64,000 nt of DNA, from positions 186,001 to 250,000 of the forward strand of contig NZ_BJKB01000004.1 of NCBI RefSeq assembly GCF_010725055.1, in the 5' to 3' direction. The notes beneath the pieces are model-generated. The model saw nothing but the letters and a program-made list of their open reading frames with translations. It ran no database searches and was not told the DNA's origin. The position numbers were made by a program, and so were the translations under genes. Shown in pieces: positions 1 to 64,000 of this stretch. This DNA comes from Gelidibacter japonicus. Lineage in GTDB: Bacteria > Bacteroidota > Bacteroidia > Flavobacteriales > Flavobacteriaceae. Position 1 is the stretch's first letter, and every line of letters starts with the position of its first letter.

Positions 1-2
1 AA

Positions 3-2018
3 TCGAACACTACTTTTTTTGAATCTCCAGAATTTATGAAGATGCTTAAAAAGCAAACAGATACTATTATAAATAATGGGCAAAAGGTTGAGGTGTACTC
101 ACAAAGGTTAGTAATGGATGGAGCAGATATCCGTAGTGGTATCCAGTTAGAAGAAAAATCAGGAACTACTTTTGCAGTTGCAAATCAATACCGCAGAAGG
201 GCACATGGTTTCTTATATAAGACATCAACCGTTGATAAAAATGACAATAAAAATATACTCATTAACGATATTGTTAAAGATAATGTCAATGCAACTCTAG
301 ATATTCCTATAACTCCAACCAAAGGCTTTACTTCGGTAACTGGTACCGTTGCAGATGTGGGATCTGATTTCTTTAGAACTGTAACAGATGATATACCTTT
401 AGAACTTGCCGATAATGATAAGGAAACAAATTATAAATTTAGGGTAGTAGGTCCTGCTTTTCAGCTCTTTGGAATCTCTGGAATGACTAAAGCAGAAATA
501 ACTAAATATCGAGAATTGATTTTAGAAACGTTGACATTTGAAGTAGGATTACCCATCTTTTTAGCAATCGTTGGTAATATTGAGATCATAGACGAATTGG
601 ATGGAAAAAAGTTAAGTAAATATAAAGATGCCCTGTCTTTATTTTTAGAAACCATTCCTTCTGTAGAAGACGCAATTAAACAAGGTGATTTAAAACTGGC
701 AGTTAATGAATTTATGAAGGCATTGTATAATAATACACTGGCCTCAGGCATGCAAAATGTAATAGAGGTACTACATGGCGAATTGGCAGCATTTGCAGCG
801 ACCCAGGGTTCAGACTATTTTGTAAACAATTCGCCTGCTGCAGTTGACTTTGCAGATAGGGCCGCAGCGATATTAAAAGTATTTGATGGCATTATGTTAG
901 CAAATGACGTTACGGTTAGGCAGTTCAATGCCTTAAAAAATAGTTCCCATTTAGAAGAATGGAATCTAAAAACCACAAAAAGTAATGTGACTTTAGCTCT
1001 TATTGATAAAACTGCCCTCCGTGGTATCAGTGCGAATATGGAGGCCAAAGTAGAAAATTATGAATTGCCAGGAGGAACTTCTTTTGAATACCATTGGTCA
1101 ACAACCGGAAAATATGGTATATTAAAAGATGATAATGGAAAAGAAGGCAAAACTATTGTAACCAGTCGTGATAAAGTGAAATATGTAGTTACAGCGTCTG
1201 ATGATGAGATAACCGACGAATCCTATGATGGTCTGTTACTCGAGGTATTTACAAAAAAAGGACCAACGTTAACAAAGATTAATAGTGACAAAGATACTGT
1301 TCAGGTAAGAACACATGGTTTAAGATTAAAGCCAGATGGAATAACCATTAGCGGTAATACTAACCTGAAAATGTACGTTAGGTATAACGATGGAAGTAAT
1401 ATTATGGGAGCAAACTCTGACAGTGATTATAGGATAGTATGGACTACTTCAGGAACTAATGGATATTTTAGTGAAAGTGGAAGAAGCACAATTACCACTG
1501 TTAATCAAACATCTGTCAATTACAAGTGTACCAACTGGGTAACAGAAAGAAGTTCAGAATCATTTACAGCTCGTGTTTATTCAAAGTTGAAAGGTGAACC
1601 AGACAGCAAATACCGTATTCTTGATGAAGTTAAAGCTACAATTACCATCGAAAATGATGATAACAAAAAAATATTCTATGTGCCTGTAATTCTTAAAGAA
1701 CATTCTTGGTCTAATGGTGATGGATTAAGTTTGGAAAACACCTATGCATTTAAGCCTATTTCTCCTCCAGCAAATAAGGAAATTGTAAACTATAGATTAA
1801 CAATAATGGAAAATTGGCCAGAACCTATTCCTCGTTGTACAGGTTTAAGTAAAACTTGGTATCCAGGAAATGAAGCGAAGGATTTAGATGAAGATGGAGA
1901 ATATGCTCTTATTTGTGGTAGTTCTCAGACTACCAATCCAGAGACTATTGCAAGAATTAGAGCAATAAAAAGAAGGGGCTATGCCAAAGTGGTGGTAACT
2001 TTTAAACCAAAAAATTGA
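3..2018 (+). CDS. Unidentified large protein, 5' end outside the window
   Basis: I do not recognise this protein. The reading frame is open from the first bases of the window, so the first ATG in view (position 36) may be internal and the true start probably lies upstream. About 660 residues are visible. The first 300 are mixed and helix-rich with no clear membrane segment. From about residue 320 the sequence becomes beta-rich, with stretches such as FEYHWSTTGKYG and YRIVWTTSGTNGYF that look like repeated Ig-like sandwich domains. It ends in a short Lys-rich tail (VVVTFKPKN) with no type IX sorting motif. An exported or surface role is only inferred from the Ig-like appearance. No operon partner is visible, because the next gene is convergent. 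Confidence 0.6.
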   Translation, partial: SNTTFFESPEFMKMLKKQTDTIINNGQKVEVYSQRLVMDGADIRSGIQLEEKSGTTFAVANQYRRRAHGFLYKTSTVDKNDNKNILINDIVKDNVNATLDIPITPTKGFTSVTGTVADVGSDFFRTVTDDIPLELADNDKETNYKFRVVGPAFQLFGISGMTKAEITKYRELILETLTFEVGLPIFLAIVGNIEIIDELDGKKLSKYKDALSLFLETIPSVEDAIKQGDLKLAVNEFMKALYNNTLASGMQNVIEVLHGELAAFAATQGSDYFVNNSPAAVDFADRAAAILKVFDGIMLANDVTVRQFNALKNSSHLEEWNLKTTKSNVTLALIDKTALRGISANMEAKVENYELPGGTSFEYHWSTTGKYGILKDDNGKEGKTIVTSRDKVKYVVTASDDEITDESYDGLLLEVFTKKGPTLTKINSDKDTVQVRTHGLRLKPDGITISGNTNLKMYVRYNDGSNIMGANSDSDYRIVWTTSGTNGYFSESGRSTITTVNQTSVNYKCTNWVTERSSESFTARVYSKLKGEPDSKYRILDEVKATITIENDDNKKIFYVPVILKEHSWSNGDGLSLENTYAFKPISPPANKEIVNYRLTIMENWPEPIPRCTGLSKTWYPGNEAKDLDEDGEYALICGSSQTTNPETIARIRAIKRRGYAKVVVTFKPKN

Positions 2019-2224
2019 AACAACCTCTAATGATCCTGTTTTATTCAATTTTACTAAAATTGGTTAACAATGCGACTATGTACAAATAATGTGAAGAGTG
2101 GATATTTAAAATTGGCAATAAATTATATAATATCTCTATGTTGATAAACAGAAAGCTGTGATCGCTTTAAAAATACGTTATCATCTGAGTTCGTTGGGTT
2201 TCATTAAAATGGAAAGATAAATTC

Positions 2225-2698
2225 TCAAAATAAACTTTGTTGCTTAAAAGGACTTTCATGTTCTAAGAGCCATTTTTTACGGTACAATCCACCGGCATAA
2301 CCGGTCAAACTTCCATCACTTCCAATGACGCGATGGCATGGCACCACAATCCATAAAGGATTTTTACCGTTGGCATTGGCGACCGCTCTTATAGCTTTGA
2401 CATCTCCCAATTGCTGAGCTAGTTCTAAATAAGAACAGGTTTTTCCGTAGGGAATGGTTTGAAGTGCGTCCCATACCTTTTTCTGAAAGTCTGTACCTTG
2501 AGGATTTAGAGCAAGATAGAACTGTGTACGTTTGCCTTCAAAATACTCATTGAGTTGATGGACGCAATCTTCAAGTTCAATGGGAATAATATCCGTCACT
2601 TTTTCTTCGGAATTCAAAATGGAAATAGCGCTAATACCGTCTTCATCACCACTAATTTTGGTGAATCCCAAAGGCGATTTGATGATGCAAGTTTCCAT
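2225..2698 (-). CDS. ogt: Methylated-DNA--protein-cysteine methyltransferase
   Basis: This is a suicide DNA repair enzyme that moves the methyl group from O6-methylguanine to its own cysteine. The active-site motif PCHRV lies at residues 120-124, so Cys121 is the acceptor. The helix-turn-helix DNA-binding segment precedes it (YGKTCSYLELAQQLG, then AIRAVANANGKNP with the arginine finger). At 157 residues it has only the short N-terminal domain and the C-terminal MGMT domain, as in Ogt; the Ada regulatory domain is absent. It stands alone between a convergent gene and a co-directional CBS protein 47 bases upstream. Confidence 0.93.
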   Translation of the reverse strand: METCIIKSPLGFTKISGDEDGISAISILNSEEKVTDIIPIELEDCVHQLNEYFEGKRTQFYLALNPQGTDFQKKVWDALQTIPYGKTCSYLELAQQLGDVKAIRAVANANGKNPLWIVVPCHRVIGSDGSLTGYAGGLYRKKWLLEHESPFKQQSLF

Positions 2699-2745
2699 TG
2701 ATGATCATTTTTGGCGTTGTCATTTATAAAATTGGGCTCATCTTC

Positions 2746-3810
2746 TTAGTTGTCCTGAATTATTCCCAAGCGTTTAGCACGAGCTTCCCAGCTTTTTCTG
2801 GCCTGTTTCTGAAGGTCTGCAACATTGTCACTTTCATCCATGATTTCAAGCCCCAATAAGGTTTCAATGACATCTTCCATAGTAACCAATCCAGTTACGG
2901 TGCCGTATTCATCCACTACCAAAGCCATGTGGTTTTTACTTTCTACTAATTTTTCGAATAGGATCGGGATAGGCAAATTACGCTCAATAATGATGATTTC
3001 CCGTCGGATGTCCGCCAGAATTTTATCGTCGTTATCAAGGGCCATCTCTCTATAAATTTCATCTTTGAGCACCAATCCTGTGATATTATCCGGATTTTCA
3101 GAATAAATTGGTATCCGTGAAACGCGAAGCTCTTGATTCTCATCAAAAAAGGTTTTTACAGAGGTCTTTTCATCCTCGGAAACCATCATGGTCCGTGGTG
3201 TCATGATGTCCTTTGCTAGAATCTTTTTAAAGTTGATGAGGTTTTTAATGATTTTGCTTTCTGACTCCTTAAACACTCCTTCCTCATGGGCAATGTCTGC
3301 CATGGCTAAGAAGCTGTCCCGACTTACAGTACTGACATGGGCATTTTTTCCACCAATCAATTTTGTGGTCAATTGCAAGAGCCATAAAATACCTGTGTAT
3401 TTTAAAGGAAAGATCAAAACATTGAGGGCTTTGGAAGTGAAATTTGCTAAGTTTTTCCAATAAGTAGCTCCAATGGTTTTTGGAATGATTTCAGAGAGAA
3501 CTAAAATGAGTAAGGTCATAAGTGCAGACACAATCATGATCGAGTTGTCGCCATTTCCAAATACTTTTTCGGCCTGGACACCTACTAGAATGGCTCCCAC
3601 AGTATGTGCTATCGTGTTAAGTGTTAAAATAGCTATGAGTGGCTGATCGACATCCTTCTTTAATGCCTCCAAAGTAATTGCATACTTCTTGCCTTCTTTC
3701 TTCTTTATATTTATGAAAGTGGGAGTTACGCTTAATAAAACCGCTTCTAATATAGAACAGAGGAAGGAAAAGAAAATAGAAATAAATGCATAGAGGAGTA
3801 ATAAGGTCAT
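2746..3810 (-). CDS. CNNM/HlyC-like membrane protein with CBS pair
   Basis: This is a DUF21 (CNNM) transmembrane domain followed by a CBS pair. The N-terminal 145 residues hold about four hydrophobic segments, including the conserved ALMTLLILVLSEIIPKTIGA stretch. The CBS pair follows at about residues 195-320 (IMTPRTMMV, then MALVVDEYGTVTGLVTMEDV). The family is linked to divalent cation (Mg/Co) export or sensing in the inner membrane. At 354 residues it ends soon after the second CBS and lacks the C-terminal CorC_HlyC domain of longer relatives such as GldE. The cation is inferred from the family, not shown here. Confidence 0.85.
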   Translation of the reverse strand: MTLLLLYAFISIFFSFLCSILEAVLLSVTPTFINIKKKEGKKYAITLEALKKDVDQPLIAILTLNTIAHTVGAILVGVQAEKVFGNGDNSIMIVSALMTLLILVLSEIIPKTIGATYWKNLANFTSKALNVLIFPLKYTGILWLLQLTTKLIGGKNAHVSTVSRDSFLAMADIAHEEGVFKESESKIIKNLINFKKILAKDIMTPRTMMVSEDEKTSVKTFFDENQELRVSRIPIYSENPDNITGLVLKDEIYREMALDNDDKILADIRREIIIIERNLPIPILFEKLVESKNHMALVVDEYGTVTGLVTMEDVIETLLGLEIMDESDNVADLQKQARKSWEARAKRLGIIQDN

Positions 3811-3892
3811 TGATTTGAGTGTTTCTTGCTAATTTAAGCATATTCTTAGTTTCTAAATTTAAGTTTTTAAGAAAACAATTAAAAACTAGCAC

Positions 3893-4309
3893 TTAACTTT
3901 CTAAAATAATGCTGGTGGTAGGCACTCCATATTGCGAAATGCGCTCAATAAAAGTGATCAAATCTTGATTGTTCTTAAAATAACCAAGAATGCATAAACT
4001 ATCTTCTCCGGTTACCCGATCGCAACGCTGTACCTCTTCTTGATGGAAAATTTGGTTGTAGGCTGTTCTTAGAGTACTTGATTGGTGGATTTTTAAATTG
4101 ATATAAGCTTTGGTGGTCACCCCAAGTCTCTCATGATTGAGCTTTAGTGAATATCCTAAAATAATTCCTTTTTCCTCCAATTGCTTCACCCGTTTACCTA
4201 CAGCGGGTGCAGAAAGTTCCACTTTTTTGCCAATAGTGGCAAACGATTCGCGAGCGTTTCGGCGAAGCATTTGCAGGATTTTTTTATCTATACTATCCAT
4301 TTGAATCAA
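3893..4309 (-). CDS. Lrp/AsnC family transcriptional regulator
   Basis: This is a small DNA-binding regulator of 138 residues. An N-terminal winged helix-turn-helix (DSIDKKILQMLRRNARESFA, then IGKKVELSAPAVGKRVKQLEEKG) is followed by a RAM/AsnC ligand-binding fold containing RVTGEDSLCILGYF. The family typically senses amino acids as octamers. The ATG at 4309 directly begins the Lrp-type first helix. It lies downstream of, and co-directional with, hemB across a 145-base AT-rich gap, so it is probably transcribed separately. The effector cannot be read from the sequence. Confidence 0.9.
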   Translation of the reverse strand: MIQMDSIDKKILQMLRRNARESFATIGKKVELSAPAVGKRVKQLEEKGIILGYSLKLNHERLGVTTKAYINLKIHQSSTLRTAYNQIFHQEEVQRCDRVTGEDSLCILGYFKNNQDLITFIERISQYGVPTTSIILES

Positions 4310-4454
4310 AAAAAAATAATGTGATTATATGTTTAATCGAAATTAAATATATAAAAATATTTTTGATTGATAATATAACTGTGTTCTTTAATGCGATTCA
4401 ATAAAAAGGAATCAAAAAGTCATAAAAAATAAAATAGTTACAAAACAGTCTTTT

Positions 4455-5447
4455 TTATCTATTCAAAAGTCGGACGACATCCTTCGCAAAGTATGAGGCA
4501 ATCACGTCGGCTCCAGCGCGTTTTATGGCAGTAATTTGTTCCATCATCACGGCGTCATGGTTTAACCAACCCTTTTCAGCTGCTGCTTTCAACATGGCAT
4601 ATTCTCCAGAAACTTGATACACTGCAACCGGAACATCTACGGCGTTTTTGATTTCGCGTACAATATCCAAATAGCACAATCCAGGTTTGATCATGACCAT
4701 ATCCGCCCCTTCATCTATATCCATTTCAGTTTCCCTGAGCGCTTCAATACGGTTACCGTAATCCATTTGATAGGTAGCTTTGTCTTTGGGTATATTTTTC
4801 ATATCCACTGGCGCAGAATCCAAGGCATCTCGGAAAGGCCCGTAAAATGCAGAGGCATATTTAGCCGAATAGCTCATAATACCAGTGTCAGTAAAACCTT
4901 CATCTTCCAAAGCCTCGCGAATTGCTAAAATCCGACCGTCCATCATATCGCTTGGAGCTACAAAATCGGCACCAGCCTGAGCATGGGATACGCTCATTTC
5001 AGCTAAGAGATCTACAGATTCATCGTTTAAGATCATGCCATTCTGTACGATGCCGTCATGTCCATAAGCGGAATACGGATCAAAGGCAACATCAGTCATG
5101 ACCAACATATCTGGACAGGCATTTTTAACTGTTTTAATGGCGCGTTGCATCAATCCGTTAGCGTTGATAGCTTCTTTGCCTTTATTGTCCTTTAAATTAT
5201 CAGGAACTTTCACAAAAAGCAAAACCGATTTTAAGCCCATGTTCCATAATTCTTTCACTTCCTTTTCTAATAGATCCAAACTATAGCGGAAGTAATTTGG
5301 CATGGAAGTGATTTCTTCTTTGACATTCTTGCCTTCTACGACAAAAAGCGGCACTAAAAAATCGTTGGGTGAAATGATCGTCTCTCTTACCATTGAACGA
5401 ATGGCTTCGTTAGCTCTTAATCTTCTATTTCTTCTTAATGGGTACAT
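4455..5447 (-). CDS. hemB: Delta-aminolevulinic acid dehydratase (porphobilinogen synthase)
   Basis: This enzyme condenses two 5-aminolevulinate molecules into porphobilinogen, the second committed step of tetrapyrrole synthesis. It has the normal length (330 aa). The two active-site lysines lie in YSAKYASAFYGPFRDA and in MVMIKPGLCYLDIV. The metal loop reads DVAFDPYSAYGHDG, so the cysteines of zinc-type enzymes are absent; this indicates a magnesium-dependent, zinc-independent HemB. It is the last gene of the leftward hem run, 55 bases after hemF. Confidence 0.97.
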   Translation of the reverse strand: MYPLRRNRRLRANEAIRSMVRETIISPNDFLVPLFVVEGKNVKEEITSMPNYFRYSLDLLEKEVKELWNMGLKSVLLFVKVPDNLKDNKGKEAINANGLMQRAIKTVKNACPDMLVMTDVAFDPYSAYGHDGIVQNGMILNDESVDLLAEMSVSHAQAGADFVAPSDMMDGRILAIREALEDEGFTDTGIMSYSAKYASAFYGPFRDALDSAPVDMKNIPKDKATYQMDYGNRIEALRETEMDIDEGADMVMIKPGLCYLDIVREIKNAVDVPVAVYQVSGEYAMLKAAAEKGWLNHDAVMMEQITAIKRAGADVIASYFAKDVVRLLNR

Positions 5448-5502
5448 AGATTTATTATTAATTTTGCAGAATTTGGTCTGCAGTTGTTAATTATATTCTT
5501 TG

Positions 5503-6981
5503 TTATTGTGACATCCAATCTACAGGATGTTTTAATACTTCTAATAATCGGTCTTCTTCGCTTCCCTTTTCGGGATGATGATCGTACACCCATTGCACAT
5601 GCGGTGGCAGACTCATCAAGATACTTTCAATGCGACCGTTGGTTTTCAATCCAAATAAAGTGCCTTTGTCGTGCACCAAATTGAATTCGACATAGCGGCC
5701 ACGGCGGATTTCTTGCCACTTGCGATGCTCATCGGTATAAGTCAAGTCCTTTCGTTTTTCTACAATGGGCACATAACCCTCCAGAAAACTATCACCAACG
5801 TCGGTTACAAAATTGTACCAATCGTCCATAGACATGTCTTCATTGGATTTGCAATAGTCAAAAAACAAACCACCAACGCCACGGGCTTCATTGCGGTGTG
5901 AATTCCAAAAATACTCGTCGCATCTCTTTTTGTAAAGCTCATAAAAATCAGGATGATGCTTATCGCATGCCAATCTACAGATCTGATGAAAATGGATGGC
6001 ATCTTCGTCAAACAAATAGTAAGGCGTCAAATCCTGTCCGCCTCCAAACCATGAATCGACGATATTCCCCTGTTGATCATACATTTCAAAATAGCGCCAA
6101 TTGGCATGGACGGTCGGTACCATTGGGTTTGTTGGATGGAGCACCAAACTCAAACCACAAGCAAAGAAATTGGCATCTTTAACGCCAAAATACTGCTGCA
6201 TGCTTTCTGGTAATTCGCCATGAACGGCGGAAATATTGACACCTCCTTTTTCAAAAACTTTACCGTTCTCAATCACTCGTGTGCGTCCGCCGCCACCTTC
6301 CGGACGTTCCCAAAGGTCTTCCTGAAACTTGGCTATGCCATCTATAGCTTCAAGTTTTGAAGTGATGGTGTCTTGGAGATTGAGAATGTAATTGTAGAAT
6401 TTGTTTTTGATGGAAAGACCTGTCAGGTTTTTAAAACCTGACAGGTCTGAACTTTGAAGTTTTGTATGATTATGCACAAAAGTAAAATTCTCTAAATCGG
6501 CGAATAAATTTATGACGTAGTTTTTTTTGTTTGAAATAAGGCTTTTTTCATCTTGAATGAAATGATTGAAGGATGAAAATGGATACTCCCAAAAATTCTG
6601 TACCACTCCATGATTTTCTGGGTTTTTATGGATATATAATATGAGGCTTTTTAGATACTCTTCATCTTTTATAGCCATTCTTTTGAACGATCTTTCAAAT
6701 AGAGTTCCTGTTCTTGAATTTTGCTTATTAAATGCTTTTGAATAGGCGTTGAATAAGTTTGAAAAAGCTTGTGAAGCCTCCTTTTCATCTGAAATTATTT
6801 GAACTGCCATATGAAAATGATTATTCATTAAGCAATAGCAAAGAACCTCCACTTTTGACGCTAAATGTTTGTCAATTAATTTGAGGAAATATTGCATATT
6901 ATCTTCATTTTTAAAAAGAAGCTCACTGTTTATACCTCGATTAAAAATGTGATAATAATGTCCTTTTTTTAGTGTTTCCAT
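5503..6981 (-). CDS. hemF: RAYT transposase fused in frame to coproporphyrinogen III oxidase (HemF)
   Basis: One uninterrupted 492-residue frame contains two unrelated proteins. Residues 1-177 are a complete REP-associated Y1 transposase (TnpA_REP): HUH motif His55-Phe-His57 within NNHFHM, candidate catalytic Tyr80, then GTLFER and YIHKNPENHG. Residues 190-492 are a full-length oxygen-dependent HemF, which turns coproporphyrinogen III into protoporphyrinogen IX; FQEDLWERPEGGGGRTRVIE and GGGQDLTPYYLFDEDAIHFH are typical. The linker at about residues 178-189 is encoded by a REP palindrome. HemF proteins normally begin just before the KNKFYNYI segment, but the codon there is CTT rather than ATG, so HemF's own start appears lost. 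It may be made as a fusion or from a non-AUG start inside the linker. Confidence 0.9.
   Translation of the reverse strand: METLKKGHYYHIFNRGINSELLFKNEDNMQYFLKLIDKHLASKVEVLCYCLMNNHFHMAVQIISDEKEASQAFSNLFNAYSKAFNKQNSRTGTLFERSFKRMAIKDEEYLKSLILYIHKNPENHGVVQNFWEYPFSSFNHFIQDEKSLISNKKNYVINLFADLENFTFVHNHTKLQSSDLSGFKNLTGLSIKNKFYNYILNLQDTITSKLEAIDGIAKFQEDLWERPEGGGGRTRVIENGKVFEKGGVNISAVHGELPESMQQYFGVKDANFFACGLSLVLHPTNPMVPTVHANWRYFEMYDQQGNIVDSWFGGGQDLTPYYLFDEDAIHFHQICRLACDKHHPDFYELYKKRCDEYFWNSHRNEARGVGGLFFDYCKSNEDMSMDDWYNFVTDVGDSFLEGYVPIVEKRKDLTYTDEHRKWQEIRRGRYVEFNLVHDKGTLFGLKTNGRIESILMSLPPHVQWVYDHHPEKGSEEDRLLEVLKHPVDWMSQ
6416..6448. repeat. REP palindrome inside the RAYT-hemF frame
   Basis: This 33-base near-perfect palindrome has 16-bp arms and a one-base centre. 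It is translated as the linker between the transposase and HemF (about residues 178-189). It could form a strong hairpin in the mRNA immediately before the HemF coding part. Confidence 0.9.
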
Positions 6982-6989
6982 TTTAGTTT

Positions 6990-7544
6990 TTAGATCTTAT
7001 CAGACCTGACAGGTCTCGAAAATTCAAAAAGTTCCATATCCAAAGGTGTTTCATTCAAAGGTTTGAACTCATCTTTTAAAGTGCCTTGCCATTTAAAACC
7101 CGAGCGTAAAGCCGTATTCACGCTGGACAAATTGGTTTTGTGTGCAAGGATTTGAAAAGTTTCCAATCCCAAGGTTTCAATGGCATAGTTGGAGGTTGCC
7201 TTAATAGCTTTACTCATCAAAGCTTTGCCTTTAAAGCGTTTGCCAATGCAATAAGCGAATTCACCTTGTTTAATTTCCCAATCCAAATTCTTTAAAATGA
7301 TCATTCCAATGATATCATTACTGTTCTTATCGTGAATGATAAATACAAATTCTTTTCGATGTTTAGCAGACTTAATTTTTCGTTTGATATAGGTCCGAGT
7401 ACTATCTAAGGTGGTGTTTTCTTCCAAGGTTTTTGGAAGAAACCGGATAAATCGTTCAGTATTGGAAACCAGTAATTTATTCAGCTGTAGGGCATCCTTG
7501 GGCTGTAATAAAGAAATACTGATATCGTCTGAACTATAAATCAT
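6990..7544 (-). CDS. GNAT family N-acetyltransferase (RimJ/RimL-like)
   Basis: This is a 184-residue acetyltransferase of the type that acetylates protein N-termini or small molecules with acetyl-CoA. The acetyl-CoA binding region is seen around GEFAYCIGKRFKGKALMSKA (motif A). It is followed by ATSNYAIETLGLETFQILAHKTN and NTALRSGFKWQGTLKDE, the usual C-terminal signature of the RimJ/L branch. The gene overlaps the end of the upstream EI24 gene by 11 bases, so they are translationally coupled. Its last eight or so codons (RPVRSDKI) come from the REP copy at 7002-7016, so the natural C-terminus was probably changed when the RAYT element arrived. The substrate is unknown. Confidence 0.88.
   Translation of the reverse strand: MIYSSDDISISLLQPKDALQLNKLLVSNTERFIRFLPKTLEENTTLDSTRTYIKRKIKSAKHRKEFVFIIHDKNSNDIIGMIILKNLDWEIKQGEFAYCIGKRFKGKALMSKAIKATSNYAIETLGLETFQILAHKTNLSSVNTALRSGFKWQGTLKDEFKPLNETPLDMELFEFSRPVRSDKI
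7002..7016. repeat. REP palindrome at the end of the GNAT gene
   Basis: AGACCTGACAGGTCT is a perfect palindrome with 7-bp arms and a single central base. It belongs to the same family as the copies at 6416-6448 and 8307-8339 and marks the upstream side of the RAYT element. Confidence 0.85.
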
Positions 7545-8295
7545 CTGATTTTAATCTGTTTTGTGCTTTAAGTAGGGCCACGGTTTCTGTTGATGCTGCC
7601 GTAACTGAAAGGGGCAGCACAAAAATAATTCCGATAACCGGTATCAATAAAAACAACATAAAAACAATTCCGTTTCCAATGGCCAGTCCGCGATGCTGTT
7701 TTACAAATTTAATGCTTTCACCATATTTAAAATGCCGTTCTAAGGTATAGTCCATATTGCCAAAGCCCGCATAATAAGCTTGAACCAAGAAAAGCAAAAC
7801 GGTAGAAATGATGCCAATTATTGGAATAAATCCGATCAGCAGTATGGGGATAGTCAATAACAATTCCATCAATAAATTTCGGACATTTATACGGATCCCG
7901 CGCCATAACTGTTCAGAAAATGAGGTGTTTCTATGTTGATGTCGTTCGACTCCCAACAAATGAGCTTCAATTTTTTCGGATACCGGACTCATAAAAGGCG
8001 CTGATAAAGCCATGACAATGTGCTTATAGAGGATAAAGCCCAATACGAGAATTAAAATGCCGCTTAAAATTTCGCTGATAAGGAAAAAGGTTTCACTTCC
8101 CCATTCCCAAACCCAAAGTTTAGAAATATAAAAAGCGAAATTATCTGAAAAAGCATAGGCAGAAATTATAATCGTCGATGCCACCAAAAAACTGATCAGC
8201 ATAGGAATTCCGAAAAACCTCCAAAGTCCGAGTTTGGAAATCAATTTAAAAGTTCCTGCGTAGGCTTTAATGCCTTTAAAAATGTTGCCAATCAT
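7534..8295 (-). CDS. EI24 domain-containing membrane protein
   Basis: This 253-residue integral membrane protein belongs to the EI24/CysZ-like family. Four or more hydrophobic segments are visible (FFGIPMLISFLVASTIIISA, ILSGILILVLGFILYKHIVM, LLLTIPILLIGFIPIIGIIS, NGIVFMLFLLIPVIGIIFVL). A conserved loop YYAGFGNMDYTLERH lies between them. CysZ members are sulfate transporters, but that role cannot be carried over safely. It sits within the hem gene run between hemE and a GNAT gene. Whether it has a heme-related function is unknown. Confidence 0.85.
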   Translation of the reverse strand: MIGNIFKGIKAYAGTFKLISKLGLWRFFGIPMLISFLVASTIIISAYAFSDNFAFYISKLWVWEWGSETFFLISEILSGILILVLGFILYKHIVMALSAPFMSPVSEKIEAHLLGVERHQHRNTSFSEQLWRGIRINVRNLLMELLLTIPILLIGFIPIIGIISTVLLFLVQAYYAGFGNMDYTLERHFKYGESIKFVKQHRGLAIGNGIVFMLFLLIPVIGIIFVLPLSVTAASTETVALLKAQNRLKSDDL

Positions 8296-8306
8296 AGATT
8301 GAAATG

Positions 8307-8339
8307 AGACCTGACAGAATAATAAAACCTGTCAGGTCT
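8307..8339. repeat. REP palindrome between hemE and the EI24 gene
   Basis: Two perfect 11-base arms (AGACCTGACAG at 8307-8317 and CTGTCAGGTCT at 8329-8339) surround an 11-base loop. It is the same family as the RAYT-flanking palindromes and lies entirely in the gap between two co-directional genes. Confidence 0.85.
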
Positions 8340-8348
8340 GTTGATCAT

Positions 8349-9380
8349 TTAGTTTGGGCTCTTATATTCTTTTACCGCATCAATAAATGCCTTGGCGTTA
8401 TCCAAAGGAATATTCGGTAAAATGCCATGACCTAAATTTACGATATATTTATCTTTACCAAACTCGTCGATCATCTGTTTTACCATTTTTTTGATTTCTG
8501 CAGGTGGTGAAAACAATCTGGAAGGATCAAAATTACCTTGTAACGTAATATTTCCCCCCGTCAAATAACGCGCATTTCTTGGAGAACAGGTCCAATCAAC
8601 ACCAATAGCCGTAGCATTTGATTTAGCCATGTCGCCTAAGGCAAACCAACAACCTTTGCCAAAAGCGATCACCGGTGCATGATCTTTCAGGGCTTCAATA
8701 ATCTGATTGATATATTGCCATGAAAACTCGTGATAATCGGATGGTGCTAACATGCCACCCCAAGAATCGAAGATTTGTACGGCATCACATCCAGCAGCTA
8801 CTTTTGCCTTTAAATAAGTAATGGTAGTGTCGGTTATTTTTTGCAATAATTGGTGTGCGGCAATAGGATTTGTAAAGCAAAACTGTTTTGCTTTATCAAA
8901 ATTTTTGCTGCCTTGCCCTTGCACGCAATAACATAAAATCGTCCAAGGTGATCCTGCAAAACCAATTAATGGCACCTCGTTGTCAAGCATGTCTTTGGTC
9001 ATTTTAATGGCCTGCATGACATAGTCCAATTCAATATGTATATCCGGAACAATAACATTGTCCACATCTTTTTGTGTGCGTATCGGGTTGGGCAAATAGG
9101 GTCCAAAATCGGGTTTCATTTGCACTTCAATATTCATGGCTTGTGGAATGACCAAAATATCACTGAATAAAATGGCCGCATCCATTCCGTAACGACGGAT
9201 GGGCTGTACGGTAATTTCACTCGCCAACTCTGGAGTTCGACAACGTGTAAAAAAGTCGTATTTGGCTTTTATTTCTTGAAACTCCGGCAAGTAACGTCCG
9301 GCTTGACGCATCATCCATACTGGTGGACGGTCAACAGTTTCTCCCTTTAATGCTCTTAAGTATAAATCGTTTTTTATCAT
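8349..9380 (-). CDS. hemE: Uroporphyrinogen decarboxylase
   Basis: This enzyme removes four carboxyl groups from uroporphyrinogen III to give coproporphyrinogen III. The N-terminal signature [16 protein letters not shown] (residues 18-33) contains the substrate-binding arginines. [20 protein letters not shown] is the second family signature. The length of 343 residues is normal. It lies between hemC-D upstream, across a gap with two hairpin repeats, and the EI24 gene downstream. Confidence 0.97.
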
Positions 9381-9387
9381 CTTCCCA

Positions 9388-9407
9388 ATTCCTGCGTAGG
9401 CAGGAAT
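9388..9407. repeat. Dispersed ATTCCTGC hairpin, copy 1
   Basis: ATTCCTGC and GCAGGAAT (8-bp stem) surround the loop GTAG, in the hemE-hemCD gap. It is one of six copies in the window. Confidence 0.85.
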
Positions 9408-9529
9408 CTCACTGTTTTAAGTTAAACTTTTTCTTTTTTATAATAATAGTTCTGATTTCGGACCTACTTACAAGTTGTGTCTGTGTTATTACGCGTAATG
9501 AATATTCGCCAAATCAAACTTGCTTATAA

Positions 9530-9549
9530 ATTCCTGCGAAGGCAGGAAT
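9530..9549. repeat. Dispersed ATTCCTGC hairpin, copy 2
   Basis: ATTCCTGC-GAAG-GCAGGAAT, in the same orientation as copy 1 and about 140 bases from it, just downstream of the hemC-hemD stop codon. Confidence 0.85.
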
Positions 9550-9566
9550 CTCACAATTTTAAAACA

Positions 9567-11144
9567 TTAATTATAATTCTCATTCACCAAATCAATCACA
9601 CTCTCAACTGTTGGAATTCTCGCAACCCGCACATCCTTAAAGTGTTTTTTAGCTTCAGCGGCTGTAGTATCTCCAATGCAATAAGCAATTTTACCTTCGG
9701 CATCATTGTTAATCATATAGCTTTCCACGGTTGAAGGGCTATAAAACATGACTCCTTCAACGTTCGGATCTATTTTTTCTGAATCCAAAATAGTTTTATA
9801 AGCCTCTACCTCATTCACCTTAATATTGTTTTTTTCGAGGGTCTTAGATAATTCATCCAATCTGATATCACTACAAAAATGGGTTACTTCGGTGCCATCA
9901 ATAAATTCGACCAAATAGGCAGCAAGTGATTTTGCATAATTTTCAGAATGTTTGACTTTGCCAATTTTCTTTTCAATCAATCGCTTTGTGCGTCGTCCAA
10001 CACAGTAAATATTCTTGAATTGCAACTCTTCTTTTGGAACACTTGCAATAATTGCTTCAACTGCGTTTTGACTTGTGATAATGACGTTTTTAATGGGCGA
10101 TTTTAAAATAGGTTTTGCAATTCTATTCAAACTTATTTTTAAGAAGTCGGTGCTTTGTACAGTGACATTTTTGAAAAGCTGACGTTGTAATTCGGATAAA
10201 TTTCGAGTAGAAAATACCTGTACGGCCCTATTTGATTCATTCAGTTCGTTCATCACTCGGTTTCCGCCGCGCTCCAACACATAATCGGCAGCAAACTGGG
10301 CAATATTGTGATGGTTTCCCAGTTTTTCTGTTCGTGTGACCTCAATCTTTTTAGTACCGTCCAAACTCAACAAAACGCCATGAAAATTGACTTCCTCATT
10401 TTTGATAAATGCCAAAGCCCCAATTGGCGCAGAGCATCCACCTTCTAAAAGATTCAAGAACTTACGTTCAATGGTTGTGCAGATCTCGGTTTCTTCGTGA
10501 TTAATTTCTTTGCAAATAGCAAGGACGTACTCGTCTTCTTCACGTGCCGTGATCATGATGGCGCCTTGTGCAGGTGCGGGGACCATCCAATCCAAATTGA
10601 TGGCATCTTGTGGGCGCACACCAATTCTGCCAATCCCAGCAGCGGCAAAAATGGCTGCATTCCAATCCTCATTATCATGTAATTTCTGAAGCCGCGTATT
10701 GACATTGCCTCTTAGACCAACAATGGTATGCGTAGGATAACGATTGAGCCATTGCGCCTTACGCCTCAAGCTTCCGGTGGCAATGACCGCATCTCTTTGC
10801 GATAAAAACTCTTCATTTTTTTTGAAGACCAAAGTATCTCTGACGTTCCCTCGTTTTAAAACTGCTGCCTGAACTATACCTTGAGGCAACAGCGTAGGCA
10901 CATCCTTTAGCGAATGAACAGCGATATCAATGTCATTGTTGAGCATTGCTGCATCTAAAATGCGCGTAAATACACCAACAATTCCCATTTCGTAAATGGG
11001 TTTGTCAAGGACCATATCGCCCGTTGATTTTACTGGAACTAATTGAGTGCTATGTCCTAAACTTTCAAGTTGTTGTTGCACAGCTTTGGCTTGCCATAGC
11101 GCCAATTCGCTATCGCGGGTGCCAATTCTTATTATTTTAGACAT
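9567..11144 (-). CDS. hemCD: Porphobilinogen deaminase / uroporphyrinogen-III synthase fusion (HemC-HemD)
   Basis: This 525-residue two-domain protein performs two consecutive steps. Residues 1 to about 305 are HemC, which joins four porphobilinogens into hydroxymethylbilane. The dipyrromethane cofactor is attached at Cys237 in LLEGGCSAPIGA, and GSLRRKAQWLNRYPTH and LRGNVNTRLQKL are typical. From about residue 306 the rest matches HemD, which closes the ring to uroporphyrinogen III: VIITSQNAVEAI, YCVGRRTKRLIEK and VMFYSPSTVESY. The gene overlaps the 3' end of hemA by 8 bases. A fusion could pass the unstable intermediate directly between active sites; that is inference. Confidence 0.93.
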   Translation of the reverse strand: MSKIIRIGTRDSELALWQAKAVQQQLESLGHSTQLVPVKSTGDMVLDKPIYEMGIVGVFTRILDAAMLNNDIDIAVHSLKDVPTLLPQGIVQAAVLKRGNVRDTLVFKKNEEFLSQRDAVIATGSLRRKAQWLNRYPTHTIVGLRGNVNTRLQKLHDNEDWNAAIFAAAGIGRIGVRPQDAINLDWMVPAPAQGAIMITAREEDEYVLAICKEINHEETEICTTIERKFLNLLEGGCSAPIGALAFIKNEEVNFHGVLLSLDGTKKIEVTRTEKLGNHHNIAQFAADYVLERGGNRVMNELNESNRAVQVFSTRNLSELQRQLFKNVTVQSTDFLKISLNRIAKPILKSPIKNVIITSQNAVEAIIASVPKEELQFKNIYCVGRRTKRLIEKKIGKVKHSENYAKSLAAYLVEFIDGTEVTHFCSDIRLDELSKTLEKNNIKVNEVEAYKTILDSEKIDPNVEGVMFYSPSTVESYMINNDAEGKIAYCIGDTTAAEAKKHFKDVRVARIPTVESVIDLVNENYN

Positions 11145-12393
11145 GTGTAGTAGATTCTAACTGAAACACTCTTCTGATGAGTTCAATACTGTCGTCGGTA
11201 GAGGTGTCATCTGTTTTGAGATGATACGCAAAGTGATTCGTGATTTTTTGGATGATATTATTACTGATCAACTCTGCTTGAGCTTCATTGAAATCGGCAT
11301 TTTTTTTACGTTGGGTTTCTAATTCGGCATTTTTGAAATCGAGTAACTTATGCTTTAAGGCGTTAATGGTTGGTGCAAATTTTCTAGTTTCTAGCCAACT
11401 ATTAAAATCCTGTTTAACGTCCTCTAATATCTTTTCTGCCAAAGGAATAAATTCTTTTCTGCGCTCTAAAGTATCGTCCGTCATTTGAGATAAATCGTCG
11501 AGATGGATCAAGGATACATTAGGTAATTCCGTGACATTGGGGTTGACATTCTTCGGAATTGATAAATCCAAAATCAACAATGGTTTTTTAGATTGGATAC
11601 AATTTTTGTCGACCGTTGGATTAAGAGCGCCTGTGGCGACAATCAAGATGTCGGAAGCATTGATTTCTTCTTGGAGATTGGCATAATCTTTAACCAATAA
11701 ATTAAATTTGCCTGCCACCTCTTGAGCCTTGGTCTTTGTTCTGTTAATTAGGGTGATATGCTCGTTTTTAGTGTGTTTCACCAGATTCTCACAGGTATTT
11801 CGCCCGATTTTCCCCGTTCCAAAAAGTAGGATATTCTTATCAGAAACGTTGTCTATGGTATTTAAAATGTATTGGACCGATGCAAAAGACACAGAAGTAG
11901 CCCCAGAGGAAATTTCCGTTTCGTTTTTAATGCGTTTACTGGCTTGAATCACTGCATTTAACAAACGCTCGGTAAATGCATTGAGCAGTCCCAACTTTTT
12001 GGAAGCTCTAGCGCTTGTTCTGAGTTGACTGATGATTTCAAAGTCGCCTAAGATTTGGCTATCGAGTCCTGACCCTACACGGAACATATGCGTAACAGCC
12101 TCTTGATTTTTATAAATATAAGCAACATGTTGAAATTCTTCAATAGTGCCTTTGGTGTTTTCACAAAGTAATTTGATAAGCTGATAGGGATGTTCTGCAT
12201 GACCATAAAGTTCGGTTCTGTTGCAGGTTGAAGTGACGATGAGGCTTTCAATCCCTACTTCTTTTGCTTGATGAAGTAAGTTTTTTTTAGATGTATCGTC
12301 CATACTGAATCGTCCTCTAATATCAGCATCAGCCTTTTTATAGCTTAATCCAATGGCGTAAAAATAAGTGGTTTTCAACATATGATTGTGCAC
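11137..12393 (-). CDS. hemA: Glutamyl-tRNA reductase
   Basis: This NADPH-dependent enzyme reduces glutamyl-tRNA(Glu) to glutamate-1-semialdehyde, the first step of the C5 heme pathway. The catalytic cysteine is in TSTCNRTELYGH, and the NADPH domain shows LLFGTGKIGRNTCENL. GSGLDSQILGDFEIISQLR is the third signature. The start may be the Met five residues in (MLKTTYFYAIGLS), which fits the family better. As the first gene of the leftward operon it has a good promoter upstream. The next enzyme of the route, HemL, is not in the window. Confidence 0.95.
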   Translation of the reverse strand: MHNHMLKTTYFYAIGLSYKKADADIRGRFSMDDTSKKNLLHQAKEVGIESLIVTSTCNRTELYGHAEHPYQLIKLLCENTKGTIEEFQHVAYIYKNQEAVTHMFRVGSGLDSQILGDFEIISQLRTSARASKKLGLLNAFTERLLNAVIQASKRIKNETEISSGATSVSFASVQYILNTIDNVSDKNILLFGTGKIGRNTCENLVKHTKNEHITLINRTKTKAQEVAGKFNLLVKDYANLQEEINASDILIVATGALNPTVDKNCIQSKKPLLILDLSIPKNVNPNVTELPNVSLIHLDDLSQMTDDTLERRKEFIPLAEKILEDVKQDFNSWLETRKFAPTINALKHKLLDFKNAELETQRKKNADFNEAQAELISNNIIQKITNHFAYHLKTDDTSTDDSIELIRRVFQLESTTHV

Positions 12394-12431
12394 AATACTG
12401 GTTATTGAATTTTGATATGGAAGTATAAGGG

Positions 12432-12463
12432 CAAAAGTAGAAATGTCAATGGAATAAAAACAA
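12432..12463 (-). promoter_or_regulatory. Promoter of the hemA operon
   Basis: Read on the minus strand there is TTG (12463-12461), a 21-base spacer, and TACTTTTG (12439-12432). This matches the Bacteroidota -33/-7 consensus (TTG, 19-21 bases, TAnnTTTG) and would start transcription about 35 bases before hemA. Confidence 0.6.
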
Positions 12464-12532
12464 CGCTCGAAGGACTATTAGTATCGCTTAATGTTTTTTG
12501 GCCATTTTTTAATATAAGTGCGTCAAATACCA

Positions 12533-12540
12533 TACTTTTG
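12533..12540 (+). promoter_or_regulatory. Possible -7 element for the AraC/hemH side
   Basis: TACTTTTG fits TAnnTTTG and lies 72 bases before the AraC gene. No clear -33 TTG is seen at the right distance, so this is weaker than the hemA promoter. Confidence 0.4.
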
Positions 12541-12611
12541 CAGTCATGGCAATGGTTTGTAACCATTTTGTTTAGAATGAATCTAAATAATAAAAAGAAG
12601 TTTTAAAGAAT

Positions 12612-13499
12612 ATGGATTTAAAAAATGTCGTTAAAGGTTCAATGGAAGAGACTGAAATTGATGAGGGCTTTTTAGTGATGACCTATCAAAACGAGAGCAA
12701 TACTGTAGAAACTATTGAGCGTAAGATAGATAGTAGTTTCATTCAGTTCCACTTTTGTTTGAAAGGCTCCAGTAAGTTTATTTTCAACGAAGGTCGGTAT
12801 GCTTTGGACATATTGGGAGAGAATTCACTTTTACTCTATAATCCTCAACGCGATTTGCCGATACATTTGGAAATGGACCCCAACACATGGTTGGTATCTA
12901 TCGTGATCTCCATAAAAAAGTTTCATGGTTTGTTTTCACAAGAGGCGGGTTATATTACATTTTTGAGTAGTGACAACAAGGATAAGAAATATTATAAGGA
13001 CGGCAAGATCTCACCTTCTATGGCCATTGGTTTGACCCAATTGATTCATTATAACTTGAATTCGTCAATCAAAAATCTTTATTTCAAAGGAAAGGCCTAT
13101 GAACTCTTGAGTTTGTATTTTAATAGAAGTGAGGATACCAATATCGAGCAATGTCCGTTTTTGGTGGATGATAGCAATGTCATCAAAATTAGGAAAGCCA
13201 AGGACATTGTGATTTCCAGAATGGCAGAACCTCCAACATTGCATGAACTTTCCGAAGAGATTGGACTGAACATCAAAAAACTTAAAGAAGGTTTTAAGCA
13301 GATTTATGGAGATACAGTTTATAGTTTTCTATTCGATTATAAGATGGAAGTTGCCAGGAAACTCTTGGAGTCTACAGATTATAATGTGAATGAGGTAGGC
13401 TTGAAAGTTGGCTATAGTACATCGAGTCACTTTATAGTGGCATTCAAAAAGAAATATGGCACGACCCCCAAAAAATATTTAATGTCATTATCTTCGTAA
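12612..13499 (+). CDS. AraC family transcriptional regulator
   Basis: A 295-residue regulator. The C-terminal 100 residues form the double helix-turn-helix of the AraC/XylS family: PTLHELSEEIGLNIKKLKEG, then DYNVNEVGLKVGYSTSSHFI and ending FKKKYGTTPKKYL. The N-terminal half is a beta-rich sensing domain with no family I can name. It sits exactly between divergent hemA and co-directional hemH. Control of heme synthesis is therefore a reasonable inference, perhaps in response to iron or heme, but no operator can be pointed to. Confidence 0.9.
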   Translation: MDLKNVVKGSMEETEIDEGFLVMTYQNESNTVETIERKIDSSFIQFHFCLKGSSKFIFNEGRYALDILGENSLLLYNPQRDLPIHLEMDPNTWLVSIVISIKKFHGLFSQEAGYITFLSSDNKDKKYYKDGKISPSMAIGLTQLIHYNLNSSIKNLYFKGKAYELLSLYFNRSEDTNIEQCPFLVDDSNVIKIRKAKDIVISRMAEPPTLHELSEEIGLNIKKLKEGFKQIYGDTVYSFLFDYKMEVARKLLESTDYNVNEVGLKVGYSTSSHFIVAFKKKYGTTPKKYLMSLSS

Positions 13500-13579
13500 A
13501 TTAATAATTAAAAGATGTTCATTCCGAAGTCTTCATAGACTTGAAGATCTAAATCAATAGGAATATAATTAAAAAAGAG

Positions 13580-13599
13580 ATTCCTGCCTTCGCAGGAAT
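13580..13599. repeat. Dispersed ATTCCTGC hairpin, copy 3
   Basis: ATTCCTGC-CTTC-GCAGGAAT, in the opposite orientation to copies 1 and 2. It ends six bases before the hemH ATG, so it would form a hairpin over the translation start region. Confidence 0.85.
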
Positions 13600-13604
13600 A
13601 TATT

Positions 13605-14639
13605 ATGAAAAAAGGAGTATTACTTGTCAATTTAGGGTCGCCAGACAGCCCGACACCAGAAGATGTTAAACCATATTTAAGCGAGTTTTTAATGGACGAA
13701 CGTGTCATTGACGTTCCTCTTTGGTTAAGGACTTTCATTGTAAAGGGGATAATTTTAAAAACACGTCCTAAAGCATCTGCGGAAGCGTACCAAAAAATAT
13801 GGTGGGAGGAAGGCTCGCCGTTAATCGTAATTTCTGAGCGACTTCAGAAAAAAATACAGAAAAACACTGAGCTTCCAGTGGCTCTGGCTATGCGCTATGG
13901 TAGTTTGACCATTAAAAAGGGTCTTCAGGAATTGGTGGATAAAGGTGTGGAACATGTGTTTCTGATGCCGCTTTACCCACAATTTGCTATGGCGACCACG
14001 GAAACTATTTTGGTTTTGGCTGAAGAAATTAGAAAAGAATATTTTCCGAATCTTAAAATATCGGATTTGAAAGCGTTTTATAATCGCGAGGATTATATTG
14101 ATGTCATTTCCAGTTCAATAGATAGACATCTGAAAGATAAACCTTATGATCATTTGTTGTTCTCATATCATGGGGTTCCAGAGCGGCATATTCGAAAACG
14201 TGACATCACAAAATCACATTGCAAAATTGATAAAAGCTGTTGTATCACGCCATCACCTGCACACGAATATTGCTATCGCCACCAATGCTTGGAAGTCACA
14301 CGATTAGTGGCTGAAAAACTAAATTTGAAAGATGGGACTTATTCTTCATCTTTTCAATCGCGATTAGGGATTGATCCATGGTTGCAACCTCCAACAGATT
14401 TGACCATTGAGCGGATGGGCAAAAAGGGTGTTGAAAACTTGGCCGTAGTAACCCCTGCTTTTGTAAGTGACTGTTTAGAAACCTTAGAAGAAATTGCCAT
14501 GGAAGGCGCAGAAATCTTTCACGAAGTGGGAGGTAAGAACTTTATCACGGTACCTTGTTTAAATGACGACCAGGAATTTGTGACCATCCTCTCCAATTGG
14601 ATCAATGATTGGGCAACCTCAGAAGCCGTACCTGTATAA
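13605..14639 (+). CDS. hemH: Ferrochelatase
   Basis: This enzyme inserts Fe2+ into protoporphyrin IX to make protoheme. MKKGVLLVNLGSPDSPTPED is the standard N-terminus. The metal-binding histidine lies in LLFSYHGVPERHIRKRD, and the porphyrin-binding segment is SFQSRLGIDPWLQPPTD. The Cys-containing insert DKSCCITPSPAHEYCYRHQC matches ferrochelatases of Bacteroidota. The length is typical (344 aa). Its TAA stop shares one base with the ATG of the following MATE gene, so the two are coupled. A hairpin repeat lies right in front of the start codon. Confidence 0.96.
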   Translation: MKKGVLLVNLGSPDSPTPEDVKPYLSEFLMDERVIDVPLWLRTFIVKGIILKTRPKASAEAYQKIWWEEGSPLIVISERLQKKIQKNTELPVALAMRYGSLTIKKGLQELVDKGVEHVFLMPLYPQFAMATTETILVLAEEIRKEYFPNLKISDLKAFYNREDYIDVISSSIDRHLKDKPYDHLLFSYHGVPERHIRKRDITKSHCKIDKSCCITPSPAHEYCYRHQCLEVTRLVAEKLNLKDGTYSSSFQSRLGIDPWLQPPTDLTIERMGKKGVENLAVVTPAFVSDCLETLEEIAMEGAEIFHEVGGKNFITVPCLNDDQEFVTILSNWINDWATSEAVPV

Positions 14640-15991
14640 TGGCTAAAGATTCCTCTCGAGATTTAGGCACACAACCCATTAGCAAACTTTTAATAAAGCA
14701 AGCTGTTCCCGCATCAATCGGGATTTTGGTCATGTCGCTTAACATCTTGGTGGATACCATTTTTGTCGGGAATTGGATTGGCGCTACCGCTATTGCCGCA
14801 ATTAATGTTGTCTTACCAGTGTCTTTCTTTATTGCTGCTTTGGGAATGGCCATCGGGATAGGAGGTTCTTCTATTATTTCAAGGGCCTTGGGCGCCAATA
14901 ATTATGAAAAGGCACTGAAAACATTCGGCAACCAAATCACTTTGACATTGGTGCTGACATTATCCTTGATCACTGTAGGATTACTTTTTGCCGATGGCAT
15001 TATCGAATCCTTTGGCGGGAAAGGTGCCATTTTTGAGCCTGCAAAAATATATTATGAAATAGTGCTTTATGGTGTGCCGCTATTAGCACTTTGTATGATG
15101 GCAAATACGGTCATTCGTGCAGAAGGGAAACCAAAGTTTGCCATGTATGCCATGATGATTCCATCGGTCGCCAATTTGGTGATGGATTATGTGTTCATTT
15201 ATCTTATGGATTTTGGAATGACTGGAGCTGCATGGGCAACCACACTTTCTTATTTAATCTGTTTGATATTTATCCTTTGGTTTTTTATATCCGAAAAGTC
15301 AGAACTGAAAATTGACTTTGCGCACTTCGGGCTAAACTTCCCAATTGTCAAAGAAATCACTTCTTTAGGATTTGTTACGCTGTCGCGCCAAGCCGTAGTG
15401 AGCGTCACTTATTTGTTTATGAATAATATTCTCTTCGATCTGGGAGGAGAAACTTCTGTGACATCTTATGCTATTGCGGGGAGAATGCTAATGTTTGCCA
15501 TGTTTCCTATTCTTGGAATTACCCAAGGATTTCTACCAATTGCTGGCTTTAATTACGGTGCTGAAAATTATCATAGAGTTAGGGAATCACTTAATACGGC
15601 TATAAAGTATGCTGCGGTTTTGGCGAGCTTAGTTTTTATTGTATTGATGATATTTCCAGAAAATATCATCAGAATTTTCACCACAGATGCCGATGTGGTC
15701 CGCCAAGCACCTAATGATATGCGCTGGGTATTTGCCGCAACGCCCATTATTGCCTGGCAGCTGATTGGTGCCGCCTATTTTCAGGCTATCGGGAAGGCTC
15801 TACCTGCGTTACTGTTGACTTTGTCCAGGCAAGGTCTCTTTTTTATTCCGCTCATTTTGATTTTACCACAGTTTTACGCCGAATTTGGAGTATGGATGTC
15901 TTTCCCAATTTCAGATGTATTGGCAACTATTGTGACAGCCTATTTCTTGAACCGCGAAGTCAAGAGGAATTTGATTCCTAAAGATGTTTAA
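14639..15991 (+). CDS. MATE family efflux transporter
   Basis: A 450-residue inner-membrane cation-coupled drug/metabolite antiporter with about twelve hydrophobic segments. It shows the MATE hallmark near the N-terminus (AVPASIGILVMSLNILVDTI, FVGNWIGATAIAAIN) and its internal counterpart (SLGFVTLSRQAVVSVTYLFM). The open frame extends to 14609, but the ATG at 14639 gives the usual N-terminus and overlaps the hemH stop as TAATG, so I chose it. Placement between hemH and hemJ suggests co-transcription. A link to porphyrin export is possible but not shown. Confidence 0.92.
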   Translation: MAKDSSRDLGTQPISKLLIKQAVPASIGILVMSLNILVDTIFVGNWIGATAIAAINVVLPVSFFIAALGMAIGIGGSSIISRALGANNYEKALKTFGNQITLTLVLTLSLITVGLLFADGIIESFGGKGAIFEPAKIYYEIVLYGVPLLALCMMANTVIRAEGKPKFAMYAMMIPSVANLVMDYVFIYLMDFGMTGAAWATTLSYLICLIFILWFFISEKSELKIDFAHFGLNFPIVKEITSLGFVTLSRQAVVSVTYLFMNNILFDLGGETSVTSYAIAGRMLMFAMFPILGITQGFLPIAGFNYGAENYHRVRESLNTAIKYAAVLASLVFIVLMIFPENIIRIFTTDADVVRQAPNDMRWVFAATPIIAWQLIGAAYFQAIGKALPALLLTLSRQGLFFIPLILILPQFYAEFGVWMSFPISDVLATIVTAYFLNREVKRNLIPKDV

Positions 15992-16005
15992 TTTATTTTT
16001 GAACG

Positions 16006-16554
16006 ATGGAATACTACAATTATATAAAAGCCTTGCACCTTATTTTTGTTATTACCTGGTTTGCAGGATTGTTCTATATTCCGAGGTTGTTTGTATATCA
16101 AATTGAAGCCTTTCATAAACCCTCACCTGAGAAGGAAATTTTAGGAAAGCAACTCAAATTGATGGCCAAACGCTTGTGGAATATCATTACCTGGCCTTCG
16201 GCAATTTTGGCCACTATTTTTGCAATTTGGCTGCTTATTTTGATACCATCCTGGCTACACCAAGGTTGGATGCATGTGAAATTGGCCTTTGTCATTTTGC
16301 TTATCTTCTATCATTTAAAAACACATCACTATTACAAACAATTGCAACGTGATGAGGTCAAAATATCTTCTAATTTTATGCGATTATGGAATGAAGGTGC
16401 CACATTTATCCTGTTTTCAGTAGTGTTTTTGGTGATTTTGAAAAACTCTATCAACTGGATTTTTGGTGTTGTTGGCATTGTCGTTTTGGCTGTTTTATTG
16501 ATGTTGGGATTCAAGATCTATAAGAATATCAGAAAAAGAAATCCCGATTCTTAA
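16006..16554 (+). CDS. hemJ: Protoporphyrinogen IX oxidase, HemJ type
   Basis: This 182-residue membrane protein of the HemJ (UPF0093, CopD-like) family oxidises protoporphyrinogen IX to protoporphyrin IX, the step between HemF and HemH. The conserved His11 lies in IKALHLIFVITWFAGLFYIP, followed by the PRLF motif. A second signature is WMHVKLAFVILLIFYHLKTH. Four or five membrane segments are visible. It begins 15 bases after the MATE stop. No HemG or HemY is in the window, so this probably completes the local pathway. Confidence 0.87.
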   Translation: MEYYNYIKALHLIFVITWFAGLFYIPRLFVYQIEAFHKPSPEKEILGKQLKLMAKRLWNIITWPSAILATIFAIWLLILIPSWLHQGWMHVKLAFVILLIFYHLKTHHYYKQLQRDEVKISSNFMRLWNEGATFILFSVVFLVILKNSINWIFGVVGIVVLAVLLMLGFKIYKNIRKRNPDS

Positions 16555-16558
16555 AGTG

Positions 16559-16661
16559 GAGGGGGGTAGTGCATAGCGTGTAGTGCGTAGAGGGTAGTTG
16601 AAAAGTAGGCGAAAATTCCAAATCAAAAATCATCAATCAAAAATCAACAATCGTTAATCCC
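16559..16661. repeat. Degenerate short repeats (GTAGTG and AATCAACAATC types)
   Basis: A stretch of degenerate GTAGTG/GTAGTGCGTAG units is followed by AATCAAAAATC and AATCAACAATC units. Much cleaner tandem versions of the same two motifs lie at 52978-53077 and 53442-53553. Confidence 0.6.
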
Positions 16662-16727
16662 TTGAAAATTTCAACGCAGCCAATTTTGGAGTGATTATTG
16701 CTATCTTTATCAAGCTACATTAATGAA

Positions 16728-18179
16728 ATGAAAACAAGACGACTTTCCTTACGCGTACGCATCTTTTTTGCCATGATTCTGTTAGTGCTCATCGCTTCTA
16801 TTTTGATTGCTGCAGTCACTATTTATCAATACAACGAAGAAGCACAAGACTATCATAGAAACCGTTTAGAGCGAAAAGAAGACAATATAAAACGCCATAT
16901 TGATTTTGTAATTCGCGAAACTTCTTGGGAAATCAATACGGATAGAATACCGTTGATTTTTAGGGAAGAGATTTATAAGATTGCCGATATCCATCAATTG
17001 CAGGTTAATCTGTTTGATCTTGAAGGTTCGTTGTTAAAATCTTCAAAGTCGAGTATCGAGGGCGATACACTTTCAAGTTGTTTGAATGCCAATATTTTAA
17101 ATGCCCTTTCCAATACATCCAAACATAGATACGTAGAAAAAATGGTCCTCAACGATCAAACGTTTCAATCTTCATATACCTATATCACTGACAAAAAGTT
17201 CAAACCGATTGCGATTTTAAACCTTTATTATATTCAGAATGATGATATTTTGAATAAGGAGCTGAAGGAGTTTTTGGAGCGTTTGGGATATGCCTATTTT
17301 GTGATGCTAATTTTGGCCATTCTACTGGCGTATTTCCTTTCAAAATATATTACCAAATCACTTAAAACGATCAGTGATAAAATGAATGCAACGCGATTGG
17401 GAAAACAGAATCAGCGAATTGAAATTGAGTCGTCAAGTGAGGAAATTGCCACTTTGGTGAATTCTTATAACAGTATGATTGATCAATTGCAGGAAAGTGC
17501 CGTAAAGTTGGCTACATCTGAACGTGAACAGGCATGGCGGGAGATGGCAAAACAAGTCGCCCACGAAATTAAAAATCCGTTAACGCCTATGCGTTTAAGC
17601 GTTCAAAGTTTTCAGCGCAAATTTGATCCAGAAGATCCTGAAATTCATCAAAAAGTGGAGGAATACAGCAAAACACTCATTCAGCAAATTGACACCATGA
17701 GTTCCATTGCATCGGCCTTTTCAAATTTCGCCAAAATGCCTGCACAACAAAATGAGACCCTTAATGTGGTACAAATTGTGAAATTGGCCTTGGATATTTT
17801 TAGTGAAGATTATATTGTCTTTGTGGCCGATGAGAAGGAAATCATTTCGCAATTGGACCGAACGCAACTGATTCGCGTGATCACCAATTTAGTCAAGAAT
17901 GCAACCCAAGCTGTCGCAGACGAGAAGGATCCTAAGATTGTGGTTAGTGTGATGTCTGAGGATGATGTGGTTAGGATTTCGGTCTCTGACAATGGAAAGG
18001 GTATTTCCGAGGAAAATATTGCAAGAATATTTCAACCCAAATTTACTACGAAGTCTAGCGGGATGGGACTTGGCTTGGCAATGGTTAAAAATATAGTGGA
18101 AACTTATAAAGGAACAATTACCTTTACTTCCCAAAATGGAAAGGGAACAACGTTTACGGTGACATTTCCGAAGGAATAA
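16728..18179 (+). CDS. NtrY-like sensor histidine kinase
   Basis: A membrane sensor kinase of about 483 residues. It has a first membrane segment (FFAMILLVLIASILIAAVTI), a roughly 150-residue extracytoplasmic sensing part, and a second membrane segment (YFVMLILAILLAYFLSKYIT). A HAMP linker follows, then the phospho-acceptor box QVAHEIKNPLTPMRLSVQSF and an ATPase domain with NLVKNATQAV, DNGKGI and GMGLGLAMVKNIV. The H-box HEIKNPLTPMRLS is the NtrY/NtrB form. The open frame extends back to a TTG at 16698, but the ATG at 16728 (MKTRRLSLRVRIF) is the better start. No response regulator is adjacent, so the partner and signal are unknown. Confidence 0.9.
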   Translation: MKTRRLSLRVRIFFAMILLVLIASILIAAVTIYQYNEEAQDYHRNRLERKEDNIKRHIDFVIRETSWEINTDRIPLIFREEIYKIADIHQLQVNLFDLEGSLLKSSKSSIEGDTLSSCLNANILNALSNTSKHRYVEKMVLNDQTFQSSYTYITDKKFKPIAILNLYYIQNDDILNKELKEFLERLGYAYFVMLILAILLAYFLSKYITKSLKTISDKMNATRLGKQNQRIEIESSSEEIATLVNSYNSMIDQLQESAVKLATSEREQAWREMAKQVAHEIKNPLTPMRLSVQSFQRKFDPEDPEIHQKVEEYSKTLIQQIDTMSSIASAFSNFAKMPAQQNETLNVVQIVKLALDIFSEDYIVFVADEKEIISQLDRTQLIRVITNLVKNATQAVADEKDPKIVVSVMSEDDVVRISVSDNGKGISEENIARIFQPKFTTKSSGMGLGLAMVKNIVETYKGTITFTSQNGKGTTFTVTFPKE

Positions 18180-18336
18180 AATCACTTCAAATGCAGGGAT
18201 CTCATAAAATATTGCTTAATTTTCAATTTCTATCTCAGCAAGTTGTACAGGGGAGTTTGAATGGTGTTCAATAAAGAAGAGATTTCCGACTTCCTGACTT
18301 CCAAGAGACCACCATGGAAATAAAAAACACAGTTAT

Positions 18337-19119
18337 ATGTCATACGAAAACATCTTATCAGAAAGAAACGACGGGATTACAACCATTACCATCAACCGTC
18401 CCAATAAATTAAATGCTTTAAATAAAGCGACAATTAACGAACTCAATCAAGCTTTTAAAGTGGCTGACAAGGATAAACACACTAAGGTGATCATTATTAC
18501 CGGAAGTGGAGAGAAAGCCTTTGTCGCCGGAGCGGATATTAGCGAATTTGCCCATTTCGATGTAGAGGATGGTGCGAAATTGGCGGCTAAAGGTCAAGAG
18601 TTGTTATTTGATTATGTTGAGAATCTTTCAACTCCAGTCATTGCGGCGGTCAACGGATTTGCCCTTGGTGGTGGTCTCGAATTGGCGATGGCCTGTCACT
18701 TCAGAATTGCCAGTGACAATGCCAAAATGGGTTTGCCTGAAACATCATTAGGCGTGATCCCTGGTTATGGTGGGACGCAACGTTTGCCACAATTGGTAGG
18801 AAAAGGTCGCGCCATGGAAATGGTCATGACCGCAGGTATGATTGATGCCGAAACAGCAAAAGCTTACGGATTGGTCAATCATGTGACCACACAAGATGAG
18901 CTTATGGGCTTTTGTGAAAAGATAGCCGGTAAAATCATGCGGAATTCTACAGTAGCGATTAAAGGCGCTATAAAAGCCATTAATGCCAACTATAAAGACG
19001 GAGTTAACGGATATAAAGTAGAAATAAAGCAATTTGGAAAATGCTTTGGCACTGACGATTTTACCGAAGGTACGACAGCGTTTTTGGAAAAGCGGAAGGC
19101 GGAATTTCCGGGGACATAA
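18337..19119 (+). CDS. Enoyl-CoA hydratase/isomerase (crotonase family)
   Basis: A 260-residue crotonase fold protein acting on acyl-CoA thioesters. The oxyanion-hole segments are SGEKAFVAGADISEFAHFD and AVNGFALGGGLELAMACHFR. The two catalytic glutamates expected for a hydratase are present in GGGLELAMAC and MGLPETSLGVIPGYGGTQRL. It is therefore most likely a short-chain enoyl-CoA hydratase of fatty acid or butanoyl-type degradation. It stands alone, followed by a hairpin repeat and a 475-base repeat-rich gap. Confidence 0.93.
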   Translation: MSYENILSERNDGITTITINRPNKLNALNKATINELNQAFKVADKDKHTKVIIITGSGEKAFVAGADISEFAHFDVEDGAKLAAKGQELLFDYVENLSTPVIAAVNGFALGGGLELAMACHFRIASDNAKMGLPETSLGVIPGYGGTQRLPQLVGKGRAMEMVMTAGMIDAETAKAYGLVNHVTTQDELMGFCEKIAGKIMRNSTVAIKGAIKAINANYKDGVNGYKVEIKQFGKCFGTDDFTEGTTAFLEKRKAEFPGT

Positions 19120-19138
19120 TTCCTGCGAAGGCAGGAAT
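19119..19138. repeat. Dispersed ATTCCTGC hairpin, copy 4
   Basis: ATTCCTGC-GAAG-GCAGGAAT. It begins on the last base of the crotonase stop codon, so it could serve as a transcript 3' end hairpin. Confidence 0.85.
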
Positions 19139-19249
19139 CTCAAAATAGAACACTGACGACACAGATTGAGCGGATTTTTACTGATTTGATTGTGAAAATT
19201 AAATAAAAGATTGATGACGAGATCAGTGCTCATCATAAAAAATCAGCGT

Positions 19250-19270
19250 CACCTGCCCTGCCGGCAGGTG
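19250..19270. repeat. CACCTGCC/GGCAGGTG palindrome
   Basis: Two perfect 8-base arms surround a 5-base loop. It is GC-rich compared with its surroundings and distinct from the ATTCCTGC family. Confidence 0.7.
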
Positions 19271-19455
19271 GGTCTGCGTTCTATTAGATTGAATAGATCC
19301 TCACCGATCCAAATAATGATTTTACATATCCTCTTTTAGTCATAAGAATTAAAAACTGAAAATACAAAGCTGATTTTTTGTTTGCCCCGCCCTAAAAGGG
19401 AGCAAAAAATCTCAAATGATTAATTAATTTGAGAAAAAGCCATTATGATTCAATA

Positions 19456-19491
19456 AAAAAATGCGAACTAAATATGTGGTTCGCATTTTTT
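19456..19491. terminator. Bidirectional terminator between convergent genes
   Basis: AAAAAATGCGAAC and GTTCGCATTTTTT form a perfect 13-bp stem around a 10-base loop, with a run of A on one side and T on the other. It can end both the crotonase transcript and the S46 peptidase transcript. Confidence 0.85.
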
Positions 19492-19503
19492 AATTTTTCT
19501 AAG

Positions 19504-19531
19504 TCATCGGTCATCGGTCATCGGTCATCGG
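19504..19531. repeat. Tandem heptamer TCATCGG x4
   Basis: Four perfect head-to-tail copies of a 7-base unit in intergenic DNA. The period matches the other tandem arrays in the window. Confidence 0.9.
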
Positions 19532-19594
19532 TCCATGGTCACAAGTCTCACCACTCCCCTCTAAAAGCGAAGCGTTCTACCCTGTCACCACTAA

Positions 19595-21757
19595 CTACGA
19601 CTTCCCGCCAACAATCGTCAATTCATCAACAATATGTTTGGCATTGGAATATTTGTCGATCAACCAAAGGACGTATCGGATATCAACGTTAATCGTTCTC
19701 TGTAAATCTGAATCGAAAATGACATCACCAGCCATCGCTTCGATGTTTCCATCAAAAGCCAATCCAATCAATTCACCTTTTCCATTGATTACTGGAGATC
19801 CTGAATTCCCACCGGTAATATCATTATCTGATAAAAAGTTAACTGAAAGTTCACCTTTCTCGTTGGCATAACGTCCATAATCCTTTTTCGCATACATGTC
19901 CAACATATGTGCAGGCAAGTCAAATTCTGGATCATTCGGCTTGTATTTTGCAACCATCCCTTTTAAAGTCGTGTAGTTATTAAACTCGGCATCATTTTGC
20001 TCACCTTCTTTTTTAGGCAAAGCTCTCACTTTTCCATAGCTTAATCGCAAAGTAGAGTTAGCATCAGGATATTGGATGTTGCTCAATCCAGATTCACGTA
20101 ATCCAGCCACTAATTTTCTAAAAGCAGCTTGAAAATCGTTTTCAGGTTGCACTAAGTGTTCAGGTTGCTCTCTGTATTTTGTTAATAGCTGACCAGATAA
20201 CTGATACAATTGGTCATTTTCTAATTTCGACACATCAGGGTTTTGTAAAAATGCCATCACGTTTTCTTTTGAAGTGAAAATGCTTGCGTCAAAAATAGAT
20301 TCTATGAAGGCTGTAAAGTCGTTGTTGTTTTTATCGCCAACTTCTTTTACCAATTCAGGAAGTGGATAATTGGCTTTAGACGCATATAAATTCAATTGCT
20401 TGGCAAGGATTTCTTTTTCCAAAGGCAAGTGATAGTCTTTATAAGAGCTTTCTACAAAAGACTGTAATCTTGGAAGCATGTTTTCACGAGCAGCTTCATT
20501 TGCAGTAGTATATTGTTCCAAGGCACCACCAAGTCTGTATGGCAGCACGGCAAATTTACTGCCACGTAAGATACCAGTTAAATAATTGTCATGTTGGGCT
20601 TTTTGATTGGTCAATTTATAATAGGCATTGATATCTGAAATTACATTGCCGTATTTCGCTTTGTTATTCTTTTTGTTGGCCCATTTGTTAAAAGCGTCCT
20701 CAACTTTAGTTTTTGTCGCTACTGTTTTATGCTCTGTTAAGGCATCAATCATACCGCCACGGTTTTTCCAATAGTTGGCAATACTTGCATAGGAAGACGC
20801 ATACATCAAGTTGATAGCTTCATCATTATCCATATATTTTTTCATGACGTCCATACTCACTTTTGAGCCTTCAACCCAAGCAGGATAGGCAAATTTTACG
20901 TTTTGCTCAACCCCTTGTGCAGGCATCCATCGGTTGGTTCTTCCTGGATAACCCAAGATCATGGCAAAATCATTCTCCTTAACGCCGTCAATGCTTACAG
21001 GAAGATGGTATTTTGATTTTAAAGGCACGTTGTCAGTAGAGTATTCGGCTGGATTTCCGTCGTGGTCAGCATATACCCTGAACAATGCGAAATCGCCAGT
21101 ATGTCTTGGCCATTCCCAGTTGTCTGTATCGCCACCATATTTACCCACACTTTCAGGAGGAGTACCTACTAAACGTACATCTGTGAAGTCTTCATAAACA
21201 AAATAGTAGAACTCATTTCCTTGGTAGAAGGAACGTACAGAAACAGTATATTTCCCACCCTCGTTATTTTCTTTTTCAATTTTCGCAATCTCTTTATTGA
21301 TAGCAGCTTCACGCTCTTTTTCAGACATTGTCTCATTGACTTGCGATAAGATACGTGTTGAAACATCATCCATTCTGACAAAGAATCTGACGTATAAGCT
21401 TTCTGGTTTTAATTCTGCATCGAGCGATTTTGCCCAATAGCCATCTCTAAGATGGTTTCTATCGGCAGAAGATAATTCTGCAATCGCATCATATCCACAG
21501 TGGTGGTTGGTCAATACCAAACCACTATCAGAAACAATACTGGCAGTACACCCACCATTAAACTGTACGATGGCATCTTTTAAACTTCTGTTGTTGATGC
21601 TGTATATTTCTTCAGCAGTCAATTGAAGTCCCATTTTTTGCATATCTCTTTGGTTGAGACGTTCAATATGCATTAAAAACCACATGCCTTCATCTGCTTT
21701 TAGAGCGGATGAAAAGGTCATCATAAAAATGGTGAGGGAGAGCAATATTTTTTTCAT
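19595..21757 (-). CDS. S46 family dipeptidyl peptidase (DPP7/DPP11 type)
   Basis: An exported serine peptidase that removes dipeptides from peptide N-termini, probably in the periplasm. The signal peptide is MKKILLSLTIFMMTFSSALKA. The catalytic histidine lies in SDSGLVLTNHHC (residues 77-87). The catalytic aspartate is probably in GGDTDNWEWPRHTGDF. The nucleophile Ser lies in TGGNSGSPVINGKGELIGLA near the C-terminus. The segment after it reads AFDGN; from memory, Gly at this site goes with hydrophobic-preferring DPP7 and Arg with acidic-preferring DPP11, so DPP7-like specificity is suggested. The length of 720 is normal. It is monocistronic. Confidence 0.93.
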   Translation of the reverse strand: MKKILLSLTIFMMTFSSALKADEGMWFLMHIERLNQRDMQKMGLQLTAEEIYSINNRSLKDAIVQFNGGCTASIVSDSGLVLTNHHCGYDAIAELSSADRNHLRDGYWAKSLDAELKPESLYVRFFVRMDDVSTRILSQVNETMSEKEREAAINKEIAKIEKENNEGGKYTVSVRSFYQGNEFYYFVYEDFTDVRLVGTPPESVGKYGGDTDNWEWPRHTGDFALFRVYADHDGNPAEYSTDNVPLKSKYHLPVSIDGVKENDFAMILGYPGRTNRWMPAQGVEQNVKFAYPAWVEGSKVSMDVMKKYMDNDEAINLMYASSYASIANYWKNRGGMIDALTEHKTVATKTKVEDAFNKWANKKNNKAKYGNVISDINAYYKLTNQKAQHDNYLTGILRGSKFAVLPYRLGGALEQYTTANEAARENMLPRLQSFVESSYKDYHLPLEKEILAKQLNLYASKANYPLPELVKEVGDKNNNDFTAFIESIFDASIFTSKENVMAFLQNPDVSKLENDQLYQLSGQLLTKYREQPEHLVQPENDFQAAFRKLVAGLRESGLSNIQYPDANSTLRLSYGKVRALPKKEGEQNDAEFNNYTTLKGMVAKYKPNDPEFDLPAHMLDMYAKKDYGRYANEKGELSVNFLSDNDITGGNSGSPVINGKGELIGLAFDGNIEAMAGDVIFDSDLQRTINVDIRYVLWLIDKYSNAKHIVDELTIVGGKS

Positions 21758-21780
21758 GTTCTTAAATTATTTGTGAGTGC

Positions 21781-21788
21781 CAAAAATA
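21781..21788 (-). promoter_or_regulatory. Possible -7 element of the S46 peptidase gene
   Basis: On the minus strand this reads TATTTTTG, fitting TAnnTTTG, 24 bases before the start codon. No clear -33 TTG is seen. Confidence 0.4.
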
Positions 21789-21987
21789 TTGAATTTTTAT
21801 ATGGTTTAAAGGATTGAGAACTGTTAAAACCTTGTTATTTTTTAGCTTTTAAAACATTCCTTAAACAGCCTATATCCCTTATAGTGAGTGGATAACATAA
21901 GTTTCTACATTCTGTAGCCATCAAATGGCTGGTTTTGGATGTAACTTTATACGCTTGTCATAACCTACAGAAACTTTCAATAATTAA

Positions 21988-23067
21988 ATGCCAATGGACC
22001 CAGACTCTACCATTAAAGGTCGCGGAGCACAAATTAATATATCCAATCGATTCTTTAGATTGAGTCACGAAATACGTGATGATTTTCTTGAGTACTGCGC
22101 CAAAGAAGGTGAAGAAGCCGATAAAAATAAAACACTCTTCCTCGAGGTTTTCCCAAAAACTATTGTCAACAAAGTTACAAGTCCAGACGTGGGCATGGGC
22201 TACTCCATGAACATGTACCAAGGTTGTGAACATGGATGCATCTATTGCTATGCAAGAAACACCCACGAATTTTGGGGGTATAGCCCGGGCTTGGATTTTG
22301 AACGTCGGATTTTAGTAAAAAAGGAAGCGCCACTATTGTTGGAAGAATTCATCAAAAGAAAAAGTTGGGAAGCCCATCCTATTGTGATGTCCGGAAATAC
22401 AGATTGCTATCAACCTGCGGAAAAGCGATATGAAATTACTCGGAAATGTTTGGAGGTCTTCTTAAAATACAGACACCCTGTGGGCATTATTACGAAAAAT
22501 GCCTTGATCCTTCGCGATTTGGATCTTTTGAAAGCATTGGCTAAAGACAATTTAGTAGCCGTTAATATTTCTATCACCTCGCTTTCTGAGGACACGAGAC
22601 GTGTTTTGGAACCCAGGACGGCGACCATCAAAAAGCGATTGGAAACTGTAAAAAACTTATCAGAACATGGCATTCCCGTCAACGTCATGATGGCACCCAT
22701 TATTCCTTCAATTAACAGTCATGAGGTCTTGGCACTGGCAAAGAAAGTCTCCGAAATGGGCGCTTTGAGCATGGGGCATACCATTGTGAGATTGAATGGT
22801 GCTATTGGAGAGATCTTCACAGATTGGATAAAAAAGACCATGCCCGATCGGGCAGACAAGGTGCTGCATCAAATTGAAAGTTGCCATGGTGGGAATTTGA
22901 ACGACTCGCGCATTGGAACACGTATGCGCGGTGAAGGTGAGATTGCCAAGCAAATCAACGATATGGTCAAACTGGCAAAGCTCAAATATTTTAAGAATAA
23001 ATCGATGCCAAAACTGAATACGTCGCTTCACGAACAGTTCAAGGATGGGCAGCTAAAGTTATTTTAA
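21988..23067 (+). CDS. Radical SAM protein, PA0069 family (Rv2578c/SPL-like)
   Basis: A 359-residue radical SAM enzyme. The [4Fe-4S] cluster motif CxxxCxxC appears as CEHGCIYCYARNTHEFWGYS. The preceding segment (MGYSMNMYQG) and the later MAPIIPSINSHEVLALAKKV are typical of this uncharacterised family, which resembles spore photoproduct lyase. The substrate is not known for the family, and this gene's neighbours give no clue. It is monocistronic, with a weak promoter region upstream. Confidence 0.9.
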   Translation: MPMDPDSTIKGRGAQINISNRFFRLSHEIRDDFLEYCAKEGEEADKNKTLFLEVFPKTIVNKVTSPDVGMGYSMNMYQGCEHGCIYCYARNTHEFWGYSPGLDFERRILVKKEAPLLLEEFIKRKSWEAHPIVMSGNTDCYQPAEKRYEITRKCLEVFLKYRHPVGIITKNALILRDLDLLKALAKDNLVAVNISITSLSEDTRRVLEPRTATIKKRLETVKNLSEHGIPVNVMMAPIIPSINSHEVLALAKKVSEMGALSMGHTIVRLNGAIGEIFTDWIKKTMPDRADKVLHQIESCHGGNLNDSRIGTRMRGEGEIAKQINDMVKLAKLKYFKNKSMPKLNTSLHEQFKDGQLKLF

Positions 23068-23071
23068 TCCT

Positions 23072-23079
23072 TATATTTG
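23072..23079 (+). promoter_or_regulatory. Possible -7 element before the TraB gene
   Basis: TATATTTG fits TAnnTTTG and lies 79 bases before the TraB/GumN start. No convincing -33 element. Confidence 0.4.
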
Positions 23080-23157
23080 GCTACACTTATCAGATTTCTG
23101 AGGATTATCATTATCCGTTTACTTAGTTTTTGAATTTTAAACACTTCCATACCAACT

Positions 23158-24024
23158 ATGAACAGCTTTGTAAAAATTATCATAACCGCCGTTTTGAGCT
23201 TCTTTCCCTTGACAATAATTGCTCAAGACAACGATAAAACAAACCTTTGGAAAATTGAAGGAGATGAGATCAAAACCTCCTACCTATTCGGGACCATGCA
23301 TCTTATTCCTGAAAAGGATTTTAATTTGAAAGACAAGGTTAAAACAGCTTTTGATTCTTCTGAGCTGGTGGTACTGGAGTTAGATATGTCGCATCCTGAA
23401 TTTATGAAAGATATGATGGCCCAAGCCTATTTGGAGCAAGGAACGGAATTGAAATCCTTTATGGATGATAGCGAATATGAGTTACTGGACAATTTTTTGA
23501 AGGAAAAAATGGGAATTGGTATGCAAATGTATAACACCATGAAACCTTTTATGCTCATGTCTGTTGTTTTAATGGCATCGGTGGATGGTCCATTGGCGAG
23601 TTTTGAAATGACTTTGATGCAAATGGCAAAAGAATCGGGTAAACAAATTAAGGGTTTAGAAACAATAGCAACTCAAGTTGGTGTTTTTGATGCGACCCCT
23701 TATGACAGGCAATTGGACGATCTGCTTGACATGATTAAAAATTTGGATGATAGTACAGAACTTTTTAACACCATGGCCCAACTCTACATTTCCGAGGATA
23801 TAGATTCTTTATACGATTATATGGATGACTATATGAATGGCGATTTGGAAATGATGGCGCGCTTTTTAGATGAAAGAAATAATAATTGGATTCCGGAAAT
23901 TTCTAAATTTTCAAAAGAGTTTTCCACATTTTATGGGGTGGGAGCCGCACATTTGGCAGGTGGTCAAGGCGTCATTAATTTATTGAGAAAGGCTGGTTAT
24001 ACGGTGACGCCAGTGATGGATTAA
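23158..24024 (+). CDS. TraB/GumN family protein
   Basis: A 288-residue exported protein. It has an N-terminal signal segment (IIITAVLSFFPLTIIAQ), followed by WKIEGDEIKTSYLFGTMHLI, which carries the GTxH motif of the TraB/GumN family. A second conserved segment is GKQIKGLETIATQVGVFD, and the C-terminus has TFYGVGAAHLAGGQGVINLL with a second GxxH. The family is thought to be related to metalloproteases or erythromycin esterase-like folds, but its activity in bacteria is unclear. Repeated Met-rich helices fill the middle. Confidence 0.9.
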   Translation: MNSFVKIIITAVLSFFPLTIIAQDNDKTNLWKIEGDEIKTSYLFGTMHLIPEKDFNLKDKVKTAFDSSELVVLELDMSHPEFMKDMMAQAYLEQGTELKSFMDDSEYELLDNFLKEKMGIGMQMYNTMKPFMLMSVVLMASVDGPLASFEMTLMQMAKESGKQIKGLETIATQVGVFDATPYDRQLDDLLDMIKNLDDSTELFNTMAQLYISEDIDSLYDYMDDYMNGDLEMMARFLDERNNNWIPEISKFSKEFSTFYGVGAAHLAGGQGVINLLRKAGYTVTPVMD

Positions 24025-24055
24025 GGCACAATAATTACCTTAAAATATTTAATTT

Positions 24056-24709
24056 TTATTTTTTACCATCCCACTCCGCATAAAATTGCTCAAGAAACAG
24101 CTCCATAAATTGGTGCCGCTCTAAAGCAATTTTACGTCCTGTATCGGTGTTCATCATGTCTTTTAGCAACAATAATTTTTCATAAAAATGGTTGATGGTT
24201 GGCGCATTTGAAGCTTTATATTCTTCTTTGGACATGTCTAAATTTGGCGGAATTGAAGGATCATAAAGTAGTCTGTTCTTAAAGCCCCCATAATTGAATG
24301 TTCGTGCAATCCCGATGGCGCCTAAGGCATCCAATCGGTCGGCATCTTGTACGACATCAAGTTCTGGGGAATGGAACTTTTGGAGTTCATTTCCACCACC
24401 AAAGGAGATGTTTTTAATGATGTTGATGACGTGGTCAATCACTGAAGTATCCACATGGATTTCTGATAAAAACTCATGAGCAACTTTTGGGCCTACGGTT
24501 TCATCGCCATCATGAAATTTACTGTCAGCAATATCATGAAGCAGGGCGCCGAGCTGAACGACGAAAAGATCAACGTCTTCATTTTTCGCAATCAATAAGG
24601 CATTTTTATAAACACGCTCAATGTGGAACCAATCGTGGCCGCCTTCGGCATTTTTTAATTGTTTTTTTACGAAATTGATGGTTTTATCAATTTTTAGATC
24701 TTCGGTCAT
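24056..24709 (-). CDS. HD domain phosphohydrolase
   Basis: A 217-residue metal-dependent phosphohydrolase of the HD superfamily, YedJ-like. The metal ligands are visible in order: HDWFHIERV (first His), LLHDIADSKFHDGDE (His-Asp pair), and VQDADRLDALGAIGIART (distal Asp). The substrate is probably a nucleotide or similar phosphoester, but this cannot be specified. It is separated from the desaturase upstream by a terminator, so it has its own transcript. Confidence 0.9.
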   Translation of the reverse strand: MTEDLKIDKTINFVKKQLKNAEGGHDWFHIERVYKNALLIAKNEDVDLFVVQLGALLHDIADSKFHDGDETVGPKVAHEFLSEIHVDTSVIDHVINIIKNISFGGGNELQKFHSPELDVVQDADRLDALGAIGIARTFNYGGFKNRLLYDPSIPPNLDMSKEEYKASNAPTINHFYEKLLLLKDMMNTDTGRKIALERHQFMELFLEQFYAEWDGKK

Positions 24710-24720
24710 ATCTATTAATA

Positions 24721-24750
24721 AAAAATTCCTTTTAAATATTAAAAGGAATT
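24721..24750 (-). terminator. Terminator after the acyl-ACP desaturase
   Basis: AATTCCTTTT and AAAAGGAATT form a perfect 10-bp stem around a 7-base loop, followed by a T run on the minus strand. It lies 19 bases after the desaturase stop. Confidence 0.75.
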
Positions 24751-24769
24751 AGTGTGTCTTTGAAATAGC

Positions 24770-25759
24770 TTACTTCAACCTCGCCGGCTCCACCCATTTA
24801 AATTGATAGGAGTTTTCAGGAATCCGCATTCGATCTGCCAAGCGTTTCATTCGGTCCGGAAGTTTCATGAGATAATCTCTTGCTTTTTCAGCTTCGTCAG
24901 AAAGATTTTTGATGTTGCCAATATCCCAACGCTTGATTAATTTCTCCAAAATATCCACATAATCGGCAGAGGTATAAACACCTATTCGTTGTGCTGTATT
25001 TGAGAATTCTTCAAAAGCGGTTCCTATCTGATTACCGGATTCTCTTAAGAAATGAGCAGGCATGGTGATTTTTTGTTTCATCATGGTCTGAAAGGCAATC
25101 ATCATTTGGTTTGGATCTACGGTGAATATACGTTCTACAAATTCAGAATAGGCATGATGATGACGCATCTCATCGCCAGCAATAATATTACACATTTTAA
25201 AGAGTGACCTATTGCCTTTTTCTTTGGCAATTTTTGCCACGCGATTGTGGGAAACGTAGGTGGCAAGCTCTTGAAAACTGGTATAAATAAAGTTTTTATA
25301 AGGATCTCTATCGGTGCCAATGTCAAATCCGTCGGCTATTAAATGCTGTGTTGTCTTTTCAATTTCTTTCATGTTGACGCGGCCTGACAAGTATAGGTAT
25401 TTGTTGAGCACGTCGCCGTGTCGGTTCTCTTCAGCAGTCCAATGGCGTACCCATTTTCCCCAAGAGTTTCGTCCAACTTGATCCACGCCCTCTACATCCA
25501 TCAACCACGATTCGTAGGTTGGCAAGGCTTCTTCCGTGATCATATCACCCACTAAAACTACCCAAAAATCGTAAGGCAATTCTTTTGATAATTCACGTAT
25601 TTCTCTGACTTCATCGTAAAACTTATCGCTTTCTGAATCTGGTAGAAAATCAGTGGGCTGCCAAATTTTATCAATGGGTATTAAGTATTTTTCTATAAGT
25701 GATTCGACGTCTTTTTCCAGGTGTTGCATCACTTCCAATCTCACATTTTTTAAAGACAT
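24770..25759 (-). CDS. Acyl-ACP desaturase (soluble di-iron, fatty acid desaturase type 2)
   Basis: This soluble O2-dependent desaturase introduces a double bond into acyl-ACP. Both di-iron ligand boxes are present: EENRHGDVLNKYL and DEMRHHHAYSEF, each an ExxH-type motif. The N-terminal WQPTDFLPD and NSWGKWVRHWTAEENRHGD match the family. The length is 329 residues. It follows a PlsC-type acyltransferase by 11 bases, so the two lipid genes form an operon that probably sets membrane unsaturation, plausibly for cold adaptation. Confidence 0.93.
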   Translation of the reverse strand: MSLKNVRLEVMQHLEKDVESLIEKYLIPIDKIWQPTDFLPDSESDKFYDEVREIRELSKELPYDFWVVLVGDMITEEALPTYESWLMDVEGVDQVGRNSWGKWVRHWTAEENRHGDVLNKYLYLSGRVNMKEIEKTTQHLIADGFDIGTDRDPYKNFIYTSFQELATYVSHNRVAKIAKEKGNRSLFKMCNIIAGDEMRHHHAYSEFVERIFTVDPNQMMIAFQTMMKQKITMPAHFLRESGNQIGTAFEEFSNTAQRIGVYTSADYVDILEKLIKRWDIGNIKNLSDEAEKARDYLMKLPDRMKRLADRMRIPENSYQFKWVEPARLK

Positions 25760-25770
25760 AATCTTGTAAT

Positions 25771-26508
25771 TTAGGGATGAATATTTGAAGTAATCGTCTG
25801 TTCAACAGATTTGATTAATTCTTGCTTATCTACAAAGGTAGCGATTTTGATAGGTTGATGTACCGTGAATTTCAAATGATTTCCAATCCCCATGGGAAAT
25901 TTTCCGTAACGCAGCATTTTCCAAGAATTGTTGATGCTAATAGGGACAATGGTAGCTGATGGCACTTTTTTCATCATCATTTCGAGCCCTTTGGTCTGAA
26001 AAGGTTTTGGAACCCCTGTTTTGCTTCTCGTTCCTTCCGGAAAAATGACGGCTGCCCGTTTGTTCTTTTCAATATATTCTCCAAATTTCATAATGGCAGG
26101 AAGGGACTGTCTCGGGTTTTTCCGATCGATCAATACCGAGCCGCCATGACGCAAATTGTAGGAGACACTCGGAATGCCTCTTCCCAATTCCATTTTTGAA
26201 ATGAACTTTGGATGGTGCTTGCGCATGTACCACATAATAGGAGAAATATCGTACATGCTTTGATGGTTGGCGACAATGATCAAGGGTTGATCTGTGTCAA
26301 TATCATAAGGATTGGTAAAGGTGAATCGGGTACCCAGAACATTCAGGGAACGCATCAAAAAAAACTGAAGCCAATCGACGCTGATTTTATGGGCTTGATA
26401 ACCAAAGAGATTAAAGCATATCCATTGAATGGGATGGAATACCACAAGCGTGATTCCAAAACAAATAAAATATAAAACGGTTAAAGGGTAGGCCAATATT
26501 TTTCTCAT
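25771..26508 (-). CDS. plsC: 1-acyl-sn-glycerol-3-phosphate acyltransferase
   Basis: This enzyme transfers an acyl chain to lysophosphatidic acid to form phosphatidic acid at the inner membrane. The catalytic motif HQSMYD follows LIIVANHQ, and the second motif FPEGTRSKTGVPKPFQTKGL is intact. The first 30 residues form a membrane anchor (ILAYPLTVLYFICFGITLVV). At 245 residues it is a standard PlsC. It lies 11 bases upstream of the desaturase. Confidence 0.93.
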   Translation of the reverse strand: MRKILAYPLTVLYFICFGITLVVFHPIQWICFNLFGYQAHKISVDWLQFFLMRSLNVLGTRFTFTNPYDIDTDQPLIIVANHQSMYDISPIMWYMRKHHPKFISKMELGRGIPSVSYNLRHGGSVLIDRKNPRQSLPAIMKFGEYIEKNKRAAVIFPEGTRSKTGVPKPFQTKGLEMMMKKVPSATIVPISINNSWKMLRYGKFPMGIGNHLKFTVHQPIKIATFVDKQELIKSVEQTITSNIHP

Positions 26509-26544
26509 GCTACAAAATTAAGAAAAACTCAACCTAAAAACCTA

Positions 26545-26940
26545 TTAATAAATGGCAATGCATTTATTGTCCTCACATTCCAAACGAAGTGGCGGATCGA
26601 CCATCATGCAATCTGAATATTGTTGGCATTCCACATTAAAAACTCGTTCTAGTTTGTTATGCGCCTCCACGAGGTCAAGCAACGCTAAAGTGTCTATGGA
26701 GGTAGAATAAACTAAGTAGCTCCAAGGTCCGCCACAGGGTTTACTGCCAAGGGCAATTGACCGGCATTCAAAATTTTCATTGCAAATGGAAGCGTCAGCA
26801 AGATTTTTAATCTCGGCTTTCATTAGAGCTAATTTTGAAACGTAGTCTTCACAGGACATGGTATCCCGGTCATCACATTTAAAAGCCGTCAATAAAAGGA
26901 ATGGTACGGCAAATTTTAAAACAAATATCAACGTTTTCAT
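26545..26940 (-). CDS. Small Cys-rich exported protein of unknown function
   Basis: I do not recognise this 131-residue protein. It starts with a hydrophobic export signal (LIFVLKFAVPFLLLTAFKC), and the Cys after TAFK may be lipidated. The mature part contains eight or so further cysteines (for example SICNENFECRSI, GSKPCGGPW, VECQQYSDCMM, LECEDNKCIAIY), suggesting a disulfide-stabilised periplasmic or outer-membrane lipoprotein. It stands alone between PlsC (37 bases downstream) and a terminator. Confidence 0.7.
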   Translation of the reverse strand: MKTLIFVLKFAVPFLLLTAFKCDDRDTMSCEDYVSKLALMKAEIKNLADASICNENFECRSIALGSKPCGGPWSYLVYSTSIDTLALLDLVEAHNKLERVFNVECQQYSDCMMVDPPLRLECEDNKCIAIY

Positions 26941-26993
26941 AATAATACCTTTTAAGGTAGATGCATTCTATTCTAAAAGGTTGCGCACCAACT

Positions 26994-27027
26994 AAAAGAA
27001 CCACAGTAAGTTTACCATGGTTCTTTT
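26994..27027 (-). terminator. Terminator after the bacilliredoxin gene
   Basis: AAAAGAACCA and TGGTTCTTTT form a perfect 10-bp stem around a 14-base loop between the bacilliredoxin stop and the small Cys-rich gene. Confidence 0.7.
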
Positions 27028-27078
27028 AAAAATTTCGATACTTTGACATCAACCTGGGCGCTCCAAGCCTCAAACTTT

Positions 27079-27489
27079 TTAGCAATATTGATTATAAGCA
27101 TCCACAAGGTTTTCCGCAATTATTTCTGCAGGTCTTCCTTCAATATGATGACGCTCTAACATGTGTACCAATTCGCCGTCTTTAAACAAAGCGATAGATG
27201 GTGAACTTGGAGGAAATGGAACCATATGCTGTCTTGCCTTATCTACAGCTTCTTTATCTACACCGGCAAATACAGTTACGGTATGGTCAGGATGCTTTTC
27301 ATTTTGCAAACTCATTCGCGCACCTGGGCGCGCATTAGCTGCCGCACAGCCACAAACCGAATTTACCACTAACAGGGTTGTGCCCTCTTTCGCTAAAGCG
27401 GCATCAACATCTTGAGCGGTATGTAATTCTTCAAAACCAACCTTGGTCAGGTCTTCTCGCATTGGTTTTACTAATTCTGCTGGATACAT
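27079..27489 (-). CDS. BrxA/BrxB family bacilliredoxin
   Basis: A 136-residue thioredoxin-like protein of the YphP/YqiW family. The active-site motif CGC is in LLVVNSVCGCAAANARPG. MVPFPPSSPSIALFKDGELV and HMLERHHIEGR are family hallmarks. In Firmicutes these proteins remove bacillithiol from proteins. Many Bacteroidota also make bacillithiol, so the same role is likely but inferred. Its promoter region carries a TATCTTTG -7 box and a palindrome. Confidence 0.92.
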   Translation of the reverse strand: MYPAELVKPMREDLTKVGFEELHTAQDVDAALAKEGTTLLVVNSVCGCAAANARPGARMSLQNEKHPDHTVTVFAGVDKEAVDKARQHMVPFPPSSPSIALFKDGELVHMLERHHIEGRPAEIIAENLVDAYNQYC

Positions 27490-27519
27490 ATATTTTAAAA
27501 TTTTAAAAATTAATAATTC

Positions 27520-27536
27520 GTCCCGAACTTCGGGAC
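27520..27536. repeat. GTCCCGAA/TTCGGGAC palindrome
   Basis: Perfect 8-base arms surround a single C. It lies between the -7 box and the ATG of the bacilliredoxin gene, so it would be in the 5' untranslated RNA. It could be a dispersed palindrome or an operator; I cannot tell which. Confidence 0.65.
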
Positions 27537-27538
27537 TG

Positions 27539-27546
27539 CAAAGATA
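27539..27546 (-). promoter_or_regulatory. -7 element of the bacilliredoxin gene
   Basis: On the minus strand this reads TATCTTTG, a canonical TAnnTTTG box, about 50 bases before the start codon. The -33 element is not obvious. Confidence 0.5.
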
Positions 27547-27689
27547 TGAAAAATTCGCCTTATTAAATTAGTCCCGAGTTGGTAGTTTGAATGCGGGTAT
27601 TTTAATCGTCAATGGAAATTTAAATTTTAATTTAGAGCATAAAAAGACTAACTATAGTATATTTGAACTACTAAAAATAAAATAGATAA

Positions 27690-28457
27690 ATGAGTTTTTC
27701 GAAATGGATAGGCGCAGGATTGGGATGGTCTTTTGGCGGGCCAATTGGAGCCATTATTGGATTGGTCTTGGGAAGTATAATAGATTCGGTGTCGGATAGC
27801 GGAACACCACTTTTGGGCGATTGGCAGACCAAACAAAAAAATCAACCCACTTACAGACGGCAAGCGCAACCTCAAACGCAACCGGGCGATTTTGAAGTGA
27901 GCCTTTTAATCTTGGCTTCTGTGGTAATCAAAGCCGATGGACATCAAGACCAACGGGAACTTGATTATGTACGCCAGCAATTTGTGAACATGTACGGGCA
28001 GGAGCGTGCCAATAAAGCATTTCGATTGTTCAAGGGCATCAATCAGCAGCAAATTCCAGTGCGTCAAGTGTGCATGCAAATCCAACAGATGATGGATCAT
28101 GCCTCACGATTGCAATTATTGCATTTTCTCTTCGGAATTGCCAAAGCCGATGGAATGGTGACGGATCCAGAAGTGAACCAAATTCATACCATTTCAGGGT
28201 ATTTGGGCATCAGTTCTCGAGATTTTGAAAGCATTAAGGCCATGTTTTATGACAGTAGTGACAATGCCTATAAGATTCTTGAAATCACAAAAGAAGCCAC
28301 AGTGGACGAGATTAAGGCGGCTTATAGAAAAATGGCAAAGAAATACCATCCTGATCGTGTGGTACATTTAGGAGAAGCTCATCAGAAAGGTGCTGTTGAA
28401 AAGTTCCGACAGGTTCAGGAAGCCTACGAAAAACTACAAAAGGAGCGTAGATTTTAA
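27690..28457 (+). CDS. TerB-DnaJ domain protein (DjlA-like co-chaperone)
   Basis: A 255-residue protein. A Gly-rich membrane segment lies at the N-terminus ([20 protein letters not shown]). A TerB domain follows at about residues 70-185, with paired acidic motifs [18 protein letters not shown] and [15 protein letters not shown]-domain lies at the C-terminus ([20 protein letters not shown], with the HPD motif). This is the DjlA layout, a membrane-anchored Hsp70 partner. The gene is monocistronic. Confidence 0.92.
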
Positions 28458-28664
28458 ATGGTCTTACTTTGGATGATATTTAATGCCTATTGAATAAATT
28501 TAACCATTCAAATTGTTTTTGATTAAAACTCTTGAAATGGAGGCATAAAGGATATTTATTTTTTCATACTTAAATGACCATTATAAATTCATTAATTTAG
28601 TTGTTTATTTATACACATCTTATTGATTTTTCAATTACTCACAAAACCGATTTAATTTTATATT

Positions 28665-29675
28665 ATGCAATTGATATTAAGACCTTATATTTTAAAACTG
28701 AAGCATACATTTACCATTTCAAGAGAGTCTCGAGATGAGCAACCTTCCTTGATTGTTGAATTAAAGGATGATGGTGAATCTGGATTTGGTGAAGCCACCT
28801 CAAATCCCTATTACAATGTAAGCATCAAAGGGATGATGAATGATTTGCAGCAATTGGAGCCGCTCATCGCAGATTCATCTGGCATTCCTCCTGAAGAATT
28901 TTGGGAGAAAATGAAATCGCAATTGTCTCATAATATGTTTGCCCTATGCGCTTTGGATTTGGCCTATAATGACCTTTACGCCAGGATAAAAGGCAAGAAA
29001 TTGTATGAACTGTGGAATTATGATATCAGTCATAACCCGTTAACTAATTACACGATAGGTATAGATACCATTGAAAAAATGGTCTCTAAGATGAAAGAAA
29101 TGCCTTGGCCAATTTATAAGATCAAATTAGGATCGGATCGTGATATCGACATAGTCACTGAATTGCGTAAACATACCGACGCGATTTTCAGGGTAGATGC
29201 CAATTGTGGTTGGACGGCAGATGAAACCATCGCCAATGCAAAGGTGTTAAAAGAATTGGGAGTTGAGTTTATAGAACAACCTTTGCCTGCCGACGATTGG
29301 GAAGGTCATAAAAAAGTCTTTGAACAGTCGGTATTGCCAATTATTGCTGACGAAAGCTGTCAAGTTGAATCGGATGTCGATAAATGTTACCAAAATTTTC
29401 ACGGGATCAACGTCAAATTGACCAAATGTGGAGGACTCACACCAGCACGGCGTATGTTGGTTAAAGCGCGCAAATTAGGAATGAAAACCATGGTAGGTTG
29501 TATGACCGAGTCCACCGTGGGCATTTCTGCCATTGCCCATTTATTGCCACTTTTGGATTATGTGGATATGGATGGCGCTTTATTGCTGGCAGAGGATATT
29601 GCCAGTGGAGTGCGTATAGAAAATGGCGAAATTTTTTATAGTGATTTGAACGGGACTGGCGTGACCTTAACCTAA
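28665..29675 (+). CDS. Dipeptide epimerase (enolase superfamily, L-Ala-D/L-Glu type)
   Basis: A 336-residue enolase-superfamily enzyme. The catalytic KxK is in WPIYKIKLGSDRD. The metal ligands follow in order (FRVDANCGW, EFIEQPL, IADESC), and the second catalytic lysine is in NVKLTKCGGLTPARR. CMTESTVGISA is typical of the L-Ala-D/L-Glu epimerase branch, which recycles murein dipeptides. It is 6 bases from a PLP-dependent transferase, and peptidoglycan hydrolases lie a few kb away, which supports but does not prove that role. Confidence 0.88.
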   Translation: MQLILRPYILKLKHTFTISRESRDEQPSLIVELKDDGESGFGEATSNPYYNVSIKGMMNDLQQLEPLIADSSGIPPEEFWEKMKSQLSHNMFALCALDLAYNDLYARIKGKKLYELWNYDISHNPLTNYTIGIDTIEKMVSKMKEMPWPIYKIKLGSDRDIDIVTELRKHTDAIFRVDANCGWTADETIANAKVLKELGVEFIEQPLPADDWEGHKKVFEQSVLPIIADESCQVESDVDKCYQNFHGINVKLTKCGGLTPARRMLVKARKLGMKTMVGCMTESTVGISAIAHLLPLLDYVDMDGALLLAEDIASGVRIENGEIFYSDLNGTGVTLT

Positions 29676-29681
29676 TAATCA

Positions 29682-30725
29682 ATGACTGTTGATCAATTTC
29701 CGGATAGAACCATTTTAGTTGATGGAGAGACCTATCTTTATTTTGGCGGAACTTCTTATTTAGGGATGGCTACCAACCCTGATTTTCAAAACCTGCTTTT
29801 TGAAAGTATCAAAACCTGGGGCACATCTTATGGGAGTTCGCGGAATTCCAATATTCAATTAAGAATTTACCAAGAAGCGGAGGATTTATTTTCAAATAAC
29901 AGTGGGGCTGAGGCCGCCCTTACCGTTTCCTCAGGTACTTTGGCCGGAAGACTCGTAATTGATTATTTGGCAACAACACACCGACATTTTTATCATTATC
30001 CAAAAACACATCCCGCGATTCTTGAACACTCAAGTCAACCCGTGTTTATAAATGGAGCCTTGCATCCGGGATTGACTGATGAGGTAAATGAAGCCGTTGT
30101 GATCACGGCAGATGCGTTATTGTCCTTAGCGGTCCAACCCACGAATTTCGATTTCTTGGACGGTATTTCTTCAAGTAAAACCATCACTCTATTAATTGAT
30201 GAATCCCATAGCCTGGGCATTGTCGGCAAAGACGGTTCAGGTGTTTTCAAAATGATTGCCCATCCAAGAATTTCTCAAAAAATAATGATCAGCTCTTTGA
30301 CCAAAGCTTATGGCTGTTCTGGAGGCGTTATTGTTGGAAATAAAAAACTTGTTGACAGCATAAGGAGTGCTGTAGTGTTTATCTCGGCTGCAGGAATGAA
30401 TCCTATCTTTTTGCAAACTTTTGTCAAAGGGCAGGGGATTATACAGAATCAACTCAAAAAATTGCGTGAGAATTTGCAGTTTGTATATGGTAACGACGAT
30501 TTGCCACAACAATTTTATTATGATCATGATTACCCTGTGATCTATTCCCATAGCAATGTCATTTTTGACTATTTGAAATCTAAGGGTATCATCATTACTA
30601 ATTTTAAATATCCGAATTATGAGGCTTTGATGAATCGTATTGTCATTACTGCCAACCATACCAAGCAGGATTTAGAGCAACTCAAATCTGCCTTGATGCA
30701 ATTCCAAAAAGAAACCCTTCACTAA
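29682..30725 (+). CDS. PLP-dependent alpha-oxoamine synthase-like enzyme
   Basis: A 347-residue fold-type I PLP enzyme similar to 8-amino-7-oxononanoate synthase and 2-amino-3-ketobutyrate CoA ligase. The PLP-binding aspartate is in TLLIDESHSLGIVGKDGSGV. The Schiff-base lysine is in SSLTKAYGCSGGVIVGNKK. GTSYGSSRNSN is a good match to the substrate-loop region. It is shorter than BioF, and no biotin genes are near, so the substrate is uncertain. It is co-transcribed with the dipeptide epimerase. Confidence 0.85.
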   Translation: MTVDQFPDRTILVDGETYLYFGGTSYLGMATNPDFQNLLFESIKTWGTSYGSSRNSNIQLRIYQEAEDLFSNNSGAEAALTVSSGTLAGRLVIDYLATTHRHFYHYPKTHPAILEHSSQPVFINGALHPGLTDEVNEAVVITADALLSLAVQPTNFDFLDGISSSKTITLLIDESHSLGIVGKDGSGVFKMIAHPRISQKIMISSLTKAYGCSGGVIVGNKKLVDSIRSAVVFISAAGMNPIFLQTFVKGQGIIQNQLKKLRENLQFVYGNDDLPQQFYYDHDYPVIYSHSNVIFDYLKSKGIIITNFKYPNYEALMNRIVITANHTKQDLEQLKSALMQFQKETLH

Positions 30726-30744
30726 AGTTAATGAAGGGTTTTTT
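30712..30744. terminator. Terminator at the end of the PLP enzyme gene
   Basis: AAACCCTTCA and TGAAGGGTTT form a 10-bp stem around a 10-base loop, followed by TTT. The left arm overlaps the last codons of the gene. The SusD gene ends on the other side, so it may serve both. Confidence 0.8.
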
Positions 30745-30763
30745 GATAAAAAATAGTTGGAAT

Positions 30764-32254
30764 TTAATTTTGTGCATCCCACCAAACAGGTGTTACAGGT
30801 GTTTGCCTATTGGCTTCAACTGCGACTCTATTTCTCGTGACTTCCGTAGAAGGGTAGCTTGCACGTCTAAACCATTCGCCGGCATATTCACCGCTGGAAT
30901 CTGCTTCTTCACGTATTGTGAGACCGACAAATACATCATCAGAAAAATCATAACGTCTGTAATCTACAAAGGTTTCAGGATTGAGGAAGTTATGAATGTA
31001 TTTTTCTTTCATGATATGGTGCAGCATCAACCCAGATTCTCCCACGGCAATTGCGGGGTCAGCTAAGTATGCACTTCCATTGGCTTCAAATTTATTCATA
31101 CTTGCCATAATGCCATCAAGATAGGCGTTGTAGGCAATTGCAGTAGAGCCAGTACTTGTTGTTGTACCACCATTAGCCAAAAATGCAGCTTCCGCTTTGA
31201 TAAAAAGAGCCTCGCCATACGTGATAATGGTAATTGGAGAATCAATGGAGGTATAATAGCCGTCTGTTAAGAATCTGGCATTGGCAGGAGTCCCGTCTGG
31301 GCTTGCGCCTGCACCACCACTTACATAACCTTTCCATTCCGTGCTGCCTGCTGGGAGTTCACCAAAAAGTGGCAATCTTGGATCAACAGTCAGGGCTGTC
31401 GTCTGGAAAGGATAATAATCTCCATTCATGGAACTTACCAATTGACTTGCCAAATCGTTATGAAAGTTTCCTTGTCCTCTTGCGACAACCTCTTGTGCAT
31501 AACGCGGATTGATATTTCTATCTGTATAATTCATTTGAAAATCGTCATCATTGGATGTAAAGCCCTTTTCAATGGTAATTAACACATCGTTGGGAGAAAC
31601 CGTACCAGCGCTGACCAAATGTAATTGATAACGTGCTTTAATCGTATATGCAGCTCTTAGCCACTTATCCATATTACCTTGGTAAATAAGATCATCATTT
31701 GATAATTCATAAATGGAAGTATTTGGCGTTTCCAATATAGCTATCGCATTATCCAGAAGTCCGAAAATACTGCTGTAAATTTCTTGTTGCGAATCAAAAG
31801 AAGGTGATGGATTGTCGACACCTAATGCCGCTTGAGAATATGGGACATTGTCCCAAGTGTCCGTAACGATGCCCAAGTTGATGGCTGTTAAAATATCGGC
31901 TACGGCAGTATATCGCGTTGCGTTTAGAGCTGCCGCTTTTTCTTTGATGGTTAAGATGTTTGGTAACCCATAGAGGTAAAAATTAGTCCATAATCCTGAT
32001 GCCGTAGTTTCTCCTGAAGCTAAACCACCCCATCCCGTAAAGTATTGGGTGTAATTTCCGAAAGTTTCTGCGGCAGAATATTGGCCTTGAACAGTTCTGT
32101 ATATAACTGGTGCCAATAAATCCTTCATTCTAAGTGCATCTTCCTGGACTGTTCCAGAAGGTGTGTTCACGTCAAAATATTCATCGCTGCACGAGCTTGC
32201 GCCCAAAATTAGCAATGTTATAAATGTTGTTTTTATTATGTTTTTCATTTTCAA
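30764..32254 (-). CDS. SusD/RagB-like outer membrane lipoprotein
   Basis: A 496-residue substrate-binding lipoprotein that caps a SusC-type pore. The lipoprotein signal is IKTTFITLLILGASSCSDEY. TPR-like helices of the SusD superfamily follow (ILTAINLGIVTDTWDNVPYS, DKWLRAAYTIKARYQLHLV). The C-terminal YGEALFIKAEAAFLANGG and EKYIHNFLNPETFVDYRRYD are also characteristic. It starts 5 bases after SusC. No glycoside hydrolase, sulfatase or polysaccharide lyase is nearby, so the ligand may be a peptide or another non-glycan; that is inference. Confidence 0.92.
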   Translation of the reverse strand: MKMKNIIKTTFITLLILGASSCSDEYFDVNTPSGTVQEDALRMKDLLAPVIYRTVQGQYSAAETFGNYTQYFTGWGGLASGETTASGLWTNFYLYGLPNILTIKEKAAALNATRYTAVADILTAINLGIVTDTWDNVPYSQAALGVDNPSPSFDSQQEIYSSIFGLLDNAIAILETPNTSIYELSNDDLIYQGNMDKWLRAAYTIKARYQLHLVSAGTVSPNDVLITIEKGFTSNDDDFQMNYTDRNINPRYAQEVVARGQGNFHNDLASQLVSSMNGDYYPFQTTALTVDPRLPLFGELPAGSTEWKGYVSGGAGASPDGTPANARFLTDGYYTSIDSPITIITYGEALFIKAEAAFLANGGTTTSTGSTAIAYNAYLDGIMASMNKFEANGSAYLADPAIAVGESGLMLHHIMKEKYIHNFLNPETFVDYRRYDFSDDVFVGLTIREEADSSGEYAGEWFRRASYPSTEVTRNRVAVEANRQTPVTPVWWDAQN

Positions 32255-32259
32255 TTTTT

Positions 32260-35200
32260 TTAAAATCCTAATTTAATTCCGAAAGAATAACTTTCACTCA
32301 AAGGGGTTCCAAGGCCTGTAAATCCGTAAACGTTACTACCGGCACTGTATTGGTTTCCTTCAGGATCATAACCGTCATAAGGTGTCCATATTAAAATATT
32401 ATGGGCGCTAATTGACACGCTTAAATTATCAATGTTTAAAGTGCTGAGAATGTTTTTTCCAAAATTATAAGATAAACCTATATTACGAAGTTTAACCCAT
32501 GAAGCATCTTGTATAAGGATCTCTGCAGCTGAATTGTATCTATTAGTATCTCTGTAATAGTTCTGATCAATAACCCCTGGAATGGTGTTTGTAACAAAAC
32601 CACCACTGCCATCGTCCATTACCCCCGATAAGACCACGGTCTCATCTCTAAATTCAGTAACCTTTGGATTCCCATTTCTGATGGAATTTCTTCGTCCAGC
32701 ATCATAAAGATCACCTCCTTCTTTCCATTCCAATAGAAAGTTAAAGCTGAAGTTCTTATAGCGCAATACGTTATTGAACGACGCCACAAAATCAGGAAAA
32801 GCATTTCCTACCTTAACACGTTCAGATCTATCAACCCTTGGTAAGCCATCAGGTCCAATGTATCTTTGACCATTTTCATAACGCCATTTATATCCATATA
32901 ACTCTCCCATCTTATCACCATTTCTGATTTCAGATGTGATACCCGCCGCAGCCCCTGCATCGGCAAAAATGAGTGCGTCAATATCTTCTGGTAAGGACAA
33001 TACCTTACCTTCGTTAGTGGACCAGTTGATCATTGTTTCCCAGTGGAAATCTTCTGTTTTGAAGACATCATAGGAAATTAACAATTCATGTCCGAAGGTT
33101 TCAAAATCCCCGGCATTTCTAACAATTCCTGAAATACCTGATGAGTAGGCGGTGCCCACTGTGAAAATTTGATTTTTAACACGGGTTTTGTAGTAAGCAT
33201 AATCCACGCGGACTCGGTTTTTGAAAAATCGGAGATCAGTACCAATTTCAAAAGATCTGTTTTTTTCAGGTACAATAAACTCCTCGCCAACTATAGCGCT
33301 TGCTCTGTAGCCTCCTGAACCACTAAATGGAAAATTGCCATCAGATACAAAGTAACTTCCCGTTTCTCCGAAACCTGGTCCTTTACCTACTTCGGCCCAT
33401 GACGCTCTTAACTTTCCAAAGTTGAAAAATTCGTTGTCTTTATCAATAAGTTCATGAAAATCGTAGGCTAAACTCACAGACGGATAGAAAAACGAGCGGT
33501 TATTTTTTTCTAAGGTAGAAGTCCAGTCATTTCTACCGGTAACGGTCAAAAATAATTGGTTTTTATAATCGGCTTTAAGTTCTCCAAATACACCCACATT
33601 CCTAATTTGAGTGACGCTTTTATCAGCAAAAATATTAATGGTGTTGGCTATATCATTAATGCCAGGGACATTTAATGTTTCTCCCCTAATCATAGAATAA
33701 TCTCTTTTAGAATCTGATATTTGATTTCCTAAGGTGAGAGTCGTACCAAAGTCGTCTGACCATTTCTTATTCAAGGTGACCAATAGATTGGATTCCAAGC
33801 CTAAAAAATTTATATTTTGGTTGACAATAAATCCTCCCACCGCTGCTCCAGCGTCGAGGTCTGGTGCAACAAATCGATTTCTTTGATCTGAATAATTATC
33901 AACTTGTGCCGCATAGGTTACGTTGATCCAGTCTTTAGGTGCCCAATTAAAGGTAGCGTTACCTACCCATCTGTTTACATCGTCTGTGAGCGGGCTTGTT
34001 TCCAATAGATAACGTGGGTTATCAATAACCCCAAAGGAGTAGTTGCGTTGCGTGCCATCTTCATTGATATAATCATTGATCGGGAATGTTGCAGAATAAT
34101 AGGCCAAGGAACTAAACACTGATTTATCACCACCATTTCCTCGTTTACCACCAGCATTAGTATAATTTATGGAAGTGTTGATATTAAATTTTTCAGTGAC
34201 CTTATAACCTGCTTTAAATCTTAAGGTTGTTTTGTCATAATCAGTATTTGGTAAAACGCCCTTTTCACTATCGTTACCAACAGAGAAATAATAATCAAGC
34301 TTATCATCAGCCCCACTGATATTGAAATCCACTTGGGTATTGACACCTGTTTGAAAGAGATCATAAGGATTATAAAAACGATCGCCTGTAAGATCAATCG
34401 TTTCCCCATTTACCACGGCACTGTCTGCGCTATATTCCGGTCCCCATGAATAAAAGGAAGTTCCGCCTAATCTTGTAAATCCTGTGTCGGTTTCGGGAGT
34501 GTATAGGGTTCTTGGAAGGCCACTAAAGCCCTCGCGGTATATTTTTTGTAATTCTGGGGTAGTATTGATATTACGCATTGTTGTAGAAGCTGTTATTCCT
34601 ACTTTAGCCTTTCCTAACTTTCCTTTTTTGGTGGTAATAATGATAGCCCCATTTGCTGCTCTTACACCATAAAGCGCTGTGGCGGCCGCTCCTTTTAGTA
34701 CGTTGTAACTTTCAATATCTTCTGGGTTGATGTCAGAGCCCCTGTTGGTAAATGAAAATTGTTCTGAACTACTTGGAGAATTTGAGCCCGCACTTGGTAA
34801 GACACTTCCAGAAAAAGTATCATTATCCAGGGCTAAACCATCGATAATTATCAAAGGCTGGTTGCTTCTATTTGGATTGACAGAAGTAATTCCTCTAATT
34901 AAAATATCAATACCACCACCCGATGACCCAGAGGTTTGGCTGATCTGAACACCAGCAACTCGACCCTGCAATCCGGAAAGGGCATCAGTTTGACCGGTGA
35001 GATCTAAATCTTCAGTTTTTACTTGGGTTACAGAATAACCCAATTCTCGTGTTTCTCTTTTAATCCCAAAAGCCGTCACCACGACTTCATCCAGAGAACT
35101 CGCATCTTCTTGAAGTGTCACATTGATTACGGCTTCAGAAACGGTTCTTTCCACTTTTTTGAAACCTACATAGGAGAAAATCAGAACATCTCCAGAAGAA

Positions 35201-35394
35201 GCAATGATGGTATAGTCACCATCAAAATTTGTTGTTGCACCCTTAGTGGTGCCTTTTACAAGGATATTGACTCCTGGCATAGGAACATTATTCGCATCAG
35301 TAACCACACCGGTCACGGTGATTGTTTGAGCGAATAACATTAAAAGAGCAGAAGTAAAAAAACCAAGTAAGGTGAGGGTAGTTTTTTTTTGCAT
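32260..35394 (-). CDS. SusC/RagA family TonB-linked outer membrane transporter
   Basis: A 1044-residue outer membrane pore powered by TonB. It has a signal peptide ending SALLMLFAQ, then a CarboxypepD_reg-like domain (VTGVVTDANNVPMPGVNILV, GDVLIFSYVGFK). The TonB box region is LDEVVVTAFGIKRETRELGY. The plug domain follows, containing LSGLQGRVAGVQISQTSG and VLKGAAATALYGVRAANGAI. A long beta barrel ends in Phe (SYSFGIKLGF). All parts are intact. It forms an operon with SusD. No ECF sigma/anti-sigma pair is adjacent. Confidence 0.95.
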   Translation of the reverse strand: MQKKTTLTLLGFFTSALLMLFAQTITVTGVVTDANNVPMPGVNILVKGTTKGATTNFDGDYTIIASSGDVLIFSYVGFKKVERTVSEAVINVTLQEDASSLDEVVVTAFGIKRETRELGYSVTQVKTEDLDLTGQTDALSGLQGRVAGVQISQTSGSSGGGIDILIRGITSVNPNRSNQPLIIIDGLALDNDTFSGSVLPSAGSNSPSSSEQFSFTNRGSDINPEDIESYNVLKGAAATALYGVRAANGAIIITTKKGKLGKAKVGITASTTMRNINTTPELQKIYREGFSGLPRTLYTPETDTGFTRLGGTSFYSWGPEYSADSAVVNGETIDLTGDRFYNPYDLFQTGVNTQVDFNISGADDKLDYYFSVGNDSEKGVLPNTDYDKTTLRFKAGYKVTEKFNINTSINYTNAGGKRGNGGDKSVFSSLAYYSATFPINDYINEDGTQRNYSFGVIDNPRYLLETSPLTDDVNRWVGNATFNWAPKDWINVTYAAQVDNYSDQRNRFVAPDLDAGAAVGGFIVNQNINFLGLESNLLVTLNKKWSDDFGTTLTLGNQISDSKRDYSMIRGETLNVPGINDIANTINIFADKSVTQIRNVGVFGELKADYKNQLFLTVTGRNDWTSTLEKNNRSFFYPSVSLAYDFHELIDKDNEFFNFGKLRASWAEVGKGPGFGETGSYFVSDGNFPFSGSGGYRASAIVGEEFIVPEKNRSFEIGTDLRFFKNRVRVDYAYYKTRVKNQIFTVGTAYSSGISGIVRNAGDFETFGHELLISYDVFKTEDFHWETMINWSTNEGKVLSLPEDIDALIFADAGAAAGITSEIRNGDKMGELYGYKWRYENGQRYIGPDGLPRVDRSERVKVGNAFPDFVASFNNVLRYKNFSFNFLLEWKEGGDLYDAGRRNSIRNGNPKVTEFRDETVVLSGVMDDGSGGFVTNTIPGVIDQNYYRDTNRYNSAAEILIQDASWVKLRNIGLSYNFGKNILSTLNIDNLSVSISAHNILIWTPYDGYDPEGNQYSAGSNVYGFTGLGTPLSESYSFGIKLGF

Positions 35395-35589
35395 AATTTG
35401 AGTTGTTTTCGTTAGACTAGTAGAGTAAATGTAAGAAAATTAATTTAAACAGTGTGTTCTTCAATGTTTTATAGTAATAGTAGATAATCCCTAGTTTTTT
35501 AACAATGGCATTTTTTTCTCTTTGTTTGGACAAATTTGGAAATTATCAGCTAACTTTCGGAACCTTATGTTTAAGTTGTTCCTTTTGAC

Positions 35590-36906
35590 ATGAAAAAAAC
35601 CGGTAATTCCAAAAACTCAAGAAATGTGAAAAATCTCAATTCTTTAGGTCGTTTTAGTTGTATTGTGATACTTTCCTTGGTGCTTTCTAATTGTAAATCT
35701 GCCCAAATATCAAAACACTTGGAAAAATCAATGAGCGCAAATTTTTATGAGCCTCAGTTTACCGGGCTTATGGTATACAATCCAAGGACAAAGGACACGG
35801 TTTTCAATCATAACGCCGAACGTTATTTTACACCGGCGAGCAATACCAAAATATTTACCTTATATACAGGTCTCCAATATTTGCCTGATAAAGTTCCAGC
35901 CTTTAAATATACGGTTCATGGGGATACCTTGATAGTGCGTGGTACTGGAGATCCCAGCTTTTTACATCCGTATTTTAAGGATAGCACGGCCTTGGAGTTT
36001 ATGCGAAATTATAAAGCCATAAAATTGGTGACGGGTAATTATACTAACGAAAAATTTGGCCCAGGTTGGGCCTGGGAAGATTACGACACCTATTTCAGCC
36101 CTGAGCGCAGTGCATTTCCATTGTACGGCAATGTGGTGACGATTTCAAACACTGACGATTTGGAAACCTATCCGAAGTTTTTGAGAGCTCAAACGACTTA
36201 TACCTTGATGGATAAACGTCGTGATTTTAATGCAAATAATTTCTATTATAAATTGACCAGAACGACTAACACTGAGGTGCCGTTTGTATTGGATACCACA
36301 ATGGTTAAAGCACTTTGGAATGACTTGCTTCCCGATAAAGTAGAATTCATCCCATATACCAGCGCTAAAACAGATCAGATACTCTATAGTATTCCGGCCG
36401 ACAGTTTATACAAGCGCATGATGCATGTAAGTGATAATTTTTTGGCCGAACAGATTTTGATTTTGGCTTCCTCAACGGTTTCTGATACTTTGGATGCAGA
36501 TCCCATTCGGAAATCGATTCTCGAAAAACAACTTAAAGATTTGAAGCAAAAACCAAAATGGAGGGATGGTTCCGGTTTGAGCAATTACAATCTCTTTACG
36601 CCTTTATCTCTTGTTCAGGTTTTGGAAAAGCTTTACGTCGACATTCCAAGAGAACGCCTGTTCAATTTCTTTCCTGCCGGCGGTGTAAGTGGGACTCTGA
36701 AAAATTGGTATGCGGGAGTGGATGGCCCTTACGTGTTTGCCAAAACGGGTACGTTGTCAAGCACTCATACATTAAGTGGTTATTTGCTGACCAATTCTGG
36801 TGATGTTTTGATTTTTAGTTTTATGAATAATAACTACCTTACTACTACCGATAAGGTCAGGGAACACATGCAGGCCATTCTGGAATATTTGAGAGATAAT
36901 TACTAA
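35590..36906 (+). CDS. dacB: D-alanyl-D-alanine carboxypeptidase/endopeptidase (PBP4 family)
   Basis: A 438-residue penicillin-binding protein of class C (S13), which trims or cleaves peptidoglycan peptides in the periplasm. The catalytic motifs are in order: SxxK in TPASNTKIFTL, SDN in HVSDNFLAEQ, and KTG in VFAKTGTLSSTHTLSGYL. A probable lipoprotein signal ends in LVLSNCKS, so it may be membrane-anchored. The insert domain between SxxK and SDN is of normal size. It is divergent from SusC and convergent with the M14 peptidase. Confidence 0.92.
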   Translation: MKKTGNSKNSRNVKNLNSLGRFSCIVILSLVLSNCKSAQISKHLEKSMSANFYEPQFTGLMVYNPRTKDTVFNHNAERYFTPASNTKIFTLYTGLQYLPDKVPAFKYTVHGDTLIVRGTGDPSFLHPYFKDSTALEFMRNYKAIKLVTGNYTNEKFGPGWAWEDYDTYFSPERSAFPLYGNVVTISNTDDLETYPKFLRAQTTYTLMDKRRDFNANNFYYKLTRTTNTEVPFVLDTTMVKALWNDLLPDKVEFIPYTSAKTDQILYSIPADSLYKRMMHVSDNFLAEQILILASSTVSDTLDADPIRKSILEKQLKDLKQKPKWRDGSGLSNYNLFTPLSLVQVLEKLYVDIPRERLFNFFPAGGVSGTLKNWYAGVDGPYVFAKTGTLSSTHTLSGYLLTNSGDVLIFSFMNNNYLTTTDKVREHMQAILEYLRDNY

Positions 36907-36915
36907 AGAAACGGC

Positions 36916-38382
36916 TTATTTACCATAATAAATGGCATTCCTAAAATTGCTTTCTTTGGTTTTTAAGTCGATCAAGAATCCGTTGACCACCGCAAAGTCC
37001 ACACTGCCATCCTTTTGCAGTACAAAATTGGGATTGTTACCAATGTTCACGAAAAAACCTGGAACTTTTTGATCCTTGTCCAAAATATTTATTGGAACGG
37101 AGACGTCTTTATCCTTTTGTGAAAATTGCGCCAAGCGAACGTAGGTGTACCCTGATTTTAGAAGTGCGTAAATGTCCATGGCTTCCAAATCCTTCATAGA
37201 TTGGACGATTTTTGGATATACTTTCCCTTCAATCAATCGATAACCGGTTGCATCGACAGTTTCGTAACCATAAAAAGTTGAGAGATCACCTTTTTCAACA
37301 ATACTGCCCACATTATAAAAAGTGTCGTAGTTTTTGTCCTGAACTTCCAAATGATTGATTCCGATATCGAGTATGTAATCCTTTCCTAAAAGTTCATGGG
37401 TAAATCGTTCAATTTTTAAATCGAATAATTTTCGGTCGTTTTGTGGGATCTTCTCATAATCTTCTACTGGAATGTCTTTATAATTTCCATTGGCAATCGT
37501 ATAGCAAGCAGATAGAATAGATACAAAATTGAGTTTTCTGATTTCTTGTTTTTCGACATCATTTTTAAATCCACCAGACTCAATTAAGATGGCACTTGTT
37601 CCCCATTTTTGGATGTTGTCTCCAAAAGCACGTGGTTCGAAATCGTCGTTGTAACGCCCTACTTGTCCTGGTGCGTACTTTTGGATGATGCTGTTCATAA
37701 AAACAATGACTTTCATGGCGTTTCCACGAACGTCATTGATCTCCTTTTCATAATTATAGGCTGGAGCCAAATATGAAATGGTCGCCGGTTTGGGCGTACG
37801 TTCCGCATTGTAATACGTACTTTGGTCGTGGAGATTAAAACCAAAATCGGCATCCAAACTATCGCGAATGCGTTTCAAAATCTGGCCCTCCGGCGATTGG
37901 AGCATGAGTGCATCTCTATTGATGTCAATCCCCAAGGCGTTACGTCTTGAAAAGACTTCGGCCCCATCCGGATTGAGCATCGGCAAAAAATGAAGGGTCA
38001 ATTTGCTTAAAAGTTCTTCTTTTTCGGTTTTAAAATCGTCACTATTCAAGAAGTTGAAAATGTCAAAAATAGCTTGGGTTGCGGTAGGTTCGTCCCCATG
38101 CATTTGCGACCACAAAAAGACATTAATGTCTCCAGAACCAATGCTGATCAAACTGATGTTTTTTCCTTTGATACTTTCACCTACTTTTTGAACTGTATAT
38201 GCAGGGTTGTTTTTAAGTTTGAGAATCAAGGGTTGGATATCCGCATGTTTGATTCGGCGGTTGTCCAAGCTCGGTTCTTTGTATTTTGAATAACTATCGT
38301 ACAGACTTGTGGTCATATCGATATCCTGTGCCATCATAGAGAATGAAAAAATGGCGAGCAATAAGGTGAGGGTGGATTTCAT
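36916..38382 (-). CDS. M14 family zinc carboxypeptidase
   Basis: A 488-residue exported metallopeptidase. The signal peptide is STLTLLLAIFSFSMMAQ. The first zinc ligands are His and Glu in WSQMHGDEPTATQAIFDIFN, the substrate-binding Arg is in LGIDINRDAL, and the third zinc ligand is in FGFNLHDQ. A candidate general-base Glu is in AILIESGGFKND. About 170 C-terminal residues beyond the peptidase fold have no recognised family. The likely substrates are peptides or murein peptides. Its neighbours, PBP4 and an amidase, suggest a cell-wall or peptide role. Confidence 0.9.
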   Translation of the reverse strand: MKSTLTLLLAIFSFSMMAQDIDMTTSLYDSYSKYKEPSLDNRRIKHADIQPLILKLKNNPAYTVQKVGESIKGKNISLISIGSGDINVFLWSQMHGDEPTATQAIFDIFNFLNSDDFKTEKEELLSKLTLHFLPMLNPDGAEVFSRRNALGIDINRDALMLQSPEGQILKRIRDSLDADFGFNLHDQSTYYNAERTPKPATISYLAPAYNYEKEINDVRGNAMKVIVFMNSIIQKYAPGQVGRYNDDFEPRAFGDNIQKWGTSAILIESGGFKNDVEKQEIRKLNFVSILSACYTIANGNYKDIPVEDYEKIPQNDRKLFDLKIERFTHELLGKDYILDIGINHLEVQDKNYDTFYNVGSIVEKGDLSTFYGYETVDATGYRLIEGKVYPKIVQSMKDLEAMDIYALLKSGYTYVRLAQFSQKDKDVSVPINILDKDQKVPGFFVNIGNNPNFVLQKDGSVDFAVVNGFLIDLKTKESNFRNAIYYGK

Positions 38383-38467
38383 TTGTTGATTTTTTATGAT
38401 TTTAAAGATCCAATGGAGATACTTAATAATAGTTTATTTATTGAGATTTGTTAAAGGCATTGCTCGA

Positions 38468-39130
38468 TCAATTTGGGCTATTTACTGGAGCCGATTTCAA
38501 ATTGAGTTTTTTGGTGCGTTTTCTGACGGCATTCATGAAGTCTTCACCCGGATCGTTCTTTATCGTTCTATAGCCTTCATCTACCTCCAACCATAACTCA
38601 TGACCTTCAAAATTAGTATACTCATAATGACCAATAAGGTATTCAATAGGGTATTTTTCACTCAAATATTTCACTAACCAAATATTTGATTTTATTTGCT
38701 TTTTGGTCAGGGGTAAATCCTTGGTCCCTCCTACATTTTCGACCCCAATGGCAGTGTGGTTTAATCCAATCACATGTCTTGCCATAGTCGTTTCTGGCAT
38801 TAAGCGGTATATCGTGCCATCCTGATCCACCAAAAATTGAGAGGATACATTTAATGAGCTTGCCGTGGCAAGATCTGGTCTGCTTGGCAATTCAGGGTCA
38901 TAAAACGCCTGAAAGGTTTTTTCCATTGTTGGAATCACCGTCCAATGTAACACAATCATTTTAGGTACAATCGTTGGATTATCTTGCTCTAAGCCATAAC
39001 GTGTAGATAGGTATTCTTTGGTGAGTTGGATGCGCTCTTCATTAAAAAGAATCGGTTTATCTACTATTTGTTTTGAAGTGCCACAAGAATAAAACAAAAA
39101 TAGACTGATGCAAAGGAGGGAATATTTCAT
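38468..39130 (-). CDS. N-acetylmuramoyl-L-alanine amidase (Amidase_2 type) lipoprotein
   Basis: A 220-residue lipoprotein (signal LLCISLFLFYSCGTSKQ) with an Amidase_2 (PGRP-like) zinc fold. The first zinc histidine is in KMIVLHWTVIPT. Substrate-cleft residues are in NVSSQFLVDQDGTIYRLMP. The second histidine is probably in MARHVIGLNHTAIGVENVGG. The C-terminal YLIGHYEYTNFEGHELWLE supplies further ligands. It cuts the bond between muramic acid and the stem peptide. It lies 85 bases upstream of the M14 gene and is read in the same direction. Confidence 0.88.
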   Translation of the reverse strand: MKYSLLCISLFLFYSCGTSKQIVDKPILFNEERIQLTKEYLSTRYGLEQDNPTIVPKMIVLHWTVIPTMEKTFQAFYDPELPSRPDLATASSLNVSSQFLVDQDGTIYRLMPETTMARHVIGLNHTAIGVENVGGTKDLPLTKKQIKSNIWLVKYLSEKYPIEYLIGHYEYTNFEGHELWLEVDEGYRTIKNDPGEDFMNAVRKRTKKLNLKSAPVNSPN

Positions 39131-39384
39131 TATTAAAAGTTAGGTGAATATCAAAGTTAGCGAAATTATTTGTTACCAAAGATAATTGAAAAACTTAACC
39201 AGCAGACAAGCGCGGTAATTATCTAAAGCCAAAAACCTGCCTGACCAATCTATGAAGTTTCACATGTATTTAGCATATATATTCGTGTCACAATTTTTAA
39301 AGAATGCCAATGAATTTAGCCTATTGATTCGAGTTAATTGGTGAAATATCAATGTTCAAAGAAAAGTAGGTGTGTTGAAGATGA

Positions 39385-40545
39385 TTATCCTCGAAATAAA
39401 AAGAAATGCTTTTTCATGTCCTCAATTTGTGCATCTTCATTGGTAATGATATAATCAATGGCTTGCGAGGTGAATTCATCACCTTTTTCGGTGAGCGATA
39501 CGATTTTATTGTCAATGAGAATCATATTGTTTTTAAGCGCCAAATCCAACACGGTCTTGCTTTTTACTTTTTGCCAGTTGATATGTTCGTTAAGATGGTT
39601 GACATGACGTTCTTCCACTTCACTATGATTTTTAAGATGGAGTAAAAAGGTCAGCAACAAGACCTCAATGCGTTGACGTTTTTCTCTGTACATTACCGCA
39701 ATTAATCCCTTGCTCGGGGCGAATAAATAAACAAGAAAAAACACCACGCCAAGCATGGTTGCAATAGAGCCAGCTATGGAAGCATCAAGCCAGTGGGCTA
39801 CCCAATATCCTGAAATAGCACCAAAAATCCCAAAAAATACGGCGAGTCCGAGCATCTTTTTTAAATCTGTAGTCAGCAAATAAGCACAGGCAGCCGGGGC
39901 AATCATCAGGGTGACCACTAAAATAGCGCCAACGGCATCAAAGGCACCAACTGTGGTAATAGATGCCATGGTCATCAGACCGTAATGGATGATTACAGGT
40001 GAAAATCCCAAGGACGCAGATAAGCCGGCATCAAAAGTGCTCAGCTTTAACTCCTTGAAAAAAGCAATAAGTAGTCCGATGGTAACCAATAAGATTATTC
40101 CAATAATCCATAAAGATTTCGGACCGATATCTGTGCCACCAACCGTTAGTCTATCAAAGGGCGCAAATGCCAATTCGCCTAATAGCACGGCGTCCACATC
40201 CAAATGGATGTCATTGGCGTTTTTTGCAATCATGATTACACCTATACTGAATAAGGCCGGGAATACCAATCCGATGGCGGTATCTTCTTTGACCAAACCT
40301 GTTTTTTGGATTCGCTCTACTAAAATCACCGTAATGACGCCTGTAAGTGCAGCTAGCAAAATGAGCAGCGGCGAGTTGAGGTCTTGGGTGATAAAAAAAC
40401 CAACGACGAGGCCTGGAAGAATGGAATGGCTAATGGCATCACTGATCATTGCCATTTTACGGAGCACCAAAAAGGTTCCTGGAATGGCACAGGCGATAGC
40501 AACCAAACTTGCAATAAGCTGTATTTCAAATTGGGCACTACTCAT
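39385..40545 (-). CDS. Metal ABC transporter permease with C-terminal winged-helix-like domain
   Basis: An inner-membrane permease of the TroC/TroD/ZnuB family (Mn, Zn or Fe import). The ABC-3 fold has eight or nine membrane segments; TFLVLRKMAMISDAISHSIL and GAFDAVGAILVVTLMIAPAA are diagnostic. The frame reaches 40587, but the Met at 40545 (MSSAQFEIQLIAS) gives the normal start and overlaps the previous gene by 8 bases. After the membrane part, about 100 extra residues form a cytoplasmic tail (EVEERHVNHLNEHINWQKVK, NNMILIDNKIVSLTEKGDEF). This looks like the winged helix of DtxR-type repressors and is absent from classical ZnuB. Confidence 0.9.
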   Translation of the reverse strand: MSSAQFEIQLIASLVAIACAIPGTFLVLRKMAMISDAISHSILPGLVVGFFITQDLNSPLLILLAALTGVITVILVERIQKTGLVKEDTAIGLVFPALFSIGVIMIAKNANDIHLDVDAVLLGELAFAPFDRLTVGGTDIGPKSLWIIGIILLVTIGLLIAFFKELKLSTFDAGLSASLGFSPVIIHYGLMTMASITTVGAFDAVGAILVVTLMIAPAACAYLLTTDLKKMLGLAVFFGIFGAISGYWVAHWLDASIAGSIATMLGVVFFLVYLFAPSKGLIAVMYREKRQRIEVLLLTFLLHLKNHSEVEERHVNHLNEHINWQKVKSKTVLDLALKNNMILIDNKIVSLTEKGDEFTSQAIDYIITNEDAQIEDMKKHFFLFRG

Positions 40546-41665
40546 GTTTTTTGATATTTTGATTGTATAAATTGGCTGCGGTTTCAAACCCTTCTTCCGT
40601 CAAACTCCACATCGTGCCATCTAAAGTCACATAGTTTTTATCGACCAATTTTTGAAGTGTCTTGCGCGTAAAACCTTGAAAATTGTTTAGTATTTTTATA
40701 GTATGTGGATGTGAAATATCTTCGTGGGTCTCTGCAATATGGTACATAAAAGCGAGTGTTTTTTGAAATTCTAAATCCCTTCTATTCTTTATAAATCGGA
40801 TTTGCCGAAACAACAAACCTCTGCCAGGTGAAAAGACGAAAGAGAAAACAACAAATACAGATGCCACAATAACAATTACTGGACCTGTAGAAAGGTTATC
40901 CTGACTAGCACTGATGGCAGTTCCAAAAACTCCTGAAAAGGCACCAAAAATTGAGGCTAAAAAAACCATCTTACCTAAACTGTTGGTCCATTGACGCGCC
41001 GCTGCCGCAGGTGCCAACAACATGGCACTCATAAGCACAACGCCTACGGTCTGCAAGCCTAAAACAATGGCCAAAACAATAAATGAGGTGATAAGAACAT
41101 CAATGAATTTGGTGTTGAACCCTAAGGTTTTGGTGTAGTCGGGGTCAAAAAGCAAAAGTTTGAACTCCTTCCAGAATAGTAACATGACCAACAAACAAAT
41201 TCCTGTAATGATCGCCATTAACCAGACATCACTTTCAACCAAAGTGGCGGCTTGGCCGAATAAATATTTATCCAGTCCGGCTTGATTGGCATTGGGCTGT
41301 TTCTGTATAAACGTGAGCAACAACATTCCAAATCCGAAGAACAGAGAAAGAATGAGCCCTAAAGCGGTATCCGACTTCAAATGTGTTTTGGTGACGATGC
41401 CTCTGATCCAGAAAGTGCCAATGAGTCCACTGACCAAGGCTCCAATAAGTAAGGTGTTGGTGTCTTTTGCACCCGTAATCAAAAATGCCAAGGCTATCCC
41501 GGGAAGGGCCGCGTGCGAAATCGCATCACCAAGCAAACTTTGTTTTCGCAACACTGCAAAACTACCGAGCATACCCGTAACGGCACCCAAAATGGCGGTG
41601 CCCAAAGTGATGGTTCGAAGCGTGTAATCACTGAAGACTAAAGAGAAGTATTCCTGTAAATTCAT
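40538..41665 (-). CDS. Metal ABC transporter permease with C-terminal winged-helix-like domain
   Basis: The second ABC-3 permease of the same transporter, 375 residues. GSFAVLRKQSLLGDAISHAA and LGLQTVGVVLMSAMLLAPAA are the family signatures. Residues from about 285 onwards form a cytoplasmic tail (FQKTLAFMYHIAETHEDISH, NNFQGFTRKTLQKLVDKNYV, MWSLTEEGFETAANLYNQN). It reads as a winged helix with a DtxR-like arrangement, parallel to the tail of the next permease. The two genes overlap and should make a heterodimer. Metal-dependent gating by the tail is a hypothesis. Confidence 0.9.
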   Translation of the reverse strand: MNLQEYFSLVFSDYTLRTITLGTAILGAVTGMLGSFAVLRKQSLLGDAISHAALPGIALAFLITGAKDTNTLLIGALVSGLIGTFWIRGIVTKTHLKSDTALGLILSLFFGFGMLLLTFIQKQPNANQAGLDKYLFGQAATLVESDVWLMAIITGICLLVMLLFWKEFKLLLFDPDYTKTLGFNTKFIDVLITSFIVLAIVLGLQTVGVVLMSAMLLAPAAAARQWTNSLGKMVFLASIFGAFSGVFGTAISASQDNLSTGPVIVIVASVFVVFSFVFSPGRGLLFRQIRFIKNRRDLEFQKTLAFMYHIAETHEDISHPHTIKILNNFQGFTRKTLQKLVDKNYVTLDGTMWSLTEEGFETAANLYNQNIKKHE

Positions 41666-41670
41666 ATCCT

Positions 41671-41690
41671 ATTCCTGCGGAGGCAGGAAT
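41671..41690. repeat. Dispersed ATTCCTGC hairpin, copy 5
   Basis: ATTCCTGC-GGAG-GCAGGAAT, five bases upstream of the permease start on its transcript, inside the metal transporter operon. Confidence 0.85.
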
Positions 41691-41746
41691 CTTTTTTATT
41701 TTATAGTTTTGAATCGTTGCAATTTTTCATAAGTTTATTTCTCTCA

Positions 41747-41777
41747 AACCTTTCAGGTTTTTAAAACCTTAAAGGTT
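41747..41777. repeat. Palindrome related to the RAYT-linked REP
   Basis: AACCTTTCAGGTTTT and AAAACCTTAAAGGTT surround one T, with a single mismatch between the arms. The core CAGGTTTTTAAAACCT is the same as in the REP copy at 6416-6448, with drifted outer arms. Confidence 0.65.
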
Positions 41778-41898
41778 CTACTCGATTTCTGTCAACTCCC
41801 GCCTATTTTCTTCATTACTATTCATGCGTTGATTAAATCTCTGATTTTATTGATGATTAGACTTCTTTTAATGAGATTAACCAAATGGAACCAGAAAG

Positions 41899-41919
41899 AT
41901 TCCTGCATTCGCAGGAAAT
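41899..41919. repeat. Dispersed ATTCCTGC hairpin, copy 6
   Basis: ATTCCTGC-ATTC-GCAGGAAA, with one end pair mismatched, directly after the ABC ATPase stop codon. With copy 5 it brackets the gap between two genes of one operon. Confidence 0.75.
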
Positions 41920-42795
41920 TTATTTCTGCACACTCACCTTATAATTAATACCATAAGTCTTGGTCAAATTATCATCATTAAAAATATCTTTTACAGGACC
42001 AGTTGCAATTTTTTTAACGTTCAAAAAAGTAACCCAATCAAAGTATTCTGGAACCGTTTGTAAATCGTGATGGACGACCACCACTGTTTTTCCAGCTTTT
42101 CGTAATTCTTTCAAAATATTGATAATGGCAATTTCTGTGGTGGCATCTACCCCTTGAAAAGGCTCGTCCATAAAGTAGATGGAGGCGTCCTGTACCAATG
42201 CTCTTGCCAAAAAGATCCGTTGCTGTTGTCCGCCTGAAAGCTGACTAATTTGTCTGTCCTTAAAGGGGAGCATCCCAACTTTTTCTAAAGCTTCCAACGC
42301 TGCTTTCTTTTCTTTAACCCCCGGACGTTTGATCCATCCCAAGCTGCCGTAAGTGCCCATCATCACAACATCTAATGCCACCGTAGGGAAATCCCAATCC
42401 ACACTGCCTTTTTGTGGCACATAGGCCACATGCGAACGTTGTTTATGATAAGGTTTGCCATATATAGTAACACTCCCCGCAATAGGTTTAAGAATGCCCA
42501 AGATGGCTTTGATTAAAGTGGATTTTCCAGCACCATTTGGGCCTACAATTGCCATGAGAACGCCTTCAGGAATTTCAAGATCGATATCCCAAAGAACAGG
42601 CTTATAATTGTAAGCAACTGTTAAATCGTCCACCTTAACAGCAATAGCTCCTGCGTCTGCCATGTCGGCAGACAGCGAGTTCCGGTTCTCGTCCTTAGAA
42701 TGCGCGTTTTTTTTAGTGTTCATTAATTTCATTTTATTTGACCTTTGTGCTGTTTTAAAGAATGCCGATAAATTTATGGATAAGCTTATTTTCAA
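41920..42795 (-). CDS. Metal ABC transporter ATP-binding protein
   Basis: The ATPase of the Tro/Znu-type importer. Walker A is [16 protein letters not shown], the signature motif is [18 protein letters not shown], Walker B is [13 protein letters not shown], and the switch histidine is in [10 protein letters not shown]. The ATPase domain begins near residue 53 ([20 protein letters not shown]), so the first 40-50 residues are an unusual N-terminal extension. A start at a later Met (such as MKLMNTKKN or MADAGAIAV) is likely. It lies between the binding protein upstream and the permeases downstream, within one leftward operon. Confidence 0.93.
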
Positions 42796-42953
42796 AATCT
42801 GGCAGTCCTTACGTTACTGCAAAAAGCAGGAGCAGCTTCAAATATTTAAGAGCATTAAGCTATTTATTTTATTCGGACCTACAAGGTTTTCCTCCTTCGG
42901 CGGACAGGTTGAAACCTTGAAGGTCATGGTGACTGCGACTGTAAACTGCCAAA

Positions 42954-43865
42954 TTATTTCAAGGCATTCACAATCGTATTCACATTGTATTTAAACATCC
43001 CGATATAAGTTCCTTCCGCAGTGCCTGCATTTCCTAAAGCATCAGAATATAAAGTGCCCCCAATTTCGACATGATGGTTTTTTGAATTTACAGCAGCCTG
43101 AAGTGCTTCAATGGTACGTCTTGGCACTGAACTCTCCACAAAAATGGCTTTTATTTTTTTATCGATAATAAAGTTAGACAAATTTTGGACATCCTGCACA
43201 CCAGCTTCTGTAGCTGTTGATAAGCCTTGTAGGCCAACGACTTCAAATCCGTAGGCTTGCCCAAAATAATTAAAGGCATCATGAGCAGTGACCAAGATTC
43301 TCTTTTCTTTCGGAAGGGTCTCAATTATGGATTTGATCTCCGCATCCAAAACTTTTAATTTTTCAAGATAGTTCTTGCCGTTTTCTTCAAAGTACACTTT
43401 GTTTTCTGGATCGGCTTCTGATAGTTTTTGAACCACAAATGTGGAGATGAGTTCCCAATTGTGCACATCAAACCAAATATGAGGGTCATAATTAGAAGCG
43501 AAATATTCTGAACCAATCAAGGTGTTTTTGTCCAAAGCATCTGAAACGGCAATGGTTGTGATGTTCTGACTTTCCATTTTTTCAAAAACATCTACGAGCT
43601 TACCTTCCAAATGCAAGCCACCATAAAAAATCAAATCGGCGTTGGATAGTTTCGTGACATCCCCGGCACTGGCTTTATATAAATGTGGATCCACACCACT
43701 TCCCATCAAACCTTGCACATTGAGTTTGTCGCCACCAATTTGGTTCAATAGGTCGGTAATTAAAGTTGTCGTGGTCACGATGTTGAGGTTGCCGTTGTCT
43801 GGCTTGGCATCTTTGCAGCCTGAAAAGTATATAAAAGTTAATAAAACGAAAACTATTTTTTTCAT
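42954..43865 (-). CDS. Metal ABC transporter substrate-binding lipoprotein (TroA/ZnuA family)
   Basis: A 303-residue cluster A-I binding protein anchored by a lipid (signal FVLLTFIYFSGCKDAKPD). Metal ligands are recognisable: His in GSGVDPHLYKASAGDV, His in YDPHIWFDV, His in VTAHDAFNYFGQAYG, and an Asp in GGTLYSDALGNAGT. This His-His-His-Asp set is that of TroA/ZnuA (Zn or Mn), not the Glu-containing PsaA set. The long His-rich loop of zinc-specific ZnuA is absent. The gene leads the ABC operon. A DtxR-type regulator at 47.4 kb fits Mn or Fe control. Confidence 0.92.
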   Translation of the reverse strand: MKKIVFVLLTFIYFSGCKDAKPDNGNLNIVTTTTLITDLLNQIGGDKLNVQGLMGSGVDPHLYKASAGDVTKLSNADLIFYGGLHLEGKLVDVFEKMESQNITTIAVSDALDKNTLIGSEYFASNYDPHIWFDVHNWELISTFVVQKLSEADPENKVYFEENGKNYLEKLKVLDAEIKSIIETLPKEKRILVTAHDAFNYFGQAYGFEVVGLQGLSTATEAGVQDVQNLSNFIIDKKIKAIFVESSVPRRTIEALQAAVNSKNHHVEIGGTLYSDALGNAGTAEGTYIGMFKYNVNTIVNALK

Positions 43866-44378
43866 GAGCCTAAATATAAGTTACGAAGTTACTAAAAAAA
43901 TGAAGATGATATGCTGATTATTAACGATTTCTCACGTAAATGTGGGGTGGAGGCTGGACATCTATCGATGTTTATATTCTTGAAGATAAACTAATGAGCT
44001 TTTATTAGTTTCAAATAAATTTAAAATTATGTTCTTAAGTGCATCTCGCTTAAGCTTCTAAAAATTTTGATACTAACTTGCCCGACCAGTTAGGGCGGGT
44101 TACACGGATTTTCACGGATTCCTTCCTGAAAAGATGTGAAAAAATATTTTGTTATCTATTTCACGAACCTGACTGCCGTGCGGCACGTGCAACAGAATTT
44201 CAGTCTATTTTTAAGACCTCCGCCAGAGCCGACTGTGGGGTTGGCTCGCCTATTGGCATCGGGTAAATATTAAACTTTAGTGCCTAATGGTTTAGTTAAG
44301 TGAACAACAGGCAGGAGTTTAAGAGATAATCTTAATAACCCCAACCTGTTGCTGAATAAATACTCACTTAAAAAGTTA
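43866..44378. other. 513-base gap with no gene
   Basis: No coding region is convincing on either strand. Near 43876-43890 there is a direct repeat AAGTTACGAAGTTAC just upstream of the binding-protein gene. Around 44085-44260 there are GC-rich inverted segments (GCCCGACC/GCGGG and GTGCGGCAC) and a TTACACGGATTTTCACGGAT stretch of the kind found in other gaps here, probably dispersed non-coding repeats. Confidence 0.6.
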
Positions 44379-45629
44379 TTAGAAATAGGAACTGATTCCA
44401 AAGTACCAAGTAGCCGTTTGGACGTTAGGATTATTGAGGATATCAGTTTTCCATTCATAACGATAATTCAACCGAAGAACGGTTTGTGCTGTTGGACGAA
44501 AGCTAATTGCAGGCGTGATAGCAAACAGATGGTCTCCAATTTTTTCTCCTGTTTGTATAAATCTGCCCTCATTAAAATCGACGTAATCCAATCGCGTCGC
44601 GAAATTAAAGGTGGCATCGTCCCAGTCCAATATTTTTCGTTTGAGGACAGGCTGTACAATGTCCATAAACCAGCCCCATTGTTTGTTTCCAAACTGTTGG
44701 GTATAGGTTTTTGGGACATCGACCCATATATAAGCGGCTTCGCCCATAATGGCCGTACCGGTTTTGTTAATGACTGTATTAAAATCAAATGCAACCACAT
44801 CTACACGGCGTGCTTTCGTGTCGAGTTCGAGCCCATCCTCTTCAAGTTTATTGTACCGACCGCCCATGTACGAAAAACCGACTTCTCCAAAATTCTTATT
44901 ACCAATAGCAAGCTTCGTCGTGACCAAAGGTTGACCACTAAAGTTTTCAGAAAAACGCTCTGGATTTTCCTTGGTTGCCGGTAGTGACGTTCGGTCGTTC
45001 TCGTTATCAATAATGGAGGAATCAAACCCGTTAGACAGATAGGCTTCATAGCCAAAAATCCAGTTACCTTTATAGGTTTTACCATAGAGACCAACACCAA
45101 CGTTGGAAAACGTACCAGGCAATAAATCGACGGCTTCATTGGGGCGCTCCACAAATTCATATTTTGGGCCGTCGTGATTTTGGTTGAAAGAACCAATAGG
45201 GTTGACAATGATTCCCGTTCTCAAATTCACCAAAGGATCAAATGCAATATCAATGGCGGCATACTCTATCTCTATTTCCTTGCCACCTTCTTCAAATTCA
45301 ATTTCTGACAGAAATTTTATGCGTTTGGAAATGGATCCAGAAAGCAATAGCGACATTCGGCGTGCTTGGAAAGACAGACCATCCGTGATGCCATCCTCAA
45401 CCGAATATATGGAATTGGCCTCAAAGTAACCGCCTATGGCAACACCCGTATTTCCAATTTTAAAAGTGGGTCGGTTGTAATTGGCATCCATACTTAACTT
45501 TTGACTGGTGGTGTCTGAAGGCGTTTTTGTGAATTTTAAATCCTGTGCTGAAACTCCGAAATGGATCAGTAAAAACGTAGCTATAAAAAAGGAAGTTTTA
45601 AGATAGGTAGATGGTGATATTTTCTGCAT
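44379..45629 (-). CDS. OprP/OprO-like outer membrane porin
   Basis: A 416-residue outer membrane beta-barrel. The signal peptide is LKTSFFIATFLLIHFGVSAQ. The mature part is a run of amphipathic beta strands (TGVAIGGYFEANSIY, SFQARRMSLLLSGSISKRIK, LVNLRTGIIVNPIGSFNQNH) that resembles the phosphate-selective porin family, ending in the Phe typical of outer membrane barrels (WYFGISSYF). Its start overlaps the end of the Rieske gene by 32 bases, so it is coupled to it. The solute is unknown. The setting (di-heme protein, Rieske protein, metal regulator) suggests a metal or redox role rather than phosphate. Confidence 0.8.
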   Translation of the reverse strand: MQKISPSTYLKTSFFIATFLLIHFGVSAQDLKFTKTPSDTTSQKLSMDANYNRPTFKIGNTGVAIGGYFEANSIYSVEDGITDGLSFQARRMSLLLSGSISKRIKFLSEIEFEEGGKEIEIEYAAIDIAFDPLVNLRTGIIVNPIGSFNQNHDGPKYEFVERPNEAVDLLPGTFSNVGVGLYGKTYKGNWIFGYEAYLSNGFDSSIIDNENDRTSLPATKENPERFSENFSGQPLVTTKLAIGNKNFGEVGFSYMGGRYNKLEEDGLELDTKARRVDVVAFDFNTVINKTGTAIMGEAAYIWVDVPKTYTQQFGNKQWGWFMDIVQPVLKRKILDWDDATFNFATRLDYVDFNEGRFIQTGEKIGDHLFAITPAISFRPTAQTVLRLNYRYEWKTDILNNPNVQTATWYFGISSYF

Positions 45630-46038
45630 CAGTGGTTGTTGTAAAGGTTTGTAAATTTTCGTCTGCTGGCCCTGTCATCACAGTTCCGTCGTTTGTAAAT
45701 TCGCTGCCATGGCACGGACAGCTATAGATGCCACCACCAACATTCAATTCGCAGCCTCTATGGGTACATCGCATTAAGGAAGTCACATAATTATCACTGT
45801 CGGTTCGGTAAAGACAGAGTGGGAATTTGTAGCGATTGGATTGCACCATCACAAATTCCCGTAATTTTTCAGGCTTTTGCGGGTTGATTATAAATTGTGA
45901 TTTCGCAATCGTAATTACGCCGTTATATTCATTGGCCGCCGCATAATGAATGCCGCCACAAGATTGCAGGAGACTCGCGGCAAATGGCAAACCGACGAGC
46001 CCAAAACCACATGTTTTTAGAAATTCTTTTCTTTTCAT
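45598..46038 (-). CDS. Rieske [2Fe-2S] lipoprotein
   Basis: A 146-residue electron-transfer protein. Both cluster-binding boxes are intact: CTHRGCELNVGG and CPCHGSEFTNDG, each giving one Cys and one His ligand. The N-terminus (KRKEFLKTCGFGLVGLPFAA, then SLLQSCGG) combines an export signal with a lipobox. It lies between a di-heme cytochrome lipoprotein (3 bases) and a porin (overlapping), so all three probably form one unit. No cytochrome b gene is nearby, so this is not part of a bc1 complex here. Confidence 0.93.
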   Translation of the reverse strand: MKRKEFLKTCGFGLVGLPFAASLLQSCGGIHYAAANEYNGVITIAKSQFIINPQKPEKLREFVMVQSNRYKFPLCLYRTDSDNYVTSLMRCTHRGCELNVGGGIYSCPCHGSEFTNDGTVMTGPADENLQTFTTTTDAENITIYLS

Positions 46039-46041
46039 TGC

Positions 46042-47262
46042 TTATAGTGAATTTAAAAATGCCAATAATTGTTCCTGCTCAAGAGCAGAAAGATTGACAT
46101 AGTTGTTTTTTGAGTTTTCTGCTTCGCCGCCATGAAGAAGAATGGCCTCTTCAATACTCCTAGCGCGACCGTCGTGCATAAGATATACTTGGCCTCCTTG
46201 TGAATCTGCTGATAACCCAAGTCCCCAAAGTGGTGGCGTGCGGTATTCTGAAGTCAGTGCGTAGCCTTCGGTATAGCCGTCATCAAGACCGGGCCCCATG
46301 TCATGGAGCAGGAGGTCGGTGTAAGGGTGGAATTCTTTATAAGACAGCGCTTCAATGGGCGAGTAGCTGGTGCGTAGGGTAGGTACATGGCAGGCCGCAC
46401 ATTGGATGTTGTTAAAGATGGCCTTTCCGGCCATGACTTTAGGATCGTCCTGGTTTCTCGGAAGTGGGGCTTTTAAGGTTTTCAGATAGAAGACCACATC
46501 GCCGATAGTGCGTTTGGAAACTTCCGGGTCATTGGGCAAGCCATCATAAGGTTCATTGGGTTGGAAGATGGACACAATGCCCATATCCTGATTGTAGGCA
46601 TCGGCGGTTTGGTGGAGCAAATCGTAGGTGGATGCTTTTTTCCCAAAGCGGAAGATGTATTTCCCATCTTTTGGAATGCTGTTCGGGCGGAGTTGCACAT
46701 AATCTGGAGGGTATGCATAATGAGGGCGTCCGCTAATCCCATCACCGTCCAGATCATCGGGGTCGGCAAGCGCCAAAATATCGGCGTCGCTCACGGCATC
46801 AAGATACCCCAAACCAGTTACTGCAGGACCAATGAACAAACTAAATGGCGCACCTTCTGGCAAGACTTGAGGTTGATACCCTGGGATGGCCTTGTTTTGC
46901 AATTGGTTCCGCTTATCGCCAAATGTCGCATACGGATTGCCTAAACTGTCGCTCTGACCAAATCGGATGAATCCGTTAAATGGGTGCCCCTTGCCATCAC
47001 CCGCATGACAAGCAGCACAACGGTTGCCAACAAACACGGGACCTAAACCTTTTTCTACGGTAAACACCTCATCGTTAAAGGCGATATCGCCATGAAGAAA
47101 CTGTATCTGTTCTTGGGTAGTCAGGCCTTCAATGGGCCCATCCAGAAGTTGGTTTTCTTCTGGTTCACGCGGCGCATAGATGTCATTGAGACTCTCGCAC
47201 GATAAAACGATCGAAGAAAGGGTTGCACCAATAATAATATAATGCAGTAAAGTGTTTTTCAT
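46042..47262 (-). CDS. Di-heme oxidoreductase-like lipoprotein (DUF1111/thiol oxidoreductase)
   Basis: A protein of about 406 residues with two c-type heme sites, CAACHAGDGKGH near residue 80 and CAACHVPTLRT near residue 290. PPLWGLGLSADSQGGQVYLM and MHDGRARSIEEAILLHGGEA are standard for the DHOR family, distantly related to MauG and cytochrome c peroxidase. The open frame begins at 47292, but the Met at 47262 (MKNTLLHYIIIGATLSS) gives a proper lipoprotein signal ending IVLSCESL. It is the first gene of the operon and faces a DtxR-type regulator across a shared operator. Confidence 0.9.
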   Translation of the reverse strand: MKNTLLHYIIIGATLSSIVLSCESLNDIYAPREPEENQLLDGPIEGLTTQEQIQFLHGDIAFNDEVFTVEKGLGPVFVGNRCAACHAGDGKGHPFNGFIRFGQSDSLGNPYATFGDKRNQLQNKAIPGYQPQVLPEGAPFSLFIGPAVTGLGYLDAVSDADILALADPDDLDGDGISGRPHYAYPPDYVQLRPNSIPKDGKYIFRFGKKASTYDLLHQTADAYNQDMGIVSIFQPNEPYDGLPNDPEVSKRTIGDVVFYLKTLKAPLPRNQDDPKVMAGKAIFNNIQCAACHVPTLRTSYSPIEALSYKEFHPYTDLLLHDMGPGLDDGYTEGYALTSEYRTPPLWGLGLSADSQGGQVYLMHDGRARSIEEAILLHGGEAENSKNNYVNLSALEQEQLLAFLNSL

Positions 47263-47300
47263 AGTAACTAATAATAAATTTACATCAATCAAATTAAAAG

Positions 47301-47333
47301 TTTAGACAAAGCTAAATAATCTTTTTGTCTAAA
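47301..47333. promoter_or_regulatory. Palindromic operator between the di-heme and DtxR genes
   Basis: TTTAGACAAA (47301-47310) and TTTGTCTAAA (47324-47333) are perfect 10-base inverted arms 13 bases apart. The site lies between two divergent start codons and beside a DtxR/MntR gene, the expected place for its binding site. It overlaps the -7 box of the di-heme operon. Confidence 0.7.
47307..47314 (-). promoter_or_regulatory. -7 element of the di-heme/Rieske/porin operon
   Basis: On the minus strand this reads TAGCTTTG (TAnnTTTG), 45 bases before the di-heme start codon. It overlaps the left arm of the operator, so binding there should block transcription. Confidence 0.5.
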
Positions 47334-47340
47334 AAAAATA

Positions 47341-47348
47341 TATATTTG
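47341..47348 (+). promoter_or_regulatory. -7 element of the DtxR-family regulator gene
   Basis: TATATTTG matches TAnnTTTG, 18 bases before the regulator ATG and just downstream of the operator. The -33 region would fall inside the operator, which suggests autoregulation. Confidence 0.5.
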
Positions 47349-47366
47349 TAGATAATAATATTTTGT

Positions 47367-48020
47367 ATGACGCTCGCTGAAGAAAATTACCTTAAAGCTA
47401 TTTATCACTTGGAAAATCAATCGTCCAATGAGGTGTCGACTAATGCCTTAGCTGAAGAAATGCAAACCAAGGCCTCTTCCGTTACCGATATGATCAAGAA
47501 ATTGGCGGAAAAAAACATGGTTTCCTATATTCCTTATCAAGGTGTTACGCTGTCTAAGGCGGGTCGGGCCCATGCGGTTAAAGTGGTAAGAAAGCATCGA
47601 CTTTGGGAAGTTTTTTTATTGGAAAAGCTTAATTTCTCGTGGGATGAGGTGCATGATGTGGCCGAGCAATTGGAACATATCAAATCAGAAAAACTAACCG
47701 ATAAGCTTGATGAGTTTTTGGATTTTCCGAAAGTGGATCCACATGGCGATCCCATTCCAGATAAGCACGGCAATTTTGAAGAGATCGATAAAACAAGTCT
47801 CACCGATGCCCAGGAAGGTCAGTCTTACGTATGTATTGGTGTTCATGATAGCTCGAGCGACTTCTTAAAGTATTTGGATGCGAATCATATCAGTCTTGGC
47901 ACTACCATCGAAATCATCCATAAAGAACCTTTTGATAATTCTGTAAAAATCAAATTCAATGACGTTGAATTGGTAGTTTCAGAAAATGTCGCTAAAAACT
48001 TGTTCTTACAGGAAGCGTAG
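47367..48020 (+). CDS. DtxR/MntR family metal-dependent regulator
   Basis: A 217-residue regulator. The N-terminal winged helix (LAEENYLKAIYHLENQSSNE, then TKASSVTDMIKKLAEKNMVS) is followed by the metal-binding dimerisation domain (HRLWEVFLLEKLNFSWDEVH, DVAEQLEHI), whose His/Glu ligands are conserved. A C-terminal FeoA/SH3-like domain appears from about residue 145 (DAQEGQSYVCIGVHD, then ISLGTTIEIIHKEPF). It should repress metal uptake genes when Mn or Fe is sufficient. The adjacent operator, the metal ABC operon and the Feo genes are the obvious targets. Confidence 0.93.
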   Translation: MTLAEENYLKAIYHLENQSSNEVSTNALAEEMQTKASSVTDMIKKLAEKNMVSYIPYQGVTLSKAGRAHAVKVVRKHRLWEVFLLEKLNFSWDEVHDVAEQLEHIKSEKLTDKLDEFLDFPKVDPHGDPIPDKHGNFEEIDKTSLTDAQEGQSYVCIGVHDSSSDFLKYLDANHISLGTTIEIIHKEPFDNSVKIKFNDVELVVSENVAKNLFLQEA

Positions 48021-48123
48021 CCTCTTTTATATTTTATCAGTTAAAATAGTACAACTTACATTTTCTTATTCCTGTAATTTTAAAATTCAGTAACTTGGGC
48101 TTTTCAAATTTAATTCTATTTGT

Positions 48124-50148
48124 ATGGTCCGTTTCTTTAGTCTCCTAGTTAGTCTTTTCAGTCTTCAATTTGCCCTTGCACAAACGCAAAAACTACCTTT
48201 TCAGCCCATGGATGTTTTTGCATTGGAGTGGGCCACTGATCCGCAAATTTCCCCTGATGGTACGCAGATTGTTTACAAAAGAAATGGATTTGACATCATG
48301 AAGGACAATGCCAACGGGAATCTGTGGATTGTCAATACTGATGGTACATCCCATCGTAAATTGACCTCAAGAGAAGTCAGTGAATCACAAGCAAGTTGGT
48401 CGCCAACGGGAGATCGCATTGTATTCTCAAGTACAACAGATGAAGGCTCAGAAATATATATGTACTGGACAGCAACTGGACAAATCGCCAAGATTTCGCA
48501 GTTGGAAAAATCGCCAAGTTCCTTAACCTGGTCGCCTGATGGAAAATGGATTGCTTTTACGATGTTCATTGCAGAAAAACCACCAGTTGTAGCCAAATTA
48601 CCAGAAAAACCAAAAGGTGCCAAATGGGCAGAATCGGCACGAATTACAGACCGACTCAAACACGAAGCTGACGGTAGTGGCTATATGGAGCCCGGATTTA
48701 CCCATGTTTTTATAATCCCTGCCGAAGGTGGCACCGCCAGACAACTGACCAGCGACAATTACAGTCACCGTGGCAACCTATCCTTTTCTCCAGATGGGAA
48801 AGAGATATATTTTTCCTCAAACCGATTTGAAGATTGGGAATACAGGTTCCGAAATAGCGAAGTTTATAAAGTGCATGTGGATACCAAGCAAATTACCGCT
48901 TTGACCTCTCAGGACGGACCGGATCATTCGCCACAAGTATCGCCTGACGGGAAAACGGTGGCTTATCTGGGATTTGAAGATCGTGTGCAGGACCATCAAA
49001 ACACCTTGTTACATTTGATGAATAGCGATGGCAGCAATAAACGCACTATTTCTTCAAGTTTTGATAACAGTATTTCTGATATTATCTGGGACTCGAGCGG
49101 GAAGGGCTTGTATTTTATGTATGACGAAAAAGGAAATTCCAAAATCGGATATATTACAACTTCAGGAAAAATTACAAAGTTGGCTGATCATGTTGGCGGA
49201 ACAACCATTGGACGACCTTATGCCTCTGGATCTTATTCTGTGTCCCAAAATGGGACTTTGGTATATACACAAACCCGTCCGGAATATCCAGCCGACTTGG
49301 CAGTCATCCAAAACAAGAAAGGACCATTATTGATTACCAATTTGAATGCCGATGTGCTTGCTTTCCGTGAGTTGGGCAGGACAGAGGAAGTTTGGTACAA
49401 ATCGACTTTTGACGGTAGGGACATTCAAGGCTGGATCGTTAAACCGCCATTTTATGATGCCTCTAAAAAATATCCACTGTTAGTGGAAAATCATGGCGGT
49501 CCGATTTTGAATTACGGCGACCGATTTACCGCTGAAATCCAATTGTTCGCTGCTGCAGGCTATGTCGTATTTTATCCAAATCCGCGAGGAAGCACGAGCT
49601 ACGGTGAGGAATTCGGGAATTTATTAAAGAATAATTATCCGGGACAGGACTATAATGATGTGATGGATGGTGTGGATTATCTGGTTGAAAAAGGTATTGT
49701 AGATAACGATAAATTGTACGTGACCGGTGGCAGTGCCGGCGGCATCATGACGACCTGGATGATTGGAAAGAACCATCGTTTTAAAGCGGCTGCAGTAATA
49801 AAACCTGTGGTCAATTGGATCAGTAAAACCTTGGTGGCTGATAATTATTATGGTTATGCCGAAAAGCGCTACGAAGGACAACCTTGGGAGAATTTTGAAA
49901 CCTATTGGAAATTTTCGCCTATATCATTGGTAGGTAATATAGAAACGCCAACCATGGTCATGGTTGGGATGAATGATTTGAGAACACCGCCAAGTGAGGC
50001 AAAACAGCTCTACCATGCCCTAAAACTTAGAAAAGTTGAAACAGTTTTGGTCGAAATACCAGAGGCCTATCATAATATCGCCCAACGACCGAGTAATCTG
50101 ATCAGCAAGGTGGCGCATATTTTCGCTTGGTTTGAGAAGTATAAATAG
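48124..50148 (+). CDS. S9 family prolyl oligopeptidase-type peptidase
   Basis: A 674-residue exported serine peptidase. The signal peptide ends SLQFALAQ. An N-terminal beta-propeller made of WD40-like/TolB repeats spans about residues 40-400 (ISPDGTQIVYKRNG, WSPDGKWIAFTM, FSPDGKEIYFSSN, VSPDGKTVAYLG). A C-terminal alpha/beta hydrolase holds the nucleophile in VTGGSAGGIMTTWMIG, the Asp in VGMNDLRTPPSEA and the His in PEAYHNIAQRPS. It probably releases peptides or acyl-amino acids in the periplasm. The gene is monocistronic. Confidence 0.93.
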   Translation: MVRFFSLLVSLFSLQFALAQTQKLPFQPMDVFALEWATDPQISPDGTQIVYKRNGFDIMKDNANGNLWIVNTDGTSHRKLTSREVSESQASWSPTGDRIVFSSTTDEGSEIYMYWTATGQIAKISQLEKSPSSLTWSPDGKWIAFTMFIAEKPPVVAKLPEKPKGAKWAESARITDRLKHEADGSGYMEPGFTHVFIIPAEGGTARQLTSDNYSHRGNLSFSPDGKEIYFSSNRFEDWEYRFRNSEVYKVHVDTKQITALTSQDGPDHSPQVSPDGKTVAYLGFEDRVQDHQNTLLHLMNSDGSNKRTISSSFDNSISDIIWDSSGKGLYFMYDEKGNSKIGYITTSGKITKLADHVGGTTIGRPYASGSYSVSQNGTLVYTQTRPEYPADLAVIQNKKGPLLITNLNADVLAFRELGRTEEVWYKSTFDGRDIQGWIVKPPFYDASKKYPLLVENHGGPILNYGDRFTAEIQLFAAAGYVVFYPNPRGSTSYGEEFGNLLKNNYPGQDYNDVMDGVDYLVEKGIVDNDKLYVTGGSAGGIMTTWMIGKNHRFKAAAVIKPVVNWISKTLVADNYYGYAEKRYEGQPWENFETYWKFSPISLVGNIETPTMVMVGMNDLRTPPSEAKQLYHALKLRKVETVLVEIPEAYHNIAQRPSNLISKVAHIFAWFEKYK

Positions 50149-50331
50149 GATTGATTCTGCATGCTTTCTTTTTTGGTTAGGAAATGTGAAAAGATAGCAG
50201 CCAGGAGGAAAGAATAAAGACTATAGAACTAAGACAAAATCTGCGAGTATCTGTGAGATCTGCGGGAAAAAAAATTCAGTGCGATCGTTGAGATCCCATG
50301 ATTTTACGCAGACTAATATCAGTAAACATGC

Positions 50332-50472
50332 TCAATGACACTTATCACAATTATGAGCATCACCAAAAGCCTTTTGCTTCTTGGATTTTTTCCAAAAGAA
50401 TTTTTTGATCAAGAAACTTAGTGCAAGTCCCAGGGCCAAAAAAGCTAATATGTTTTGAATCGTATCGTTCAT
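50332..50472 (-). CDS. FeoB-associated Cys-rich membrane protein (46 aa)
   Basis: A very small gene encoding 46 residues. It has one membrane segment (ILAFLALGLALSFLIKKFFW), a Lys-rich stretch, and a C-terminal NCDKCH with two cysteines. Small proteins of this design are found next to feoB in many bacteria (FeoB-associated Cys-rich family) and are thought to assist iron uptake. It lies 93 bases downstream of feoB on the same strand, so the order is feoA-feoB-small protein. The coding frame is complete, from ATG at 50472 to TGA at 50332. Confidence 0.8.
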   Translation of the reverse strand: MNDTIQNILAFLALGLALSFLIKKFFWKKSKKQKAFGDAHNCDKCH

Positions 50473-50523
50473 TTTTTTAGTTTTCAGTTGCAGTTTTCAG
50501 TCGTTATTGCCGGTTTGTTATTT

Positions 50524-50544
50524 CTAATCCCTAATCCCTAATCC
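50524..50544. repeat. Tandem heptamer CTAATCC x3
   Basis: Three perfect copies of a 7-base unit in the gap after feoB. The reverse complement (GGATTAG) is repeated at 53084-53106. Confidence 0.85.
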
Positions 50545-50565
50545 TTCTGTCATCCGTCTTTCCAC

Positions 50566-52665
50566 CTACTTCAAAACCTGAAACGCAATCAATGCTATAA
50601 TATACGCAAAAGTGCTCATTATTACAAGCTGTAAGATGGGCCATTTCCACGAATTGGTTTCTCGCTGCACAATGGCCAAGGTGCTCATGCACTGCATGGC
50701 AAAGGCGTAAAACAACAACAATGAAATACCTGAAGCAAAATTAAAAAGCGGCCCTCCCAAAATCGGATTGACTTCTCCCGCCATCCTGTTTTTGATGGTT
50801 TCTTCGTCATCACTTCCAACGCTATATATGGTTGCTAAGGTGCCTACAAAAACTTCACGGGCAGCGAATGAACTCACCAGGGCAATACCAATTTTCCAAT
50901 CGTATCCCAAAGGTCTGATGGCAGGTTCAATGGCGTGCCCTGTAATGCCAAGAAAGGAATGTTCTAATTTCTGCGAAGCCACATGATGTTCTATTTCATC
51001 CTCGCTAAGGTTTTGATTCGCAAATTCCGTAGCGACAATTTCTTCAGCGTTATTGAAATCGTCTCCCGGACCATAAGAGGCCAAAAACCAAAGAATGATG
51101 GAAATGGCCAAGATGATTTTTCCAGCACCAAAAACGAAAGCTTTGGTTTTTTCAACAACTGTCAATGCAACGTTCTTTAATAATGGCAACTTGTAATTTG
51201 GCATTTCAACCACAAAAAAGGTCTTGCTTCTAATTTTAAGGATTTTGTTTAGGATCATTGCTGACCCCAAAGCCGCACCAAATCCGATAAGATATAACAA
51301 CATTAGGGTCATGGCCTGATAGCCTAAACCAAAGAATCGTTTATCTGGAATAACCAAGGAGATGATAATGAGATACACTGGCAATCTCGCCGAGCAGGTG
51401 GTAAAAGGTGTCACTAAAATAGTGATGAGTCGCTCTTTCCAGCTTTCAATATTTCGGGTGGCCATAATTGCCGGAATGGCACAAGCCGTCCCAGAAATTA
51501 AAGGGACTACACTTTTTCCGCTCAATCCAAAGCGCCGCATGCCTCGATCCATTAAAAAGACCACGCGACTCATGTAGCCGGTTTCTTCGAGTATTGAAAT
51601 AAACAGGAATAAAAAGGCGATCTGAGGTATGAAAATGACAATCCCACCCAGTCCAGGAATAATACCTTCTGCCAATAAATTAGTAAAAGTACCTTCAGGA
51701 AGTGCGTTTTTGGTCCATTCGCTCAATGATGCAAATGTGGAATCGATAAAATCCATTGGCACACTGGACCAGTCATAAATGGCTTGAAAAATAGTCAATA
51801 AAATGAAAAAGAAAATGACATAGCCCCAGACTTTATGGGTTAAAATTCGATCGAGTTTGATTCGAAGGTCTTTAGCCGTACTTAAATCTATGATTTGGCC
51901 CTTTTTAAGCGTTTCGTTTATAAATTGATAACGCTTGATGGTTTCCTTTTGCTGAAGACGTTTGAGTTCGGATTTCGATTTCGTCTTAAAATCGGCAACA
52001 GGATCAATTTCATTGCGGTCTGTCTTACCAAAATTAACATCTTGGGTAATAACTAACCAAAGTTTATATAATAACTGATCTGGAAAAGCTTTGCGCAATC
52101 CGTCAAAATAGTCCTTGTCTATTTCTGAAGCATTCATACACGGAACAGTTGACAGTTCTCTATAATTGGAAATCAATTCCTTTAACTCGTCAATGCCGTA
52201 GTTTTTTCTGGTACTTACCAAGGCAATCTTAGTGTTCAACTGCTTTTCTAAATACGGAATATCCAAGGAAATACCTTTATAACGCATTCTATCCGCCATA
52301 TTGATGACCAGAATACTCGGGATTTCCAAGTCTTTGATTTGTGTAAAAAGGAGTAGGTTTCTTTTCAGGTTCTCAACATCGCTCACAACTACGGCAACAT
52401 CTGGAAAATCCTTATCGTTTTTGTTGAGAAGCAACTCGATGACCACGTTTTCATCCAATGAAGAAGCATTCAAGCTATAAGTTCCTGGCAAATCGATGAT
52501 GTGCGCTTTCACACCTCGGGACAATTTGCAGATACCTTCTTTTTTTTCAACCGTAATTCCGGGGTAGTTCCCAACCTTTTGGTTCAATCCGGTAAGCGCA
52601 TTAAATACTGAAGTTTTACCTGTGTTTGGATTTCCTATTAATGCAACATTGATCTGTTTACTCAT
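50566..52665 (-). CDS. feoB: Ferrous iron transport protein B
   Basis: A 699-residue inner-membrane Fe2+ transporter. The N-terminal G-domain has GNPNTGKTSVFNALTG (P-loop), the switch region NYPGITVEKKEG, DLPGTYSLN and NMAD. The membrane half contains the two Gate motifs with conserved cysteines (SGTACAIPAIMATR, TPFTTCSARLPVYLIII). The C-terminal ASFAAREVFVGTLATIYSVG is also diagnostic. FeoA ends at the base where FeoB starts, so the two are coupled. Iron and DtxR-type control is likely, given the regulator 3 kb away. Confidence 0.96.
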   Translation of the reverse strand: MSKQINVALIGNPNTGKTSVFNALTGLNQKVGNYPGITVEKKEGICKLSRGVKAHIIDLPGTYSLNASSLDENVVIELLLNKNDKDFPDVAVVVSDVENLKRNLLLFTQIKDLEIPSILVINMADRMRYKGISLDIPYLEKQLNTKIALVSTRKNYGIDELKELISNYRELSTVPCMNASEIDKDYFDGLRKAFPDQLLYKLWLVITQDVNFGKTDRNEIDPVADFKTKSKSELKRLQQKETIKRYQFINETLKKGQIIDLSTAKDLRIKLDRILTHKVWGYVIFFFILLTIFQAIYDWSSVPMDFIDSTFASLSEWTKNALPEGTFTNLLAEGIIPGLGGIVIFIPQIAFLFLFISILEETGYMSRVVFLMDRGMRRFGLSGKSVVPLISGTACAIPAIMATRNIESWKERLITILVTPFTTCSARLPVYLIIISLVIPDKRFFGLGYQAMTLMLLYLIGFGAALGSAMILNKILKIRSKTFFVVEMPNYKLPLLKNVALTVVEKTKAFVFGAGKIILAISIILWFLASYGPGDDFNNAEEIVATEFANQNLSEDEIEHHVASQKLEHSFLGITGHAIEPAIRPLGYDWKIGIALVSSFAAREVFVGTLATIYSVGSDDEETIKNRMAGEVNPILGGPLFNFASGISLLLFYAFAMQCMSTLAIVQRETNSWKWPILQLVIMSTFAYIIALIAFQVLK

Positions 52666-52892
52666 TATAGAATATCTATTAATATGTGAAGTGCCGTCTC
52701 TTTTCTGATGGCCAAATGGGTGCCATTGATGTTGAGATACATGGGGTCAGAAAAATAGGCCACTTGAACAAGCTCTACAAAATTGCCCGGTAAACAGCCC
52801 ATTTCCAATAGTTTCAATGGGATATAAATGGATGAAACATCAGTAATAATACCGCGTTGCCCTTTTTTTAGATGTGCGACTGTTGCTTGCAA
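52665..52892 (-). CDS. feoA: Ferrous iron transport protein A
   Basis: A 75-residue cytoplasmic SH3-like protein that assists FeoB. It shows GQRGIITDV, LLEMGCLPGNFVELVQVA and LAIRKETALHILI, the usual FeoA layout. It starts its operon, and its last base is shared with feoB. Confidence 0.92.
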   Translation of the reverse strand: MQATVAHLKKGQRGIITDVSSIYIPLKLLEMGCLPGNFVELVQVAYFSDPMYLNINGTHLAIRKETALHILIDIL

Positions 52893-52918
52893 GCTTATTT
52901 AGATTGATTTTAAAGAAG

Positions 52919-52926
52919 CAAAAGTA
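52919..52926 (-). promoter_or_regulatory. Possible -7 element of the feo operon
   Basis: On the minus strand this reads TACTTTTG (TAnnTTTG), 27 bases before feoA. A clear -33 element is not seen. Confidence 0.45.
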
Positions 52927-52977
52927 AACGAAAAAAATTTATTGTTTGTTATTTGGGGGAAGAAAGTTGAGAGATAT

Positions 52978-53077
52978 TAGTGGGTAGTGGGTAGTGGGTA
53001 GTGGGTAGTGGGTAGTGGGTAGTGGGTAGTGGGTAGTGGGTAGTGGGTAGTGGGTAGTGGGTAGTGGGTAGTGGGTA
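52978..53077. repeat. Tandem heptamer TAGTGGG x14
   Basis: Fourteen perfect head-to-tail copies of a 7-base unit plus two extra bases. This is a true microsatellite-like array and a likely site of length change by slippage. It lies upstream of the feo promoter region. Confidence 0.95.
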
Positions 53078-53441
53078 TCTTGAGGGATTAGGGATTAGGG
53101 ATTAGAGTAGGTTTTGAGATTAGCGATTAACGACCCGCCCGAACGTGCCATTTCGGTACGGGGGGTTGAAGAGTGTTGATTTTTGCATAACGGCCAACTC
53201 TAATCAGGGACATTCAATCAGTTCATTGGTAGGAGAGTACTAAAAAAGTAAATCAAGCTAGTAAATTCGGTGTGTTTTAAGGCTTCTGCGAAAATCTGCG
53301 ACATCTGCGGGAAATAAATTCAAAGTAATATGTGTTGAGGTTCAGCCATTTTCGATCATCGCATTCAAATTCAGAACTGCTACCATCATGTTGCAAGTTT
53401 CAACTTCAACTTCAATTTCGTTCGCTTAAATCCCAATCTAA

Positions 53442-53553
53442 AATCAACAATCCCCAATCAACAATCCCCAATCAACAATCCCCAATCAACAATCCCCGAT
53501 CAACAATCGTAAATCAACAATCGTAAATCAACAATCGTAAATCAACAATCCTT
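53442..53553. repeat. Tandem 14-base repeat (AATCAACAATCCCC/AATCAACAATCGTA) x8
   Basis: About eight head-to-tail units: the first four end in CCCC or CCCG and the later ones in CGTA. Each unit splits into two related 7-base halves. It runs up to the stop codon of the SCO gene. Confidence 0.9.
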
Positions 53554-54222
53554 TTACCCTTCGTTCTTTAGTATTTTAATATCGTCCAATAATTTTTCGA
53601 TATCGTCAGGCTGGGTGCCGTCGTAATAGCCACGAATTTGTCGCTTTTTGTCAATGAGCATGAAGTTTTCAGTGTGGATCATGTCGTATTCATCGCCGTT
53701 ACCGTCTGTTTTGACAGCCAAATAACTTTTCCTTGCGAGTTCATAAATCTGCTTTTTATCGCCTGTGACTAAATTCCATTTTTTGTCGATGACCCCTTTT
53801 TCAATAGCATAACGCTTTAATTGATCCACATCATCAATTTCTGGCGTAACCGAATAAGAGAGTAGCATGATTTCCTCATCCGCTAAGGTTGCTTTTTGGA
53901 TTTGGGCCATATGATCGGTCATGATCGGACAAATGGTTTGACAGGTCGTAAAGAAGAAATCGGCCACATAAATTTTGTTTTCGTAATCCTTCTGGGTAAC
54001 GGTGTCACCATTCTGATTGATCAGGCTGAAGTCGGCAATTTTATGGTATTTACTTTGGTATTGCAAAGTGCTATCCACCATTTCAAAATTCACCATGGTA
54101 GGTTGGTAAATAGGAAGCACTTTTTTGGGTGTCAGTACATTGTACATAATTGTGACAATGATTGCGGATAAAAAGAACATAAAGATGGCAAAAAACTTAT
54201 ATTCTCTAAAGAAAGATAGCAT
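53554..54222 (-). CDS. SCO1/SenC family protein
   Basis: A membrane-anchored thioredoxin-fold protein of about 222 residues that delivers copper or handles thiols during cytochrome oxidase assembly. The copper-binding CxxxC is in DFFFTTCQTICPIMTDHMAQ, and the distal His is in YDMIHTENFMLIDKKRQIRG. A single N-terminal membrane anchor (FFAIFMFFLSAIIVTIMYNV) holds it on the outer face of the membrane. The frame extends to 54285, but the Met at 54222 (MLSFFREYKFF) gives the proper start and fits the promoter position. Confidence 0.92.
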   Translation of the reverse strand: MLSFFREYKFFAIFMFFLSAIIVTIMYNVLTPKKVLPIYQPTMVNFEMVDSTLQYQSKYHKIADFSLINQNGDTVTQKDYENKIYVADFFFTTCQTICPIMTDHMAQIQKATLADEEIMLLSYSVTPEIDDVDQLKRYAIEKGVIDKKWNLVTGDKKQIYELARKSYLAVKTDGNGDEYDMIHTENFMLIDKKRQIRGYYDGTQPDDIEKLLDDIKILKNEG

Positions 54223-54252
54223 TTTTAATGGTTTTGAAAATGTTGTATGAGA

Positions 54253-54268
54253 TATGTTTGCAAAAATA
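54253..54268. promoter_or_regulatory. Abutting -7 elements of the SCO and M1 peptidase genes
   Basis: TATGTTTG (54253-54260, plus strand) and TATTTTTG (54268-54261, minus strand) are two TAnnTTTG boxes that meet end to end in the 95-base gap between divergent genes. RNA polymerase could occupy only one at a time. Confidence 0.5.
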
Positions 54269-54317
54269 CAACAGATAAGAATCAAAAAGGGTATTTTTAA
54301 TCTTAAAATTACGTTTC

Positions 54318-56252
54318 ATGAACAACCACTACCTCCTTCTTCTTTTTTTATTCTTTCCCAGTTTTTTAAATGCTCAAGATTACCACATTAGCGATATAAG
54401 CGTTGCAGAAGCCCAATCTGCATTACATCGCATGCAATTCCGCCCCAATGCCAATACAGGAAATTACGATGTAAAATATCACCGATTGGAACTTGAGGTG
54501 GATCCGTCAGTGGCGTTCATAAGTGGTGATGTGACCACCTATTTTGAAGCGAAATCCAATTTAGACCAAGTTGTTTTTGATTTGGCGGCCAATATGACGG
54601 TGTCTCAGGTTTTACAACGTGGAAATCCGCTGGTTTTTACTCAGAACAGCAATGATGAAGTAGTCATTGCGCTTTCAGAAGAACAAAATCTTGGTGTCTT
54701 GGATTCCTTGACCATTAGCTATTCAGGAAATCCCGTAAGTTCGGGTTTTGGCTCCTTTGAAGTCAATACCCATGCCGGGAAACCTGTTCTATGGACGCTT
54801 TCTGAACCCTATGGTGCCAAAGGATGGTGGCCATGTAAGCAAGATCTGATTGATAAAATTGATAGTATTGACGTGTATATTACTACGCCTTTGACCAATC
54901 CTGATGGGGATACCTATGTGGCCGTTTCAAATGGTTTGGAGCAATCGCAAATAATCAATACAGGCAGTAAGACCACCCACTTTAAGCACAATTATCCTAT
55001 TCCGGCCTATTTGGTAGCCATGGCGGTCACCAATTATACAGTGTACTCTGATACCGTTTCAAATAATGGAAGGCCATTTGAAATTGTCAATTACGTCTAT
55101 CCGGAAAACTTAGCAACTGTACAAGCGCAAACTCCGGTCACGGTTGACGTCATGAACCTTTACAGTACGCTTTTTGGCGAATACCCATATGCCGATGAAA
55201 AATATGGCCATGCCCAATTTGGATGGAGTGGTGGGATGGAGCATACGACCGTATCCTTTATGGGAAGTTTTGGACGTAACTTAATCGCCCACGAACTGGG
55301 TCATCATTGGTTTGGAAATAAAGTGACCTGCGGCAGTTGGAAAGATATTTGGCTCAATGAAGGATTTGCTACCTATATGTCCGGGCTCGTCGTTGAAAAC
55401 TTAGATGGCGATGCATCATTCAAGAACTGGAAACAGCAGATGCTCAACTCAATTACCTCTGCCCCTGATGGCGCAGTCTTTCTGAAGGATACTGACACCC
55501 TGAGTGTCAATCGTATTTTCAATCAGCGTCTGTCTTATAATAAAGGGGCGATGCTGTTGCATATGCTCAGAAAAAAATTGGGTGATGCGCATTTTTTCCA
55601 AGGCTTGAAGAATTATTTAAACCATCCGGATCACGCTTTCGGGTACGCCAGATCGGAAGATTTTATGGCTATTATGGAACAAACAAGTAGCGTAGATCTA
55701 TCTGGGTTTTTCGATGATTGGCTCTACGGCGAAGGATATCCAAGCTTTAACTTAGAATGGTCACAGGCCACGCCTACCGAAATAAGACTAACCTTAGAGC
55801 AGCTCCAAAGTCATGCGTCCGTATCTTTTTTTGAAGTGGACCTGCCCGTACGACTGGTAGGTACCGAGGGTGAAATTCTCGATCTGATTTTGGACCATAC
55901 CCTCAATGGTGAAGTTTTCATTAAAACGGTTAATTTCCAAGTGGCAGAAGTACTGATCAACCCAGAATACGATATTATATCAAAAAACAATACGACGGTT
56001 CTGAGTACAGACAAATCCTTTCTAAATATGGATATAGTATTCTATCCCAATCCGGTTTCGGAACGGTTGACCATAAAAAAACCTGACGTTCTGTCGATTG
56101 ATGAAGTCCGTATTTATAATGCCCTTGGTCAACTTATGAGCACATCGGTTGGACATTCAACCATTGATGTCACTATGCTTTCTTCTGGCCTGTTTTTTGT
56201 GGAACTCCGAACCAACATGGGCAGGATTAATAAATCGCTGTTAAAAAATTAG
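54318..56252 (+). CDS. M1 family aminopeptidase with type IX secretion C-terminal domain
   Basis: A 644-residue exported metallopeptidase. The signal peptide is YLLLLFLFFPSFLNAQ. Zinc ligands and catalytic Glu are in LIAHELGHHWFGNKVT, and the third ligand is the Glu in DIWLNEGFATYMSGL. The substrate motif GWSGGMEHTTVSFMG is the GxMEN equivalent, here GGMEH. The last 80 residues form a type A T9SS sorting domain (FYPNPVSERLTIKKP, VRIYNALGQLM, SGLFFVELRTNMGRINKSLL). It is therefore probably released or surface-attached through the type IX system. Confidence 0.92.
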   Translation: MNNHYLLLLFLFFPSFLNAQDYHISDISVAEAQSALHRMQFRPNANTGNYDVKYHRLELEVDPSVAFISGDVTTYFEAKSNLDQVVFDLAANMTVSQVLQRGNPLVFTQNSNDEVVIALSEEQNLGVLDSLTISYSGNPVSSGFGSFEVNTHAGKPVLWTLSEPYGAKGWWPCKQDLIDKIDSIDVYITTPLTNPDGDTYVAVSNGLEQSQIINTGSKTTHFKHNYPIPAYLVAMAVTNYTVYSDTVSNNGRPFEIVNYVYPENLATVQAQTPVTVDVMNLYSTLFGEYPYADEKYGHAQFGWSGGMEHTTVSFMGSFGRNLIAHELGHHWFGNKVTCGSWKDIWLNEGFATYMSGLVVENLDGDASFKNWKQQMLNSITSAPDGAVFLKDTDTLSVNRIFNQRLSYNKGAMLLHMLRKKLGDAHFFQGLKNYLNHPDHAFGYARSEDFMAIMEQTSSVDLSGFFDDWLYGEGYPSFNLEWSQATPTEIRLTLEQLQSHASVSFFEVDLPVRLVGTEGEILDLILDHTLNGEVFIKTVNFQVAEVLINPEYDIISKNNTTVLSTDKSFLNMDIVFYPNPVSERLTIKKPDVLSIDEVRIYNALGQLMSTSVGHSTIDVTMLSSGLFFVELRTNMGRINKSLLKN

Positions 56253-56293
56253 CTATTAGAATCGTATTAGTTTTCTAAATGCGGTTAAAAGAC

Positions 56294-56301
56294 TACTTTT
56301 G
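56294..56301 (+). promoter_or_regulatory. -7 element of the rseP gene
   Basis: TACTTTTG matches TAnnTTTG, 32 bases before the start codon. A clear -33 TTG is not seen. Confidence 0.45.
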
Positions 56302-56332
56302 TGCCTTATAATTTTTTTTTGAAAAGAAATCA

Positions 56333-57679
56333 ATGGAGTTTGTAATTAAAATTTCTCAATTTTTATTGAGTTTGTCCCTGCTTATCGTATTGCACGAACT
56401 GGGGCATTTTATACCGGCAAGATTATTCAAGACGCGCGTAGAAAAATTCTATTTGTTTTTTGATATCAAATATAGTTTGTTTAAGAAAAAAATAGGCGAT
56501 ACCGTCTATGGAATCGGTTGGTTGCCACTTGGAGGCTATGTCAAGATAGCGGGAATGATCGATGAAAGTATGGATAAGGAACAAATGGCATTGCCCCCGC
56601 AACCATGGGAGTTCCGTTCTAAACCGGCTTGGCAACGGCTTATCATTATGTTGGGAGGGGTGACCGTCAACGTGATTTTGGCCGTATTTATTTATATTGG
56701 AACCAGCTATTATTATGGCGATAAGATCCTTCCCAACGAAAACATTCCGGATGGAGTTCTTATTGAAAGTACGGTGCTTAACGATCTAGGTATCAAAACA
56801 GGTGATAAAATTATTGCGGTTGACGATTTTGTCATTGAGGATTTTATGCAAATTTTTGAACATATTCTCTTTGGAAAGCAAGTGACTATTGAGCGTGATG
56901 GCGTGCAATCTAACATAGAATTACCACAAGATTTTCTATCCCAAATTAGTGATGCCAAAGAAAAGAAGTTCGTCAGCTTAAGAATGCCTTTTATTATCAA
57001 TGAAGTTCCGGACACCTCTTTTAACAAATCGGCTGGACTTAGAAAAGGAGATATTATCATCGCATTGGATGATACCAAAACCAAATATGCCGACCAACTC
57101 TTGCCAGCTTTAAATAATTATAAGGGGCAAAAAGTTACCGCCACCATTTTGAGGGATAATAACACTTTTGAGACCCCATTAACGGTTAGTGATGAAGGTA
57201 AATTAGGTTTGGTTTATGCTACGGGAGCTACGCCAGAAACCTTGGGTTCTTTAGGATATTACGATTTTGAAACCAAGAAATACAGTTTTTTGGAAGCTAT
57301 TCCGGTAGGCGTAGTCAAAACCAAGGATAAGATTTTGTCCTATATCAAACAATTTAAAGCTATTTTTACTCCAAGTACGGGCGCCTATAAAGAAGTAGGT
57401 GGGTTTAAGGCTATATATGATGTGTTCCCGAGCGTTTGGAGCTGGGAATATTTTTGGGGCATTACCGCCTTCCTTTCCATTATGTTGGCGGTACTGAATT
57501 TGTTGCCAATTCCTGCATTGGATGGAGGTCATGTCATGTTTTTATTGTACGAAATTGTATCCGGACGCAAACCAAGTGAAAAGTTTTTAGAGCGTGCTCA
57601 GGTGATTGGATTCATGATTCTCATCATGTTAGTATTGTTTGCCAATGGCAATGATATTTTTAAAGCATTGACTGAATAA
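56333..57679 (+). CDS. rseP: Site-2 metalloprotease RseP
   Basis: A 448-residue intramembrane zinc protease that cleaves anti-sigma factors and leftover signal peptides. The zinc motif HELGHF starts at His21 in the first membrane helix, and the third ligand is in LNLLPIPALDGGHVMF near the C-terminus. Two PDZ domains lie between them (ESTVLNDLGIKTGDKIIAVD and FNKSAGLRKGDIIIALDDTK). It has the normal length. It is the last protein gene before the tRNA and CRISPR region. Confidence 0.95.
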   Translation: MEFVIKISQFLLSLSLLIVLHELGHFIPARLFKTRVEKFYLFFDIKYSLFKKKIGDTVYGIGWLPLGGYVKIAGMIDESMDKEQMALPPQPWEFRSKPAWQRLIIMLGGVTVNVILAVFIYIGTSYYYGDKILPNENIPDGVLIESTVLNDLGIKTGDKIIAVDDFVIEDFMQIFEHILFGKQVTIERDGVQSNIELPQDFLSQISDAKEKKFVSLRMPFIINEVPDTSFNKSAGLRKGDIIIALDDTKTKYADQLLPALNNYKGQKVTATILRDNNTFETPLTVSDEGKLGLVYATGATPETLGSLGYYDFETKKYSFLEAIPVGVVKTKDKILSYIKQFKAIFTPSTGAYKEVGGFKAIYDVFPSVWSWEYFWGITAFLSIMLAVLNLLPIPALDGGHVMFLLYEIVSGRKPSEKFLERAQVIGFMILIMLVLFANGNDIFKALTE

Positions 57680-57696
57680 AAATTTTTCAAAATAGT

Positions 57697-57727
57697 TTTG
57701 CTCAAGTTAAAAATAGCAATATATTTG
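57697..57727 (+). promoter_or_regulatory. Promoter of the tRNA-Asn transcript
   Basis: TTTG (57697-57700), a 19-base spacer and TATATTTG (57720-57727) form the best promoter match in the window. Transcription would run through the tRNA-like relic into tRNA-Asn. Confidence 0.65.
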
Positions 57728-57752
57728 CATCCTCAAAATAAGGTATTAAACC

Positions 57753-57799
57753 TTCCACTTTAGCTCATCGTGATAGCTATCGGGAGGTTAGAGCATCGG
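57753..57799 (+). pseudogene. Broken 5' part of a tRNA-Asn-like gene
   Basis: CTTTAGCTCA followed later by GGTTAGAGCATC repeats the first 30 bases of the intact tRNA-Asn 80 bases downstream. The D-loop is split by an unrelated piece (57769-57785) whose core, GATAGCTATC, is palindromic. The anticodon and 3' half are missing, so no working tRNA can be made. Confidence 0.65.
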
Positions 57800-57835
57800 G
57801 AAACAAAAACGTTCTTAAATAAATATAATTAACCT

Positions 57836-57909
57836 TCCTCTTTAGCTCAGTTGGTTAGAGCATCTGACTGTTAATCAGAGGGTCCTTGGTTCGAGCCCAA
57901 GAAGAGGAG
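57836..57909 (+). tRNA. tRNA-Asn (anticodon GTT)
   Basis: A complete cloverleaf can be drawn. The acceptor arms TCCTCTT and AAGAGGA pair fully. The D-arm region is AGCTCAGTTGGTTAGAGC. The anticodon stem TCTGA/TCAGA encloses CTGTTAA with anticodon GTT. The T-arm is CTTGG-TTCGAGC-CCAAG, with discriminator base G. The CCA end is not encoded. A terminator follows at once. Confidence 0.97.
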
Positions 57910-57914
57910 CAAAC

Positions 57915-57949
57915 AAAGCCGTTACGTAAGTAGCGGCTTTTTTGTTTTT
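57915..57949 (+). terminator. Terminator after tRNA-Asn
   Basis: AAAGCCGTTAC and GTAGCGGCTTT form an 11-bp stem (one G-T pair) with a short loop, followed by TTTTGTTTTT. Confidence 0.85.
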
Positions 57950-58203
57950 GGAGGGTTTTGACTTATTGATTGAGTCAACTTAATGCGTTAATCTTATCAT
58001 AACTCATTACGATTTTTACGGGTTTGCCAGTTTTCGGGATTGCTCGAGCGTAAGAAGAAGGATCTAGCCAAGCTATATGAAATTGTAAAGAAGTATTTTA
58101 TTTCCTTAACTTGTTTTGATGTATCCATTTCATACATTATCCATACTCTTTCCATACATTATCCAGGGAGTATATACGCTATACCTTTTTTTTACACTGT
58201 GCT
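57950..58203. other. Gap between tRNA-Asn and the 28-base repeats, no gene seen
   Basis: A 65-codon open frame starts at 58040 but has no recognisable features and is probably chance. A short direct repeat (CATACATTATCC at about 58132 and 58153) is the only structure I noticed. Confidence 0.55.
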
Positions 58204-58231
58204 TTGTGAATTGCTTTCAGAATTGTATTTT
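58204..58231 (+). repeat. 28-base direct repeat, copy A
   Basis: It starts TTGTGAATTGCTTTCAGAAT and ends TGTATTTT. It is identical to copy B 76 bases further on. The sequence diverges immediately after the 28 bases. Confidence 0.9.
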
Positions 58232-58279
58232 AGTTGACTATTCACAGGCTAAAATCAAAGCAAAATGAAAAAATTAAGG

Positions 58280-58307
58280 TTGTGAATTGCTTTCAGAATT
58301 GTATTTT
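58280..58307 (+). repeat. 28-base direct repeat, copy B
   Basis: A perfect match to copy A, 41 bases before the first CRISPR repeat. It is preceded by GG and followed by GC. It contains TTG, a 19-base spacer, then TATTTTG, which is close to a Bacteroidota promoter. It also resembles, from memory, the first half of type II-C CRISPR repeats of Bacteroidota. Confidence 0.9.
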
Positions 58308-58348
58308 GCAATAGCTGTAAGCGAGATCAACATTTCAGGTGTAGAAGT

Positions 58349-61163
58349 GTTTCAATCCTAATTTCTAAATGGAATGGTTGGGAATCAGATCATACAGCAA
58401 ACTCTGAAAATTCACGCTGTACTGTTTCAATCCTAATTTCTAAATGGAATGGTTGGGAATGAAACAAGAACTCATTTTCAAAGTCTGGCCACATCGGGGT
58501 TTCAATCCTAATTTCTAAATGGAATGGTTGGGAATAAAGCATATTACTGCTCATTGCCACGCCCACGCTTTGTTTCAATCCTAATTTCTAAATGGAATGG
58601 TTGGGAATATAGGGTGGTTTTTTGTCCATCCTGGCAATGAGTGGTTTCAATCCTAATTTCTAAATGGAATGGTTGGGAATAAACTATTTGAATAATGTTA
58701 ACGACAAATCAAATTAGTTTCAATCCTAATTTCTAAATGGAATGGTTGGGAATATATTATTTGTAAGATTGTTTATGTTGGAACTGTAGTGTTTCAATCC
58801 TAATTTCTAAATGGAATGGTTGGGAATTGAACTCACCGCCTACTTCTTGAGCAAATTCATCAGTTTCAATCCTAATTTCTAAATGGAATGGTTGGGAATA
58901 TATTTGCTTGTAAATTTCATGATCTTGTTTTTTGTTTCAATCCTAATTTCTAAATGGAATGGTTGGGAATCACCACCAAGTGGCATCATGGAGCTGACCA
59001 AAGGCTGTTTCAATCCTAATTTCTAAATGGAATGGTTGGGAATTTTCTGGTATAAATACCGGCATATGCCATTGATGTGGTTTCAATCCTAATTTCTAAA
59101 TGGAATGGTTGGGAATAGTATAATTCTTTCCAGTCACGATGCTATTGATGGGTTTCAATCCTAATTTCTAAATGGAATGGTTTGGAATAGTATGGTGCAT
59201 ATTTATTGTCTTTATTTTCTTTAAGTTTCAATCCTAATTTCTAAATGGAATGGTTGGGAATCTTGGATGTAGCTCAGCAAAAGGGTTTCATCGGCAGGTT
59301 TCAATCCTAATTTCTAAATGGAATGGTTGGGAATTGAAAATGTATTTTCTTTACCATTTAATGCTGATTGGTTTCAATCCTAATTTCTAAATGGAATGGT
59401 TGGGAATAATTATGGGGAAGCGATGAAGAGATCGAGCAGTTAAAGTTTCAATCCTAAGTTCTAAATGGAATGGTTGGGAATCAAACATGGAAAAAGCAAA
59501 AAAAATAATGACTGCTTGTTTCAATCCTAATTTCTAAATGGAATGGTTGGGAATAAGTTTTCACAAGAAATGCTTTTCAGATATTTAGAATGTTTCAATC
59601 CTAATTTCTAAATGGAATGGTTGGGAATTTCTGTTGGCTGTTTTTATCGCCTCACGTTTTACGGTTTCAATCCTAATTTCTAAATGGAATGGTTGGGAAT
59701 ACAAGTAAACAACTATAAATCAAATCATAATGAAAGGTTTCAATCCTAATTTCTAAATGGAATGGTTGGGAATTGATTAATATTGTACTACTGGTTCAGG
59801 AATACTGTCGTTTCAATCCTAATTTCTAAATGGAATGGTTGGGAATATCAGAAAATCAACTACAGGAATCATCAGTGATCTTTGTTTCAATCCTAATTTC
59901 TAAATGGAATGGTTGGGAATTGCGTCTTTTTTCTCTTGTGACAATCGGTCGAACCTGTTTCAATCCTAATTTCTAAATGGAATGGTTGGGAATATTGACA
60001 AACGTTACCCCATCAACTGTGAATTCATGTTTCAATCCTAATTTCTAAATGGAATGGTTGGGAATGTGGCTGGAAAAGGAAGGGCATGGCGTGCCTGTGG
60101 AGTTTCAATCCTAATTTCTAAATGGAATGGTTGGGAATTTCTCACCTGAAAGTTTTCATTCAGATAATCGGCCAGTTTCAATCCTAATTTCTAAATGGAA
60201 TGGTTGGGAATTTAACAATCCGCTTTGCTCGATGAATTGCTTAATGGCGTTTCAATCCTAATTTCTAAATGGAATGGTTGGGAATTTCTTTTTGTCTCTC
60301 CTGCATCATATAATGACTATGAAAAAGTTTCAATCCTAATTTCTAAATGGAATGGTTGGGAATCCCAATCCTGTCGTGGTACCACATAGCAACGGCAGTG
60401 TTTCAATCCTAATTTCTAAATGGAATGGTTGGGAATACAGAATGGCTTGATCTGACCAACAGTTTAGAGAAGTTTCAATCCTAATTTCTAAATGGAATGG
60501 TTGGGAATATGATGAAGCCAACGCCTGTGTTGCTGATGGCTTCGGTTTCAATCCTAATTTCTAAATGGAATGGTTGGGAATCGGTTATATTTGCCCATAA
60601 TCTTTTGGGCTTCTTCAGTTTCAATCCTAATTTCTAAATGGAATGGTTGGGAATAGCGTTCCGTTAATTGCCCTATCAAGCTCAATTTTAGTTTCAATCC
60701 TAATTTCTAAATGGAATGGTTGGGAATTAGGTACAGGCAAATTTGCGCCATAAGTATGTGGTTGTTTCAATCCTAATTTCTAAATGGAATGGTTGGGAAT
60801 TTGTTTTTTAACATTTGGTCGGGTCGCAATTGCTTGTTTCAATCCTAATTTCTAAATGGAATGGTTGGGAATTTTTTTTGACCGCTATACCAATTATTTA
60901 ACCCAATTGTTTCAATCCTAATTTCTAAATGGAATGGTTGGGAATAACTCTTCGAGGTTCACGTCCTGGAAATCCTTTTCAGTTTCAATCCTAATTTCTA
61001 AATGGAATGGTTGGGAATTCTTTTAAGTACACTTTCGCTCATAAGTGCTGATATGTTTCAATCCTAATTTCTAAATGGAATGGTTGGGAATTCTAACTGT
61101 AGACGGTGAAGCATTGAAACCGATCGGTTTCAATCCTAATTTCTAAATGGAATGGTTGGGAAT
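58349..61163 (-). CRISPR. CRISPR array, 39 repeats and 38 spacers
   Basis: On the plus strand the 37-base repeat starts GTTTCAATCCTAATTTCTAA and ends GGTTGGGAAT. I counted 39 copies from 58349 to 61163, with spacers of 34-41 bases (mostly 35-37). Thirty-seven repeats look identical. The copies at 59152-59188 (G to T near the end) and 59445-59481 (T to G in the middle) each differ by one base. Read on the minus strand the repeat ends in ATTGAAAC, the classic 5' handle of Cas6-processed crRNAs in type I and III systems. I therefore infer leftward transcription, with the leader next to cas4 and the newest spacers near 61.1 kb. Confidence 0.97.
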
Positions 61164-61357
61164 CCGATTGTGCGCCCAAAACCAGTAATGATAATGCTTA
61201 AGAAGGTTTCTTCAATTTTTAAAATCCCGAATTTCAAGATGTCAAAGAACGACATAGTATCCAAAAATATAGGTCTTCCGTATTGCGTAGTAACCGCTAT
61301 GCTTGTCATAAGCCTGTTTTTTTAACTGTGAATATATAAATTGCCTTGCGGAAGCAT
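61164..61357 (-). promoter_or_regulatory. Probable CRISPR leader
   Basis: This 194-base non-coding stretch lies between cas4 and the array. On the minus strand TATTTTTG at 61269-61262 is a good -7 box about 100 bases before the first repeat. At about 61206 a GTTTC start followed by AATTTTTAAAAT loosely resembles the repeat. Confidence 0.55.
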
Positions 61358-61933
61358 CTATTTGATACAAATATTCCGATAGGTACAATTTACACATCTT
61401 TTTTTAAACTTGGTGGCTTTTGGAAATTTATTCTGTTCTATAATGTCAAGCATAGCTTGCATACTATCTTTTATTTCCAATTTTGCCTCAGCTGGAATTG
61501 GTATTTCAATCAACTTGTGTTTGCTACGGGTATAAACTAAATAACCTTTTTCAACTTTTGAGCCAAAATTGTCCTCAATAAGAACCGCATAACAATATAA
61601 TTGTTGTTTATAAGTATCATAAATTTTATCTTTCCAATGGGCAAATTTATAGTCTAAAGGTGCGAAGGTTCCATTTTCCAATTTGAGTACTTCATCCACC
61701 TTGCCTCGTAGTCCTTCCATTCCCAAATATTGATCAGTCCATTTGTGAACTGCCCCAATTTTTTTTCGAAGATAATCTTTGTTTCGTTCTTGTTTTTGAT
61801 CATGGACCTCACGGCCACGATTTACTTTATAAAATTTTTCCTCGTACTGTGGGATACGCAGTACATACTCAAAATAAGTATAACGCGGACAATACAAGTA
61901 TTCGATTATTTGGGATGGATAAAAGCTCTGCAT
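61358..61933 (-). CDS. cas4: CRISPR-associated exonuclease Cas4
   Basis: A 191-residue RecB-type nuclease with an iron-sulfur cluster, which trims new spacers and helps pick the PAM and orientation. The cluster cysteines are Cys15 (IEYLYCPRYTYFEY) and Cys180, Cys183 and Cys189 (CVNCTYRNIC). The nuclease core shows GKVDEVLKLE, PLDYKFAHWK and the QxxxY-like TYKQQLYCYAVLIED. It overlaps cas2 by one base and is the last gene before the leader. The position after cas2, instead of before cas1, is less common. Confidence 0.93.
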   Translation of the reverse strand: MQSFYPSQIIEYLYCPRYTYFEYVLRIPQYEEKFYKVNRGREVHDQKQERNKDYLRKKIGAVHKWTDQYLGMEGLRGKVDEVLKLENGTFAPLDYKFAHWKDKIYDTYKQQLYCYAVLIEDNFGSKVEKGYLVYTRSKHKLIEIPIPAEAKLEIKDSMQAMLDIIEQNKFPKATKFKKRCVNCTYRNICIK

Positions 61934-62223
61934 CAGAAAAATAATGATTTTACTTCATCTTTCACTAGCTTTTCATCAAATGCCTGTCCCATCATGGTGC
62001 ACCCTTTTAATTGCTCTTTGTTCATTTGGAAAATATAGATCTTGTCAGCCTCCTCATCGATTACGTTTTCTATTTGTAGCTCCAAACTGTCCTTTTCATT
62101 GTTGGTTAATGTCCCTAAAAAACAGGAATATTGCACGCGATATAACCCTGCTTTTAAACAAACTTTGGAAACGAAATTACGAGCAGCATCGTTTTTGATA
62201 TCGTATAAAACCCAGATAATCAT
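61933..62223 (-). CDS. cas2: CRISPR-associated endoribonuclease Cas2
   Basis: A 96-residue ferredoxin-fold protein, the central dimer of the spacer integration complex with Cas1. The N-terminal beta strand with the conserved Asp is IIWVLYDIKNDAARN, followed by LKAGLYRVQYSCFLGTLTNN, where F/L-G is typical. It starts 12 bases after cas1. Confidence 0.93.
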   Translation of the reverse strand: MIIWVLYDIKNDAARNFVSKVCLKAGLYRVQYSCFLGTLTNNEKDSLELQIENVIDEEADKIYIFQMNKEQLKGCTMMGQAFDEKLVKDEVKSLFF

Positions 62224-62235
62224 ATTTTTTTTATT

Positions 62236-63228
62236 TTATTCAATCAAACTATTTGCAAATCGATGAGCCTCCAATTGCACGGTATTCATCCGGGTTTGTA
62301 GCCTACCTTTATAACGAATCTTATCACTGTCCAAATACTCCAAATAGGGCGCTACAAAAAACGCCTTACCCTCTTCATTCAAAGAATAGCCACCAGTAAA
62401 TTCGCTAAAATGGGACTTATTGATTTTTTTTCCCGTAAACAATCGAAATACAAAACGATCAGCATAGATGCGATAAGGCTCTATAAAGTCAAAAACCAAA
62501 CTTTTTGTATTATAATCATCCCGATGCATAAACCCGACAAAAGGATCGAGTCCTGCCAGCATCAAGGCCCGCTCAATCCGACTGTACAAAATTCCATAGC
62601 CATAATTGAGCATGGCATTAAACTCATCTTGTGCAGGTCTAAAACTACGTCCCTTAAAAGCAAACGCATCTGGCATACATTTGGAAAGTGCCTCAAAATA
62701 ATGCCGTCCCGCTGAACCTTCCCAACCTCTGAAAGATTCGTCCACTTCCTTGATGTTGTCCGCATTGCTTTGCGAGATGTTTTGTCTTAACGTAAGGATG
62801 GATTCAATCTTTTGATCCAGAAAGTCGTGCTGTTTGGTCCTATGTTTTTTTAGATCTTGCAGAAAATCAGCTTGATTCTCTAATTTTTGGCTCAACCAGG
62901 CTTTTATCCATGTAACACCAATGCCGTCCAGCGAAGCCTTTAATTGTTCCTTTCGGATTTTGGTGGTACTTCCCAATTTACTATGCCAAAAGCGGCCCAT
63001 GGGATGACCATTGTTTTCTACGATTACAATATCAATATTGTGTTTTAGTGCGAGAGCGATGGCATCAGTGCTAAGCGCTGAACCCTTACTCATTACAAAA
63101 GATGTGATCTTATGGGCGGCAATATGATTTACTTTTACAGCCTTGGACTTTTCTTCTCTGATTTTGATGGCAAACATGTCATCTTTTACGTGTATATAAG
63201 TACCGTAAGTATTAATAAAGATCTGCAT
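62236..63228 (-). CDS. cas1: CRISPR-associated integrase Cas1
   Basis: A 330-residue metal-dependent integrase that inserts spacers. The catalytic residues can be located: Glu170 in SFRGWEGSAGRHYFEAL, His235 in LDPFVGFMHRDDYNTKSL, and Asp247/Glu250 in LVFDFIEPYR. The N-terminal beta domain is present (INTYGTYIHVKDD). The start codon directly follows the cas6 stop (TAG-ATG), so the two genes are coupled. It is complete, so the locus should be able to acquire spacers. Confidence 0.95.
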   Translation of the reverse strand: MQIFINTYGTYIHVKDDMFAIKIREEKSKAVKVNHIAAHKITSFVMSKGSALSTDAIALALKHNIDIVIVENNGHPMGRFWHSKLGSTTKIRKEQLKASLDGIGVTWIKAWLSQKLENQADFLQDLKKHRTKQHDFLDQKIESILTLRQNISQSNADNIKEVDESFRGWEGSAGRHYFEALSKCMPDAFAFKGRSFRPAQDEFNAMLNYGYGILYSRIERALMLAGLDPFVGFMHRDDYNTKSLVFDFIEPYRIYADRFVFRLFTGKKINKSHFSEFTGGYSLNEEGKAFFVAPYLEYLDSDKIRYKGRLQTRMNTVQLEAHRFANSLIE

Positions 63229-63915
63229 CTAACTTTTTTTTATAGTTCCAAACCCTCTGGATACTGATTTCCCAAGTCCAATCTCGTCGGGAAGTTGGGC
63301 ATTGACCACAAAATTACCTGAAAAAGCGATCATCTTATTTTCCTTGAAATTGGTATTTTTATGCTGAACGGTTACCTTGGCCATTAAGCGTTCATAAGGC
63401 GTAAGTTCTATAGACGTATTTCTGAAGAAACTTAGGATATGTCCCACCAATATGGCATTTAGCATATCGTGCTTCTTCGCCTCGCAGGTCAATTTTTGGT
63501 ATTTTGCATAATTGGCTTGGTTGAGGGCCATCCATAAGGTCGTAAATTCATAATTGTGCAAGTTTCGACTATAGCCAACTTCCTCATTTTTTAGCTCTAT
63601 GTTTTTCGTTGTGATATCATAGTTTTGTCCGTTAATATCAAGCTCCTTAATTTTTAAGAACAAACTTGGCAACAGTTCCGCGCCTTCATTGATGCCAATA
63701 AGGGTTGGTATATTATTGATTACTTTGTATTGGACAGTTGGATATTTGTATCGGAATTTGCCATCGTCATAATGGTTGTGCAGAATAGGAGAGTGTTGCT
63801 TAAAAAGATTGCCAAAATAGCCGCGTAGTTTATGGGCATCACGGGCCTGTAGCTTGATTTCGGGGAATTTGATGCGGCATATTTTGAGGTTTTGGGTTGT
63901 TGTTGGTAAGGTCAT
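63229..63915 (-). CDS. cas6: CRISPR-associated endoribonuclease Cas6-like
   Basis: A 228-residue RAMP-fold protein. The hallmark is the Gly-rich loop GLGKSVSRGFG at residues 213-223, at the C-terminal end as in Cas6. The N-terminal part is a ferredoxin-like fold (LKICRIKFPEIKLQARDAHK). Cas6 cuts pre-crRNA within the repeats, leaving the eight-base handle seen in this array. The protein is short, and a catalytic His is not obvious near the N-terminus; candidates are His28 and the two His residues in HSPILHNHYDD. It is the first gene of the visible cas run, with 85 bases to the window edge. Confidence 0.8.
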   Translation of the reverse strand: MTLPTTTQNLKICRIKFPEIKLQARDAHKLRGYFGNLFKQHSPILHNHYDDGKFRYKYPTVQYKVINNIPTLIGINEGAELLPSLFLKIKELDINGQNYDITTKNIELKNEEVGYSRNLHNYEFTTLWMALNQANYAKYQKLTCEAKKHDMLNAILVGHILSFFRNTSIELTPYERLMAKVTVQHKNTNFKENKMIAFSGNFVVNAQLPDEIGLGKSVSRGFGTIKKS

Positions 63916-64000
63916 TTATGATTGATTTTATTAGGGAATTTTAAAATACTTACGGAATTTAAAAGACAAAACTTCTGTTATCTTTTTGTTTTCCCCTGTT

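Follow-up and report, generated by a model that had tools for sequence, protein, structure and literature searches.

The closest described relatives of the element studied here are the RAYT or TnpA-REP transposases (REPtron), HUH Y1 enzymes linked to REPs that were reportedly treated by Bertels and co-workers in 2017, and whose long-term persistence, at low copy number and without obvious benefit, is an open question. Joined transposase and host domains are also known from animal host-transposase fusions, in which both parts are selected; these arise by splicing and mostly involve regulatory domains. The link between RAYTs, as HUH Y1 transposases, and REPs is treated in three papers (PMC2817692, PMC6006769, PMC8266576), one of which describes RAYTs as domesticated HUH transposases (PMC8266576). 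For TnpA-REP, PMC6006769 gives a motif of the type Y-x-x-x-N-P with the catalytic tyrosine; the same paper left out a few proteins of unexpected length that stemmed from fused genes or faulty annotation. RAYTs as domesticated transposases and REPs inside tnpA-REP genes are already known.

Here we describe a RAYT joined in frame, through a REP palindrome, to the heme enzyme HemF (oxygen-dependent coproporphyrinogen III oxidase). The window, by which we mean the whole stretch of DNA that was analysed, comprises 64,000 nucleotides of Gelidibacter japonicus (genome G000; assembly 99.98% complete). With the known RAYTs, this locus shares the NHxH and YxHxNP core, cognate REPs both at the gene and genome-wide, and a patchy occurrence across species. 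It differs in that the RAYT makes up the N-terminus of a housekeeping enzyme, to which it gives the start codon, in that the 3' REP is coding, and in that all finds of this lineage are in the hem operon. Subclass 2.4 of TnpA-REP also has a REP within the tnpA-REP reading frame and Bacteroidetes hosts; there, however, as described in PMC6006769 (section 23), the REP lies inside tnpA-REP and no host gene is involved, whereas in the present case it connects RAYT and HemF. On the enzyme side, the whole catalytic domain is present as in HemF (PDB 1txn, 2aex and others), with essentially the full Pfam profile, but it follows some 190 residues of transposase and linker, while unfused relatives begin with their own ATG or TTG. 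As in the animal fusions, a transposase domain is joined to a host protein domain and both appear to be kept by selection; unlike them, the present fusion arose in bacteria by in-frame insertion, at the beginning of a metabolic gene that is essential.

Searches of open-licence PubMed Central, at the level of titles and abstract openings, found no description of a RAYT-HemF fusion. Here a mobile element has replaced the start codon of an essential gene, apparently more than once, and possible intermediates exist in living relatives (adjacent, fused with ATG, and fused without ATG). A RAYT lineage turned into the start of an essential gene would also offer a concrete and testable answer, for one case, to the question of RAYT persistence. 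On the practical side, the annotation of HemF or its assigned start may be wrong in about 4% of the Flavobacteriaceae genomes sampled (at least 17 of 397).

The Fused Frame and Its Neighbors

The fused RAYT-REP-HemF frame occupies positions 5503..6981 of the window on the minus strand, beginning with an ATG at 6981 and encoding 492 amino acids without an internal stop. Residues 1-170 (6472..6981, minus strand) form the RAYT (TnpA-REP) domain, with NHFH at residues 54-57 and YIHKNP at 116-121; the latter includes the catalytic tyrosine, identified by the Y motif tabulated in PMC6006769. The Pfam model Y1_Tnp matched residues 7-119 with 23.1 bits (cut-off 23), and NCBIfam REP_Tyr_transpos reached 58.5 bits, short of the 80 that its cut-off asks for. 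The HemF part (5503..6411, minus strand, including the stop codon) scored 440.8 bits with Pfam Coprogen_oxidas, over the cut-off (residues 195-489; profile positions 2-295 of 295), and 416.9 bits with the NCBIfam model for oxygen-dependent coproporphyrinogen oxidase (cut-off 297). Between the two parts lies a perfect REP palindrome with 16-bp arms and a 1-nt loop (6416..6448), translated in frame as ..DLSGFKNLTG... A preliminary description had claimed a complete RAYT and a full-length HemF in one open frame with a REP palindrome as linker, and these matches and coordinates bear it out. It was also right that the ATG of HemF is lost, but the codon that stands in its place is ATC (Ile191; 6409..6411, minus strand, read from 6411 to 6409) and not CTT, which is found two codons before it, where the REP has its edge. 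An AlphaFold model (8 sequences) had a mean pLDDT of 58, a low confidence, and was left out of all conclusions.

The fused frame belongs to a run of genes on the same strand. Upstream are a GNAT acetyltransferase gene (6990..7544, minus strand), which directly precedes the insertion, an EI24/CysZ-like gene and hemE (8349..9380, minus strand); hemB (4455..5447, minus strand) flanks the frame downstream. A half REP (7004..7016) is located 5' of the RAYT start and codes at the same time for part of the altered C-terminus of GNAT. Across positions 6990-7030, this half REP provides the GNAT gene with a new end (..RPVRSDKI), so that both genes bordering the insertion have REP-encoded ends.

One HemF per genome was found in all 25 genomes with an inspected fused frame, and the genome of the window has a single PF01218 match. 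A profile search of the latter, the one genome covered for HemN, yielded no second hemF or hemN; its sole HemN_C (PF06969) match is HemW (271.9 bits, cut-off 205), with 139.5 bits against the HemN model (cut-off 325). That HemF is the only aerobic coproporphyrinogen oxidase of the cell, at first a supposition, agrees with this search. Directly downstream of the heme chaperone gene hemW, another RAYT is present on the same strand (G000:C1:485295-488495; L027:754-1371 and 1462-2628, both on the minus strand).

Occurrence in Gelidibacter and Flavobacteriaceae

Within the genus, four of nine genomes carry the fused frame, among them G. maritimus (88%) and G. gilvus (83%). In these four, the RAYT lies between GNAT and hemF, and the ATG has been replaced by ACC in three and by ATC in the window. 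The other five (G001, G004, G006-G008) have no RAYT; at the junction, which the preliminary description had singled out for comparison among relatives, they have the ATG of hemF, with no insert, overlapping the end of the GNAT gene. In G. maritimus (G003), the stretch separating GNAT from the fused gene also contains an N-terminal piece of a RAYT (L029:3023-3124), left behind by an earlier or a second insertion.

Spanning matches to a RAYT-linker-HemF model were obtained in at least 18 of 397 Flavobacteriaceae genomes. Seventeen of them are one frame, and the eighteenth (G219) has a RAYT and hemF side by side in separate frames. At least 17 of the 397 sampled genomes are fused, each from a different genus (17 of 237 genera); this count is a lower bound, as the search scored the top candidates per genome only. 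A second genus has the fusion in 6 of 12 species, and a total of 25 fused frames were inspected (20 in a first set and 5 more from the second genus). Outside the family, a search of 395 Bacteroidia genomes at an E limit of 1e-30 gave no whole-model match, the only two hits (G000 and G132) both being Flavobacteriaceae. The fusion thus recurs patchily across the family, a recurrence that the single-event view of the preliminary description had understated.

Sequencing or assembly error, earlier named as a possible refutation, can be set aside as practically negligible. Nothing was found in its favour, and the identical fused arrangement is present in 25 genomes. We rule out an assembly error because the fused frame recurs in other genomes, including five single-contig assemblies (G132, G164, G175, G254 and G352).

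The Start Codon of HemF

At the position of the HemF start, the 25 fused genes have ATC (9), ACC (4), ATA (2), TTT (1), CTC (1), GTC (1) or ATG (7), a start codon being absent in 18 of them. Among 56 unfused hemF genes, a non-random set made up of the best HemF matches and of genus mates of fused species, 49 have ATG at the site, 4 have TTG and 3 have an ATG two to four codons upstream; the four RAYT-adjacent hemF genes inspected all have ATG. Neither ATG, GTG nor TTG occurs within 10 codons of the HemF start in 17 of 25 fused genes, as compared to 0 of 60 others. When independent pairs on the HemF tree were compared for fusion and start loss, the reverse association never appeared, with only five pairs available and a median p of 0.125.

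The cells of most fused species apparently make HemF only as the tail of a transposase. The preliminary description had left the choice between such a chimera and a start inside the palindrome; the chimera is preferred, and the internal start is disfavoured by the absence of any ATG, GTG or TTG from the 10 codons around the HemF start in 17 of 25 genes.

A wider form of the second option is that HemF has a translation start of its own, a non-canonical one (ATC, GTG or TTG) that lies at the junction or some way ahead of it, and that the open frame is incidental. Eleven of the 18 start-less genes have ATC or ATA in this position; the ATC of the window is a possible weak near-cognate start, and a GTG is located 22 codons upstream of it. 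In the remaining 7 of 18, however, the codon is ACC, TTT, CTC or GTC, and since these are not even near-cognate, we rejected a near-cognate start as a general solution. Farther upstream, an in-frame ATG, GTG or TTG is found within 45 codons in 12 of the 15 start-less genes of the first set; start-less genes other than that of the window have an upstream in-frame TTG or GTG, in several cases at the Leu of the RAYT's DLENF, where TTG recurs in several species. Yet no upstream alternative is common to all, and the window has TTA at that Leu. The nearest upstream in-frame ATG is at least 89 codons away in 12 of 15 start-less genes, and 20, 27 and 49 codons away in the rest.

A separate HemF could nevertheless be made in some species, since 7 of the 25 fused genes keep the ATG and another (G043) has a GTG two codons upstream of the HemF position. 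The context of the kept ATGs is less favourable to such a product: A at -3, which favours initiation in F. johnsoniae (PMC6847099), was found in 0 of 5 such genes in the first 20, as compared to 30 of 48 unfused genes, a small sample, and in one (G789) of the two fused genes with ATG that were added later. Predicted pairing between -20 and +20 was 0.35 in start-less fused genes, 0.56 in fused genes with ATG and 0.44 in unfused genes. The hairpin thus does not seem to bury the start site, given that pairing is not higher in start-less than in unfused genes, and occlusion of the junction by the REP has no clear support from these values; an accessible site would suit a separate start. On the other hand, an incidental frame is hard to reconcile with the distance from the RAYT end to HemF, which ranges from 96 to 204 nt in the first 20 fused genes and is open throughout. 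Taking these points together, we regard separate translation of HemF as improbable, and favor its production as part of the fused protein.

Conservation of the RAYT Part

The NHxH motif (HUH metal-binding; NHFH in the window) is present in 24 of 25 fused RAYTs, the catalytic Tyr in all 25, and the full YxHxNP (YIHKNP in the window) in 24. The RAYT of G214 has NS in place of NP. In G141 (L101), NQFH replaces NHxH with loss of the first His, and the metal site has probably been lost, to judge by this motif; the frame is open and the HemF ATG is kept.

Between G000 and G003, dN/dS is 0.071 for the RAYT part and 0.052 for HemF. Over the 190 pairs of the first 20 fused genes, median pN/pS is 0.344 for the RAYT, whose synonymous sites are partly saturated, and 0.165 for HemF. 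RAYT dN/dS in the second genus lies at 0.07-0.20 in the unsaturated pairs (10 of 15). By these ratios, purifying selection acts on the RAYT part. Matches to free RAYTs contain 3 stops in G001 and 4-10 stops in G007; other free RAYTs are open.

It could be argued that the RAYT part is a mere leader, open for the sake of HemF and with a sequence that is itself functionless. A nonsense mutation would hurt HemF regardless of any role of the RAYT, and G141 does carry NQFH rather than NHxH. But a leader of this kind would be expected to drift or shrink, whereas RAYT dN/dS is near 0.07-0.2, the catalytic motifs are retained in 24 of 25 genes and the linker has its REP palindrome in 18 of 20. We therefore consider a functionless leader quite improbable, and prefer to see the RAYT part as presumably still active. 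The preliminary description spoke of RAYT domestication or capture of an essential gene's start. Capture is upheld by the present results; domestication for a host function is not established, because a still-active RAYT would show purifying selection as well.

Origin and Spread of the Fusion

A tree of 60 RAYTs separated the 20 fused, 4 adjacent and 5 further RAYTs from 31 others (branch 100/98). All 29 members of the clade are located in the hem operon: 25 are fused to hemF or end at most about 300 nt before it, 2 lie between hemE and hemF, and 2 directly before hemE. Among the 31 other RAYTs, none is in a frame of more than 223 codons, and the 8 that were checked have no hem neighbors. A general habit of RAYTs to fuse was rejected, as all 31 others are in frames of at most 223 codons.

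We also considered a single ancient fusion in the ancestor of the family, with vertical descent and many losses. The placement of the hem-operon RAYTs on one side of a well-supported branch (100/98) and their conserved operon position would suit such a history, and the AU test does not reject the four fused Gelidibacter RAYTs as one clade (p 0.186). Against it, the HemF tree of 75 rows, many of whose branches are weak, has fused genes at scattered positions; it takes 15 changes to account for the fused state, and supported branches force at least 8 of these. The fused RAYTs alone are rejected as a clade (p 0.002), and for the 25 genomes in common, the RAYT topology and the HemF topology are each rejected by the other (p-AU 3e-56 and 3e-4). 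Of 20 hemF regions fetched as possible remnants or neighbors, 18 have no RAYT remnant (tblastn, E 1e-3), and the other two (G134, G145) carry an open RAYT gene; decay from one ancestral fusion was rejected on this count. Partial upstream matches in some unfused genomes did not prove to be RAYT remnants in the cases checked. RAYT dS is, moreover, lower than HemF dS in some pairs (0.37 as compared to 0.83 between G254 and G794).

A different RAYT between near-identical flanks also speaks against descent from one fusion. G002 and G005 are alike in the GNAT flank (identity 0.87) and in HemF (0.85-0.91), but only 0.50-0.62 identical in the RAYT, which indicates that G005 carries another RAYT cassette. 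This swap rests on the identity profile and the tree position, because the AU test leaves the Gelidibacter clade unrejected. Overall, we regard the single ancient fusion as unlikely. Given the discordance between RAYT and HemF, the case of G005 and the dS values of G254 and G794, the cassette at the hemF site seems to move or to be replaced independently of HemF.

Our best reading is that a RAYT lineage of the hem operon has several times taken over the start of the essential gene hemF and has mostly replaced it. The lineage resides in the hem operon of Flavobacteriaceae, mostly directly 5' of hemF and usually between its own REPs. Because the 3' REP has no stop in the frame used, the RAYT frame reads through it into hemF. 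Ribosomes initiating at the RAYT ATG would then yield HemF as the C-terminal portion of a RAYT-REP-HemF protein, which we infer to be both the translated form and the working HemF. With HemF supplied in this way, the internal start would have become dispensable, and mutation has removed it in most lineages (18 of 25), the fusion presumably coming first and the start loss second. After this loss, an obvious start codon for the sole aerobic coproporphyrinogen oxidase would be offered by the RAYT alone, and a stop or frameshift in the RAYT would for this reason abolish heme synthesis too. The RAYT would thus be shielded from decay, with its catalytic core and cognate REP mostly kept. We consider this account as a whole, from fusion by read-through of the REP to loss of the HemF start and a RAYT tied to heme synthesis, to be probable.

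A further idea, which we offer tentatively and hold to be somewhat doubtful, is that of a homing-like, addictive transposase, in which a RAYT lineage specialised on the 5' end of hemF would move as a RAYT-plus-REP cassette between the hemF loci of species, land in frame and become indispensable through decay of the start that hemF itself had. If this were so, the REP palindrome would be at once DNA target and translated linker, and hemF would be hostage to the transposase frame.

REP Palindromes at the Locus and Genome-Wide

Of the first 20 fused genes, 18 have in their coding linker a palindrome of 25-35 nt that is perfect or nearly so, the exceptions being G175 and G332. In 12 of 15 start-less genes, the linker palindrome ends at most 31 nt from the HemF codon or enters it. 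REPs 5' of the RAYT, whole or half, are present in 17 of 20, usually of the same type as the linker REP. REP cores vary by lineage (CTGTCAGG, CTGCAAGG, CCCACCGGG and others). The genome of the window contains 18 REP half-sites, 3 of them at the fused locus; a reversed control gave 0.

We compared half-site numbers between fused species and their congeners. For ACCTGACAGGTC, the pairs were 44-0, 45-0, 5-0, 4-0, 37-5, 9-0, 2-1, 0-0, 0-0 and 1-5, with the second species of the 37-5 pair carrying an adjacent RAYT, and with the counts including the hemF locus (3 of 5 sites in G160, all 4 in G391). This half-site is commoner in the fused species in 7 of 10 genus pairs, equal in 2 and fewer in 1; excluding the sites at the hemF locus, it is commoner in 6 of 10. 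In Gelidibacter, the fused genomes have 19, 2, 17 and 11 copies, as compared to 1, 7, 0, 1 and 0 in the unfused ones. A counter-example is the unfused G216, with 50 copies, whose single listed match is its HemF; here, the RAYT has possibly been lost recently.

The half-site ACCTTGCAGGTC occurs at 7-0, 5-0 and 2-2 in the genus pairs with a fused member of that type (G164, G141 and G139, respectively), and at 7 in G005 as compared to 0-3 in other Gelidibacter. Elsewhere its numbers are low except in G219, which has 16, mostly at its own locus. The G219 half-sites closely precede the adjacent RAYT and are arranged in tandem, with a period of about 160 bases (G219:C11:235597-236273). Finally, four fused HemF (L063, L099, L100 and L101) have differing in-frame inserts of about 7-15 residues at one site near ..YFEMY, for example PSTPLRAGEPRE. 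All four carriers have the CTGCAAGG-like REP type, and the inserts look like another repeat that landed in coding sequence.
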